Shown piece after piece: positions 1 to 44,052 of a stretch of 44,052 bases of DNA. Below the pieces are notes generated by a model. The model had not been told where the DNA came from. It was given only the letters and a program-made list of their open reading frames with translations, and ran no database searches. How positions within the stretch are numbered: position 1 is the first letter of the stretch; each line of letters begins with the position of its first letter. Source of the DNA: Kiritimatiellia bacterium (GTDB taxonomy: Bacteria > Verrucomicrobiota > Kiritimatiellia > CAIQIC01 > Lenti-01); the NCBI GenBank assembly GCA_028681135.1, contig JAQUJC010000023.1:1-44052 (forward strand), given 5' to 3'. A program made the position numbers and the translations under genes.

Positions 1-95
1 CCGTATTCGTCGCGGAAAACGTCGTACCCCTCGGCAAGCAGGCGTTCGGCAAAGGTCTGGAAGTTTTCGATTGGGTTGTCATCGCGCATTGCCAT
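1..95 (-). CDS. partial small protein of the mobile element
   Basis: The first 31 codons of a gene that runs off the left edge. It starts MAMRDDNPIENFQTF and continues as a helical-looking, acidic segment. The ATG at 95 is chosen because GGAGG lies 7 bases upstream. The gene begins 2 bases after the stop of the 64-residue gene at 98-292, so the two are probably co-transcribed. I do not recognise the family, and the visible part is too short to assign a role. From its position it is accessory cargo of the integrated element. Confidence 0.5.
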   Translation of the reverse strand, partial: MAMRDDNPIENFQTFAERLLAEGYDVFRDEY

Positions 96-97
96 GA

Positions 98-292
98 TCA
101 ATCCTCCCCATCACAGCGCGGGCGGCGCTTCCATCTGTAAAAATGGCCCCACCAATAATCCCACGGATGGACCCGTGGGTCATGCGCCCATGCGCTGGCG
201 GGGGTGGTGTCCCCTGTCCCGGCGTGTCCCTCGGGACGGGTTGGGACGCCGTAGGCGGGGGGGGTAGGCATTCCATGCACACGGTCATTCAT
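98..292 (-). CDS. small hypothetical protein, 64 residues
   Basis: A short gene starting MNDRVHGMPTPPAYG and ending in an aromatic, basic stretch (PWDYWWGHFYRWKRRP). I recognise no family. The start is supported by a strong ribosome site: GGGGAGG lies 7 bases before the ATG. The stop lies 2 bases before the start of the next gene (95), which fits translational coupling. Three tandem copies of a 9-base unit sit just upstream of the ribosome site, with a palindrome holding a TATAAT box further up. The gene therefore seems to have its own controlled promoter. The same frame stays open upstream to about 409, but that part is built from the repeats and lacks a ribosome site. Confidence 0.5.
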   Translation of the reverse strand: MNDRVHGMPTPPAYGVPTRPEGHAGTGDTTPASAWAHDPRVHPWDYWWGHFYRWKRRPRCDGED

Positions 293-306
293 GGCCCGCC
301 CTCCCC

Positions 307-333
307 GGTTGTGCCGGTTGTGCCGGTTGTGCC
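307..333. repeat. three tandem 9-base units (GGTTGTGCC)
   Basis: GGTTGTGCC occurs three times head to tail at 307-315, 316-324 and 325-333. It occurs once more, inverted, at 399-407, and an eight-of-nine match starts at 374. Read on the minus strand, the tandem units lie directly upstream of the ribosome site of the 98-292 gene. Nine-base spacing puts successive units on nearly the same face of the helix. Repressor sites or small replication iterons are both possible. Confidence 0.7.
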
Positions 334-373
334 GTGGCGCATCCGGCCCGGCCCCGTTTGGGGTTCGGCGGTT

Positions 374-407
374 GGTTGTGCGCCGCCTTATTATAGGCGG
401 CACAACC
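374..407 (-). promoter_or_regulatory. imperfect palindrome around a -10-like box
   Basis: The arms GGTTGTGCGCCGCCT and AGGCGGCACAACC are inverted, with two extra bases in the left arm. On the minus strand the centre reads TATAAT (395 down to 390). No convincing -35 stands 16-18 bases upstream. The arms contain the same 9-base unit as the tandem repeats at 307-333. The arrangement suggests an operator over a promoter for the 98-292 gene. It could also act as a transcription stop for the RepA-like gene that ends at 440. Confidence 0.4.
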
Positions 408-439
408 ATCCGACCGACCGGCCTTGCGTGTTTCCGCCT

Positions 440-1915
440 TCATACTGCAAGCCTCGGATTCATGTACGATTGAATGACGGCGGGAAGCCCGTATTTAACC
501 GCGCCGTTTTTGGCCCCGGCCCTCGGGGTGTGTATGATCTCGCCGCGCCGCACCAGTCCATCCAGACAGGCACGGGCAAGATTTCGGGAAGCGCCGCCCT
601 CTTGAATCGTGCAAAGCAGTTCGTTGCGGCCCATCGGTTCCCGTGCCGCATCCAGCGCAACCGCCTCGAATGATTCCGCCGTGCGTTTCGAGTCCCCTTG
701 TGTGGCCCGTTTTCGGTCCCATGAAGTGAAGGGAAGCGGCATCAAGTCCGCGTCAAGGTGGAATCTGTCATCCTCCCAGCGGATGCAAAAGTCATCCAGT
801 GGCGGGAAGTTCCGGCACATGACGGAAACCACGCTTGCGCCCTCGGGGTCCTGTTTCTGTGGGGTCAGGGTCAACCGCGCATCTACATCCCGACCGGCCC
901 AGCTTGAACCGCCGCCCCTGTCTGCAATCGCCCGGTCCCCGGCGTCGCCTTTTGGGTCATGGTGAACGGCTATAACGGCGGGACCGCTTTCGGCCACCCG
1001 GTCGAATAGGTCAAGAATCCCGGCGATTCCCTCCCCGGCGTTTTCGGCCTCTCCCGGCAAGTGGAGCTTGTAGCGCGGGTCTACGATCACCAGTTCGGCC
1101 CGGTCCCGTCGCGCAATCTCTACCAGACGCGCCCGGACGGTTGCGCCCCGGCCTCGGGCATTAACGACAAACAGCCTGCCACGCAATGCGGCGCTGTCTA
1201 TGCCGTGCGCCCGGCAAGCTCGCCGGATTCGACGGTGAATCCACTTGTCCCGCAATTCCAGATTGACGAAAACAACGCGGCGGGGGTTGGGGATATGAAG
1301 CCCCAGCCAATCGCGGCCCGTTGCAACATGGACGGCGATTTCGATTGCCGCAAAGCTCTTGCGGCGCTTGCTCCCCCCGATCAACTCCACCTTATCGCCA
1401 AGCTCAAAAACCCCGTCAATGATTGGATCATGCGCGGTTGGCTCTGCTTCCAGATAGTCAGCCGCATCCGTGGAAGGTATTTGCTCCCCGCCACCCTCCA
1501 CGGCCTCACCAGCGGCTTTGAGAGCATCGGCCACGGTATCGAGCGCATCCCCCCGGTCAAGGGCTTCAGCGGCCATCCTCGCCGCCGAGTGAAGGCCCCG
1601 GCGACGTTCCGCCGTGCGGACCTGTTCGGCGTAGTAGGCCGCATGCTCTGAAGTAGGGCATGACTCTACCATTTCAGACAACGCCAGCAGGTTCTCCCCG
1701 GCGTCACCGTCCATCTGTTCGGCGACGGTCAAGGGGTCAATGATGCCGGGTTTTCTGGATCGTAGAAGTTCCATCGCGCACCATGCGGAGATGCAGACTT
1801 CATCCGTGAAGCTCCCCGACGTGATACCGGCCTGTTGGCAGACCGGGAAGGCCCGGTCATGGGCTTGGAGTAGAGCGCCCAAAAGTGCCCGCTCGGCTGG
1901 TGTGGAATCTTTCAC
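440..1915 (-). CDS. RepA-like ATPase with DnaB N-terminal-type domain
   Basis: A 491-residue protein. Residues 5-100 resemble the N-terminal helical domain of DnaB helicases (ERALLGALLQ near the start, YYAEQVR near 94-100). Residues 165-350 form a RecA-like ATPase of the RepA/AAA_25 type, with a Walker A-like GGSKRRKS (180-187), a Walker B-like ELVIVDP (about 274-280) and a conserved HHDPKGD (about 318). The C-terminal 100 residues look like a winged-helix region. Such proteins act in replication start of plasmids and phage satellites, as hexameric ATPases. The start is GTG at 1915, overlapping the stop of the preceding gene by 4 bases. It ends the five-gene run 3273-440, so it is probably made from a shared transcript. 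Helicase loader and primase-helicase are alternatives. Confidence 0.7.
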   Translation of the reverse strand: MKDSTPAERALLGALLQAHDRAFPVCQQAGITSGSFTDEVCISAWCAMELLRSRKPGIIDPLTVAEQMDGDAGENLLALSEMVESCPTSEHAAYYAEQVRTAERRRGLHSAARMAAEALDRGDALDTVADALKAAGEAVEGGGEQIPSTDAADYLEAEPTAHDPIIDGVFELGDKVELIGGSKRRKSFAAIEIAVHVATGRDWLGLHIPNPRRVVFVNLELRDKWIHRRIRRACRAHGIDSAALRGRLFVVNARGRGATVRARLVEIARRDRAELVIVDPRYKLHLPGEAENAGEGIAGILDLFDRVAESGPAVIAVHHDPKGDAGDRAIADRGGGSSWAGRDVDARLTLTPQKQDPEGASVVSVMCRNFPPLDDFCIRWEDDRFHLDADLMPLPFTSWDRKRATQGDSKRTAESFEAVALDAAREPMGRNELLCTIQEGGASRNLARACLDGLVRRGEIIHTPRAGAKNGAVKYGLPAVIQSYMNPRLAV

Positions 1916-2112
1916 GATTGCACCCCATCGCGCAGGATGTTTTTAAGCGCCTTGTCCACAAGGTCGCCGATGCGAACAGGCCGCCACGGTTCGGCATACG
2001 GGCTTGCGCCCTTGGAGCGTGTGGGGTAGGGTCTGCGTTGTGAGACAGTTCCGTTTCCGTCGCCGCCCCTGCCTGCAAGCCGGGCGGCTTTTTCTTCGAT
2101 GGACTGCTTCAT
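1912..2112 (-). CDS. small hypothetical protein, 66 residues
   Basis: A 66-residue basic protein (MKQSIEEKAARLAGRGG... ending in RIGDLVDKALKNILRDGVQS). The C-terminal 20 residues could form an amphipathic helix. It is locked into the operon by 4-base overlaps on both sides: its ATG overlaps the stop of the ParB-like gene (2109-2112) and its stop overlaps the GTG of the ATPase gene. I recognise no family. Its position between a ParB-like protein and a RepA-like ATPase suggests a replication or partition accessory role, by inference only. Confidence 0.6.
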   Translation of the reverse strand: MKQSIEEKAARLAGRGGDGNGTVSQRRPYPTRSKGASPYAEPWRPVRIGDLVDKALKNILRDGVQS

Positions 2113-2831
2113 CGGGAAGCCCTCCGCAATTCCTTTTTACAATAGGCAATCACCCTGTTCAGGGCTTCGGTTCTGTACTTATCTTTCGGCTTAATGCCAG
2201 ACAGGAGATAAACCGCCTTCTCTGCGATGGATTTCGCCGTCAGCTTGAACCGATCATCATCGCCTGGATGAGCGTGTGACTCGTTGCCTGGTTCATCCGC
2301 TTCATCGTCTGCACCATCTCCATCAAGTACCGGATTGAGGGTTGCGCTTGTGATACGGGTTGCCGGGTACTGTTTCCCATCTGCACCCGTTCGGGATTTC
2401 AGTTGGTCAACTTGTCCAACTGTTTCTAATGCCTTCCGCTCATCGCCCACCGTGACGTGACTGCATCCGATTTGCTTGGCAATTTCGCGGTTGCTCCTGT
2501 TGGGAAACTCGCGGACGGCAAGGGAGATTGCCTGCCTCACGTCCGCTCGGCTCATTCGCAGACCATGCGCCTGGTTCGCGCCCAGCGCATACCACAGGGC
2601 ATCTGATCGAGTACCTGGGCGGATGTTCGCCGGTATCTCCGTGAATTGATTTCGAGTCGCGGCCATGACACGGTGGTATCCATCCGCCAGGTGGTACTCT
2701 GTCCCATCGGTGAAGACTTCCACAGGTGGGAAGACGACGCCATCGGTCATGGCTTCGGCGTACTGCTCTACAACCTCGGGGTTGATAGACTCGCGCACCT
2801 GGGCATCCAGTTTGATCTTGGAGATGTACAT
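2109..2831 (-). CDS. ParB/Spo0J-like DNA-binding protein of the element
   Basis: A 240-residue protein with a ParB N-terminal (ParB/Srx fold) domain in residues 1-95, including the typical LADGYHRVMAA segment. An HTH follows around residues 100-140 (SNREIAKQIGCSHVTVGDERK), then an acidic linker and a basic C-terminus. Family members bind DNA and, in true ParB, CTP. Mobile-element versions often act as regulators. The same frame opens at a TTG two codons earlier (2837), but GGAGG abuts that TTG directly and stands 6 bases from the ATG at 2831, so I take 2831. No ParA partner is visible nearby, which argues for regulation or replication control over classical partition. Confidence 0.75.
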   Translation of the reverse strand: MYISKIKLDAQVRESINPEVVEQYAEAMTDGVVFPPVEVFTDGTEYHLADGYHRVMAATRNQFTEIPANIRPGTRSDALWYALGANQAHGLRMSRADVRQAISLAVREFPNRSNREIAKQIGCSHVTVGDERKALETVGQVDQLKSRTGADGKQYPATRITSATLNPVLDGDGADDEADEPGNESHAHPGDDDRFKLTAKSIAEKAVYLLSGIKPKDKYRTEALNRVIAYCKKELRRASR

Positions 2832-2833
2832 GC

Positions 2834-3097
2834 TCAACCTCCGTTCTTCAGACGTTGGACTTCGGACCAGCGCCAGCGGATTGACCGCTTGCTACGGCGT
2901 ATGGCTTGAATCTTCCCGGCCCGCTCGTACCTGAACAGGGTCAGGGGGCAGCATTCCAATTCCGTGGCCGCTGTTTTTGTGGGGACCAGCTTTTCAGCGG
3001 CGGGGGCATCGGTTGCGAACACCTGCCGACGCTCTTCTTCCGTTGCGTTCGCGGCTCGCAGGGCAAGCTCGATTGCGCTTCGCAGTTCGGCTCTCAT
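2834..3097 (-). CDS. helix-turn-helix DNA-binding protein
   Basis: An 87-residue protein. Its second half (VPTKTAATELECCPLTLFRYERAGKIQAIRRSKRSIRWRW) matches the pattern of MerR/excisionase-type winged helices: a recognition helix, the ERAGKI turn, and a strand that reads the site. Such proteins in integrated elements act as excisionases or repressors. The ATG at 3097 has GGAGG 9 bases upstream and overlaps the preceding stop by 4 bases. It stops 2 bases before the ParB-like start. The N-terminal 35 residues look helical and have no clear match. Confidence 0.65.
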   Translation of the reverse strand: MRAELRSAIELALRAANATEEERRQVFATDAPAAEKLVPTKTAATELECCPLTLFRYERAGKIQAIRRSKRSIRWRWSEVQRLKNGG

Positions 3098-3273
3098 TTC
3101 CCAGCCCTCCGACGTAAGGACGCAATGACCGCGCCCGGATCGTATAAGACCAGCTTGCGCGATAGGCGCAAAACAGGGACCTTCATGCGCCGTAGGGTTC
3201 TGGTTGATACTCCGATTTTTTCCGCCATTTGTGGCTGGTGAAGCAGGACGGGCTCGTTTTTTTCTTCTGTCAT
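3094..3273 (-). CDS. small HTH (excisionase-like) protein, 59 residues
   Basis: A 59-residue protein (MTEEKNEPVLLHQPQMAEK...) with a compact HTH: QMAEKIGVSTRTLRRM, then VPVLRLSRKLVLYDPGAVIASL. This is the layout of AlpA/Xis-type DNA-binding proteins. I use the ATG at 3273, which follows a purine-rich GAGAGAG about 9 bases upstream. The frame stays open upstream to 3366, but that part lacks a ribosome site. It heads the five-gene operon 3273-440. A GGCACAA sequence like the 9-base unit at 307-407 lies just upstream, so the same regulator may control it. Confidence 0.6.
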   Translation of the reverse strand: MTEEKNEPVLLHQPQMAEKIGVSTRTLRRMKVPVLRLSRKLVLYDPGAVIASLRRRAGK

Positions 3274-3432
3274 GGCTCGGCTCTCTCTATTGTGCCGCGC
3301 ACCAAAAAAATCAGCGCACAGCGGTTTCGTTTTCCGCCATGCGCCGATCAACCGAGTTGTCGCCATGTCCTGACCTGTCGCCGTTGAAGCCCGAAAGCCT
3401 GCCAGCCGGTCAGCTTCTAAAATGTCACTTCA

Positions 3433-3678
3433 TCATCTGGATGTGATCGTGGCCCTCATGCTTCTGATCTCTGCCGATCCACGGCCCACAAACTTGACTT
3501 GATCGCCGTGAATCCGCGCCGCCATGTCACGGTGCAGCCGCATGAGCAAATCCGCATCCTGCTTGTTCTCCCGGCAAGCTCGCCGGAATGCCGTCTCACA
3601 GGACTTTTCACACGCGGCGAAACCCTTTTTCAGCCGCTCCGCCGTGTTCTGTTTTTCGCATTGGATGCACTTGAACAT
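3433..3678 (-). CDS. small Cys-containing protein, possible zinc knuckle
   Basis: An 81-residue protein (MFKCIQCEKQN...) with a CxxC near the start and a CEKSC pair about 20 residues later, which could bind a metal ion. The middle is strongly helical and charged (ETAFRRACRENKQDADLLMRLHRDM). I recognise no family. The start is uncertain: an in-frame ATG at 3744 would give 103 residues, and neither has a clear ribosome site. A promoter-like pair just upstream would start the RNA almost at the 3678 ATG, which favours the short form and a near-leaderless message. It lies between the integrase and the regulatory operon. Confidence 0.5.
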   Translation of the reverse strand: MFKCIQCEKQNTAERLKKGFAACEKSCETAFRRACRENKQDADLLMRLHRDMAARIHGDQVKFVGRGSAEIRSMRATITSR

Positions 3679-3679
3679 G

Positions 3680-3713
3680 ACCGCACTATATGCGGTGGGA
3701 ATCGGCCCCGCAA
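3680..3713 (-). promoter_or_regulatory. possible promoter with palindromic operator
   Basis: Read on the minus strand, TTGCGG (3713-3708) is followed after 17 bases by TATAGT (3690-3685). The second box sits inside a 6-base inverted repeat, ACCGCA...TGCGGT (3680-3696). The predicted RNA start is at about the ATG of the Cys-containing gene. The -35 match is weak (TTG only), so this is tentative. Confidence 0.35.
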
Positions 3714-3778
3714 GACAGTTGGGGACATTCTGCGTCTCTGGCATTAGATGGGGATTCGATGCGGACAGCCGGTGTTTT

Positions 3779-5053
3779 TTACGCTGTGGGTATCGCCAGC
3801 AGTTCCGCTCGTAGCGCCTTAAGGCTCTTTGCATTCTTTACGACCTCGACCGCCCATCCGGGCAGGGGTTCCCGTTCCGGCTCCACAATCTCGGCTTCAA
3901 CCAGGACAGGGATTGAATCGGCGGCCTGTAGTACCATGCGGTCGGTTGGGTGCAGATAGCGCATGGTCATCTGTGCGTTGCCATGCCCCACCAGCTTGGT
4001 CATGGTGGCCTGTGGCGTACCAGCGTCGGCGTTCAAGGAAACATAGGTATGCCGGAAGGAATGAAAGCCCTTCAAGACAACAGCACGTTTCCCGGTCCCC
4101 TGCCCCGTCCCTGGTTTCACCGTCTGGATGCCGCACGCTTCAAGATGCGCTTGGATTCGATTCGACACGTCCGCCGATTTGCCTCCTGTGTATTCGGCGG
4201 CCAGTCCGGGCATGACGTAGGGTCCCCGCCTTGGAAGGGTGGAGAGATGGGCGGCCAGTTCAACTGGGATACCGATCTTGATCTTTGCCTTTTCTCCAAG
4301 GTGGGCGGTTTTGTTCGGGATCAACTCGATGATACGACGCATCACGTCGGTACTCCCCCACCGTAGAGAGCAAGCATCCGCCAGGCGCAAGCCCGTTCCG
4401 GCTCCGACGAAAAACAGCGTTTTCAATTCGCCTTCAGCGTTTGCGATAATCCGGCGCATCTCTTCGGCGGTGAAAGTCTCGCGGGAATGCTGGATCGCCT
4501 TTTGCGTTTTGAGGTTCTGGAAAGGGTTTTCCGCCACGGCCCCGATGCCACCCATGCAACGGAAAAACATTCGGAGGAAAATCTTGTATTGGTTCACCCT
4601 GCCGACGGCGTATCCCCTGGCCTTCAAGTGTTCGATGAACCTCTTTGCGTGGATCTCCTTCACTTGCGCCAGCGTCTTGACCGTGGGCGCGTCTTCCCGC
4701 AACCATGAGGCAAAGGCGTTCCATTGACCGATGTACTGCTTCAGGGTGGCCGGTCCAGGGTTCGGCCTGGTCTCGGTGTCCATGTCCTCAAACGTCTTCC
4801 AGGCGGCGGCAATCGCTACAGGTCCCCCGGTGGCCGCCTCGTTCCTGGCCGCTTTGATTCGACGTGCAAGGACTGCCAGGCGGTCAGCTTCACTCCCGGC
4901 CCGTTGCGGTTGAAGTATCTCATCGGCCTTACGCCTGGCCTCGGCTTCGGTCTTCGTTCCCAGCGTTCGGCGGAATCGCTTCCCGTCAACGTCATACTGC
5001 AACCAATAGGTTCCGCCGCGCCGGTAAAGGTGTCCTGTTCCTGCCGTCTTCAT
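3779..5053 (-). CDS. int: tyrosine recombinase / integrase
   Basis: A 424-residue site-specific recombinase that would insert and excise the element. The N-terminal region (residues 1-60) has the beta-stranded DUF4102/arm-binding look (GHLYRRGGTYWLQYDVDGKRF). A SAM-like core-binding domain follows around residues 90-190. The catalytic domain has the Arg in GTGLRLADA, the box HSFRHT, the His in VGHGN and the nucleophile Tyr in TMRYLHP, so it looks intact. I use the ATG at 5053 because AGGAG lies 8 bases upstream. The frame opens 15 codons earlier at a TTG. It stands directly beside the split tRNA gene at 5174-5217, the usual position for the integrase of a tRNA-targeting element. Confidence 0.92.
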   Translation of the reverse strand: MKTAGTGHLYRRGGTYWLQYDVDGKRFRRTLGTKTEAEARRKADEILQPQRAGSEADRLAVLARRIKAARNEAATGGPVAIAAAWKTFEDMDTETRPNPGPATLKQYIGQWNAFASWLREDAPTVKTLAQVKEIHAKRFIEHLKARGYAVGRVNQYKIFLRMFFRCMGGIGAVAENPFQNLKTQKAIQHSRETFTAEEMRRIIANAEGELKTLFFVGAGTGLRLADACSLRWGSTDVMRRIIELIPNKTAHLGEKAKIKIGIPVELAAHLSTLPRRGPYVMPGLAAEYTGGKSADVSNRIQAHLEACGIQTVKPGTGQGTGKRAVVLKGFHSFRHTYVSLNADAGTPQATMTKLVGHGNAQMTMRYLHPTDRMVLQAADSIPVLVEAEIVEPEREPLPGWAVEVVKNAKSLKALRAELLAIPTA

Positions 5054-5102
5054 GGTGTGCGCTCCTGTTCGCTTGTGTGTTTTACTGACCGTCTTCAATC
5101 GT

Positions 5103-5126
5103 CATAAAGCACACATAAAGCGCACA
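5103..5126. repeat. direct repeats beside the integrase (possible arm sites)
   Basis: CATAAAGCACA (5103-5113) is followed at once by CATAAAGCGCACA (5114-5126). The two copies are one helical turn apart. They lie between the integrase start and the attachment junction, where integrase arm-type sites are normally found. The function is inferred from position only. Confidence 0.45.
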
Positions 5127-5173
5127 GTCAACAGCAGATTTCGCGCAATATAAGGGGTTTTTGCAAATATCAG

Positions 5174-5217
5174 GGAGATTATGAGTCTCCTGCTCTGACC
5201 AACTGAGCTAAGGGCCC
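5174..5217 (-). tRNA. 5' half of a tRNA with anticodon CAU, cut at the element junction
   Basis: On the minus strand, 5217-5174 reads as acceptor 5' strand GGGCCCT, TA, D-arm GCTC...GAGC, then an anticodon stem GGAGA, loop CTCATAA and stem TCTCC. U33 and the CAU anticodon are in place. It looks like tRNA-Ile2 (CAU, lysidine type) or elongator tRNA-Met. The gene ends with the anticodon stem: no variable loop, T-arm or acceptor 3' strand follows, and the sequence continues into the integrase region. This is the host/element boundary, with the crossover in or near the anticodon stem-loop. The missing 3' half should be at the other end of the element, outside the window. Confidence 0.8.
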
Positions 5218-5312
5218 TTTTTCTGTGCGTATAGTGCCGTTCTATCGCCGCAAACTCAAGTCTTTCCAGCAGGGCCCGGGCGGCTATTCTGCCCAGGGGG
5301 GCGATTCCGCTC

Positions 5313-5340
5313 TTGACGACAGGTGCCAAACTCCTATGAT
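5313..5340 (+). promoter_or_regulatory. promoter of the rplS operon
   Basis: TTGACG (5313-5318) and TATGAT (5335-5340) are separated by 16 bases. Each matches the sigma-70 consensus at five of six positions. RNA would start near 5347, about 28 bases before the rplS ATG. Confidence 0.7.
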
Positions 5341-5374
5341 GCCCGCCTGTTTATTAACAGAGATAGGTATGCCC

Positions 5375-5722
5375 ATGAAAACTGCCCTTTTAGAAAAAGT
5401 TGAACAGAGCCAGCTCAAAGAAACGGCTCCGGAATTTGATGTCGGTGACTCGGTGCGCGTGCACGTAAAGATCAAGGAAGGCGAAAAAGAGCGCGTCCAG
5501 GTCTATGCCGGCACGGTCATTGCGCGTGATGGGGGGGGGGCCAACGAAACCTTCACCGTGCGACGCATTTCCTATGGTGAAGGCGTTGAGCGCGTTTTCC
5601 CCGTCCATTCCCCCTACGTGGTCAAGGTCGATGTGGACCGCCGCGGCAAAACACGCCGGGCTAAGCTCTACTATCTGCGCACCCGCACCAGCAAGCAAAG
5701 CCGCCTGAAAGAGCGCGTCTGA
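5375..5722 (+). CDS. rplS: 50S ribosomal protein L19
   Basis: A 115-residue protein, the normal length for bL19, which sits at the 30S-50S interface of the ribosome. Family features are clear: [28 protein letters not shown], then [28 protein letters not shown], and a basic C-terminus. The conserved glycines are encoded by a run of ten G (5531-5540). The ATG at 5375 has AGG 7 bases upstream. An ATG two codons earlier (5369) is too close to that site. It heads rplS-rnhB-yraN, an order common in bacteria. The usual upstream genes (rpsP, rimM, trmD) are absent, and a tRNA remnant stands there in the opposite direction. Confidence 0.96.
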
Positions 5723-5740
5723 TTCGGAGGGTCTTCCGCC

Positions 5741-6376
5741 TTGCTCCAGTTCGAGCAGGAGGCCTGGGCGCAGGGCGCACGGCGACTGAGCGGCGTGGAC
5801 GAGGCCGGTCGCGGCCCGCTGGCCGGACCCGTTGTGGCGGCCGCGGTGGTCGTTGCACGCACTTTTCTTGAAACCGAAGCCACTCGCTCCCTTCAGAGGT
5901 TAACCGATTCCAAGCAACTCTCGGCAAAACGCCGGGAGTTGTTTTATGATCTGCTGATGTCCAGCCCCGACGTTGAAGTGGGCATCGGCAGCGCGTCGGT
6001 TGCAGAAATCGACGCGCTGAATATCCTGCGCGCCACCCACCTGGCCATGCGCCGCGCCATCGAGCATCTGACACCCCTCCCCGACCTGGCCCTGGTGGAT
6101 GGGCGGCCGGTGCAGGGGCTGCCCGTGCCGCATCGCGCCATTGTCGGGGGCGATGGGGTCAGCCTGTCGATTGCCGCCGCGAGTGTACTGGCCAAGGTAA
6201 CCCGCGACCGCTTGCTGGTCGAACTGGCCGCGCAGTACCCCGCCTATGGATTCGACCGCCACAAGGGCTATGGCACCCGCGCTCACCTCGAAGCTCTGCA
6301 GCGCCACGGCCCCTGCCCCGTTCATCGGCGATCGTTTGCACCGGTCGCTCAACGTGTCCTGGAGTTTGACTCATGA
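5741..6376 (+). CDS. rnhB: ribonuclease HII
   Basis: A 211-residue enzyme that cuts the RNA strand of RNA-DNA hybrids and removes single ribonucleotides from DNA. The N-terminal [20 protein letters not shown] carries the catalytic Asp-Glu pair. The [11 protein letters not shown] motif and [11 protein letters not shown] near the C-terminus are typical. The likely start is a TTG at 5741 with GGAGG 10 bases upstream, 18 bases after the rplS stop. The stop overlaps the yraN ATG by 4 bases, so translation is probably coupled. Confidence 0.95.
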
Positions 6377-6813
6377 ACTGGCCCTGGCCCCTAACGCTGT
6401 TGCGCAAATCCGCCAAAAGGCAGCCAGCCTCGCAACGGACAGGGGCGTGGGGGGAAGCGCTTGCGGCGCGGCTGCTGCGGCGCAAGGGCTACCGCATTCT
6501 GGGCCGCAATGTTCGCTTCGGTTCGCGCTGCGAGCTGGACCTGGTGGCGCGGTCGCCCGCACCTGAAACCCTCGTATTTGTAGAAGTCAAAACCCGCCGC
6601 AGCGACACCTTTGGCCGCCCCATGGTGGCCGTGGACCGCGCCAAGCGCCGCGCCCTTGGGCGCGCCGCCCACCGCTATCTGCGCCATCTCAAAGTGCGGC
6701 CGTCACACATCCGCTTCGATGTCGTGGAAGTCATCGGCCTGCCGACAGGCGACCCGCCCGTCATCCGTCACATTGAAAATGCATTTTCACCCGGGCCAGG
6801 TTATCGTGTTTAG
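6373..6813 (+). CDS. yraN: UPF0102 (YraN) family protein
   Basis: A 146-residue protein with the endonuclease-like fold of the UPF0102 family. The core [23 protein letters not shown], the acidic residue in CELDLVA, and the FVEVKTRRS motif match the restriction-enzyme-like active site (E, D, ExK). The cellular role is not settled in this family. Its place behind rnhB is typical. Translation is coupled to rnhB through the ATGA overlap. Confidence 0.92.
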
Positions 6814-7193
6814 GAGCCATTCCCCACATCCCGTAACCGCTGAACAACGTCCTATCCAGGTCGGGACGGGATCCCTCCACAGCGGGCAGACTGCCCCGGC
6901 TCCATTCCAATCGTTTTGGGAGCCCCCGACGGCCTGTGCGCCTGTGCGCGGAACCTCGTCGGGGGATGAGAGGGACTGCGATAGTAGTGGACATGAATGA
7001 GCAGAGGGTTCTGAAAAAGGAGTCAGCCGTTAGAAGCCAGAGAGCCAAAATGAATAGCTACGGATTTCGCGGATGATTTTTTCGACCAACAACCCACGAT
7101 CAGTTACAGTGAGATGGATGCAGATATTCCACGGAGTCCATCCTGAATCCTGAATTCCAGCAACATGACCGTTTACAAAAGGTTGGTAGCCTC
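6814..7193. other. 380-base spacer with a strong hairpin
   Basis: No supported gene. The main structure is a perfect 9-base inverted repeat, CCCCCGACG (6923-6931) and CGTCGGGGG (6957-6965), with a 25-base loop that itself repeats CCTGTGCG. It lies 110 bases after yraN and lacks a T-run, so a simple terminator role is uncertain. The rest is lower in GC and I see nothing else in it. Confidence 0.5.
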
Positions 7194-8339
7194 TTGAAAC
7201 CCATCCGAACCATTTCCATCCTCATGGCCCTGGCCGTTGCCCCGCTGCCACACGCCAGGGCGATTTTCGACGAATGGGAACTCGACTATGACATGCTGGC
7301 GGAGTCCGGTCAGAAGATATTCGAGCAACTGGCCCCGGCATCCGTGCAGGAATCCTTTCGATTCTACACCGCCGACGAAATCAAATCCACGTTTGGCCCC
7401 ATCCAACAGGCGCTGGACGGCAGCAGTCTCGAGGCGCTGGCCGATCTCCAGCCGCGCGCGCGCCAAACCCTAGATTCCTTGCGTGCCAATCCCGAAACTC
7501 AGGCCACTGCCGACTGGCTGGAAGCCCGCATGGATTTTTTTGAAATGGCCGCCGAAGTCCAGCAAGCCATTCCGGCACCCCGGGTGCCCACGCCCCCCCC
7601 GGGGCCCGCACCCGGACCACCGCTGATTCCTCATCCCACGCCTTTGCGGCCCGCGCTGATCCCCCATCCACAAGAGCCCGATACGTCAACCCTGCCGCCG
7701 CATCCAACCTTGCCCCAACCGACGCTGATTCCGCACCCAACCGAGCCGACTGCCCCCCCGCCCCCCCCGCCCCCCCCGCCCACGACCCGCCCCGGCGTCG
7801 CGCCCGCCCCGCTCGACAAGGCGCGCAACCGCTACGTCGAAAGTCGCCAGGCCTGGGTGCGTAAGCTCGCCAAGCGCCCAGCTCCTGCCCGCGCCGCCGC
7901 CCTGCTGCCGGACCTTAAGCGTATCTTCCGCGAGCAGAGCATCCCACCAGAGCTGGTGTGGCAGGCCGAGGCGGAGTCCACCTTCAACCCTGCCGCCCGC
8001 AGCCCCGTTGGGGCCGTCGGCCTCTATCAGTTCATGCCCGCCACCGCCCGCGAGTATGGCCTGAGCCTCTCGCCAGTGGATGAGCGTCTCGACGCCATGA
8101 AAAATGCCCGCGCCGCGGCCCGTTACCTGAAATATCTGCACGGACGCTTCGGCAACTGGCCACTCGCGCTCGCCGCCTATAACTGCGGACAGGGCCGAGT
8201 GTCCAAAGCCTTAGCGGCCGCCGGCGGCACAACCTTCGACGACATCCACGACCGGCTCCCCGCCGAAACCCGCATGTATGTCCCCAAAATCGCCGCCCTG
8301 CTGCACATTCGCGAAAAAACCGACCTCGATCGCCTGTAA
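7194..8339 (+). CDS. secreted lytic transglycosylase (SLT domain)
   Basis: A 381-residue protein that would cleave peptidoglycan glycan strands in the periplasm. It has an N-terminal signal peptide (residues 1-23, MKPIRTISILMALAVAP...), a helical region (25-125), a proline-rich linker (126-205) with three LIPHP repeats and a nine-proline run, and a C-terminal SLT domain (about 243-375). The catalytic Glu is E261 in AEAESTFNP, followed by GAVGLYQFMPATA and ALAAYNCGQGRV, all family hallmarks. The start is TTG at 7194, which gives a basic signal-peptide N-terminus. The nearest upstream ATG is in another frame and soon stops. The linker may let the enzyme reach across the wall layer. Confidence 0.9.
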   Translation: MKPIRTISILMALAVAPLPHARAIFDEWELDYDMLAESGQKIFEQLAPASVQESFRFYTADEIKSTFGPIQQALDGSSLEALADLQPRARQTLDSLRANPETQATADWLEARMDFFEMAAEVQQAIPAPRVPTPPPGPAPGPPLIPHPTPLRPALIPHPQEPDTSTLPPHPTLPQPTLIPHPTEPTAPPPPPPPPPTTRPGVAPAPLDKARNRYVESRQAWVRKLAKRPAPARAAALLPDLKRIFREQSIPPELVWQAEAESTFNPAARSPVGAVGLYQFMPATAREYGLSLSPVDERLDAMKNARAAARYLKYLHGRFGNWPLALAAYNCGQGRVSKALAAAGGTTFDDIHDRLPAETRMYVPKIAALLHIREKTDLDRL

Positions 8340-8373
8340 CTCGCACCACCCCTCGCCACAAAACTCCTTCCTG

Positions 8374-8453
8374 CCAAGCATGATACAGCGGATTCTAAAA
8401 TTCATGGGCTGACCCCTTTTGGCCAAAAGGGGTCAGCCCATGAATTTTAGAAT
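8374..8453 (+). repeat. 80-base repeat with a 62-base perfect palindrome, copy 1
   Basis: Positions 8392-8453 form an uninterrupted perfect palindrome (arms of 31 bases, centre GGCC) beginning ATTCTAAAATTCATGGG and containing CTGACCCCTTTTGG. An 18-base lead CCAAGCATGATACAGCGG (8374-8391) belongs to the unit, because it recurs at 22353-22370 with two changes. The unit encodes nothing. It could fold into a very stable hairpin and stop transcription after the transglycosylase gene. GGGGTCAG-type arms are common in REP elements mobilised by RAYT (IS200-like) transposases; no such gene is in the window. Confidence 0.9.
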
Positions 8454-8602
8454 TTGGCCGATGGTGGCTTCGCCTAGGGTGTTCACGCTGCACGTTTACC
8501 TATCAGGCACATTTTTTTCTCCATGATGATGAGTCATACAAAGCACATGGGGCGCGGCTGGATTTTTTTAGGGGGCAAATTTTGGGGCATGGCTTTCTGT
8601 TG

Positions 8603-8631
8603 TTGCGCGGCCCTTGTGCCTTTGCTATAAT
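8603..8631 (+). promoter_or_regulatory. promoter of ygeW
   Basis: TTGCGC (8603-8608) and a perfect TATAAT (8626-8631) are 17 bases apart. They stand 30 bases before the ygeW ATG. A second TATAAT lies at about 8640 but has no matching -35. Confidence 0.5.
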
Positions 8632-8661
8632 TATTGTTTGTATAATCATTAGGAGGAAAAA

Positions 8662-9996
8662 ATGACTGCTATTCAAATGCTGCAAGCCATTAAGAAACTG
8701 AATGCCAGCCTATACGGCCAAGATTTCTTGCTGACGTGGGACAAGACGCTGCCCGAACTCAAACTCATCCTGCAGACCGCGGAGCTGCTCAAGCGGCTCT
8801 ATGAGACCAATGTGTCGCTGCGTGTATTCGACAGCGGCCTGGCCATCTCCAACTTTCGCGATAATTCCACGCGCACGCGGTTTTCGTTTGCGTCTGCCAG
8901 CAACCTGCTAGGCTTGGCCGTTCAAGACCTCGACGAAAGCAAATCACAGATTGCCCACGGGGAGACGGTTCGCGAAACGGCCAATATGATTTCGTTTCTG
9001 ACGCAGATCATCGGCATTCGCGATGACATGTACATCGGCAAAGGCCACACCTATATGCGCGAAATCGGGGAAGCCCTTGACGACGGGTTCGCGCAAGGCG
9101 TCCTAGCCCAACGCCCGGGCATCGTCAATCTGCAATGCGATATCGATCATCCCACCCAGAGCATGGCCGATTTGGCTTGGCTCAAGGAGCACTTCGGTTC
9201 CTTCGAGGCCCTGCGCGGCAAAAAGCTTGCGATGACCTGGGCCTACAGCCCTTCCTATGGCAAACCCCTGTCGGTGCCCCAAGGCATCCTGGGCCTGATG
9301 ACCCGCTTCGGCATGGATGTCACCCTCGCCCATCCGCCGGGATATGACCTCATGCCCGAGATCGTCACGTTGGCCCGCAAGCAGGCCAAGGAAAGCGGCG
9401 GCTCATTCAAGAAGGTCGCTTCGATGGAGAAAGCCTTCGCCGGTGCGGACATTGTCTATCCCAAGTCCTGGGCATCTTATGACGTCATGAAGAAGCGCAC
9501 CGATCTGTATGCCAAGGGTGATCAGGCTGGCATTAACCGACTGGAAAAAGCCTGTCTCAAGGAGAACGCCACCCACAAGGACTGGGAATGTGATGAGGCC
9601 AAGATGAAGCTCACCCAGAACGGCGACGCCCTCTACATGCACTGTCTGCCCGCGGACATCACCGATATCTCCTGCAAGGCCGGCGAGGTCTCTGCCTCTG
9701 TCTTCGAAAAGTACCGCATTCCCACCTATAAGGAAGCGAGTTACAAGCCATTCGTGATCGCGGCCATGATGCTGACCAACCGCATGGAAGACATTACCGG
9801 CACGCTTGGCGAACTGATGGGTTATCCGATGGAGCGCGTCCTCGACGTTGCATCCCTGCCCAAGCCCTTAACCAAGAAAACGGCGAAAAAGGCCAAAAAG
9901 GCTACGGCGAAGAAACCGGCCAAGGCACCCGCCGCCAAGGCGGTAAAGAAGCCTGCCGCAAAGAAAGCTGCTGCAAAAAAGGCTAAGCGGAAATAA
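8662..9996 (+). CDS. ygeW: YgeW-type knotted carbamoyltransferase with histone-like Lys/Ala tail
   Basis: Residues 1-395 match the YgeW branch of aspartate/ornithine carbamoyltransferases along their whole length. The carbamoyl-phosphate motif is STRTR (69-73), followed by KSQIAHGETVRETANMIS, a long conserved QCDIDHPTQSMADLAWL segment, and the HCLPAD motif (about 328-333). The physiological substrate of YgeW proteins is not firmly known; in enterobacteria they sit in purine-degradation clusters. The enzyme is followed by an added tail (401-444) with about 19 Lys in 44 residues, in AKK and PAAKK repeats like histone H1 tails. E. coli YgeW has no such tail. The gene has its own promoter, an AGGAGG site and a strong terminator, and argG is not adjacent. 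Confidence 0.88.
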   Translation: MTAIQMLQAIKKLNASLYGQDFLLTWDKTLPELKLILQTAELLKRLYETNVSLRVFDSGLAISNFRDNSTRTRFSFASASNLLGLAVQDLDESKSQIAHGETVRETANMISFLTQIIGIRDDMYIGKGHTYMREIGEALDDGFAQGVLAQRPGIVNLQCDIDHPTQSMADLAWLKEHFGSFEALRGKKLAMTWAYSPSYGKPLSVPQGILGLMTRFGMDVTLAHPPGYDLMPEIVTLARKQAKESGGSFKKVASMEKAFAGADIVYPKSWASYDVMKKRTDLYAKGDQAGINRLEKACLKENATHKDWECDEAKMKLTQNGDALYMHCLPADITDISCKAGEVSASVFEKYRIPTYKEASYKPFVIAAMMLTNRMEDITGTLGELMGYPMERVLDVASLPKPLTKKTAKKAKKATAKKPAKAPAAKAVKKPAAKKAAAKKAKRK

Positions 9997-10015
9997 TCAC
10001 GCTCTGCGCTTGAAC

Positions 10016-10047
10016 AAACGCCGCCCGTTAACGGGCGGCGTTTTTTT
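10016..10047 (+). terminator. rho-independent terminator after ygeW
   Basis: A perfect inverted repeat, AAACGCCGCCCGTT / AACGGGCGGCGTTT, followed by seven T, 20 bases after the ygeW stop. The stem is 14 bases with almost no loop. Confidence 0.92.
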
Positions 10048-10818
10048 GCTTCCCTAACCACCAGCAGCCAAAATCCGCGGCAGCCGGTTAAACCACAGAG
10101 GGCCGCAGAGATTCACAGCGGAAAGTTATGGGTTGATGGTCGTTGGGGAAAACAGACCTGATTCACCCACGGGTCAAGCCCGTGGGGGTCTGAATGGTGG
10201 CTCGCTCTCCATGCGTAAAATCCGTGCCCTCCGTAGCCCGGCTATTCATCTTTTTCATTGGATAGTGAATATTCCTTGTTGAATATTGAATATTGTCTCC
10301 CTCTCCCCTCCCTCTTTTCCTCTCCCTCTCTGTGCCCCTCGGTGGCCCTCTGTGGTTAAACCGGCTTTCTTCCTGCTTTCCTGCTGTTTCCTGTTTTCCT
10401 GCTAAATTCCCCCTCCGCTCCCTGCCTCTTTGCGCCTTCGCGTCTTGGCGTGAAACCGGCTGGTTAATCTGTTCATGAGTTCTTGAGTTCAGATTTATCC
10501 CTGGCTCCCCCACCTTCCCCCATTCGTGTCCATCAGTGTTCATCCGTGGTTAAATTCTCTTCTTTGGTTGCGGCTCTGCCGCGCTGTGCCCATCTGTGAA
10601 ATCGAGTCATCCATGGTCAGCTCTTGCAGCGGGTTCGGTCTCCTGCCTCACGTCTACCGTCTACTCCGTTAGCCGCTCTGTTTTATTTATTTGCTTTTCC
10701 CTGGTACTGTGTGCGACAAGGTACTGTGTTACGCACGGTACCAAACCTGCGACCCAATAATTGGGTTAAAAGATTTCAGGGCTGGGGCGCGGCGGAAAAC
10801 GTAAATAATGCAAGCGAC
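10048..10818. other. 770-base spacer built from several short-period repeat modules
   Basis: I see no real gene. The spacer is a mosaic of modules, each with an 8-10 base internal period and most edged by TTTAACC or TTTCAC on one strand. They are 10089-10121 (+, CCACAGAGGGCCGCAGAG), 10264-10295 (GAATATT-rich), 10321-10360 (-, CACAGAGGG type), 10366-10405 (-, GCAGGAAA type), 10418-10456 (-, CGCCAAGACGCGAAGGCGC), 10520-10555 (-, GATGAACACTGATGGACAC) and 10578-10606 (-, CACAGATGGGCACAG). The open frame across the minus strand here is translated repeat and not a convincing protein. The PadR control region lies at the right end. Confidence 0.65.
10703..10742 (+). promoter_or_regulatory. repeat cluster upstream of padR, possible operator
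   Basis: GGTACTGTGT occurs at 10703-10712 and again at 10720-10729 (17-base offset), and GGTACC closes the block at 10737-10742, inverted to the first bases. GTGCG and CGCAC also face each other. The block lies 77 bases before the padR start. PadR proteins usually repress their own operon through such inverted sites, so autoregulation is plausible. The motif is not the classic ATGT-N8-ACAT form. Confidence 0.4.
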
Positions 10819-11175
10819 ATGAACGGCAATACATCCTATATCGCTCAGTGGATGACGCAGATCCGGCGGGGCTGGTTGGAAACCTGTATTCTCAACCTAC
10901 TGGCCGGTGAGGACATTCATGGCTACGGACTCCTGCTGCGCCTGCGCCACATCCCCGGTCTGGGCATTTCTGAAGGCAGTCTTTACCCCCTCCTGTCCCG
11001 GCTGCGGTTGCAGGGGCTTATCGTCGTTCGCCGTCTCGAGGAATCCCCCGACGGCCCCCCGCGAAAGGTCTATGGCCTCACTCCGCGCGGCCGCCAGGTC
11101 CTGGCCCTGATGAATCGTCATTTCGACGTGATGACACGCCAACACCAACTCGCCCAAAACTGGAGCGCCCCATGA
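10819..11175 (+). CDS. PadR-family transcriptional regulator
   Basis: A 118-residue winged-helix regulator. Family features are the RGWLETCILNLLAGEDIHGYGLLLRL helix pair, then the recognition segment GISEGSLYPLLSRLRLQGLI and the wing KVYGLTPRGRQVL. I use the ATG at 10819 (MNGNTSYIAQWM). The open frame extends upstream but is repeat-like. The stop overlaps the ATG of the membrane VIT/VWA gene by 4 bases. PadR genes coupled to a membrane protein gene are a recurrent arrangement in which the partner is thought to sense the signal, and the regulator probably controls that pair. Confidence 0.88.
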   Translation: MNGNTSYIAQWMTQIRRGWLETCILNLLAGEDIHGYGLLLRLRHIPGLGISEGSLYPLLSRLRLQGLIVVRRLEESPDGPPRKVYGLTPRGRQVLALMNRHFDVMTRQHQLAQNWSAP

Positions 11176-13793
11176 TCTCTTGGACCCCCCAAGCCCTTTC
11201 TCTATTCGAGCGTCGGTGCGAAGAACGCCGGAACGCCCTGTGGGCACTCGGCGCCGACCCCGACGAAGTATTCGCCGACTGGAAGGCCCTGATCGACACT
11301 CATGCGGCGGACGCCAGAGCATCCACCGTGAGTGCCGACCGAGTGCAAACCGAGTTGGAAATTCTACTGGTCGACACTCCGTCCGCCCTGGACCCGCCCG
11401 CTACCCTGCCTCCGGCGGCACCTTCGACTTCCGCCTTTCGGATTTGGTTTGGCCGGAGTACGACCGTCATGCTGTGGCTTCTCGGAGTGATCCTGCCACT
11501 CGGGGTCATCCTCTTCGAAGGGCTGGCGGGCTTGTGCGCTGAAATTCTGTTTGACCCTATGCCGACCTGGTGGCATGTGCTGCTGATCACCCTCGTGCCC
11601 ATTGCCAATGCCGCCGCGTTGCTGACCGGTTCACGCGCGCAAACCGTGGACACGGCACATCCGCGTCTGCGCTGGACCGGCATGGCCAATGGGCTGGCTA
11701 TCGGCATCAGCGCGTTCTATGCTCTACAGTTTGCGCTCGTCACGCCTTTTGCCGTCCTGGCCATCATCTATTTTGGCATCGGGCTGATCCCGCTTGCCCC
11801 CCTCTTCGCCTTCCTCTGCGCGGTGGCCCTGCGCACCCGGTTACGCCGCGCGCGATTTCTAACGGATGTCCCACCGCCCGCCGCTTGGTGGAAAACAGCC
11901 CTCCCGGTCTTTCTGCTGCTGCTGCTGCTGGCCCTGCCGCGGCTCATGGTTCCGGTCTACACCCCCCAGGTCAACGACACCGATCCCGCCGTCCGCGCCC
12001 GCGCGACAACTCTCCTGAGGACCTTCGGCAGCCGGGACCTGATGCTCCGCCGCTGTTACCGGCCGAATGTCAACATGGATTTCTTTTCGCTGCTGTTGAG
12101 CGGCTCGTTCCGCCTTGGCCAGACCACGTCTCGCACCGAAGCACAAACCACCTATTACCGCGTCACGGGCACACCCTATGACGCCGTGCCCCCGCCACGC
12201 CTTAAGGGGCTACGCGGGCAAGACCTGATAGACTCTGACTGGTTGGACCCGGCTCTGGGCGGCGAGCGCGTTTCGGCGCGCATCCGTAATCTCACGCTGG
12301 CCCAATCGCGGCTTGATGGGCGAGTGGATACGGCCTCGGGCATCGCCTATCTGGAATGGACGCTGGAATTTCGCAATGCCTCGAAAACGCAACGCGAAGC
12401 GCGCGCGCTGATTGAGTTGCCGCCGGGTGCGGTTGTTTCGCGCGTCACGCTTTGGATCAACGGCGAACCCTGCGAGGCCGCCTTTGGCGGACGCTCGCAG
12501 ACCCGCCGCGCCTATCAGCAGATTGCGGTGCGCCAACGCCGCGATCCGGTGTTGGTGACGACGGCCGGGCCGGACCGAGTCCTGCTCCAATGCTTCCCCG
12601 TGCCAGTTGATGGCGCCATGAAAACCCGCATCGGTATCAGCGTGCCGCTGGTCGTCCCCGACGCCACCCAGGCCGAAGCCGCCTTACGGCTGCCCATTTT
12701 TGTGGAACAGAATTTCACGGCCCCTGCCGACCTGCACACAACGGTCTGGCTGGAAAGCGACCAACCCGCTGTTGGCGGTGCCGCCACCCCGCTCCAGGTG
12801 AGCAATAGCGATCCGTTTTCCATTCGCGGTAAGATTCCAGCGAACGCGGCTGGCCCGGCGGCATTTTTGCGCCTGCCGCTGGCCCATCCCTACCCGCCCA
12901 TCGCCGCTCGCGATTCGCGCCTGCCCGACGGGCTCGCCATTCTCCAGACCCTCGACCCACCGACAGCCCCCCCCGCCTTTCCCGAGACCCTGGCCATCGT
13001 TATTGATGGATCCGCCCGCATGCGTGATTACCGGACCCACATGACCGAGCATATTTTCGATTTACTCCCCGATGACATGAGGGTTTGCACCTTCATCGCT
13101 CGCGATGAAACCGAGGTCATTGAAGGCAAGCCGCCTGAGCGCCTGCGTTTTGTCGGCGGCTGCGACAATGGCCCCGCCTTGGCCCGCGCCGCCGAATGGG
13201 CTGTAGAAAACGGCCAGGCCCCCATTCTGTGGCTCCATGCCGCCCAGCCCCTCGCCTCCCTCGAACTGGAAGCGCTGCGCCAACTCGCCGATTTCTCGCG
13301 CGGAACCGTGGTGATTCATTCCCACCAGTACGGTCCGGGCGCCAACCGTATTGCTGAACAACTCGCCGACCTCGATATTATCCGCCCCCTACCCGTGATG
13401 GGGAACGACGCCGCTGACATCATCGACCACTTGCAGCACAAGGCCGCCCACTGGAGCCGCCGGCAGATCGCTAGCGACGAACGCCCTGCCGCCACCGCCC
13501 CAGGCTCCACGCATATTGTACGGCTATGGGCCGCGGACGAAATCAAACGGCTGTCCGCCCCCCTGCGCAAGACCGGCCATGACGACGCCGTGGAACTCGC
13601 CCGCACCTTCCAGCTCGTCACTCCGGTTTCCGGTGCCGTCGTCTTAGAAACGGCCGCCCAATATCAGGCTCACGACCTGAAACCGGCTGACCCCGCCTCC
13701 ACCCCTGGGATCGTCCCTGAGCCCGCCACCGGGTTGCTCCTGCTGCTGGGCACCTCGTTGCTGCTCGCCTGGCGTCGGCGTACCCGAACCTGA
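11172..13793 (+). CDS. membrane protein with VIT and VWA-like domains and PEP-CTERM tail
   Basis: An 873-residue protein. Residues 1-50 are a short helical domain that may be a PadR-partner sensor, by inference. Residues 97-260 hold about five membrane segments. Residues 370-500 match a VIT domain (ARALIELPPGAVVSRVTLWING, then FGGRSQTRRAYQQ). A VWA-like fold starts near 605, but its metal site reads IDGSARM where DxSxS is expected, so metal binding is doubtful. The C-terminus VPEPATGLLLLLGTSLLLAWRRR is a PEP-CTERM signal, which exosortase systems recognise. It resembles the large PEP-CTERM integral membrane proteins of exosortase-bearing bacteria. No exosortase gene is in the window. It is probably co-translated with padR. 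Confidence 0.78.
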   Translation: MISWTPQALSLFERRCEERRNALWALGADPDEVFADWKALIDTHAADARASTVSADRVQTELEILLVDTPSALDPPATLPPAAPSTSAFRIWFGRSTTVMLWLLGVILPLGVILFEGLAGLCAEILFDPMPTWWHVLLITLVPIANAAALLTGSRAQTVDTAHPRLRWTGMANGLAIGISAFYALQFALVTPFAVLAIIYFGIGLIPLAPLFAFLCAVALRTRLRRARFLTDVPPPAAWWKTALPVFLLLLLLALPRLMVPVYTPQVNDTDPAVRARATTLLRTFGSRDLMLRRCYRPNVNMDFFSLLLSGSFRLGQTTSRTEAQTTYYRVTGTPYDAVPPPRLKGLRGQDLIDSDWLDPALGGERVSARIRNLTLAQSRLDGRVDTASGIAYLEWTLEFRNASKTQREARALIELPPGAVVSRVTLWINGEPCEAAFGGRSQTRRAYQQIAVRQRRDPVLVTTAGPDRVLLQCFPVPVDGAMKTRIGISVPLVVPDATQAEAALRLPIFVEQNFTAPADLHTTVWLESDQPAVGGAATPLQVSNSDPFSIRGKIPANAAGPAAFLRLPLAHPYPPIAARDSRLPDGLAILQTLDPPTAPPAFPETLAIVIDGSARMRDYRTHMTEHIFDLLPDDMRVCTFIARDETEVIEGKPPERLRFVGGCDNGPALARAAEWAVENGQAPILWLHAAQPLASLELEALRQLADFSRGTVVIHSHQYGPGANRIAEQLADLDIIRPLPVMGNDAADIIDHLQHKAAHWSRRQIASDERPAATAPGSTHIVRLWAADEIKRLSAPLRKTGHDDAVELARTFQLVTPVSGAVVLETAAQYQAHDLKPADPASTPGIVPEPATGLLLLLGTSLLLAWRRRTRT

Positions 13794-13805
13794 CAATCGC
13801 GCGGC

Positions 13806-13866
13806 TCTCGCCCCCCCCCGGCTTTCGTGCCTGGGGGGGGGGGCTGCGAGTGCTCCCCCCCCCCCC
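13806..13866. other. cluster of long C and G homopolymers with hairpin potential
   Basis: Within 60 bases there are runs of 9 C (13811-13819), 11 G (13833-13843) and 12 C (13855-13866). The first two face each other as CTCGC(C)n...(G)nCTGCGAG and can form a hairpin after the VIT/VWA gene. It may stop transcription before recN. Long runs like these are prone to slippage and to sequencing error. Confidence 0.6.
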
Positions 13867-13952
13867 GTGCGGCGGGTAATAAAAATAGAACAAGCTGTGG
13901 TTCCACAACTCCCCTCTTTCCCGGCCAGCGGCTTTGCGCTATCCTGTCGCCC

Positions 13953-15623
13953 ATGCTAACGCTGTTGAGAGTGAAAAATCTCGCGCTGGTCGAAGATGCC
14001 TCGGTGGCCTTCCAACCCGGACTGAACATAATCACCGGCGAAACCGGCGCGGGCAAATCCATCTTGATCGGTGCGCTATACCTGCTGCTCGGCGAGCGGG
14101 CCACGACATCGGCTGTGCGTACCGGCGAAGCCCAGTGCGTCGTCGACGCCACCTTTCGCCTGGAAGACCCCCGCGTGGTTGATGCCGCACTGGCCGAGGC
14201 CGGTCTTGATCCCTGCGAAGACGGACTGCTGATTCTGCGGCGCATCGTCAAGGCTGCCGGCGGCGGCCAGGCATTTGTCAACAATACGCCCGTCACATTG
14301 CCGCTTCTAAAGCGGCTGGGTGCGGGGCTGGTGGACTTGCACGGCCCGCACGATCACCAATCCCTTTTCCAGCCCGCCTGCCAATTGGACATTCTCGATG
14401 CCTTCGCCAAAGCCGACAAGGAACGCGCGGCCTACGCCACCACATTTGAGCATTGGCAGGCACTCCTCGCCCGACGCGACGAGTTGTCCGCGGATGTGGG
14501 CGACCTCGATGCACAGATCGATTTACTGTCCTATCGCGTCAAGGAAATCGACGACGCGGCACCCGTTGCCGGCGAAGAGGAGGAGGTTCGGAGCGAGCAA
14601 CAGACCGTCGGCCACGCCCAGCGCATCCTTGAACTAGGCCAGATGATCGTGCAGGCGGCCAGCGAGGACGATGCCTCGGCGCTATCCATTCTTGCCCCCG
14701 CGCGTAAGGCGCTTGACGAGCTGGCCCGCCTGATGCCCGCCGCGCAGGACTGGTCCCGCGCCCTGCGCACCCATACCGACGCCATTGCCACGCTATCGGC
14801 CGCCATTCAACGCGAACTGGCGGACATCGATGGTGACCCCGCGCGGCTGGAATGGCTCGATACCCGCCTGGCCACCTACGACAAGCTCAAGCGCAAATAT
14901 GGCGGCAGCGTCGATGACATCCTCGCCACCCGGGACACCGCCCAGGCCAAACTGAACGACTTACAAAACCGGGATCGTCAGAAAGCCGACGTCGAAAAGG
15001 AGATCGCTGCCGCGCAGGACGAGTTGCAGCAACGGGGCCTTGCCCTGCGTAAACGCCGCGAGGCCGCCGCCAAGAAACTCGCCCCGGCTATTACCGCTGA
15101 ATTGAAAGCGCTGGGTTTCGAGCACGGCGCCTTCGCCATCCAGCTCCAGCCGGCAGACCCGCCCGCCGCCCGCGGAATCGACCGCGTGGAATTCGGCTTC
15201 GCGCCGAATGTCGGTGAACCACTGCGCCCCTTGCGCGCCATCGCCTCCTCCGGTGAAATCTCGCGCGTCATGCTGGGCATCAAGGTTGTCCTGGCCGAGG
15301 CCGACCAAATCCCCCTGCTGGTATTCGACGAAATTGACGCCAACGTCGGCGGCGAAACAGCCCATGCGGTTGGACGCAAACTCGCCGAGACGGCCCGGCG
15401 GTGCCAGGTGGTCGCCATCACTCATCTTCCTCCTGTCGCCGCCTGCGGCACCCACCAGTTTGCCGTGCGCAAATCAGTGGCCGCCGGCCGTACCCTTACC
15501 GAGGTTCTTCCGCTGAGCCCCGCCGAACGTGTCGAAGAAATTGCCCGCATGTTGGGCGGACGCGAATCCACCAGCGTGGCCCTGCGCCACGCCGCCGAAT
15601 TGCTCGCCGCCGCCCTGTCCTGA
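13953..15623 (+). CDS. recN: DNA repair protein RecN
   Basis: A 556-residue SMC-like ATPase for double-strand-break repair. Walker A is GETGAGKS near residue 33, after the typical N-terminus MLTLLRVKNLALVEDASVAF. Coiled-coil arms occupy the middle. The C-terminal half of the ATPase has SSGEISRVMLGIKVVLAEAD (signature) and LLVFDEIDANVGGETA (Walker B), then QVVAITHLPPVAACGTHQF. The length matches the family. I use the ATG at 13953; the open frame further upstream runs through the homopolymer cluster. No clear ribosome site is visible. I see no SOS-type operator. Confidence 0.95.
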   Translation: MLTLLRVKNLALVEDASVAFQPGLNIITGETGAGKSILIGALYLLLGERATTSAVRTGEAQCVVDATFRLEDPRVVDAALAEAGLDPCEDGLLILRRIVKAAGGGQAFVNNTPVTLPLLKRLGAGLVDLHGPHDHQSLFQPACQLDILDAFAKADKERAAYATTFEHWQALLARRDELSADVGDLDAQIDLLSYRVKEIDDAAPVAGEEEEVRSEQQTVGHAQRILELGQMIVQAASEDDASALSILAPARKALDELARLMPAAQDWSRALRTHTDAIATLSAAIQRELADIDGDPARLEWLDTRLATYDKLKRKYGGSVDDILATRDTAQAKLNDLQNRDRQKADVEKEIAAAQDELQQRGLALRKRREAAAKKLAPAITAELKALGFEHGAFAIQLQPADPPAARGIDRVEFGFAPNVGEPLRPLRAIASSGEISRVMLGIKVVLAEADQIPLLVFDEIDANVGGETAHAVGRKLAETARRCQVVAITHLPPVAACGTHQFAVRKSVAAGRTLTEVLPLSPAERVEEIARMLGGRESTSVALRHAAELLAAALS

Positions 15624-15832
15624 TGCGCGCGTGCCGCTTGCGGCCAGCCCCATCGTGCTTCCGAGTCCCGCCCCCTCACGCATCAGAAATTGCAGGCAAT
15701 ATTGAATTTTATGCTGCTCGGGAACCTCCACTGTGCTAGTATGCAATGTCGGTTGCAGTGAAGATATCAGTGTGCTTGCGCACTCTGATGCAGGCCTTTG
15801 TTTCTCATCCGGCAGAAAAAGGACCCGGGTAC

Positions 15833-16210
15833 ATGAGAATTACGATTGCCTACAATTTGCGAACCGATGACAGTGAAAAAACCGCCGAACTGCTCAGCCG
15901 GGAGGATGTGGATCGCCTCGTTGGGGCCATGAGCAGTCTCGGCCATACGGTGACCGACGTCGAGGTGTCGGGAAAACCCAACGACATTGTCGACCGGTTG
16001 TTGGCGAGCGAACCGGACCTGATTTTCAATGTGGCGGAAGGCTCCATCGGCAGTTCGCGCGAGGCCTTCTATCCCGGATTGTACGAGCAACTCGGCATAC
16101 CCTTCACAGGCGGCAATGCCTCTCTCTTGCATCTGAATCAGGAGGGCGGCTATAACACCGCCGTTCTCGGTGATTGCGTCCACCAGTTACTATCTGGATT
16201 CATGGATTAA
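15833..16210 (+). CDS. short pre-ATP-grasp protein, D-Ala-D-Ala ligase N-terminal domain only
   Basis: A 125-residue protein with the N-terminal domain pattern of D-Ala-D-Ala ligase-like proteins: MRITIAYNLRT, VSGKPNDIVDRLLASEPDLIFNVAEG, AFYPGLYEQLGIPFTGGNASLLHLN. In full-length relatives the ATP-grasp catalytic domain starts right here (LN-DK...). This protein stops after about 20 more residues (QEGGYNTAVLGDCVHQLLSGFMD). It therefore lacks the ATP-binding and catalytic parts and is either a natural short form or the remnant of a deletion. AAAGGA lies before the ATG at 15833. It stands 41 bases before kamA; in other genomes ATP-grasp genes of this type are neighbours of KamA-like genes, from memory. 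Confidence 0.65.
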   Translation: MRITIAYNLRTDDSEKTAELLSREDVDRLVGAMSSLGHTVTDVEVSGKPNDIVDRLLASEPDLIFNVAEGSIGSSREAFYPGLYEQLGIPFTGGNASLLHLNQEGGYNTAVLGDCVHQLLSGFMD

Positions 16211-16251
16211 ACACCCCACGGCACCCCGACCGAACCCCATAAGGATAGACT

Positions 16252-17604
16252 ATGATCTACACGAAACATCAGCAACGAATTGCAGGCCGAATCGACCAGG
16301 CCTCTTCCCGGTCCAACTGGAAAGACTGGAAGTGGCAGATTAAGAACCGGGTGCGCTCCCTGGATGTCCTGGAGCAACTGCTGGGCGTCAAACTGCCCAG
16401 AGGTCAGCGAGCGCAACTCAAGAAGACCATCGACACGTTTCCGTTGTCCATCACCCCGTACTATCTCTCTCTGATCAACACCGAGGACATGGCAAACGAC
16501 CCGGTATTCCGCCAGGCAATCCCGTCGATCCACGAACTAGATGTCTCGCGGGCGGACATGGCCGACCCGCTGCACGAAGACAAAGACAGCCCCGTTCCGC
16601 TGATCACCCATCGTTATCCCGACCGCGTCCTGTTCCTGGTTAGCAACACCTGTTCCATGTACTGCCGCCACTGCACGCGTAAGCGCCGAGTGGGCGATAC
16701 CGACAATATTCCCAAAAAAGCGGAGATTCGCCGCGCGCTCGACTATATCCGCAAGACCCCCCAGGTGCGGGATGTCCTCCTCAGCGGGGGCGACCCCCTC
16801 ATGCTGTCCACCACCTATCTGGATTGGATTCTGACAGAACTGCGAAAAATTCCGCACGTGGAAATCATCCGCATCGGCACCCGTATGCCCGTCGTTCTGC
16901 CCTATCGCGTCACGACCGAACTCATCCAAATGCTCCAGAAACACCAGCCCCTCTGGATCAATACGCATTTCAACCATCCGCGTGAAGTCACGGCGTCCTC
17001 CCGCCAGGCCTTGGCCATGCTCGCCGATGCGGGCTTCCCCCTGGGCAACCAAACGGTTCTGCTGGCCGGTGTCAACGATTGCCCTCGGATCATGCGCGCG
17101 CTCGTGCATAAGCTGGTCCAGAACCGCGTGCGACCCTATTATCTCTACCAATGCGACCTGTCGGAAGGACTCAGCCATTTCCGCACGCCGGTTGGCAAGG
17201 GAATTGAAATCATTGAGAGCCTGATCGGCCATACCAGCGGGCTGTGCGTGCCCACCTATGTCATCGATGCCCCCGGCGGCGGCGGCAAGATTCCCGTCAT
17301 GCCGAACTACCTGATTTCCTGGTCCACCAACAAGGTCATCTTGCGCAACTATGAAGGGGTCATCACCACCTACAAGGAACCGGATTCCTACGCCCCTACC
17401 TTCTGTGACCGGAATTGTGACGTGTGCAAACTGCAACTGTCCACCGAAGATGCCACCGAATACCGCGCGGTCGGCATCGAAAAGCTGCTGGCGGACTATG
17501 ACAAGGCCATTGCCCTGACACCCGCCGACAATGCGCGCCTCAACCGCCGTGACGCCAAGCCCAAGAAGCCGCGTCATGCCTCCGCAAAAGGGGCGCCCTC
17601 TTGA
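16252..17604 (+). CDS. kamA: lysine 2,3-aminomutase (radical SAM, PLP)
   Basis: A 450-residue enzyme that converts L-lysine to beta-lysine. The radical SAM cluster motif is CSMYCRHC (C134, C138, C141). It also has LLSGGDPLM, the lysine-binding aspartates in YQCDLSEG and YVIDAPGG, and the PLP lysine in [14 protein letters not shown]. The Cys-rich [13 protein letters not shown] near the C-terminus is typical of true lysine aminomutases and distinguishes them from the shorter EF-P-modifying EpmB. Beta-lysine can feed fermentation or an osmolyte, and no other gene of either pathway is here. The stop overlaps the symporter start by 4 bases, so the two are likely made together. Confidence 0.93.
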
Positions 17605-19070
17605 ACCTGCTCGACTACGCGCTCTTCGCCCTCTACATGGTTGGCATTCTCGGCGTCGGCTGGTACCACTACCGCCGCAACACCAACGAGGAGGACTACT
17701 ACGTCGGCGGCCGCAATGTCCCTCCCGTCGCCCTGGGGCTTTCCATTGTCGCGACCGACGTCGGCGGTGGTTTTTCCATCGGCCTTGGCGGGGTCGGCTT
17801 TCTGATGGGACTTTCCGGCACCTGGCTGCTCTTCACCGGCCTGGTTGGCGCTTGGTTCACCGCCGTCTTCGTCATCCCACGCATTAAGGCGGTTGACCTC
17901 TCACAGCGCATGCTCACCTATCCTGATTTCCTGCGTTACCGCTATGACAACCGCGTCGCCCTGGTCGCCGCCCTCATCTCCGCCGGGGGCTACCTCATGT
18001 TCACCGGCAGCCAAATCCGTGCGGGCGCGGCCCTGGCTTCCGAAACGCTCTTCCAACACCCCCCCTTCGGCTGGGACCCCGTCACCTTCTCGCTGTATGC
18101 CATGGCCTTCATTATCATTGTCTACACCGTCATGGGCGGCATCAAGGCCGTCATCTATACCGATTTTGTCCAATGGCTGGTCCTGCTCGGCGGCCTGATT
18201 TTCTTCGCGATCCCCCTCGCCTTACACGCCGTCGGCGGCTGGGGTGCCCTGCGCGCCGCCCTGCCGCCAGCGTTTTTCTCCCTGACCAACATTACCGTCG
18301 TGGAATTTACCAACTGGATGGTTGCCATCATCCCCATCTGGCTGGTGGGCATGACGCTCTACCAGCGCATGTACGCCTGCAAGGGCGTCAAGGAAGGGCG
18401 GAAAGCATGGTATATCGCCGGCTTCTTTGAATATCCCGTCATGGCCTTCACCGGGGTGTTTCTGGGCATGTGCGCCCGCGCCCTCTATCCGGAACTTGTC
18501 GGCGTGGACGGCGGCCAGGAACTGGGCCTGCCGCGGCTCATCAACGAAATCCTTCCTATCGGCGTCACCGGCATCGTGGCTGCCGCCTATTTTTCCGCGA
18601 TCATGTCCACTGCCGATAGCTGTCTGATGGCCTCCTCCGGTAACATCGTCGGCGACCTCCTCCATCGCCACCTCCTGAAAAACGCCTCCCAGAAAAGCCT
18701 GATACGCTGGTCGCAAGGCGTCACCCTCGCCATTGGGCTGCTGGCCGTCGTCTATGCTCGTCGCTTCGGCACCGTCATCGAAGGTGTCTTCGATGCCTAC
18801 GGCTTCCTTGTTGCGGGCCTGTTCGCCCCAACCCTCGGTGCCTTCTTTTGGCGGCGCTCCACCTCGGCCGGTGCCCTCTGGGGTATGCTGGCCGGCGGCA
18901 GCTTCACCCAAATCCTACCCCGCCTACAGGGCCATCTGCCCCCGCCCCTCGAAACGTTTTTCTTCGCTCACGGCCTCATCCCTGTTGTGTATGGCATGAC
19001 CTTCTCTGCCGTCGTTTTCATTATCGTCTCCCTGCTCACGCCCCCCGCTACGCTCAAAGCCGCGGAATAG
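17601..19070 (+). CDS. sodium:solute symporter (SSS family)
   Basis: A 489-residue inner-membrane transporter with about 13 hydrophobic segments. The N-terminus [22 protein letters not shown] and the [28 protein letters not shown] stretch are typical of the sodium/proline-pantothenate family, as is [22 protein letters not shown], which contains sodium-site residues. The start is TTG at 17601, inside the kamA stop. Coupling to kamA suggests transport of lysine, beta-lysine or a related amine, by inference. The last 17 bases overlap the end of the convergent cca gene. Confidence 0.88.
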
Positions 19071-20379
19071 ACGCCAGCAGAGCGGCTTTGTCGGTTTCAC
19101 CCTCGAGCTGGCGATCATATAGGTCCTGAAGAATCGGAGTGAAAGCGGGACCGGGCGTCAGCCCCAGCACAATCAGGTCCCGTCCCTTAACCAGCGGGTC
19201 GGGCAACACGGGTTCCGCGGCAAAGGCCGCCTGCTTGGTCTGAAGAAAATCATAGACATCGAGGTGGGCGTGCGACGAGAGACAATCCAATCGGTGCAGT
19301 TCAAGGTCGTCGGCAAAAGTGGGCGCGCCGAGTAGGCGGCGCAATTTGGCCCGACGCATTTTGGGGGCATCGGCCAGACGCATATGGTTGCCGACGATGG
19401 CGCAGACATCGTCGACCAGGGCGGCGGGCGCACGCAGGCGCTCGAGGATATCGCGAGCCATATCGGCCCCCAGGGGGGCATGATTCTCGAAGCGCCAGCG
19501 CTGAGTGCCATCCGGGAGGGTCGCCCACCGCGCAGTGGGGGGCTTGCCGACATCGTGCAGCAGCACGGATAGCGCCAGCCGCAGGGACGGCTGTGGCGGC
19601 AGCGCGTTGAGCATCAGGCGCGTGTGCGTAAAGACATCGCCTTCAGGATGAAACTCAGGCGGCTGCTCTACCCCCACCATCGCCTCCACCTCGGGCAACA
19701 TGTGCTTCAGCAAACCGGACGCCTGGAGCCGTTCCAGGGCATCCCCGGCTCGGGATGATTCGGTCAGCAGCCGGAAGAGTTCATCGCGAATGCGTTCGGC
19801 GCTGATGCGGCGAATATGCGGCGCCAAGTCTTGAATGGCCGCGAAGGTGGCGGGGTCGATGGCAAACTCCAGCGTGGACGCAAAACGAATGGCTCGCAGC
19901 AGGCGCAAGTGGTCCTCGGCAAAGCGCTGGGCGGGATCACCAATGGCCCGAATCAACCGCGCATCGAGATCGGCGCGTCCGTTGACAAAATCCTGAATAT
20001 GCCCTGTGGCGGGATCAAGCAACAGGGCGTTGATGGTAAAATCGCGGCGCAGGGCATCTTCGCGGGCGTTGGTAAAGGTGACAGAATCGGGGCGGCGGCC
20101 GTCGGCATAGGGCGAATCAGCGCGATAGGTGGCGACCTCCACCGGCGCACCCTCGGGCGGCACCACCATGATGATGCCAAACGCTTTTCCAATGGGCTGG
20201 GTATGGGGGAAAAGGGCCTCGATTTGCTCCGGGAGAGCCGCAGTGGCGATGTCCCAGTCTTTCGGCTGGCGGCCCAATAGGAGATCGCGGACACACCCCC
20301 CGACCAGAAAGGCTTCGTGGCCAGCCTCGTGCAACTGATCGAGAACTTCAAGCGGAAAGGGGGGAACAGGAAATGTCAT
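19054..20379 (-). CDS. cca: CCA-adding tRNA nucleotidyltransferase / poly(A) polymerase family, with HD domain
   Basis: A 441-residue protein. The head domain has FLVGGCVRDLLLG and the catalytic DWDIAT pair, then RRDFTINALLLD and the RNA-binding region GDPAQRFAEDHLRLLRAIRFA. The C-terminal half has an HD phosphohydrolase-like site (LHDVGKPPT, then ENHAPLGADMA and IVGNHMRLAD). This is the class II nucleotidyltransferase layout, which finishes the CCA end of tRNAs. CCA-adding and A-adding enzymes cannot be told apart by eye here. The gene converges with the symporter gene. Confidence 0.9.
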   Translation of the reverse strand: MTFPVPPFPLEVLDQLHEAGHEAFLVGGCVRDLLLGRQPKDWDIATAALPEQIEALFPHTQPIGKAFGIIMVVPPEGAPVEVATYRADSPYADGRRPDSVTFTNAREDALRRDFTINALLLDPATGHIQDFVNGRADLDARLIRAIGDPAQRFAEDHLRLLRAIRFASTLEFAIDPATFAAIQDLAPHIRRISAERIRDELFRLLTESSRAGDALERLQASGLLKHMLPEVEAMVGVEQPPEFHPEGDVFTHTRLMLNALPPQPSLRLALSVLLHDVGKPPTARWATLPDGTQRWRFENHAPLGADMARDILERLRAPAALVDDVCAIVGNHMRLADAPKMRRAKLRRLLGAPTFADDLELHRLDCLSSHAHLDVYDFLQTKQAAFAAEPVLPDPLVKGRDLIVLGLTPGPAFTPILQDLYDRQLEGETDKAALLASIPRL

Positions 20380-20446
20380 GGTGATGGGGAATTCGGCACG
20401 AGGAGGGGTTGTCGTTCTGTTTGTTGAGCCTGTGGTGAGACACTAC

Positions 20447-21217
20447 TTATACTTTCAATACCGCATACAAGGGGCAGTGATCAGACGGTTTGGGACGACT
20501 GCGAGGCTGGATGTCGATCCCGGCGTCCGTGGACGTCTCGGCCAATGACGGCGTGGCCAGGACATAGTCGATGCGCCACCCGCGCTTCTGGTCGGGATTA
20601 AATGGCGCTCGGTAGTCATAAAACGAATAATCCACCAGATCAGGGTTGTGGTGGCGAAAGAGATCCGTGAACCCGAAGGACAGGATATCCTCAAATGTGT
20701 CGCGCACGGTCTGGTGATAACACACGTGTTTGAGCTTGGTCTGGGGATTCGAGACATCGATGGGATGCCGGGCCACATTAAGATCGCCACACCACAGCAG
20801 TGGCGCGTTCGCGCCAATGCTCTTTTCGAAGTAACGCTTCAGGCGCGCAAACCAGTCCAGCTTATAGGCATACATCGGATGCTCGATATCGCGCCCCTGC
20901 GGAACATAGGTATTCACGACATGAATGTCGCCGAAGCGGGCATGGGCCAGCCGCGGGCCGTCCGCGGGCTCGGTATCGAGCCCAAACGATACGTCATCGG
21001 CGGGCTTTTTCGAAATGATCGCCACGCCATTGTAAGATTTCTCGCCCCGGTAGACGATCTGCCAACCGGCGTCGGTAAATGGAGCTACCGGAAAGTCGAC
21101 ATCCTGCACTTTGGTTTCCTGCAAGCAGAGAATGTCGGGGTCGTGGTCCGCCAACCAGCGCAACACAACATCAAGCCGGGACCGGACCGAGTTACAATTG
21201 AATGTCGCAATTTTCAT
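20447..21217 (-). CDS. xth: exodeoxyribonuclease III
   Basis: A 256-residue AP endonuclease / 3'-5' exonuclease for base-excision repair. Motifs are MKIATFNCNSVRSRL, the catalytic Glu in CLQETKVQD, GDLNVARHPIDV, GWRIDYVLAT and the terminal SDHCPL. Length and order match XthA. It lies 67 bases behind cca in the same direction and may share its message or have its own promoter in the short divergent region shared with the EamA gene. Confidence 0.95.
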   Translation of the reverse strand: MKIATFNCNSVRSRLDVVLRWLADHDPDILCLQETKVQDVDFPVAPFTDAGWQIVYRGEKSYNGVAIISKKPADDVSFGLDTEPADGPRLAHARFGDIHVVNTYVPQGRDIEHPMYAYKLDWFARLKRYFEKSIGANAPLLWCGDLNVARHPIDVSNPQTKLKHVCYHQTVRDTFEDILSFGFTDLFRHHNPDLVDYSFYDYRAPFNPDQKRGWRIDYVLATPSLAETSTDAGIDIQPRSRPKPSDHCPLYAVLKV

Positions 21218-21344
21218 GATGGCGTCATCCTATCACGCCCCCCCGCCCCGTCACAACCGCCGACATCGTCCCCGCTCATGCCACTCATGCCATAGTAATG
21301 GTTGGGGCTGGTCTGGGCGGGGGAAAGAATGGTACAGACGATGG

Positions 21345-22232
21345 ATGGAGATTTGGATCGTCTATACGTTGATGGCGACGCTGCTGTACGGAATACTTAA
21401 CTTCCTGTTCAAGGCGGCCGCCGAGCGTGGGCACGACGCAGACGGCTTGGTGAATATTGTGGGGCTGTCGGTGGCCGTGTTGGCCTGGGGCACCTTTTTT
21501 CTAACAACGCCGCAACCCTGGGCACAGATCACCCGGACGGTGCTGGTCTATGCGTTTTTCAATGGGCTGTTCTTTGCGCTGGGCAGCCTATCCAAATATG
21601 GCGCGTTGAAGCGCGCGCCCGCGGCCATTGTGTTTCCGCTGAACCGCCTGAACACGCTGGCGGTCATGGCCATTGGATTTGTCTTTTTTCATGAAGTGCC
21701 GCGGCCGATCCAAATGCTGGGGATTGTGGCGGGCATCGGCGTGCTGGCCGTCATCACGCTGGAGCAGCGCGCGCCGTTCCGGGGGGCGGGACAACGGACT
21801 GTGGTCGGAGGCATTATTCTGGCGCTGGTCGGTGCCGTGTTCACCTCCTTGTCCATGACGGTTGGGAAATTGCTGGCGGAGTCATCGGCAAATCGTCTGG
21901 CCTACATCGGAGCCTCCTATACGCTGGTTTTTCTCTTCACGTTGGTGCGAAGCCAGATGGCCCGACACAAACGCGGCGACCGCTTCCGCTGGCACATCGG
22001 GGAAATGGCCGCCTTCGGCGCGGCTATTGGGCTGCTGAATTTCGCCGGCTATTTTCTCGTGCTGCAAGCCTTTGGCAGCGGACCCATCAGCCTTTCGCAA
22101 GCCATTTTCAGTAGTTCAATTGTGGTACCGATCATGCTATCGCACTGGCTCTTTCACGAAAAACTCACCCCCCAGCGAGTGGCAGCGGTGGGACTGGCCA
22201 TCCTCTCAGTGGTCTTCATGACCTTGAAATAG
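21345..22232 (+). CDS. EamA/DMT-family membrane transporter
   Basis: A 295-residue inner-membrane protein with ten hydrophobic segments in two halves, the drug/metabolite transporter pattern. Examples are MEIWIVYTLMATLLYGILNFLF at the start, a first-half end near VPRPIQMLGIVAGIGVLAVI, and a mirrored GPISLSQAIFSSSIVVPIMLSHWLFHEKLTP...GLAILSVVFMTLK in the second half. The substrate cannot be told. The ATG at 21345 is the last in-frame start before the first membrane segment; the ribosome site is weak. The gene is divergent from xth and followed by the second copy of the palindromic repeat. Confidence 0.8.
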   Translation: MEIWIVYTLMATLLYGILNFLFKAAAERGHDADGLVNIVGLSVAVLAWGTFFLTTPQPWAQITRTVLVYAFFNGLFFALGSLSKYGALKRAPAAIVFPLNRLNTLAVMAIGFVFFHEVPRPIQMLGIVAGIGVLAVITLEQRAPFRGAGQRTVVGGIILALVGAVFTSLSMTVGKLLAESSANRLAYIGASYTLVFLFTLVRSQMARHKRGDRFRWHIGEMAAFGAAIGLLNFAGYFLVLQAFGSGPISLSQAIFSSSIVVPIMLSHWLFHEKLTPQRVAAVGLAILSVVFMTLK

Positions 22233-22287
22233 CGCGCCGAATCCGCTGACCTAAACGTGTCGCGCAACTATCCCCCCCCCCATAATC

Positions 22288-22370
22288 CAGATTCTAAAAT
22301 TCATGGGCTGACCCCTTTTGGCCAAAAGGGGTCAGCCCATGAATTTTAGAATCTGCTGTATCTTGCTTGG
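22288..22370 (-). repeat. 80-base palindromic repeat, copy 2 (inverted)
   Basis: This is the second copy of the 8374-8453 element, in the opposite orientation (22291-22370), with 78 of 80 positions the same by eye. All differences are in the 18-base lead (CCAAGCAAGATACAGCAG on the minus strand). Here the perfect palindrome extends to 68 bases (22288-22355). It lies between the convergent EamA and TPR genes, where it could stop transcription from both sides. Confidence 0.9.
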
Positions 22371-22476
22371 GGTGAAGGCAGTTGGCCATGCAGTGGGAAT
22401 TGCCTTTCCTCCTTTGCGGCACTCCATGCCTTCAAGACGAGGGCATTGCAGGATTGGCCGCCCGTGTTTGCGGAGG

Positions 22477-23982
22477 CTACTTGAGTGCTTCTTCGAGTTG
22501 GGCGTCGGGAGCGACGCCCAGGTCAAGGGCAATACGGTAGTGCCGCTTTGCCAGGCGCAGATTGATGGGATCGATAAAGGTGTAGAGCTGCGCAAGGTTG
22601 TATTGGCACTCTGGCAAATTTTTATCGAGGCCAATGGCCATTTTCAATGTGTCGCGGGCTTCGTCATAGAACCCGGCCCCCATCATGGCGGCCCCCAACG
22701 TGGCATGGACTTCGGCGTTGCGGGGATTCTGCTTGGCGAGATCGATGAGTTGTTTTGCGGCATCGGAATAGTGTTGGAGGCGGATGAGTGCAATCCCTTC
22801 AATCAGGCCAAGGTTCATATCGGAGGGCGCAGCACGCCGGGCATTTTGGATGGTGGCCAGGGCGGCTTCGTTCTGCCCTTCCTGCAAAAGTTGGCGGACA
22901 AAATCTGCCGCGGACAGGCCATCCGGAATGGGCCGAGGCGGAACAGACGACCGTGTCGCAGCCTGCAGGCGTTCAGGCGCCGTTGCCACAGGTGCCCTCT
23001 GCACAGAATGATCGGTTGATGCGGGCGTCTGGGCTTTTGCTGTTTCCTTGGCGACAGCCGCCGGCGGCGGCACAGCGCGCGCCACTTGCAGTTCCTCTTC
23101 GGCAATGGCCACCCGGGCTTGCGCGGCGGCACATTTTTTCTCAGCCTGTTCCGCACGCAGTTCAGCTTGGTCGGCACGAATTTCGGCATCATCCAATTCC
23201 AGATCAAGGGTTTTGATTTCTTCGTTAAGACGTTCGGTCATGATGCGCCATTTGTTTGCTTTGCCCTCCATGTCATTGAGCGCCTGATCGAGCTGGCGTT
23301 TAGCGTCCAGGTCACGCTGTAGGATTTGGAGTTGCTCGTCTTTGGCGGCCATTTCAGCACGCAATGACTGGACCACTTCTTGGTTGCCGTTGGCGTGCTC
23401 GCTCACCTGGCGGCGGGCCTGTTCGAGTTGCTGTTCCAGGGCCCGATTCGCTGCGGTCAGTTGATCAATTTCTTCCTGGCGAATATCGCGTTCGGCCAAT
23501 TCGGCTTCGAGGCTGTCAATGCGACTCTTGAGGTAATCGACTTCGACGGACCGCTCGGTGGCCGCTGGAGCGGGCGGTACCGCCGCCGTCGTTGGTGCGG
23601 CGGGGGATGGCCAGGCTGGGGCGCGGGCTTCGAGTGGCGGCAGATATCCGTCGGTTGGCTGGGCCTGCTTGCGCTGGATGTCCGTGATCTGGTTGTCGCA
23701 ATAGGTCTTACGATATTGAATGATGCGCGGTTCAAATCCAGGAAACTCACGCGCCAGGCGCTGATAATAGTCCTGGGCCTGTGTATAGAGTGCAAGCGCC
23801 TCGTCGAGGCGGTTGGCATCAAGGCTCTGGTCCCCCTGGACCAGGTTGATATAGGCCTCATTCATGATCTGGGCGGGATCGGTCAGCGCGGCCCGGGCAG
23901 CGGGCGGCCACCCTCCGGCCACGACAATCAGCCATAGGACGGCGGCTATCCGGACGATCCAGCGAGAGGGGAATTGAGTCAT
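22477..23982 (-). CDS. secreted coiled-coil protein with TPR repeats
   Basis: A 501-residue protein with a signal peptide (residues 1-32, ending PPAARA). A short helical repeat region follows (33-105), then a proline/alanine spacer, a long coiled coil (about 145-300, many ELAERD, LEQQLEQAR and AELRAEQAE heptads), a second spacer, and a C-terminal run of about four TPR-like repeats (about 355-501; EGIALIRLQHYSDAAKQLIDLA, AEVHATLGAAMMGAGFYDEARDTL). GGATC lies before the ATG. It is probably a periplasmic scaffold. I cannot name a partner. YbgF/CpoB-like proteins share the coiled-coil-plus-TPR layout but are much shorter. Confidence 0.75.
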   Translation of the reverse strand: MTQFPSRWIVRIAAVLWLIVVAGGWPPAARAALTDPAQIMNEAYINLVQGDQSLDANRLDEALALYTQAQDYYQRLAREFPGFEPRIIQYRKTYCDNQITDIQRKQAQPTDGYLPPLEARAPAWPSPAAPTTAAVPPAPAATERSVEVDYLKSRIDSLEAELAERDIRQEEIDQLTAANRALEQQLEQARRQVSEHANGNQEVVQSLRAEMAAKDEQLQILQRDLDAKRQLDQALNDMEGKANKWRIMTERLNEEIKTLDLELDDAEIRADQAELRAEQAEKKCAAAQARVAIAEEELQVARAVPPPAAVAKETAKAQTPASTDHSVQRAPVATAPERLQAATRSSVPPRPIPDGLSAADFVRQLLQEGQNEAALATIQNARRAAPSDMNLGLIEGIALIRLQHYSDAAKQLIDLAKQNPRNAEVHATLGAAMMGAGFYDEARDTLKMAIGLDKNLPECQYNLAQLYTFIDPINLRLAKRHYRIALDLGVAPDAQLEEALK

Positions 23983-24021
23983 GAGCGATCCTTTCTACCG
24001 GGGAGTCGGGGCGAGGTGGGT

Positions 24022-25245
24022 TCAGGCCTTGCCATGGACTCGAGCAGCGACTTTGAGGCGCAGAGCATTGAGTTGGATGAAACCAGTGGCATCGTTTTGA
24101 TCATAGGCCTGGGTCGGGTCGGCATCCATCGTGGCAATTTGTGGATTATAGAGCGAGACGGGACTTTTGCGGCCGGCTACCGACAACCCGCCCTTATACA
24201 ATTTGACGCGGACGGTGCCGGTGACGTGTTGCTGCGTCTCCTCAACCAGCGCTTGCAGGGCCCGACGCTCAGGCGCAAACCAGAAGCCGTTGTAGACCAT
24301 TTCGGCATAGCGCGGAATGAGCCCATCACGCAGGTGCATGGTCTCGCGGTCCATGGTCAAGGATTCCATCTGACGGTGGGCAAACTGAAGCACGGTGCCC
24401 GCGGGTGTTTCATACACCCCGCGACTCTTCATGCCGACAAAGCGATTTTCCACCATGTCCACGCGTCCTACTCCATGCTTACCGGCCACGGTGTTGAGCT
24501 GGCGCATGACCGCCAACGGCGAGAGTTTTTTGCCATTGATTGCGACGCAATCGCCGCGCAGATATTCCAGCTCCACGGTCTGGGGACGGTCAGGAGCATC
24601 GGCGGGATCGCGGGTCAAGACAAACATATCCTTGTTTTTGGGCGCGAAAGCATCGAACCAGGGGTCCTCCAGGATACCCGCCTCGTAGGAAATGTGCAGC
24701 AGGTTGCGATCCATGGAATAGGGCTTCTTGGCAGAAGCCTGCACGTTGATATTATGCTGTGCGCAATAGGCAATCATTTCCTTTCGACCGGGAAATAGGT
24801 CGCGATAGGCCTCAATGCGCCAGGGGGCAATGATCTGGATGGCAGGATTCAGCGCCGCGGCGGCCAGTTCAAAACGAACCTGATCATTGCCCTTGCCGGT
24901 TGCGCCGTGAGCGATGGCATCGGCCCCCTCATGTTCCGCGATGTCCACCATGCGCTTCGCAATCAGCGGCCGGGCAATGGAGGTTCCCAGAAAATACTGA
25001 CCTTCGTAGATGGCATTGGCGCGCAGCATCGGGTAAATAAAATCCTGGGCAAACTCGGCCTGCAGATCATCAATGACCACTTTACTGGCCCCGGTTGCCT
25101 TGGCTTTTTCCCGAAGCCCCTTGAGTTCCTCGGCCTGGCCGACATCGGCAGCATACGCGATGATATCGGCGTGGTACGTGTCTTTAAGCCACTGAAGAAT
25201 GACGGAGGTATCCAAACCACCGGAATAGGCCAATACGATTTTCAT
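24022..25245 (-). CDS. argG: argininosuccinate synthase
   Basis: A 407-residue enzyme of arginine biosynthesis that joins citrulline and aspartate using ATP. Motifs are the ATP loop [29 protein letters not shown]...GRKEMIAYC, and [17 protein letters not shown]. The length is normal. I use the ATG at 25245 ([10 protein letters not shown]). The frame is open further upstream but no homology is expected there. The carbamoyltransferase gene at 8662 is of the YgeW type and may not supply citrulline, and no argH is in the window. Confidence 0.96.
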
Positions 25246-25405
25246 GCGGTAAATTCCTTTCTGCACCCTACGCGTGCGAAAACCGGAATAGTAGGCGGTT
25301 TGAGCGGAAAAGCAAGCGGAGGAAACAAAAACTGTGTGGGTGCGCCTGGGGCACAGGAGCGGGCCCACGGCCATCGCCCCACCTCCCCCCTGCCCCACGG
25401 AGGGC

Positions 25406-25434
25406 TTGCGCCGAAAATTCAGGCACGTTACAGT
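25406..25434 (+). promoter_or_regulatory. possible promoter of the dehydrogenase gene
   Basis: TTGCGC (25406-25411) and TACAGT (25429-25434) are 17 bases apart and 43 bases before the ATG at 25478. The -35 is the same hexamer as in the ygeW promoter. The -10 is a four-of-six match, so this is tentative. Confidence 0.3.
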
Positions 25435-25477
25435 GACGCGATTCAAATCTGAAGCGAAACGACGAAAGGAACGCGAG

Positions 25478-26416
25478 ATGAAAAAGGTATTGATTCCAAC
25501 GGCACTAGACCCCGTGGCCAAGGAGATATTGGAGGCCCGCGGTGACTATGAAGTGGTCCAGATGCCCAAAATGGACATTTTGCAGTTTGCCCGTGAAAAC
25601 CCTGATCTGCATGCGCTCATCGTGCGCAGTGAAAAGATCACCCCTGACATCATCGATGCGGCCCCAGCGCTCAAGGTGATTGTACGCGCGGGGGCGGGCT
25701 ACAATACCATTGACATCCACTATGCGCGCCAAAAAGGCATTGATGTAATGAATACGCCCGGCGCCAATTCCAATGGCGTTGCGGAAGAAGTGGTGGCATT
25801 GATGCTGGCGGATGCCCGCCATCTCGTCGCCGCCGACGCCTCCTGCCGGTGCGGCAAGTGGGAAAAGTCGTCGTTCATGGGCACCGAAATCACGGGAAAA
25901 ACCATCGGCATTGTTGGGCTAGGGCACATTGGCAAACTGGTGGCGAAACGGGTCTCCGGCTTTGAAATGAAAGTGTTGGGCTATGACCCGAAAGCCCCGA
26001 CACAAGAAGCCGACCTTCTCGGGATCGAGCTGGTGGGACTCCCCGAGTTGTTCACCCAGTCGGACTATGTGAGCCTGCATCTGCCCGAAAATGACAAAAC
26101 CCGGGAGATGATCAATCGCGACCTGCTGGGGCTGATGAAGACCGGCGCGACGCTGATTAATTGTGCCCGTTCGGGCGTGGTCCATGAAGACGATTTGCGG
26201 GCATTCAAGGCGAAAAAGAATTTACGTTTTCTCAACGACGTCTATCCCAAGGATGCCGAGGGACCCAAGAGTGTCGCGGACATGGCCGACATCATGGCCC
26301 CCCACTTGGGTGCCAACACAATAGAAGCCAACCGCAAAGCGGCTGAACTCGCCGCTCACGAACTGATTGCTCTGGATACAAAGGGGACGCATCCGGCGAT
26401 CGTCAATAAGGCCTGA
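25478..26416 (+). CDS. D-3-phosphoglycerate dehydrogenase-like 2-hydroxyacid dehydrogenase, short form
   Basis: A 312-residue NAD-dependent dehydrogenase. The substrate-side motif is [13 protein letters not shown]. The Rossmann motif is [17 protein letters not shown], with the NAD-ribose Asp in LGYDPKA. The catalytic Arg is in INCARSGVV and the catalytic His in MAPHLGANT. The usual Glu of DVFxxEP is replaced: the segment reads [11 protein letters not shown], placing Asp there. No ACT or intervening domain follows, so this is a short type without serine feedback. Serine synthesis is likely but another hydroxyacid is possible. AAAGGA precedes the ATG. It is divergent from argG. Confidence 0.82.
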
Positions 26417-26444
26417 GACCTGGCTGCAGTGCGGCGTATTGCCC

Positions 26445-26475
26445 AACCCGCGGGAGTCTGATCCCGCTGGTTTTT
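26445..26475 (+). terminator. rho-independent terminator after the dehydrogenase gene
   Basis: GCGGGA (26450-26455) pairs with TCCCGC (26462-26467) over a 6-base loop. The stem continues past one mismatch with AACC/GGTT and runs into TTTTT. It lies 29 bases after the stop. Confidence 0.7.
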
Positions 26476-26491
26476 ATCTAGAGGATTCAGG

Positions 26492-26812
26492 TTAGGGGCT
26501 CGCCGCCAAACCGGGACAGCCGACCACCTGCCAGCCGTGAGGAAAGTCGCGGCATTGGCGCGGACGGACAGAATAGATCTGGCAGCGTCCATCGGGATCG
26601 AGGAACTCGCAAGCGCCATCACCGGCCTCCCGCAAGGTCAACTGTGCCCGGTTGCGGGCGAGAATGGTATGGCGCTCAATGAAGGCCTCTGGCGTCATCC
26701 CCAGAAATGCCGCGATCTGCTCGATATCGGCCGCCTGCACCAGGACCGATCCCGGCCAGCGGCAGCAGGCACCGCAGCGTTGGCATTCAAAGGACTCCGT
26801 CACCTTCGACAT
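26492..26812 (-). CDS. YkgJ-family cysteine cluster protein
   Basis: A 106-residue protein with the eight-cysteine pattern of the YkgJ/UPF0153 family: CQRCGACC at the N-terminus (C10, C13, C16, C17), then CEF, GRCQIYSVRPRQCRDFP and a last Cys in VGCPGL. Such proteins are thought to bind metal or an iron-sulfur cluster. Their role is unknown. The ATG at 26812 is chosen (MSKVTESFECQRCGACC). A TTG at 26866 would overlap the upstream gene. It is the last gene of the channel set (31325-26492), 19 bases after the ExbD-like gene, and may be co-transcribed. Confidence 0.75.
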   Translation of the reverse strand: MSKVTESFECQRCGACCRWPGSVLVQAADIEQIAAFLGMTPEAFIERHTILARNRAQLTLREAGDGACEFLDPDGRCQIYSVRPRQCRDFPHGWQVVGCPGLAASP

Positions 26813-26831
26813 GGCACCCGGCACACGCGGC

Positions 26832-27461
26832 TTATTGCGAATAGATCCGGTCGCCGCCGGGACCAATCATGATGGGATTTTTCTCGTCTTGCAGTTCCAC
26901 CGAGACATTAAAGCCCCTCAACCAGGCCAAGGCCCGCGCCTGCTGAAAAATTTTATAGCTATCGGGGCGAACAAAGAAACAGATGAACTGGGTTTGAGGG
27001 TCCAGTTCCGCCAGGCGCGAGCCATACCACATGGACTCTGTTTCATCCATGAACCGCGTAAGTTGATAGCCTTCGGCCTCTTCAATGGGAAACAGCACAT
27101 AGCGCCCCATCAGCGCAAACGTATAATCCAAGCGCTGGCCTTCGATTTCCAGTTGGGTTTGAGAGGCCGTTTTCAGGAACTCGGTTTCGCTATCCTCCAC
27201 CTGTTCACGAATCTGTTCGGTTTTGGCATCGACGGCATTCTTGATGACATCCAAGGAGATATGAAACAGGCCATGGTTGCGGCATTCGAAGAAAGCGGGG
27301 CTTTTATCGTCGCCGGTGTGTTCCATGGGAGTCGACACCAGCACCGTGATCTGGGAGGCATCAATGCCGGTCAGGATGATAATCAGGATCAGAATTCCCA
27401 GCATACACGTCAGGATATCCGTGAACGAACTTAAATCCATGGCGGGACCCTTGGCAGCCAT
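26832..27461 (-). CDS. ExbD/TolR-like membrane protein A (with TM aspartate)
   Basis: A 209-residue protein with one N-terminal membrane segment (about 16-33) and a periplasmic part. The segment begins LSSFTDILTCMLGILILIIIL. D15 stands where ExbD, TolR and MotB carry the proton-binding Asp. The periplasmic end has FFVRPDSYKIFQQARALAWL (about 162-181), which also occurs in modified form in the next protein, so the two are paralogues. A helical stretch fills 70-130. It begins 2 bases after the stop of protein B. With the TolQ/ExbB-like channel at 29949 it would form an ion-driven unit. The ExbD match is weak outside the membrane segment. Confidence 0.6.
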   Translation of the reverse strand: MAAKGPAMDLSSFTDILTCMLGILILIIILTGIDASQITVLVSTPMEHTGDDKSPAFFECRNHGLFHISLDVIKNAVDAKTEQIREQVEDSETEFLKTASQTQLEIEGQRLDYTFALMGRYVLFPIEEAEGYQLTRFMDETESMWYGSRLAELDPQTQFICFFVRPDSYKIFQQARALAWLRGFNVSVELQDEKNPIMIGPGGDRIYSQ

Positions 27462-27463
27462 GG

Positions 27464-27955
27464 CTAGATATCCTGCCTTTCAACCACAATCTCGCGGTCG
27501 GCCTCCCAGGGCTCAAACCCCACGCCGATATCCCGATCACGAATGATCTGCCGCAGTTGCCGCTGGAACACGGCACTGCCCGGTCGCAGCAGCAAGACGA
27601 TATAGCGCCGCGCCTTGACTTTTTCCACCTCACTCAGGAATTTTTCAAATTCATTCCCTTCAAACATCAGATCCCGGGCCAGGATTTCTTTGCCCTCCTG
27701 GACCAGAATCAGGCGGTCCGCCTCCACATCAATATAGACGGGATCCTGGCGCAGATTTTTGAATTTAGGCGGCACAAAGGCGGTCTCGTCTTCATCTGCT
27801 TCATACACCGCACCGGTGACCACCGCACCAATCTTGATGTTCTCCGGGTTGCTGATGATGGTCACCACATTGCTGATCAGCAAAATCATCAACACACCGA
27901 TCAACATTAGAACGATGTTCTGGAAGCCCGATGTATCGCAGTCGATTTCTTTCAT
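27464..27955 (-). CDS. ExbD/TolR-like membrane protein B (Asn in place of Asp)
   Basis: A 163-residue protein with one N-terminal membrane segment (about 12-33, GFQNIVLMLIGVLMILLIS). Aligned with protein A, N13 stands at the place of the proton-binding D15. The periplasmic end LLLRPGSAVFQRQLRQIIRD (about 121-140) and the following GVGFEPW match the same region of protein A. The ATG overlaps the stop of the propeller gene by 4 bases. It may pair with protein A as an unequal stator dimer, or be a structural subunit that does not carry protons. I recognise it only as ExbD-like. Confidence 0.55.
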   Translation of the reverse strand: MKEIDCDTSGFQNIVLMLIGVLMILLISNVVTIISNPENIKIGAVVTGAVYEADEDETAFVPPKFKNLRQDPVYIDVEADRLILVQEGKEILARDLMFEGNEFEKFLSEVEKVKARRYIVLLLRPGSAVFQRQLRQIIRDRDIGVGFEPWEADREIVVERQDI

Positions 27956-29922
27956 GGGGCAGCCTCCCCGGTCGGTTCCGCGGTCTCCTCTGCGGCAACC
28001 GGACGCTCATCGGTGGGCGCCGAGATGACCGGATCGACGTCACTGGCCGCATCCAGACTCATTTCGACCCGCTTCTTCTCGACAATTTCACGCATGTCGC
28101 CCGCCGCCCCGGTCAGGGTGGTATCGCCCACATCGCCAAAGGCGACAGTCATCTGGGCGGGGAACTGTCCCAAGCGCAGCCAGCCGACTGAGCGATTGAC
28201 CCCCCCCCCGGCCCCAAACCCAGCGACCAGCAGATTGCTGACTTGCTCACGTGTCTGGGTGCCATCCATGCCCTCAATGACGGCCTCATCCATGAAAGAA
28301 GCCTCATAGGTGATATTGCCGCTATCGGAGGTAGGCGATTCGACCACCAGCTTAGCTGTTTGCTCCCGGGGCCCCTGAAAGAGGGTGAGATAGTAATCGC
28401 CGTAGATGCCGGCACCCAGGAAGGAAAGGTTCACATACATTCCGCCATCTGCCTCGTCCAGTCCGCACACGACAATCGGAATGTGCAGCCCCCCCTTTGC
28501 AGACGCCACTCGGGACACATTGGTACCCGAGTAGCGGTATACGCCCACATCACTTTGAAACAGGGGCTTGGTCTGCTCCACCTTACCGCTCTTGCGGCGA
28601 GCCGAGAAAAAGCTCATGCTCGGCGTGACCGCCACATCGGTCATCACCACTTTACTGGGAAACAACAGGAAGAACTCGACTTCTTCGATGGGGTCTTCCT
28701 CGGCACCGGCGATCTCGACGGCCGCGCGAATTCGTCCGGCCACGATCGGCATTTTGCCCGCGATATCGCTGAGATTAAACTGAACGGCATGGGTGGAGTC
28801 ATCCGGGAGCAAGCCCGAGGCCGCGCTTTGCAATTGCTCAAAAAAGTTACCCAGAAAAGCCGGTGCTTCGGCGGATGTGCCCATCATACTATCCACGGCG
28901 CGGACCATCTGGCGCATGCCCACTTCGTTAAAGCGCACCGCCGGCTGGGGGGTGCATTCCACCACCTTGCCGGCCTCCGGGTCGGTGACAAAATATCGCA
29001 CCTTTTCCCGATCGATGGCGATATCGCCGATGGACTGGAACCCCTCGGCCAGGGTCCTCTGCTGAAAGTTAAACGGGTCCAGCCGTTTGAGCACCGCTTG
29101 GCCAGGTGCATTGCGCTGACCAATGATGAAGGCCCCATCGGGATAGACCGATACCGCCTGCAATTCAGCGCGGCCGGTGGTATCCGGCACGCCGCCGAGC
29201 ATGATATGGCGGTGCAGTTCCCACCAGGACAGCTTGCCCCGATTGCGGTCGCCCAGCACCATGACATCCTCACGCGCGGAAAGCGCGAAGGGACCAAAAT
29301 CGGCAAACGGGCCAAAATCGATGACCCACCAGTCCCCATTGGGCTCGCGCACGAGGGCCGAGCCAAACTTCATGAAATCAGACCCGATCTCATCGGCGCC
29401 GGCAATGAACACGCGATCGAGGGTATCCACCTGCAGATCACGCCATTGAAATTCCTGATCCAACCACGGCACCGGCACCACGATCGCCTGAGTATACTGG
29501 CCCTGATCGTCTGGGCGAAATTCGAGAAGGCGGCCATTGGGAATCTGTTCCGCCACATACAGCGTCCCATTGGTGGAAAATGAGATGGGACCGGGTTTCA
29601 CCAAGGTTGGCGACATCCAGGTATCCAGCGGCATGGCATCGGAGATGGCCCAGCGCGGTAAATTCGTGGAGACGCTCCAGCCGGGTGCCAAGACCGGTTC
29701 GGCGGTGCCATTGCGCAGGACGAGAATTCGGCCGCTACCCAATTCTGACACATAGAGGTCTTGGGTCTGGGGATGAATGGCCACGCCATGAGGCTGCTGC
29801 AAGCCATCCAGCAGGGTGCGCATCGCCAATGCCGGCTCCTGCTGCGCCTGGGTGGACGCTACAGCGCTCAGCGCGACCCCCAGCGCCACCAAGAAGATCC
29901 GTGCTCGGAACTGATTCCGCAT
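27952..29922 (-). CDS. secreted protein with NHL/SMP-like repeats (probable beta-propeller)
   Basis: A 656-residue protein with a signal peptide (residues 1-27, MRNQFRARIFLVALGVALSA...). The first 350 residues carry repeated NHL/SMP-30-like blades: LQQPHGVAIHPQTQDLYVSELGSGRILVL, ISFSTNGTLYVAEQIPNGRLLEF, LDRVFIAGADEIG, GDIAIDREKVRYFVTDPEAGKVVE. The remainder is beta-rich and unmatched, ending in an acidic, proline-rich tail. A run of ten C (28200-28209) encodes glycines near the end. The start at 29922 follows GGGAGGGAG. It lies 26 bases after the channel gene and overlaps protein B by 4 bases, which points to a shared periplasmic machine. The ligand is unknown. Confidence 0.65.
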   Translation of the reverse strand: MRNQFRARIFLVALGVALSAVASTQAQQEPALAMRTLLDGLQQPHGVAIHPQTQDLYVSELGSGRILVLRNGTAEPVLAPGWSVSTNLPRWAISDAMPLDTWMSPTLVKPGPISFSTNGTLYVAEQIPNGRLLEFRPDDQGQYTQAIVVPVPWLDQEFQWRDLQVDTLDRVFIAGADEIGSDFMKFGSALVREPNGDWWVIDFGPFADFGPFALSAREDVMVLGDRNRGKLSWWELHRHIMLGGVPDTTGRAELQAVSVYPDGAFIIGQRNAPGQAVLKRLDPFNFQQRTLAEGFQSIGDIAIDREKVRYFVTDPEAGKVVECTPQPAVRFNEVGMRQMVRAVDSMMGTSAEAPAFLGNFFEQLQSAASGLLPDDSTHAVQFNLSDIAGKMPIVAGRIRAAVEIAGAEEDPIEEVEFFLLFPSKVVMTDVAVTPSMSFFSARRKSGKVEQTKPLFQSDVGVYRYSGTNVSRVASAKGGLHIPIVVCGLDEADGGMYVNLSFLGAGIYGDYYLTLFQGPREQTAKLVVESPTSDSGNITYEASFMDEAVIEGMDGTQTREQVSNLLVAGFGAGGGVNRSVGWLRLGQFPAQMTVAFGDVGDTTLTGAAGDMREIVEKKRVEMSLDAASDVDPVISAPTDERPVAAEETAEPTGEAAP

Positions 29923-29948
29923 GGCCGGTGTCTCCCTCCCCCCCTGTT

Positions 29949-31325
29949 TCACGCAGTGACTTCTTCGTGCAGGGTAATCACACGCGGTTTGCTCAAGCGG
30001 CGGCAAAATTCATCGGTGGTCGCCAGATGTTCACGAAGCTGCGCAAAGGTTTTCTGAAACTCTTCGGCGCCGGCAATACCGGCCACGGCGCGTTCGAGCG
30101 CCTGTTCGACTTGCAGCAGTTCCTTGATCTGCGCCCCGAGGTCCGCGATGGTATCCACCTGCTGAGCCACGTCGCCCGCCGCCTGCGCCGCCTTGGCCAG
30201 GCTGCCGCCCAGCGCGGTTTGGATGCCATCGGCACTGCGGGCGTACTGGTTGGCCAGCTCCGCCGCCTTCAGATGCGCGCTCTCCAAGGCCGCCGCCAAC
30301 GCCTGGACTTCATCGTCCGTGGCCTGCTTGCGGGCATCCACATATTTTTCTGTAAAGGATTCAAACTGTTTCTCCACCACGGTGCCCGCCTTTTCGATGG
30401 ACTCGGTGAAGACCTCTTCGTAGCGGTCCGGATCGGGGATGTAACGCCGGAAGGCGGCCTCGATTGAATCCTCGAGGTTTTCGATCACCACGGCCTGCTG
30501 TTCGGCCGAGGGCAGACGCGACACAAAATGTTCGTCAATGTAGACATCGATTTCCCCCAGCAGTGTCGCTTCACGCCGCATGACCGAGCTGAGGGGAAAC
30601 TGGATAATCGTCACCAGCATCAGAGCCAGGAACGTAGTATCGAAGGCAACCCCCAGACCAATGGTGACGTCTGCGATGGCGCCCTTAATGGCAGCCAAGT
30701 CGGCGGCGCCCGTCAAGAAGTCACCGAACCCGCCGACAGCGGAACTCAGACCTTGCACCGTTCCGATAAAGCCCAGAATCGGGATGGCCCACATCATCGT
30801 GCGCGCCAGGGTATAGGTTAGGTCCGACATTGCATTGTCGCGATTGGCTTCGGACCCCATCCAGCTCCCGACTCGGCCCACATCCTTGGTGGCCAGCCAC
30901 AGCGCCAGGCCGCGATCCAGACGTCCCAACAAAATGCTGCTTTCATCCAGCCCCTCGTCATGGATACGCTTGCGCAGTAATTGCAGCTCTTCCTCGTTGT
31001 CCATGTTCAGCGATGACAGATGGGCGGTATCATCATAAATGTGCTGAATCTGATAGCGAATAATCCGGGACTTCAGGATCATGAACAGGACCACCACGAG
31101 AAAACACAGCAACTCGAGCCATTGCACCGGACCACGATGATTGATCAGACCATTCATATAGGCGATCAACCCCCCGATACCGGCCTTGGTTAAATAATGC
31201 AGCCCAACAGAAACGACCGCGGTCAAAACGATGGCCACACCTAATTGAATCCAAACGTTTACATCGGTATTGGCCCGTTGCTGTCCAAGCTGTTCACCTT
31301 GCTCCGCTATCTCGTCTTTCGCCAT
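29949..31325 (-). CDS. MotA/TolQ/ExbB proton-channel family protein with long coiled tail
   Basis: A 458-residue inner-membrane protein. Membrane segments lie at about 25-46, 68-86, 177-197 and 222-247. The third contains PILGFIGTVQGLSSAVGGF and the fourth follows AIADVTIGLGVAFDTTFLAL, the hallmark motifs of the TolQ/ExbB channel. Residues 251-458 are a long, charged, helical cytoplasmic tail (AALESAHLKAAELANQYARS, ALGGSLAKAAQAAGDVAQQV), longer than in TolQ or ExbB. I use the ATG at 31325 with AGG 7 bases upstream. It heads the set and is followed by the propeller and two ExbD-like genes. ZorA of Zorya defence also has a long tail, but its partners differ. Confidence 0.82.
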   Translation of the reverse strand: MAKDEIAEQGEQLGQQRANTDVNVWIQLGVAIVLTAVVSVGLHYLTKAGIGGLIAYMNGLINHRGPVQWLELLCFLVVVLFMILKSRIIRYQIQHIYDDTAHLSSLNMDNEEELQLLRKRIHDEGLDESSILLGRLDRGLALWLATKDVGRVGSWMGSEANRDNAMSDLTYTLARTMMWAIPILGFIGTVQGLSSAVGGFGDFLTGAADLAAIKGAIADVTIGLGVAFDTTFLALMLVTIIQFPLSSVMRREATLLGEIDVYIDEHFVSRLPSAEQQAVVIENLEDSIEAAFRRYIPDPDRYEEVFTESIEKAGTVVEKQFESFTEKYVDARKQATDDEVQALAAALESAHLKAAELANQYARSADGIQTALGGSLAKAAQAAGDVAQQVDTIADLGAQIKELLQVEQALERAVAGIAGAEEFQKTFAQLREHLATTDEFCRRLSKPRVITLHEEVTA

Positions 31326-31447
31326 ATTGCTACCTGCCCGTGTCAGATTTAAACACTCACATTTGCACTCGAACCACGCCAAAAGGCTTGCACGCTCAGT
31401 CAATCTCCCACAATCCGCCTAATGAGTCGATAACAAATTGGCGAAAG

Positions 31448-32515
31448 TTATGTCCCGTCACGGCCTGACTTCCGTCCAGCCAGGAGGCCATGATCACTGA
31501 AATCGCGATTGGGGCGAATAAGTTCCGCCCATTGGGCCAGCCCATAGGCCACGTGCATGAGCGGGATCATGCCCCACAAGGCCAGATCGGCCGCGCGCCG
31601 GGTGCGGGCCACCGTATGCAGCGTGATGCTCAGCGCCACCAGACCGTAGAGCACCAGATTGCCGGCCAGCAGAGCGCCCGCCCAGAAAAAGAATGGTGCC
31701 AGCACCGCCAGCCCCACGGTGATCCCAACCCATAATCCCGGCACCAACGGCAAGGGCGTAAAGGTCACCCCCGCGCGCAGCAGGCGAATACGGGTGGCCC
31801 CATATCCCCACATTTGGCGCCAGAAGCGTCTCAGGGACTGGCGGGGGTAGTGCAGGACCCAGGCCGCCGGGGCGAATACCAGTTTCCAGCCTGCCTGTTC
31901 GGTGCGATAGGCGGCAATCATCTCTTCGCCGGGATAGAAATCCGCGGGAAATCCCCCCATGGCCGCAAAGGCTTCCCGGCGGTAAACCGCGTTGCAGCCG
32001 ATCACCCGATCCCAGTTGATCGGGTACCTTTCCTCGCGGTTGCGGCGGTAGCGCTCCGCCACGTAGCCCGCTGCCCGCGACGACAACGCCAGCCCCGCCA
32101 GCCGTCCCACCCGATTGATATCCTCCGGCACCAGACTCGGCCCACTGACCAGTCCCACCTGATCATCAGCAAACGGCTCGCAAATCCGCCGCGGCCAGTC
32201 CGTTGCCACCACCACATCGTCGTCGAGAAAGGCAATAAGCGGCGCCTGCGCCTGGGCGGCACCCGCATTTTTTTTGCGGCTCGAATCGCCGGTCTCGAAT
32301 TGAATATCCAGGTGTCGCACCTGTGGGTGCTGGGCGCAAACCCCCTGTAACCGGCTGGCGACGGTTTGGTCAGGCACCCGCCCAACCACAAATATCTCCA
32401 AGCGCTCGAACCCTTCCACCGCCGCCAATGATTCCAGGGTGCGGATGAGAATGTCTCGTCCCATCGTCGGAATCACCACCGACAATGCGGGATGATGTTG
32501 TCTCTCTTCGCTCAC
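31448..32515 (-). CDS. family 2 glycosyltransferase with C-terminal membrane segments
   Basis: A 355-residue enzyme for sugar transfer in surface glycan synthesis. The GT-A fold starts at LSVVIPTMGRDILIRTLESL. The metal-binding DxD-like motif is IAFLDDDVVVATDW, followed by IGCNAVYRREAFAAMGGFPADFYPGEEM and the RFWRQMWGYGATR segment. Two or three membrane segments lie near the C-terminus (about 255-310). The start is GTG at 32515, overlapping the stop of the YfhO-like gene by 4 bases, so the two are coupled. The acceptor is unknown. Confidence 0.87.
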   Translation of the reverse strand: MSEERQHHPALSVVIPTMGRDILIRTLESLAAVEGFERLEIFVVGRVPDQTVASRLQGVCAQHPQVRHLDIQFETGDSSRKKNAGAAQAQAPLIAFLDDDVVVATDWPRRICEPFADDQVGLVSGPSLVPEDINRVGRLAGLALSSRAAGYVAERYRRNREERYPINWDRVIGCNAVYRREAFAAMGGFPADFYPGEEMIAAYRTEQAGWKLVFAPAAWVLHYPRQSLRRFWRQMWGYGATRIRLLRAGVTFTPLPLVPGLWVGITVGLAVLAPFFFWAGALLAGNLVLYGLVALSITLHTVARTRRAADLALWGMIPLMHVAYGLAQWAELIRPNRDFSDHGLLAGRKSGRDGT

Positions 32516-35052
32516 GCCGTTGCCCCGTCATTTTTCCAGCAAGAAAGCGCCAGCCATCCCGCGGCCGCCAATCCGGCCAACAGGCCCGCCCCTTGCAGCA
32601 GGAGCGGCAGCGACGACGGGGCATAGCGCAGCACCACCGCATGCCGCCCCCGCTCCGCCAGATAGATGCCCTGGAACATGTAGTCCACCCGCACCACCGG
32701 CACCGTCTTTCCATCAACCTGCGCTTGCCAGCCAGGATCAAACTTTTCCGCCACCCGTACCATCGCCGGCGCAGTGGTTTCGACGCTGAATTCATAGCGC
32801 CCCGGAATCACCCTCTCCACGTTGACCGTCGCGGATCGACTCTCCCCGGTCGGCGGCGGGGCCGCGGGCACCCCGCTATTGGGCGGCAGCAGCACAACGG
32901 AAAATGGTTTGAAGGCGGGATCGGCCAGCGTCTGCAGCGCCACGCCATCCTCCACCTCGCGCCAGGACTCCAGCGCCGCCACGCGCGGCGGAACGGGAGT
33001 CACTTTCAGCACCACTTCGGGCGCGTCCAGCGTCGGCCGCACGGAACGCGTGCCCACGCCCCCGCGTCCGTCGTTGTAAGGCTGATAGGCCCAGGCCAAT
33101 TCCAGATGCGCGGCCCAGGCCGGATGGGCCAGCAATTGCTGTGCGACCGGTCCATGTGCCAGCACATGGCTCACCCCCGTCAACTGCCATGTTCTCAACG
33201 GGTCCTTCACGGCCGCCCAGAACGCCTGATAGTCCGCGGGCGGCCGCGGCAACTGGGTGACGTTGACCGATGGAATTCCGTGATAAGGAAATAGATACGT
33301 CAGCCATTGATTGTAGAATCCGTCCTGCGTGGCCAGCGCTGTGCGGTTGTGACCCACCTCCCGCTTGAGTGTGCGCACCAGCTCATTCTCCGCCACCAAA
33401 CCCGGCGGCATCGTCTGAATGTAGTGCGGCGCCAGAATCACCGCCGCATCAAATAGCACGATCAGCGCGGGAATCCACATCGCCCAGGTTTTCCACACTG
33501 TGGAAAAATTATTTCCACACTGTGGAAGATTTTCGGCCTTTTTTCCATGCTGTGGAAAATGTTTTTCCACAGTGTGGAAAACGCCGGTCTTTAGCATCCA
33601 TAGGATTCCCGCGCCCAGCAGCAGGGCTCCGCCTGCATAGGTCACCGAGAACGCCTTGTTCCACTGAATGGCCCGGCCCATCGCACCCCACCCCGCCGCG
33701 GCCAGCCGTTCGGCCCCGCTCGACAGATCCGCCCACAGCGCCAGCCCCGCGAGCAGGAACACCCCGCCCGCAATTCCCGCGCCCCACAGCCAACCGCGCA
33801 CCTGTTTTGACTCCATCCGCAGCGCTGCCTGCAACCCGAACGCCGCCAGCACCCCCCACGCCACCTGGAAGAAATGGATGAACTTGTTCGGATTGCGGAT
33901 GCTTCCGAATCCCGGCAGCCAGCTCAGCGGGCGGTATAGCGGGAAGTATTTCCCGAACGCCAGCAGCAGCGCCAGTAGGCACAGTCCGCCCCACAGCCAG
34001 ACCGCTGGCGCTGCGCGGTCCTCGCGTCGCCGCCGCACCGATTCCACCACGCCCAGCAGCGCAAACAGCAGCGGAATGACGCCGACATAGACATTTTCCA
34101 GCTTGAAATTCATGAAGCCCTGACGCGTCTGCTCCCAGCCGTCGCTGCGGCCCATTTTCCCCCAATAGGGCCCTTGCTCGTCGCCACTGCGCCACCCGGT
34201 CCAGCCCGGCGCAATGAAATCGAGACTCTCGCTCGGCGGCTGGCTCCATTGGGTGATATAGGCCCAGTGGGCCTCCGGCGCTTCACCGCCGGGAACATCC
34301 GTCACCCCCGAGCCCTGGGCGGCCAGCGATGCGCCGCCCGCCACCAAGGCCGCCGCCAGCGCCGCCCCCCACGACTGCCGGAGCATCGCGCCGACCTTCC
34401 ACCCTCCCGCCGCGCGCGATGCCTCGAACAACCCCAGCGGCACCAGCAGCAAGGCACAGAACAGCGCCACATCTGGCTGCTCCAGGAACATCGCCCCCGC
34501 CGCCGACCCCGCCACGACCGCCCACGCGCTGCGACCGGTCCGCCCCCAGCGCCCCAGCGCAAAAATGCTCAACGCCAAAAAGACCAGTGTCCCATATTTG
34601 CCGACATGGCCGGCATAGACCAACGTCAGATTCGTGCCCACCCAGAAGGCCACCAGCCCACCGAAAATGCACGCGGCTGGCTGCACCCCCTTATCGCGCA
34701 GATACAGCGCCAGCAGCCAGGCCGCCAGTGCCAGGCACAGGCCATGGAACGTATTCATGAACCATTCCGCGGACACCCCCCGGAGGAGAAAATAGCCCGG
34801 CCGCACCAAGCTCATAACGGGCAGCCCCCACAGGGCCTCGCCATTCCACGGATGCACCGCCGAGGCTTCCAGCATCCGTTGCGTCGCGCGCTCCAGCCCC
34901 ACGTTGTCATCCGTGCTCATCAGCACCACGTCCGGTGCCCATAACGCGTGGAAAACGATCGCCCCCACAATGGCAAACAACACCAGCCAACATAGGCTGA
35001 GCGCAACCCGACGCCCCCCCATCAAACCTGTTTGCAGCGGAATGGATTTCAT
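32512..35052 (-). CDS. YfhO-like large membrane protein, with palindrome array in its coding sequence
   Basis: An 846-residue protein with about 13 membrane segments in the first 550 residues and a beta-rich C-terminal part that ends in another membrane segment. The end region (GRYEFSVETTAPAMVRVAEKFDPGW, VDGKTVPVVRVDYMFQGIYL) is the hallmark of YfhO-type proteins, which are related to GT-C glycosyltransferases and act on cell-envelope glycolipids. Residues 491-522 (FHTVEKHFPQHGKKAENLPQ and onward) are a hydrophilic loop between two membrane segments, encoded by four TTCCACA-type palindromes. It looks like an inserted repeat kept in frame. The gene is coupled to the GT2 gene. The ribosome site is weak. 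Confidence 0.78.
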   Translation of the reverse strand: MKSIPLQTGLMGGRRVALSLCWLVLFAIVGAIVFHALWAPDVVLMSTDDNVGLERATQRMLEASAVHPWNGEALWGLPVMSLVRPGYFLLRGVSAEWFMNTFHGLCLALAAWLLALYLRDKGVQPAACIFGGLVAFWVGTNLTLVYAGHVGKYGTLVFLALSIFALGRWGRTGRSAWAVVAGSAAGAMFLEQPDVALFCALLLVPLGLFEASRAAGGWKVGAMLRQSWGAALAAALVAGGASLAAQGSGVTDVPGGEAPEAHWAYITQWSQPPSESLDFIAPGWTGWRSGDEQGPYWGKMGRSDGWEQTRQGFMNFKLENVYVGVIPLLFALLGVVESVRRRREDRAAPAVWLWGGLCLLALLLAFGKYFPLYRPLSWLPGFGSIRNPNKFIHFFQVAWGVLAAFGLQAALRMESKQVRGWLWGAGIAGGVFLLAGLALWADLSSGAERLAAAGWGAMGRAIQWNKAFSVTYAGGALLLGAGILWMLKTGVFHTVEKHFPQHGKKAENLPQCGNNFSTVWKTWAMWIPALIVLFDAAVILAPHYIQTMPPGLVAENELVRTLKREVGHNRTALATQDGFYNQWLTYLFPYHGIPSVNVTQLPRPPADYQAFWAAVKDPLRTWQLTGVSHVLAHGPVAQQLLAHPAWAAHLELAWAYQPYNDGRGGVGTRSVRPTLDAPEVVLKVTPVPPRVAALESWREVEDGVALQTLADPAFKPFSVVLLPPNSGVPAAPPPTGESRSATVNVERVIPGRYEFSVETTAPAMVRVAEKFDPGWQAQVDGKTVPVVRVDYMFQGIYLAERGRHAVVLRYAPSSLPLLLQGAGLLAGLAAAGWLALSCWKNDGATA
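33489..33581. repeat. array of four TTTTCCACA/TGTGGAAAA palindromes inside a gene
   Basis: The palindromes are 33489-33507 (19 bases, perfect), 33513-33527 (15 bases, perfect), 33541-33559 (two mismatches) and 33563-33581 (19 bases, perfect). Their centres are at 33498, 33520, 33550 and 33572, spaced 22, 30 and 22 bases. Each arm, TTTTCCACA, fits the DnaA-box consensus TTWTNCACA. The array keeps the host reading frame open. Confidence 0.9.
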
Positions 35053-35088
35053 CCCGTCATCAAAAGGGTTCCCGCCCCCGCTTGCAAC

Positions 35089-35385
35089 CTAAAAGATGGT
35101 GGGGGGGGTGCTCGTGCTCGGGGGTGCATCTGCGTTTCGTTGCTCACCTGACGCCCAGAGCGGCCTGAGTTCTCCGTTCTGATGGCGGACGGCGACTTCA
35201 AGGAGGTCTGCGAAACCCTTTGGCGTCCAGAATTGCCCCCGCGCGTTATGTTCGGCGAAGAGCGTAGCTGCACGGGTGTGAATGTGTCCGCTGGCGTAAT
35301 CGAAGTCGAGAGTGCCGACTGCGCATGGCGTGCAGTGGCCCTCAAAAATGTTCCCTACGTCACACAACTCTATCCATGACGACAT
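35089..35385 (-). CDS. hypothetical protein, 98 residues
   Basis: A possible small protein (MSSWIELCDVGNIFEGHC... ending in an S/T/P-rich tail). The middle, TLFAEHNARGQFWTPKGFADLLEVAVRH, reads like a real folded segment. The last 25 residues are low complexity. I recognise no family. A promoter-like pair, TTCACG and GATAAT with 16 bases between, lies just before the ATG at 35385. Two 27-base direct repeats lie further upstream. It ends 36 bases before the YfhO-like gene. It could also be a chance frame in a decayed region. Confidence 0.35.
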   Translation of the reverse strand: MSSWIELCDVGNIFEGHCTPCAVGTLDFDYASGHIHTRAATLFAEHNARGQFWTPKGFADLLEVAVRHQNGELRPLWASGEQRNADAPPSTSTPPTIF

Positions 35386-35431
35386 CGGTGGAATTATCCG
35401 GGCCAAGTATATCGCGTGAATAATAATAATG

Positions 35432-35535
35432 CACATGATAGTTAATTAACCATCTGGTGGGAAATGGCGTATTGTAAGGTGTTTTGGACCATTTTGCCAT
35501 ATTATATTCACATGATAGTTAATTAACCATCTGGT
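35432..35535. repeat. two 27-base direct repeats, 77 bases apart
   Basis: The same 27 bases, with the palindromic core GTTAATTAAC, occur at 35432-35458 and 35509-35535. The DNA between them is AT-rich, unlike its surroundings. On the minus strand the second copy forms the end of a 22-codon open stretch (35591-35523) ending IFEELGLEKPDG and a stop, which may be the tail of a lost gene. The repeats could be operator sites for the small gene at 35089-35385, or marks of a past insertion. Confidence 0.7.
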
Positions 35536-35649
35536 TTTTCCAATCCAAGTTCTTCAAAAATTTGCGCGATACCCTCCGAGTAATGACGCGGTTATCCCCC
35601 GTGCACTCTTTTCGGTTCTATTGCGTTCTGTGCGGCGCCTGCGTTGGCA

Positions 35650-37419
35650 TCATCCGTCCGCTTCCAGCTCGGCCCAGCGGAGATAGAGCCGGTCCAGTTC
35701 GGGCGGAATCTCCGCGGCCCGGGCGGTGGCCGCCTGAATGGCCGCCGGGGTCCCTTTATAGAACCCCGGATCGGCCATTTGCCGATGCCACTCGTCCAAC
35801 TCGGCCTCCAGCGCGGTAATCCGGCCAGGAATCTCTTGCAGTTCCTTGCGCTCCTTGTTGGCGAGCTTGCGGGTAGACGATGCGGCGGGTTTTGCCGGTT
35901 CGTCACCACTCAAGGTGATTGGCGCCGTCACCTTTCGTTGCGCCACCCAGTCGTCATAGCCCCCCGGATATTCGCGTACCACGCCCTCCCCCTCGAACAC
36001 CAGCGTACTGGTGACGGCTTCGTTCAAAAATTCCCTGTCATGGCTGACCAGCAGCACCGTACCGGTATATTCCACCACCAGGGCCTCGATCAGTTCCAGC
36101 GTCTCGATATCCAAATCGTTGGTGGGCTCGTCGAGCACCAGCACATTCGACGGCTGCGCAAACAGCTTGGCCAGCAGCAGTCGGCTGCGCTCGCCGCCGG
36201 AAAGCACCCGCACCGGACTGCGGGCGCGGTCCGGCGTAAACAAAAACTCCTCCAGATAGCCGATCACATGTTTGCGCCGACCGTCCACCATCACATACTC
36301 GTGGCCGTCAGCCACAGTGTCGAAGACCGTGCGGGTTTCATCCAAGACCGACCGTAATTGATCGAAATAGGCCACTTCGAGTTTTGTTCCATGCGCCACG
36401 TGGCCTTCGTCGGATTCCTCCTGCCCCAGCAGCACACGAATCAGGGTGGACTTGCCGCACCCATTGGGCCCCAGGATTCCCACTTTGTCGCCGCGACAGA
36501 TGTCGGTGTCCAGTCCGCGAAACAGCCAGCGGCCATCATAGGACCGGCCCAGGTTTTTCGCGGTCAGCACCTTATAGCCGGAGCGGTCGGCTTCCTGCAG
36601 CGTGGCCTTGACGGAGCCGCCCACTTCCCGGCGTGCCGCGCGGGCCACCCGCAACTGCTTCAGCTCGCGCACGCGTCCTTCGTTGCGGGTGCGGCGGGCT
36701 TTGACACCCTGCCGCAGCCAGGCTTCCTCCTGGGCCAGTTTCTTGTCGAAGACGGCCTGTTGCTGCTCCTCGGCCTCCAGCGCTGCGGCTTTGCGCTGCA
36801 CATACAGGTCATAGCCACAGGCCCAGGACCGCAGCCGCCCCCGGTCCAGTTCCACGATGCGCGTGGCCAGCCGCCGCAAAAAGGCGCGGTCGTGGGTCAC
36901 AAACAACATCACACCGGGAGTGCGCAGCAGAGCATTTTCCATCCACTGGATGGAGTCGACATCGAGGTGATTGGTAGGTTCATCCAGCAGCAGCACGTCG
37001 GGCTCCGCCGCCAGGGCCTGTGCCAGCAATACGCGCCGCTTCATGCCGCCCGACAACGCCGCGCAATCGGCGGTCGGATCGAGGTCCATCTGCGAGATTA
37101 CTTTCGCGGCTTGGACATCGCGTTGCCACGACTCCTGATGGGGCTGCGTTCCCGCCCGCACCACCTCCAGGACACAGCCGGGCCATTCCGTGGGCACCAT
37201 CTGCGGCATCATGGCCACGGTGACCGCCCGTGCGCGCACCACCTCGCCGGCATCGGGCGTCAGCAGGCCGGCGGCGATCTTCAGCAGGGTGGACTTGCCC
37301 TCGCCGTTGCGCCCCAGCAGGCAGACCCGCTCCCCGCGTTCCAGGTTCAGGGTCGCGCCCTCCAGCAGCCAGGGGCCGCCAAAGCGAACGAATATGTCTT
37401 GTAAACTCAATACGGCCAT
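35650..37419 (-). CDS. uup: ABC-F family ATPase, Uup-like
   Basis: A 589-residue soluble protein with two ABC ATPase domains and no membrane segments. Walker A motifs are GRNGEGKST (about 36-44) and GPNGCGKST (about 318). Signatures are LSGGM and LSGGE. Walker B motifs are VLLLDEPTNHLD and VLVLDEPTNDLD. The linker between domains is charged and helical (EEAWLRQGVKARRTRNEGRV), and the C-terminus has a coiled-coil arm (ELQEIPGRITALEAELDEWH), as in Uup. ABC-F proteins act on ribosomes; Uup is also linked to DNA transposition control and branched-DNA binding. It follows the epimerase gene by 61 bases in the same direction. Confidence 0.92.
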   Translation of the reverse strand: MAVLSLQDIFVRFGGPWLLEGATLNLERGERVCLLGRNGEGKSTLLKIAAGLLTPDAGEVVRARAVTVAMMPQMVPTEWPGCVLEVVRAGTQPHQESWQRDVQAAKVISQMDLDPTADCAALSGGMKRRVLLAQALAAEPDVLLLDEPTNHLDVDSIQWMENALLRTPGVMLFVTHDRAFLRRLATRIVELDRGRLRSWACGYDLYVQRKAAALEAEEQQQAVFDKKLAQEEAWLRQGVKARRTRNEGRVRELKQLRVARAARREVGGSVKATLQEADRSGYKVLTAKNLGRSYDGRWLFRGLDTDICRGDKVGILGPNGCGKSTLIRVLLGQEESDEGHVAHGTKLEVAYFDQLRSVLDETRTVFDTVADGHEYVMVDGRRKHVIGYLEEFLFTPDRARSPVRVLSGGERSRLLLAKLFAQPSNVLVLDEPTNDLDIETLELIEALVVEYTGTVLLVSHDREFLNEAVTSTLVFEGEGVVREYPGGYDDWVAQRKVTAPITLSGDEPAKPAASSTRKLANKERKELQEIPGRITALEAELDEWHRQMADPGFYKGTPAAIQAATARAAEIPPELDRLYLRWAELEADG

Positions 37420-37480
37420 GGGTAGGCGATATCCCCTGAATTATCGACACAAGAAACGGAAGCAGACACGCAGCCTGCCG

Positions 37481-38425
37481 TCAGCAAAAGCGATCTTTGA
37501 ACCAGTCCCAGGTCGCCGCCAGACCGTCGGCGAAGGTATGCTGCGGTGTCCAGCCCAAGACACGCCGAGCCTGGGAGGCATCGGCCTGCGATTCGCGAAT
37601 ATCACCGGGGCGCGGCGGTTCGTACGTGGGTGCAAAGGGCTGATCGGCGAGCGCCGCGATCTGGCGGGCCAGGTCGTTGATCGACACGCGGTCGCCATAG
37701 GCGACATTGTAAACGCCACCGGCCGCGCTGGGGGGCGCGGCCAGGCAGGCGAGATTGGCGGCGACGATGTCGGCAACAAACGTAAAGTCGCGGGTCTGCT
37801 CGCCATCGCCAAAGATGGTCGGCTGGCGGCCGGCCGCATAGGCGCGCATAAACAGCGGAATGACGGCCGCGTAGTGGGAGGCGGGGTCCTGGCGCGGCCC
37901 GAACACGTTGAAATAGCGCAGGGAGAAGGCCTGTAATCCATAGAGATCATGGAAAATCCGGCCATAATGCTCGCCATCCAGCTTGGAGAGGGCGTAGCCC
38001 GTCAGGGGCTCGGGACGCATATCCTCGCGCTTGGGCATCGCCGGACTGTCGCCGTAGACCGAAGCCGACGACGACACCACCACATGCGCCGCGCCAACCT
38101 CGCGCGCGGCCAGCAGCACATTGAGCGTCCCAGTGGCATTCACCGCGTGAGTGGTGGCCGGATCGTCGACGGACGCCTGCACCGAGGCCAGCGCGCCAAT
38201 ATGAAAAACATGGCGGATGCCGCGCAGCGCCGCGCGTACCGCCTCGGCATCGCGCAAATCGCCCTGGATAAAATCCACGGACGCCTCCAGCCCGGCGAGA
38301 TTGTCCAAATGCCCGGAAGACAAATTATCGAAGACGCGCACCGGCACCCTCTGCTCCGCCAGGTGACGAACCAGATTGGAGCCGATGAACCCGGCGCCGC
38401 CGGTGACTAGATGCTTCATCTCCAT
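37481..38425 (-). CDS. NAD-dependent sugar-nucleotide epimerase
   Basis: A 314-residue short-chain dehydrogenase of the UDP-glucose/UDP-GlcNAc 4-epimerase type. The NAD motif is VTGGAGFIGSNLV. The catalytic Ser is in VVSSSASVYGDS and the Tyr-Lys pair in TGYALSKLDGEH. LRYFNVFGPRQDPASHYAAVIPLF is typical of WbpP/GalE-like enzymes. The ATG at 38425 has AGGGAG 6 bases upstream. It begins 11 bases after lptD and is probably in the same operon, so it likely supplies a sugar for surface polysaccharide or LPS. Confidence 0.9.
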   Translation of the reverse strand: MEMKHLVTGGAGFIGSNLVRHLAEQRVPVRVFDNLSSGHLDNLAGLEASVDFIQGDLRDAEAVRAALRGIRHVFHIGALASVQASVDDPATTHAVNATGTLNVLLAAREVGAAHVVVSSSASVYGDSPAMPKREDMRPEPLTGYALSKLDGEHYGRIFHDLYGLQAFSLRYFNVFGPRQDPASHYAAVIPLFMRAYAAGRQPTIFGDGEQTRDFTFVADIVAANLACLAAPPSAAGGVYNVAYGDRVSINDLARQIAALADQPFAPTYEPPRPGDIRESQADASQARRVLGWTPQHTFADGLAATWDWFKDRFC

Positions 38426-38436
38426 GCGCTGCTCCC

Positions 38437-40686
38437 TCACCCGCCCAGTGAACTGCTGAACCCGGGGAAGGCCAGCGGCCAGATGCGGAACCATACCGTA
38501 TAATTGTCTTCGCCATCTTCGCCCTCTTCTGGACGGATGCGCAGCCCCAGGCCGATCCCCAGGCACTGCGTGCGGTGAATCAGATAATACGAATGCTCCT
38601 CCACCTGCGATTCTTCCAGGTCCATGCGCGCATAGAGCCGCCCCGACCAGCGCTGCCCCGGCAGAATTTCTAAATCCCCGGCCACCACGTCGCGCTTGTC
38701 GCGGTTGTAGCGATAATCCACGCCCAGGGTAAACAGTTCACGGCTCTGGAATTCTGCCTGCGTGTTGAACGTGCGGATGCTGCTATCCTGCGTGTCGTAG
38801 GCCCCGTCCATATCCCATTTGAGCCAGGACCAGGGCCGTAGCTCCGACTTGAACCCAATGTCGCCGAGCGTGTCCTCGTCTTCGTCCGGGTCCATGTTGA
38901 GCGTGGTAAACACATCGGCATAAGCCAGATTATGAACCGCGCTGCGCCGCTTGGTCTGGAGATAATTGCGCATTCCTAACCGCAAGTGATTGGCATAGTC
39001 GAGCCGGTCGACACCATCAAACTGCCACAGATCCTCCGGCAATTCGTTGGGTTCAAACCGCAGCGTATAGTCGGCATAGGGTTCGGCAATGTGCCGTAAA
39101 TCCTGGTCCTCTTCGATGCCGGTGGGACCGCGATAGAGATCGCCAAAGGCCTTGAACGACGATTCCACCCCCAGTTCGGGCAAGTGGCGCCACACCGCGC
39201 CGCCATCGCTCAGCAGGGTCTCGATGTCGTTGGTGGTACCCACCACCTCCCCGAGATCATTCGTGACGGCCACGACATTGGTGACCTGGGTGCGCAGCGG
39301 CGTCTCGGAATAATAGGTGCCGCGATAGCCGCCGCGGGGAATCACCGACAGAAATCCAAATTGGCGCGTGGGCCAATACACCATGTTGAAGGTGTCAAAG
39401 CGGATCGCGTCGTAATCCTGACGGTCCGACCCGTCGGGATACACGCGCTCAAGAGAAGTCAGGGTGTTGGCGCCTTCGTAAAAAAGCGGGGTCTCGAAAA
39501 TGGCTTGGCGGTTAAAATTCAGGAAGGCCTCCGGCAGGCGGTTCACGTTGCCATAGAAATCGTTCAGCCGCATGTTGAGCCCCACCCCCGCGGTGTAGCG
39601 GTTGCCGCGGTGCGAAAGCGTCACGCGGTTCTCGGGCTGGACATTTTTCTGGTAGTCGTCGTCGAAGAAATCATTGAGCAACCACGGGTCACTGACATAG
39701 TTGAGTTCGGTGATCAGGTAATCGCGATCGGTCAAGTTGTGGCGGTCCTTCACTTGCAGCCAATACCGATCGGCATCAATCAACTCTTCGCGCGCCAGCC
39801 GCTGTTGGTCATCTTTCCACGGCTCGTTGTCGTGGGCATAATAGACGCGCGCCATGCCGTCATAGGTCCCCTCCGGGTCCGTCCAGAGGATGTCCTGCCC
39901 AAGCCCCAGGCCGCGCTTGGCGCGTACATCGAAATGCGTGCGGCTGCGAAACACATCGGTAATCGGCTGGTTATAGGCCGTCAGCAGGAACGCGCCCATG
40001 GTGGAGCTGTAGCCCGGCGTGAACTCGAACTTGGCCAGCTCCTCGAGATTGGCGCGCAGAACCGGGAAATAAAAGAAGGGCACGGGGCCCAACTGAAATC
40101 GCAGGTGCTTGGCACGCAAAATGTTGTTGTCCTCAAGCGTGGCGGATGCTGCCCGGACCGAATACTCTGGCCGGTCGGGATCGCACGTCGTGAGCATCAC
40201 GCCATCCAGCTCCATCATCTGCGGCGATACGCGCCGCGAATCACGCGCGGTGATGTGCCACGGCGGTGCCACCGCCTCGAAGGCGCCAAAATCGCCCGTG
40301 CCGGTTTTGAAGTTGTAGGTGGCTTCCTCGCCCCGCCAGACATTGCCCATGTATTCAATTACAATGTGGCCGCGGGCCTGAACCTCTTCGGCCGCGGTAT
40401 CCACCTCGGCATAATCAGCCGCAACGGAGTCGCGCCCACGAGTCACTTTCACCGCGCCGCGCGCAATGACGACGCGCCGCACGGCATCGTAGGAGAGGCT
40501 GTCGGCCTGAATATCAATCATGCCCGCTTCCGGCGGCACCACGGCCATCTGTTCAGCGGTCGTCGACACCGCGACCGGCTGCTGCTGGGCCCGTGCGTTT
40601 CCGCCCCCCCAGCCGGCCTGCAGCACCAGGCCAACCACCCCCGCCCATCGGACGAAACGACTACCGTGTGAAAGGGAACTCTCCAT
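38437..40686 (-). CDS. lptD: LPS-assembly outer-membrane protein LptD
   Basis: A 749-residue protein. It has a signal peptide (1-34), an OstA/LptA-like periplasmic domain (about 55-145; IDIQADSLSYDAVRRVVIARGAVKV, then YMGNVWRGEEATYNFKTGTGDF), and a beta-barrel rich in alternating aromatic strands to the C-terminus. It inserts LPS into the outer membrane. I see only two cysteines, C168 and C708. These positions match the C173-C725 pair of E. coli LptD, so one long-range disulfide could form instead of two. It implies a diderm cell with LPS or a related lipid. The epimerase follows at once. Confidence 0.85.
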   Translation of the reverse strand: MESSLSHGSRFVRWAGVVGLVLQAGWGGGNARAQQQPVAVSTTAEQMAVVPPEAGMIDIQADSLSYDAVRRVVIARGAVKVTRGRDSVAADYAEVDTAAEEVQARGHIVIEYMGNVWRGEEATYNFKTGTGDFGAFEAVAPPWHITARDSRRVSPQMMELDGVMLTTCDPDRPEYSVRAASATLEDNNILRAKHLRFQLGPVPFFYFPVLRANLEELAKFEFTPGYSSTMGAFLLTAYNQPITDVFRSRTHFDVRAKRGLGLGQDILWTDPEGTYDGMARVYYAHDNEPWKDDQQRLAREELIDADRYWLQVKDRHNLTDRDYLITELNYVSDPWLLNDFFDDDYQKNVQPENRVTLSHRGNRYTAGVGLNMRLNDFYGNVNRLPEAFLNFNRQAIFETPLFYEGANTLTSLERVYPDGSDRQDYDAIRFDTFNMVYWPTRQFGFLSVIPRGGYRGTYYSETPLRTQVTNVVAVTNDLGEVVGTTNDIETLLSDGGAVWRHLPELGVESSFKAFGDLYRGPTGIEEDQDLRHIAEPYADYTLRFEPNELPEDLWQFDGVDRLDYANHLRLGMRNYLQTKRRSAVHNLAYADVFTTLNMDPDEDEDTLGDIGFKSELRPWSWLKWDMDGAYDTQDSSIRTFNTQAEFQSRELFTLGVDYRYNRDKRDVVAGDLEILPGQRWSGRLYARMDLEESQVEEHSYYLIHRTQCLGIGLGLRIRPEEGEDGEDNYTVWFRIWPLAFPGFSSSLGG

Positions 40687-40789
40687 GGCGCCGGACTCTA
40701 GCAGTCCGGCTTTCCCAACGCCAAGCGCAATTTATCATGGAACCGCCTCAGAGATGCATCGATAATGCAAAGCCAGTCACGCGAAAGCG

Positions 40790-41929
40790 TCAGACGCGCT
40801 TACCCGCCATGGCCTCGGCCTGCGCCAGGCGACGGGCAGGCGTCGGCATCCGCTGCAGCAGCAGCACCTGCCACAACGGCGCATCCAGCGCAAAGGCGGC
40901 GCGCTGAAATTCCTCTTTCAGGCAGGTTCGCAGCACGTCCGGACCGCCAGCGTGTTCCAGGGCGAAGCGGTCGGCACGCAATTCCAAACGCCGTATCACC
41001 GCATGGGCCACCAGCCCGGCCAGCGCCGCACAACCAAACAGCGCCATCACCAGAAGCGGGAACGCGGCCGGCGCCGCCGCCCCACTTAAGCCCCCAGCTC
41101 GCGCCAGGACATCGGACAGGGTTACCGCCCCCAGAAATACCCCCGCCGCCAACGCCGTCTGCAGCACCTGCACCGCCCAGGCGGCACCATGTCGATGCCA
41201 GGCCATGTGGCGCGCGGCCAGAAACACCTGCTCCCGACGCTCCAATGTCCGCCAGGCCCATTCCGAAAACACGACCCGCCGCTGGCGGCCCACACCCGTC
41301 AGGCGTACATTTTCTATGCCGTCCTGATGGTCAAAATTCCACCATGCCACACCGCTGATCTCCAGCCCGGCGGCCTGTCCAATGCGTTGCAAGTCCTCTT
41401 CAAGCAAGACCTCGTTTGCAGGCACCGGCGGACGCACGCGCGGCAGCAACTGCGATGGTCCCCATTCCCCCAGCCCCCCCACCAGCAGCGCGTAGGCCCC
41501 TGTGGCCCACAGCCACCACGTCGAAGGAAACAACCGCAGCAAAACATACAATCCGGTGAACCCGGCGGTCGCCAGACCCAGTTCCAGCAGCAGCGCCAGC
41601 AAATAGCCGTTCAACCACATGCCGAAGCTTATCTCCAACTGGCCATGCACGCGCTCTAGCGAATAATCCGCCATAACCGACAGCGGAAACAAAACCGCCT
41701 CATACCCAAACACCGCCAGCGCCACGAACGCGCCGTGGACCAGCGCCCACCCAAAGGGAAAGCCAAACCCCGCCCGCAGCCCCGCCGCTAAGTCCCGGGA
41801 CCACCCCGACCGCCAGAACACCGTCGCCAGCACAAACAGCAGGATAAACCGCACAATAAAGAGAATCCCCTGGGCGCGGTCATAAGCCCGCGCCTGGTCC
41901 TCGCGCTGCTCGTCATACCAGGACCCCAT
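40790..41929 (-). CDS. Ste24/M48-like membrane protein with degenerate HEXXH
   Basis: A 379-residue membrane protein resembling CaaX prenyl-protease 1 / HtpX (M48) enzymes: several N-terminal membrane segments, a middle soluble part, and a C-terminal RRLELRADRFALEHAGG in which E316 fits the third zinc ligand. The zinc motif HEXXH is, however, H241-M-A-W-H245, so the catalytic Glu is Met. Both histidines remain. It is probably an inactive relative, perhaps with a scaffold or regulatory role. If M48 membership is wrong, it is simply an unknown membrane protein. It starts 13 bases after the parB stop and may be co-transcribed with it. Confidence 0.65.
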   Translation of the reverse strand: MGSWYDEQREDQARAYDRAQGILFIVRFILLFVLATVFWRSGWSRDLAAGLRAGFGFPFGWALVHGAFVALAVFGYEAVLFPLSVMADYSLERVHGQLEISFGMWLNGYLLALLLELGLATAGFTGLYVLLRLFPSTWWLWATGAYALLVGGLGEWGPSQLLPRVRPPVPANEVLLEEDLQRIGQAAGLEISGVAWWNFDHQDGIENVRLTGVGRQRRVVFSEWAWRTLERREQVFLAARHMAWHRHGAAWAVQVLQTALAAGVFLGAVTLSDVLARAGGLSGAAAPAAFPLLVMALFGCAALAGLVAHAVIRRLELRADRFALEHAGGPDVLRTCLKEEFQRAAFALDAPLWQVLLLQRMPTPARRLAQAEAMAGKRV

Positions 41930-41942
41930 CCGCCACCGTCCG

Positions 41943-42941
41943 TCAGGTCAAATCGCCCAGATTCAGCGTGTCCAGCAAACGCGACAGATCCTCGTTGTCG
42001 AAAAACTCAATGACAATTCGCCCCATCTCCCGCTTGCCATCGGCCCCCAACCGGACCGGCGATAGCAGCACCTTGGTGCCCAATTCTTGCTGCATGCGGT
42101 CGGCCAGAAATTTCAGGTGCTTGGCGCTCTTGCTGTCCGGTGCCCCGCCGACCGGTTTCTTCGGTGTAGCTTTTTTTCGGCGCGGATCGCCCGCCGCCAG
42201 GCCCGCCACCAGCTTCTCCAGCGCCCGCACCGACAGCCCCTGCGCCACCGTCCGCGCAGCCAGCAACTCCCGGTCTTGCGCGGTCGCCGATAACAAAACC
42301 TTCGCGTGGCCCGCACTCAGCGTCCCGGCAGAAAGCGCCTGTTTAATCCCCGCCGGCAGGTCCAGCAGCCGCAGCGCGTTGGCCACGGTTGCCCGCGCCT
42401 TGCCGATCCGCTTGGCCACCTCTTCCTGGGTCAAGCCCGCTTCGCGCATCAAATCACGATAGCCCTCGGCTTCCTCAATTACATCTAAATCGGCCCGCTG
42501 CAAGTTTTCGATCAGCGCCATCTCGCGGGCTTCCAGATCGCTCACCTCGCGCAAAAGCGCAGGCACCGAGGTCAATCCCGCCAACTGCGCGGCGCGGAAA
42601 CGCCGTTCACCGGCAATCAACTCGAAGGCCCCCGCCACCGGTCGCAGCCAAATGGGATCGAGAACGCCCTTGGTTCGGATAGAATCGGCCAGCTCTTTCA
42701 GCGCTTCTTCCGCAAAATGCCGGCGCGGCTGCCATTCGCCTTTGCGAATTTTCTGCACCGGCACCATCTGGACCGTATCCGATTTTGCAGGAGCCCGATC
42801 TGATTGGGCAGGCGGGGCTGACTTCGCCACCTTCGCCGACTTGGCGGGCGGCACCGCTGCCGCCCCCGGCCGGGTGGCACCTCCTTGAATCAATGCGTCC
42901 AGTCCCCGGCCCAGGCCTCTGTGTTTTGGTTTGGTTGCCAT
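41943..42941 (-). CDS. parB: chromosome-partitioning protein ParB
   Basis: A 332-residue DNA-binding CTPase that loads at parS and spreads. The N-terminus MATKPKHRGLGRGLDALI is the ParA-contacting box. The CTP-binding region has IRKGEWQPRRHF and ELIAGERRFRAAQLAG, then ALIENLQRADLDVIEEAEGY and the HTH LTQEEVAKRIGKARATVANAL. The dimerisation end is RIVIEFFDNEDLSRLLDTL. A Lys/Ala/Pro-rich linker lies at about 30-60. No parA or soj stands beside it; the upstream neighbour is a divergent SH3 protein. I saw no TGTTTCACGTGAAACA-like site in the window. Confidence 0.93.
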   Translation of the reverse strand: MATKPKHRGLGRGLDALIQGGATRPGAAAVPPAKSAKVAKSAPPAQSDRAPAKSDTVQMVPVQKIRKGEWQPRRHFAEEALKELADSIRTKGVLDPIWLRPVAGAFELIAGERRFRAAQLAGLTSVPALLREVSDLEAREMALIENLQRADLDVIEEAEGYRDLMREAGLTQEEVAKRIGKARATVANALRLLDLPAGIKQALSAGTLSAGHAKVLLSATAQDRELLAARTVAQGLSVRALEKLVAGLAAGDPRRKKATPKKPVGGAPDSKSAKHLKFLADRMQQELGTKVLLSPVRLGADGKREMGRIVIEFFDNEDLSRLLDTLNLGDLT

Positions 42942-43034
42942 GATCAGCGGTTGTACGTGAATCCCGCGCAACAATCAATCCTGTTACACTTCGGCATTGC
43001 CGATTTCCGCCCGGTTCCCTATGCTCCACTCATC

Positions 43035-43970
43035 ATGAAAACGCGTCTATCCTTTTATTTGTGGGCCGCCCTGCTGCTGGGCGCCGCCCCCCTCCAGGCC
43101 CAAACCCCTCTGCGAGTTACCGCCCATAATGTTAATCTGCGTGCCAAACCCCGCCTCGAAAATTCCGAAGTCCTCGGTCAGGCCGAGTATGACGACCATC
43201 TGACCGCCTATGACATCGGCGACGAGTGGATCGCCGTTGAGCCGCCCGCGACGCTGAATGTCTGGGTCAGCAAATCCTATGTGCAGCAACCGCAGAACAC
43301 CATCGGTGCCACGCGCGTCAATGTCCGCGCTGGTCCCAGCATCAATTACAACATCGTGGACACTCTGGAACTGGGCACCCCCGTCACCCCCCGTGATGAA
43401 GTGTCCGACTGGCTCAAAATTGCGCCACCCGCCACCACTCGCGTCTGGATTCATCGCGACTTTGTGGAAATTCTTACCGAAACGCCGCAACTTGCCGCCG
43501 CCCTGCCCGAACCCGACCCGGCACCCAAAGCCCCCCCTCCCCAGAACGTGACCCACAAAAGCGAGCCTCAGCAGCCCCCTCCCGCCCCGGAGACCGACAT
43601 GCCCACCCCGATCGTATCGCCATCAGTCCCGGTGCGCGATTCAGCGGCACGCGAAATCCCCGTCCCCCCCCCTGCCAATCTCAAGCTGATTCCGCTCGAA
43701 GGTCAGGGACGCTTGGCTGAATTTGTAGGCGAGTTGCGCGCCGCACCGCTAATCAACGAAGCCCCCACCCGCTACCGTGTGATTCGCTGGCAACATAACC
43801 GCTGGCAAGTCCTGTGCCACGTCTATGGCGAAGCCTCCAAATTCCGCAGTCTCCAGAATAAGCGCGTACGCGTCACAGGCCGCGAATACTGGATTCAAGG
43901 TGCCGCCGCGCCGGTCCTGGTCCCCGACCAAGTGCAGGAAGTTGCCGCCCCCTCCGAAGCCGCTCGCTGA
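43035..43970 (+). CDS. secreted SH3-domain protein
   Basis: A 311-residue protein with a signal peptide (1-23, ...LLLGAAPLQAQ), two bacterial SH3 (SH3b) domains (about 26-82 and 88-148; VNLRAKPRLENSEVLGQ and VNVRAGPSINYNIVDTLELG), a proline-rich linker (155-225), and a C-terminal beta-rich region (about 226-300) ending in an EYWIQG segment. SH3b domains often bind peptidoglycan. The role is otherwise unknown. I use the ATG at 43035 (MKTRLSFYLWAALL). The divergent region shared with parB is 93 bases long. Confidence 0.8.
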   Translation: MKTRLSFYLWAALLLGAAPLQAQTPLRVTAHNVNLRAKPRLENSEVLGQAEYDDHLTAYDIGDEWIAVEPPATLNVWVSKSYVQQPQNTIGATRVNVRAGPSINYNIVDTLELGTPVTPRDEVSDWLKIAPPATTRVWIHRDFVEILTETPQLAAALPEPDPAPKAPPPQNVTHKSEPQQPPPAPETDMPTPIVSPSVPVRDSAAREIPVPPPANLKLIPLEGQGRLAEFVGELRAAPLINEAPTRYRVIRWQHNRWQVLCHVYGEASKFRSLQNKRVRVTGREYWIQGAAAPVLVPDQVQEVAAPSEAAR

Positions 43971-44052
43971 CCACCGCCCGCCTCCGCGCGTTGGCGGCTA
44001 TCCCTCCTCGTCATCCGCACCCATCCCCCACGCCCCACGCCCGGCGGCTTTG

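Follow-up and report, generated by a model that had tools for sequence, protein, structure and literature searches.

We describe a conserved three-gene unit that encodes a TolQ/ExbB-type channel (CHAN) and two paralogous ExbD-like proteins (EXD1 and EXD2), only one of which generally retains the transmembrane (TM) aspartate of this protein class. We aligned the TM segments of all identified cassettes, in which a single column corresponds to the ExbD Asp. This residue is present in 93/93 cassettes in which EXD2 was read, while the same column of EXD1 is occupied by another residue in 95 of 100. The Asp asymmetry is the most unusual feature of the cassette and had no place in the original prediction for this DNA. 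We consider it probable that CHAN, EXD1, and EXD2 form an inner-membrane motor of the 5:2 class with a one-Asp heterodimeric axle, where the stoichiometry, the heterodimer, the rotation, and the function in the envelope are all putative.

Gene content and distribution of the cassette

The window, which refers here to the entire analyzed stretch of 44,052 nucleotides, is contig 33 of a 3.05-Mb Kiritimatiellia genome, for which Kiritimatiellae/Lentisphaerae MAGs are the closest named relatives. Five minus-strand open reading frames (ORFs) run from position 31325 to 26492 in the order CHAN, NHL, EXD1, EXD2, and a YkgJ-type gene (Table 1). The successive genes are separated by 26 bases, a 4-base overlap, 2 bases, and 19 bases, in agreement with the tight packing originally reported (overlapping or 2 to 26 bases apart). 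Orthologs of all five genes occur in identical order in close relatives, and the five ORFs are thus not products of chance. No relative was present in the viral contigs searched.

Table 1. Positions of the cassette genes and their principal features in the window
Feature	Position	Strand	Description
CHAN	29949..31325	-	TolQ/ExbB-type channel, 458 aa, cytoplasmic helical tail of ~200 residues; PF01618, orthologs in five phyla, pore motifs
CHAN TM3 pore motif PILGFIGTVQGL	30747..30782	-	T189 and G192 invariant; canonical ExbB of this genome has PMLGLLGTVQGM at the aligned position
CHAN TM4 motif VTIGLGVAFDTTFLAL	30621..30668	-	T221, A227, and T231 invariant; aligned to A-x-TT of canonical ExbB
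CHAN motif after TM4, VVIENLEDSIEAAFRRYIPDPDRYEEVF	30408..30491	-	Near-invariant in Kiritimatiellota
CHAN C-terminal motif KPRVITLHEE	29961..29990	-	KPRxITLxE ends the tails from Kiritimatiellota to Cyanobacteria; also in the unlinked tail-sharing partner
NHL	27952..29922	-	Secreted, six-bladed propeller and C-terminal beta-rich domain, 656 aa; PF01436, PDB propellers (2.7e-33), model, Foldseek
NHL propeller domain, residues 30-327	28942..29835	-	Mostly high-confidence strands; Pizza6 TM-score 0.82
EXD1	27464..27955	-	ExbD-like single-TM protein without TM Asp, 163 aa; paralog of EXD2
EXD1 Asn13 codon	27917..27919	-	Aligned to the Asp of EXD2
EXD2	26832..27461	-	ExbD-like single-TM protein, invariant TM Asp, 209 aa; model pLDDT 88
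EXD2 Asp15 codon	27417..27419	-	Predicted ion carrier; no change on tree
EXD2 periplasmic domain, residues 54-199	26865..27302	-	AlphaFold beta-beta-alpha-(insert)-beta-alpha-beta; elsewhere in fusions with GH53 or with EXD1 domains
YkgJ-type CxxCxxCC protein	about 26492..26812	-	Optional last gene; PF03692, 51.7 bits

Judged by its sequence, CHAN is a MotA/TolQ/ExbB protein. Against PF01618, the window protein scores 17.7 bits when scanned alone and 22.9 bits in its whole frame, where the curated cutoff is 22.9, and a cyanobacterial and a planctomycete ortholog exceed this cutoff with 30.2 and 29.0 bits, respectively. Alignment to the ordinary ExbB proteins of the same genome places the canonical motifs PxLGxxGTVxG and A-x-TT in the last two TM segments of CHAN. 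The Pfam matches and pore motifs together uphold the predicted TolQ/ExbB-type channel, whose cytoplasmic tail spans about 200 residues. The N terminus of CHAN in planctomycete and deltaproteobacterial loci (L141 and L149) carries a CxxC...CxxC segment resembling a zinc ribbon. Profile searches of the PDB with CHAN, EXD1, or EXD2 returned coiled-coil or chance matches alone.

EXD1 and EXD2 each comprise one TM segment and a periplasmic domain, and their direct profile comparison (hhalign E = 1e-24) confirms that the two single-TM proteins are paralogs. Their kinship to ExbD/TolR is plausible, although weak by sequence: neither window protein matches PF02472, the best EXD homolog reaches 21.1 bits (E 3.5e-4) where the cutoff is 25.4, and hhalign against canonical ExbD is weak, also with wider alignments. 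In the AlphaFold model of EXD2, the elements succeed one another as in ExbD, apart from an insert, which suggests an ExbD fold for the small proteins. Foldseek with this model found nothing significant (TolR ranked 14th, prob 0.28). The suggestion of an ExbD fold draws on this order of elements and on the weak PF02472 matches of homologs.

Maps of the relatives and 80 named loci reveal CHAN-EXD1-EXD2 as a conserved three-gene unit. This core is found in Kiritimatiellota, the group of the window, as well as in Cyanobacteria (about 14 of 146 genomes), Planctomycetes, Verrucomicrobia, and Deltaproteobacteria. Several families of Kiritimatiellota have a cassette that continues into genes that we named, from reading their sequences, fabZ, lpxA, gspD (GspD-like secretin), gspE (GspE-like ATPase), and gspF (GspF-like protein). 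The clearest case is locus L109, where the cassette, fabZ, lpxA, and the gsp genes overlap or nearly touch, and this linkage points to a role in the envelope or in protein secretion. In three Nostocales genomes (L114, L116, and L120, about 1-7834), type III-B CRISPR genes for Cmr3 (PF09700, 2.7e-61) and a RAMP protein, along with two more ORFs resembling CRISPR-associated sensors, precede the cassette by ~130 bases.

The transmembrane aspartate and the EXD1-EXD2 pair

The residues found at the Asp column of EXD1 (n = 100) are Ser (60), Asn (14), Cys (10), Ala (7), Pro (3), Thr (1), and Asp (5), and the window protein, with Asn13, belongs to the non-Asp majority. No cassette lacks Asp in both EXD1 and EXD2. 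As a control, we examined canonical tandem ExbD pairs of related genomes, which carry Asp in both members in 9/9 cases. The difference between the EXD1/EXD2 cassettes and these pairs has a Fisher p of about 9e-10, a value not corrected for relatedness. One point against a single-site axle is a further acidic residue of EXD1, located roughly six positions ahead of the site where the TM helix begins, which might contribute. Elsewhere in the genome of the window (C81; L005:983-1465), the TM Asp of an ExbD encoded beside an ExbB is seemingly replaced by Asn (LLNVV), and a second ExbD was not seen nearby.

Mapped on a phylogenetic tree of CHAN, the EXD1 site requires 12 or more changes, whereas none is needed at the EXD2 site. 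The long branches of this tree leave its deep rooting uncertain. The five cassettes with Asp in both proteins occupy four places within the asymmetric clade and thus look like regains, in which EXD1 would have recovered Asp about four times; they also mean that the asymmetry is not absolute. In one of these cases, from a Pleurocapsales cyanobacterium (L140:9385-9909), the TM segment of EXD1 resembles that of EXD2 (INLDSFLDILANTMG), perhaps through gene conversion. A sister family without the tail forms a clade with 100% support and has Asp in both proteins in six pairs, while the second protein of its locus L069 is without Asp.

Several observations tie EXD1 to EXD2. The TM segment of EXD1 otherwise keeps the pattern of EXD2 (PFLSILACTIGTL versus SFLDILTNTVGVL), which fits packing in the same pore, and the two genes are paired and adjacent across cassettes. 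Five genomes (L339, L340, L341, L343, and L344) encode single polypeptides that combine an EXD1 and an EXD2 periplasmic domain in tandem, lack the motor TM segment, and, in at least some cases, bear a signal peptide. These fusions suggest that the domains function together as a pair. The EXD2 domain is also joined to a secreted GH53 galactanase in two genomes (L337:4711-6342 and L338:3966-5594; PF07745, 2e-40 and 3e-47). The kept TM pattern, the gene pairing, and the tandem fusions make a heterodimeric EXD1:EXD2 axle the best inference.

Alternatively, an EXD2 homodimer could constitute a normal two-Asp axle within five CHAN subunits, with EXD1 as a separate regulator or a membrane-anchored periplasmic adaptor. 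The invariant Asp of EXD2 and the many residues tolerated at the EXD1 site, as if it lay outside the ion path, fit such an arrangement. However, we regard it as unlikely in view of the same TM pattern, adjacency, and domain fusions, and of the repeated return of Asp to EXD1 within the asymmetric clade.

In the heterodimeric motor that we favor, five CHAN subunits would surround an axle of one EXD1 and one EXD2, and the axle would offer one ion site (Asp15 of EXD2) rather than two. The turnstile model of 5:2 motors has two equivalent Asp sites that alternate, with ten ions and 36-degree subcycles per turn (PMC9389320). A single site would instead set a turnstile period of 72 degrees and pass five ions per turn. 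We give roughly even chances to the broader proposal that the cassette represents an ancient and widespread class of 5:2 motors, whose heterodimeric axle carries a single ion-carrying Asp and turns in five 72-degree steps for five ions.

Candidate partners in the cytoplasm and the envelope

To identify genes that accompany the motor, we compared 149 genomes of the class that are 90% complete or more, comprising 26 with a window-type cassette and 123 without. One genome (G011) was counted as motor bearing because its EXD2 lies beside an NHL gene truncated where the contig stops. A tail-sharing partner, which has a CHAN-like tail and TM segments without the pore motifs, is present in 25/26 motor genomes versus 0/123 of the others. 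Members of the NHL family (E up to 1e-15) occur in 24/26 versus 0/123, including genomes with NHL outside the cassette. These counts are inflated by shared ancestry, yet the pattern spans about eight families. In the genome of the window, the tail-sharing partner (C86:20779-21219; L065) is unlinked to the cassette and contains the KPRxITLxE motif. It lies just upstream of a gene resembling rsmI, which encodes a 16S rRNA methyltransferase.

The long tail of CHAN may act in the cytoplasm together with the pore-less tail protein encoded elsewhere. The tail and the conserved end that it shares with this protein could also be read as parts of a gated ion channel that serves as an envelope sensor and not as a force generator, in which the EXD domains would monitor the periplasm and the tail would relay signals to the cytoplasm; with one Asp gone, leak or gating may be more fitting than rotation. 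The strict retention of the pore motifs and the Asp argues against a sensor, as does the lack of a signaling domain in a Pfam scan of the window proteins, and we judge this reading improbable. The pore motifs, the invariant Asp of EXD2, and the conserved cassette support the original proposal of an ion-driven envelope machine of the ExbB/TolQ class. Such a machine would act at the outer membrane or in secretion, and the periplasmic parts of EXD1 and EXD2 would hand on the motion or the force to partners in the envelope.

In Kiritimatiellota, these partners may include the secreted six-bladed propeller and other secreted proteins with EXD domains. The expectation that the NHL-repeat protein is secreted and probably propeller shaped proved sound: a PDB profile search, AlphaFold, and Foldseek agree on six four-stranded blades, while the C-terminal half is modeled with low confidence. 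NHL lies between CHAN and EXD1 in 20/41 Kiritimatiellota cassettes, leaving out the sister-type locus L069. In Cyanobacteria, Planctomycetes, Verrucomicrobia, and Deltaproteobacteria, the cassette loci carry neither an NHL gene nor a YkgJ gene. Proximity of the propeller to the ExbD-like genes in other genomes thus holds for about half of the Kiritimatiellota cassettes and fails in the other phyla. We accordingly rejected the propeller as a core component, given its absence from the cassettes of other phyla. The YkgJ protein, whose identity is secured by its Pfam match, is encoded on the cassette strand in 18/42 Kiritimatiellota loci. Two further NHL paralogs stand in tandem ~3 kb upstream of the cassette in two loci (L092:1451-5210 and L093:1488-5178).

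The original prediction had the motor drive the secreted propeller as its effector, a model that is compatible with the one-Asp motor. The confirmed fold, the position of NHL in the Kiritimatiellota cassettes, and the restriction of the family to motor genomes of the class speak for this model. Its absence from cassette loci of the four other phyla and its non-adjacency in half of the Kiritimatiellota loci count against it, and we hold the model to be possible but rather doubtful.

Comparison with known systems

The claim that no described system has this gene order stands for the searchable literature, while the combination of one channel with two ExbD-like proteins is known from AglRQS (PMC9389320). 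Neither an Asp-less ExbD partner nor such a cassette came up in a literature search that covered few subscription journals and no preprints. A 2022 review terms the 10-fold symmetry of 5:2 motors almost certainly universal (PMC9389320), and a one-site axle, if true, would break the symmetry that all such motors are assumed to have. Here, in a motor family conserved in five bacterial groups, evolution has seemingly removed one Asp site and restored it about four times. Whether one site suffices, and how it affects step size and torque, becomes directly testable, and the Asp difference provides a way to distinguish the two axle chains in a structure. The propeller, the tail protein, and the secreted EXD-domain proteins are now named as candidate partners of an unstudied envelope machine.

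The gliding motor AglRQS of Myxococcus xanthus resembles the cassette in that one TolQ-like channel and two TolR/MotB-like proteins are encoded together (PMC9389320, PMC3169522). However, AglQ and AglS are both described as having the conserved TM Asp, unlike nearly all EXD1 proteins, AglR is a short channel (245 aa versus 458 aa for CHAN), and the system has no NHL protein. It is stated to be unknown whether the two TolR-like proteins AglQ and AglS heterodimerize (PMC9389320).

The ZorAB motor of Zorya is a 5:2 motor with a long cytoplasmic tail (PMC11890865). CHAN likewise has a long tail and shows a weak similarity to ZorA profiles. A Zorya-type antiphage role for the cassette would also suit its patchy distribution in Cyanobacteria and the Cmr genes upstream in three Nostocales. 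In contrast, Zorya has a single type of ZorB, which bears a peptidoglycan-binding domain, and a ZorE effector, with neither a second, Asp-less subunit nor a propeller (PMC11890865). Pfam and PADLOC scans of the cassette yielded weak ZorA-like scores, no PADLOC match for the other cassette genes, no ZorC, ZorD, or ZorE, and no OmpA domain, and the cassette is stably linked to envelope genes in Kiritimatiellota. We therefore rejected the defense reading, which we consider highly improbable.

No TonB or TolA/TolB/Pal domain occurs in the cassette, and none was recognized among its conserved neighbors. The lack of TonB, TolA, and an OmpA domain sets the cassette apart from Tol-Pal, ExbBD-TonB, and Zorya, as originally noted. 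Canonical ExbB-ExbD1-ExbD2 and TolQR systems share the channel motifs and a single-TM Asp partner with the cassette, and tandem ExbD genes are encoded in these genomes as well. However, the canonical tandem ExbDs carry Asp in both members, come without a long tail, and score well against PF02472, where EXD1 and EXD2 hardly score. Residues 30-327 of NHL adopt the fold of NHL/SMP30-type six-bladed propellers, such as the PknD sensor, lactonases, and the Pizza designs. The window protein differs from these known propellers in that it has an extra C-terminal beta-rich domain, is secreted, and belongs to a family confined within the class to genomes that encode the motor.
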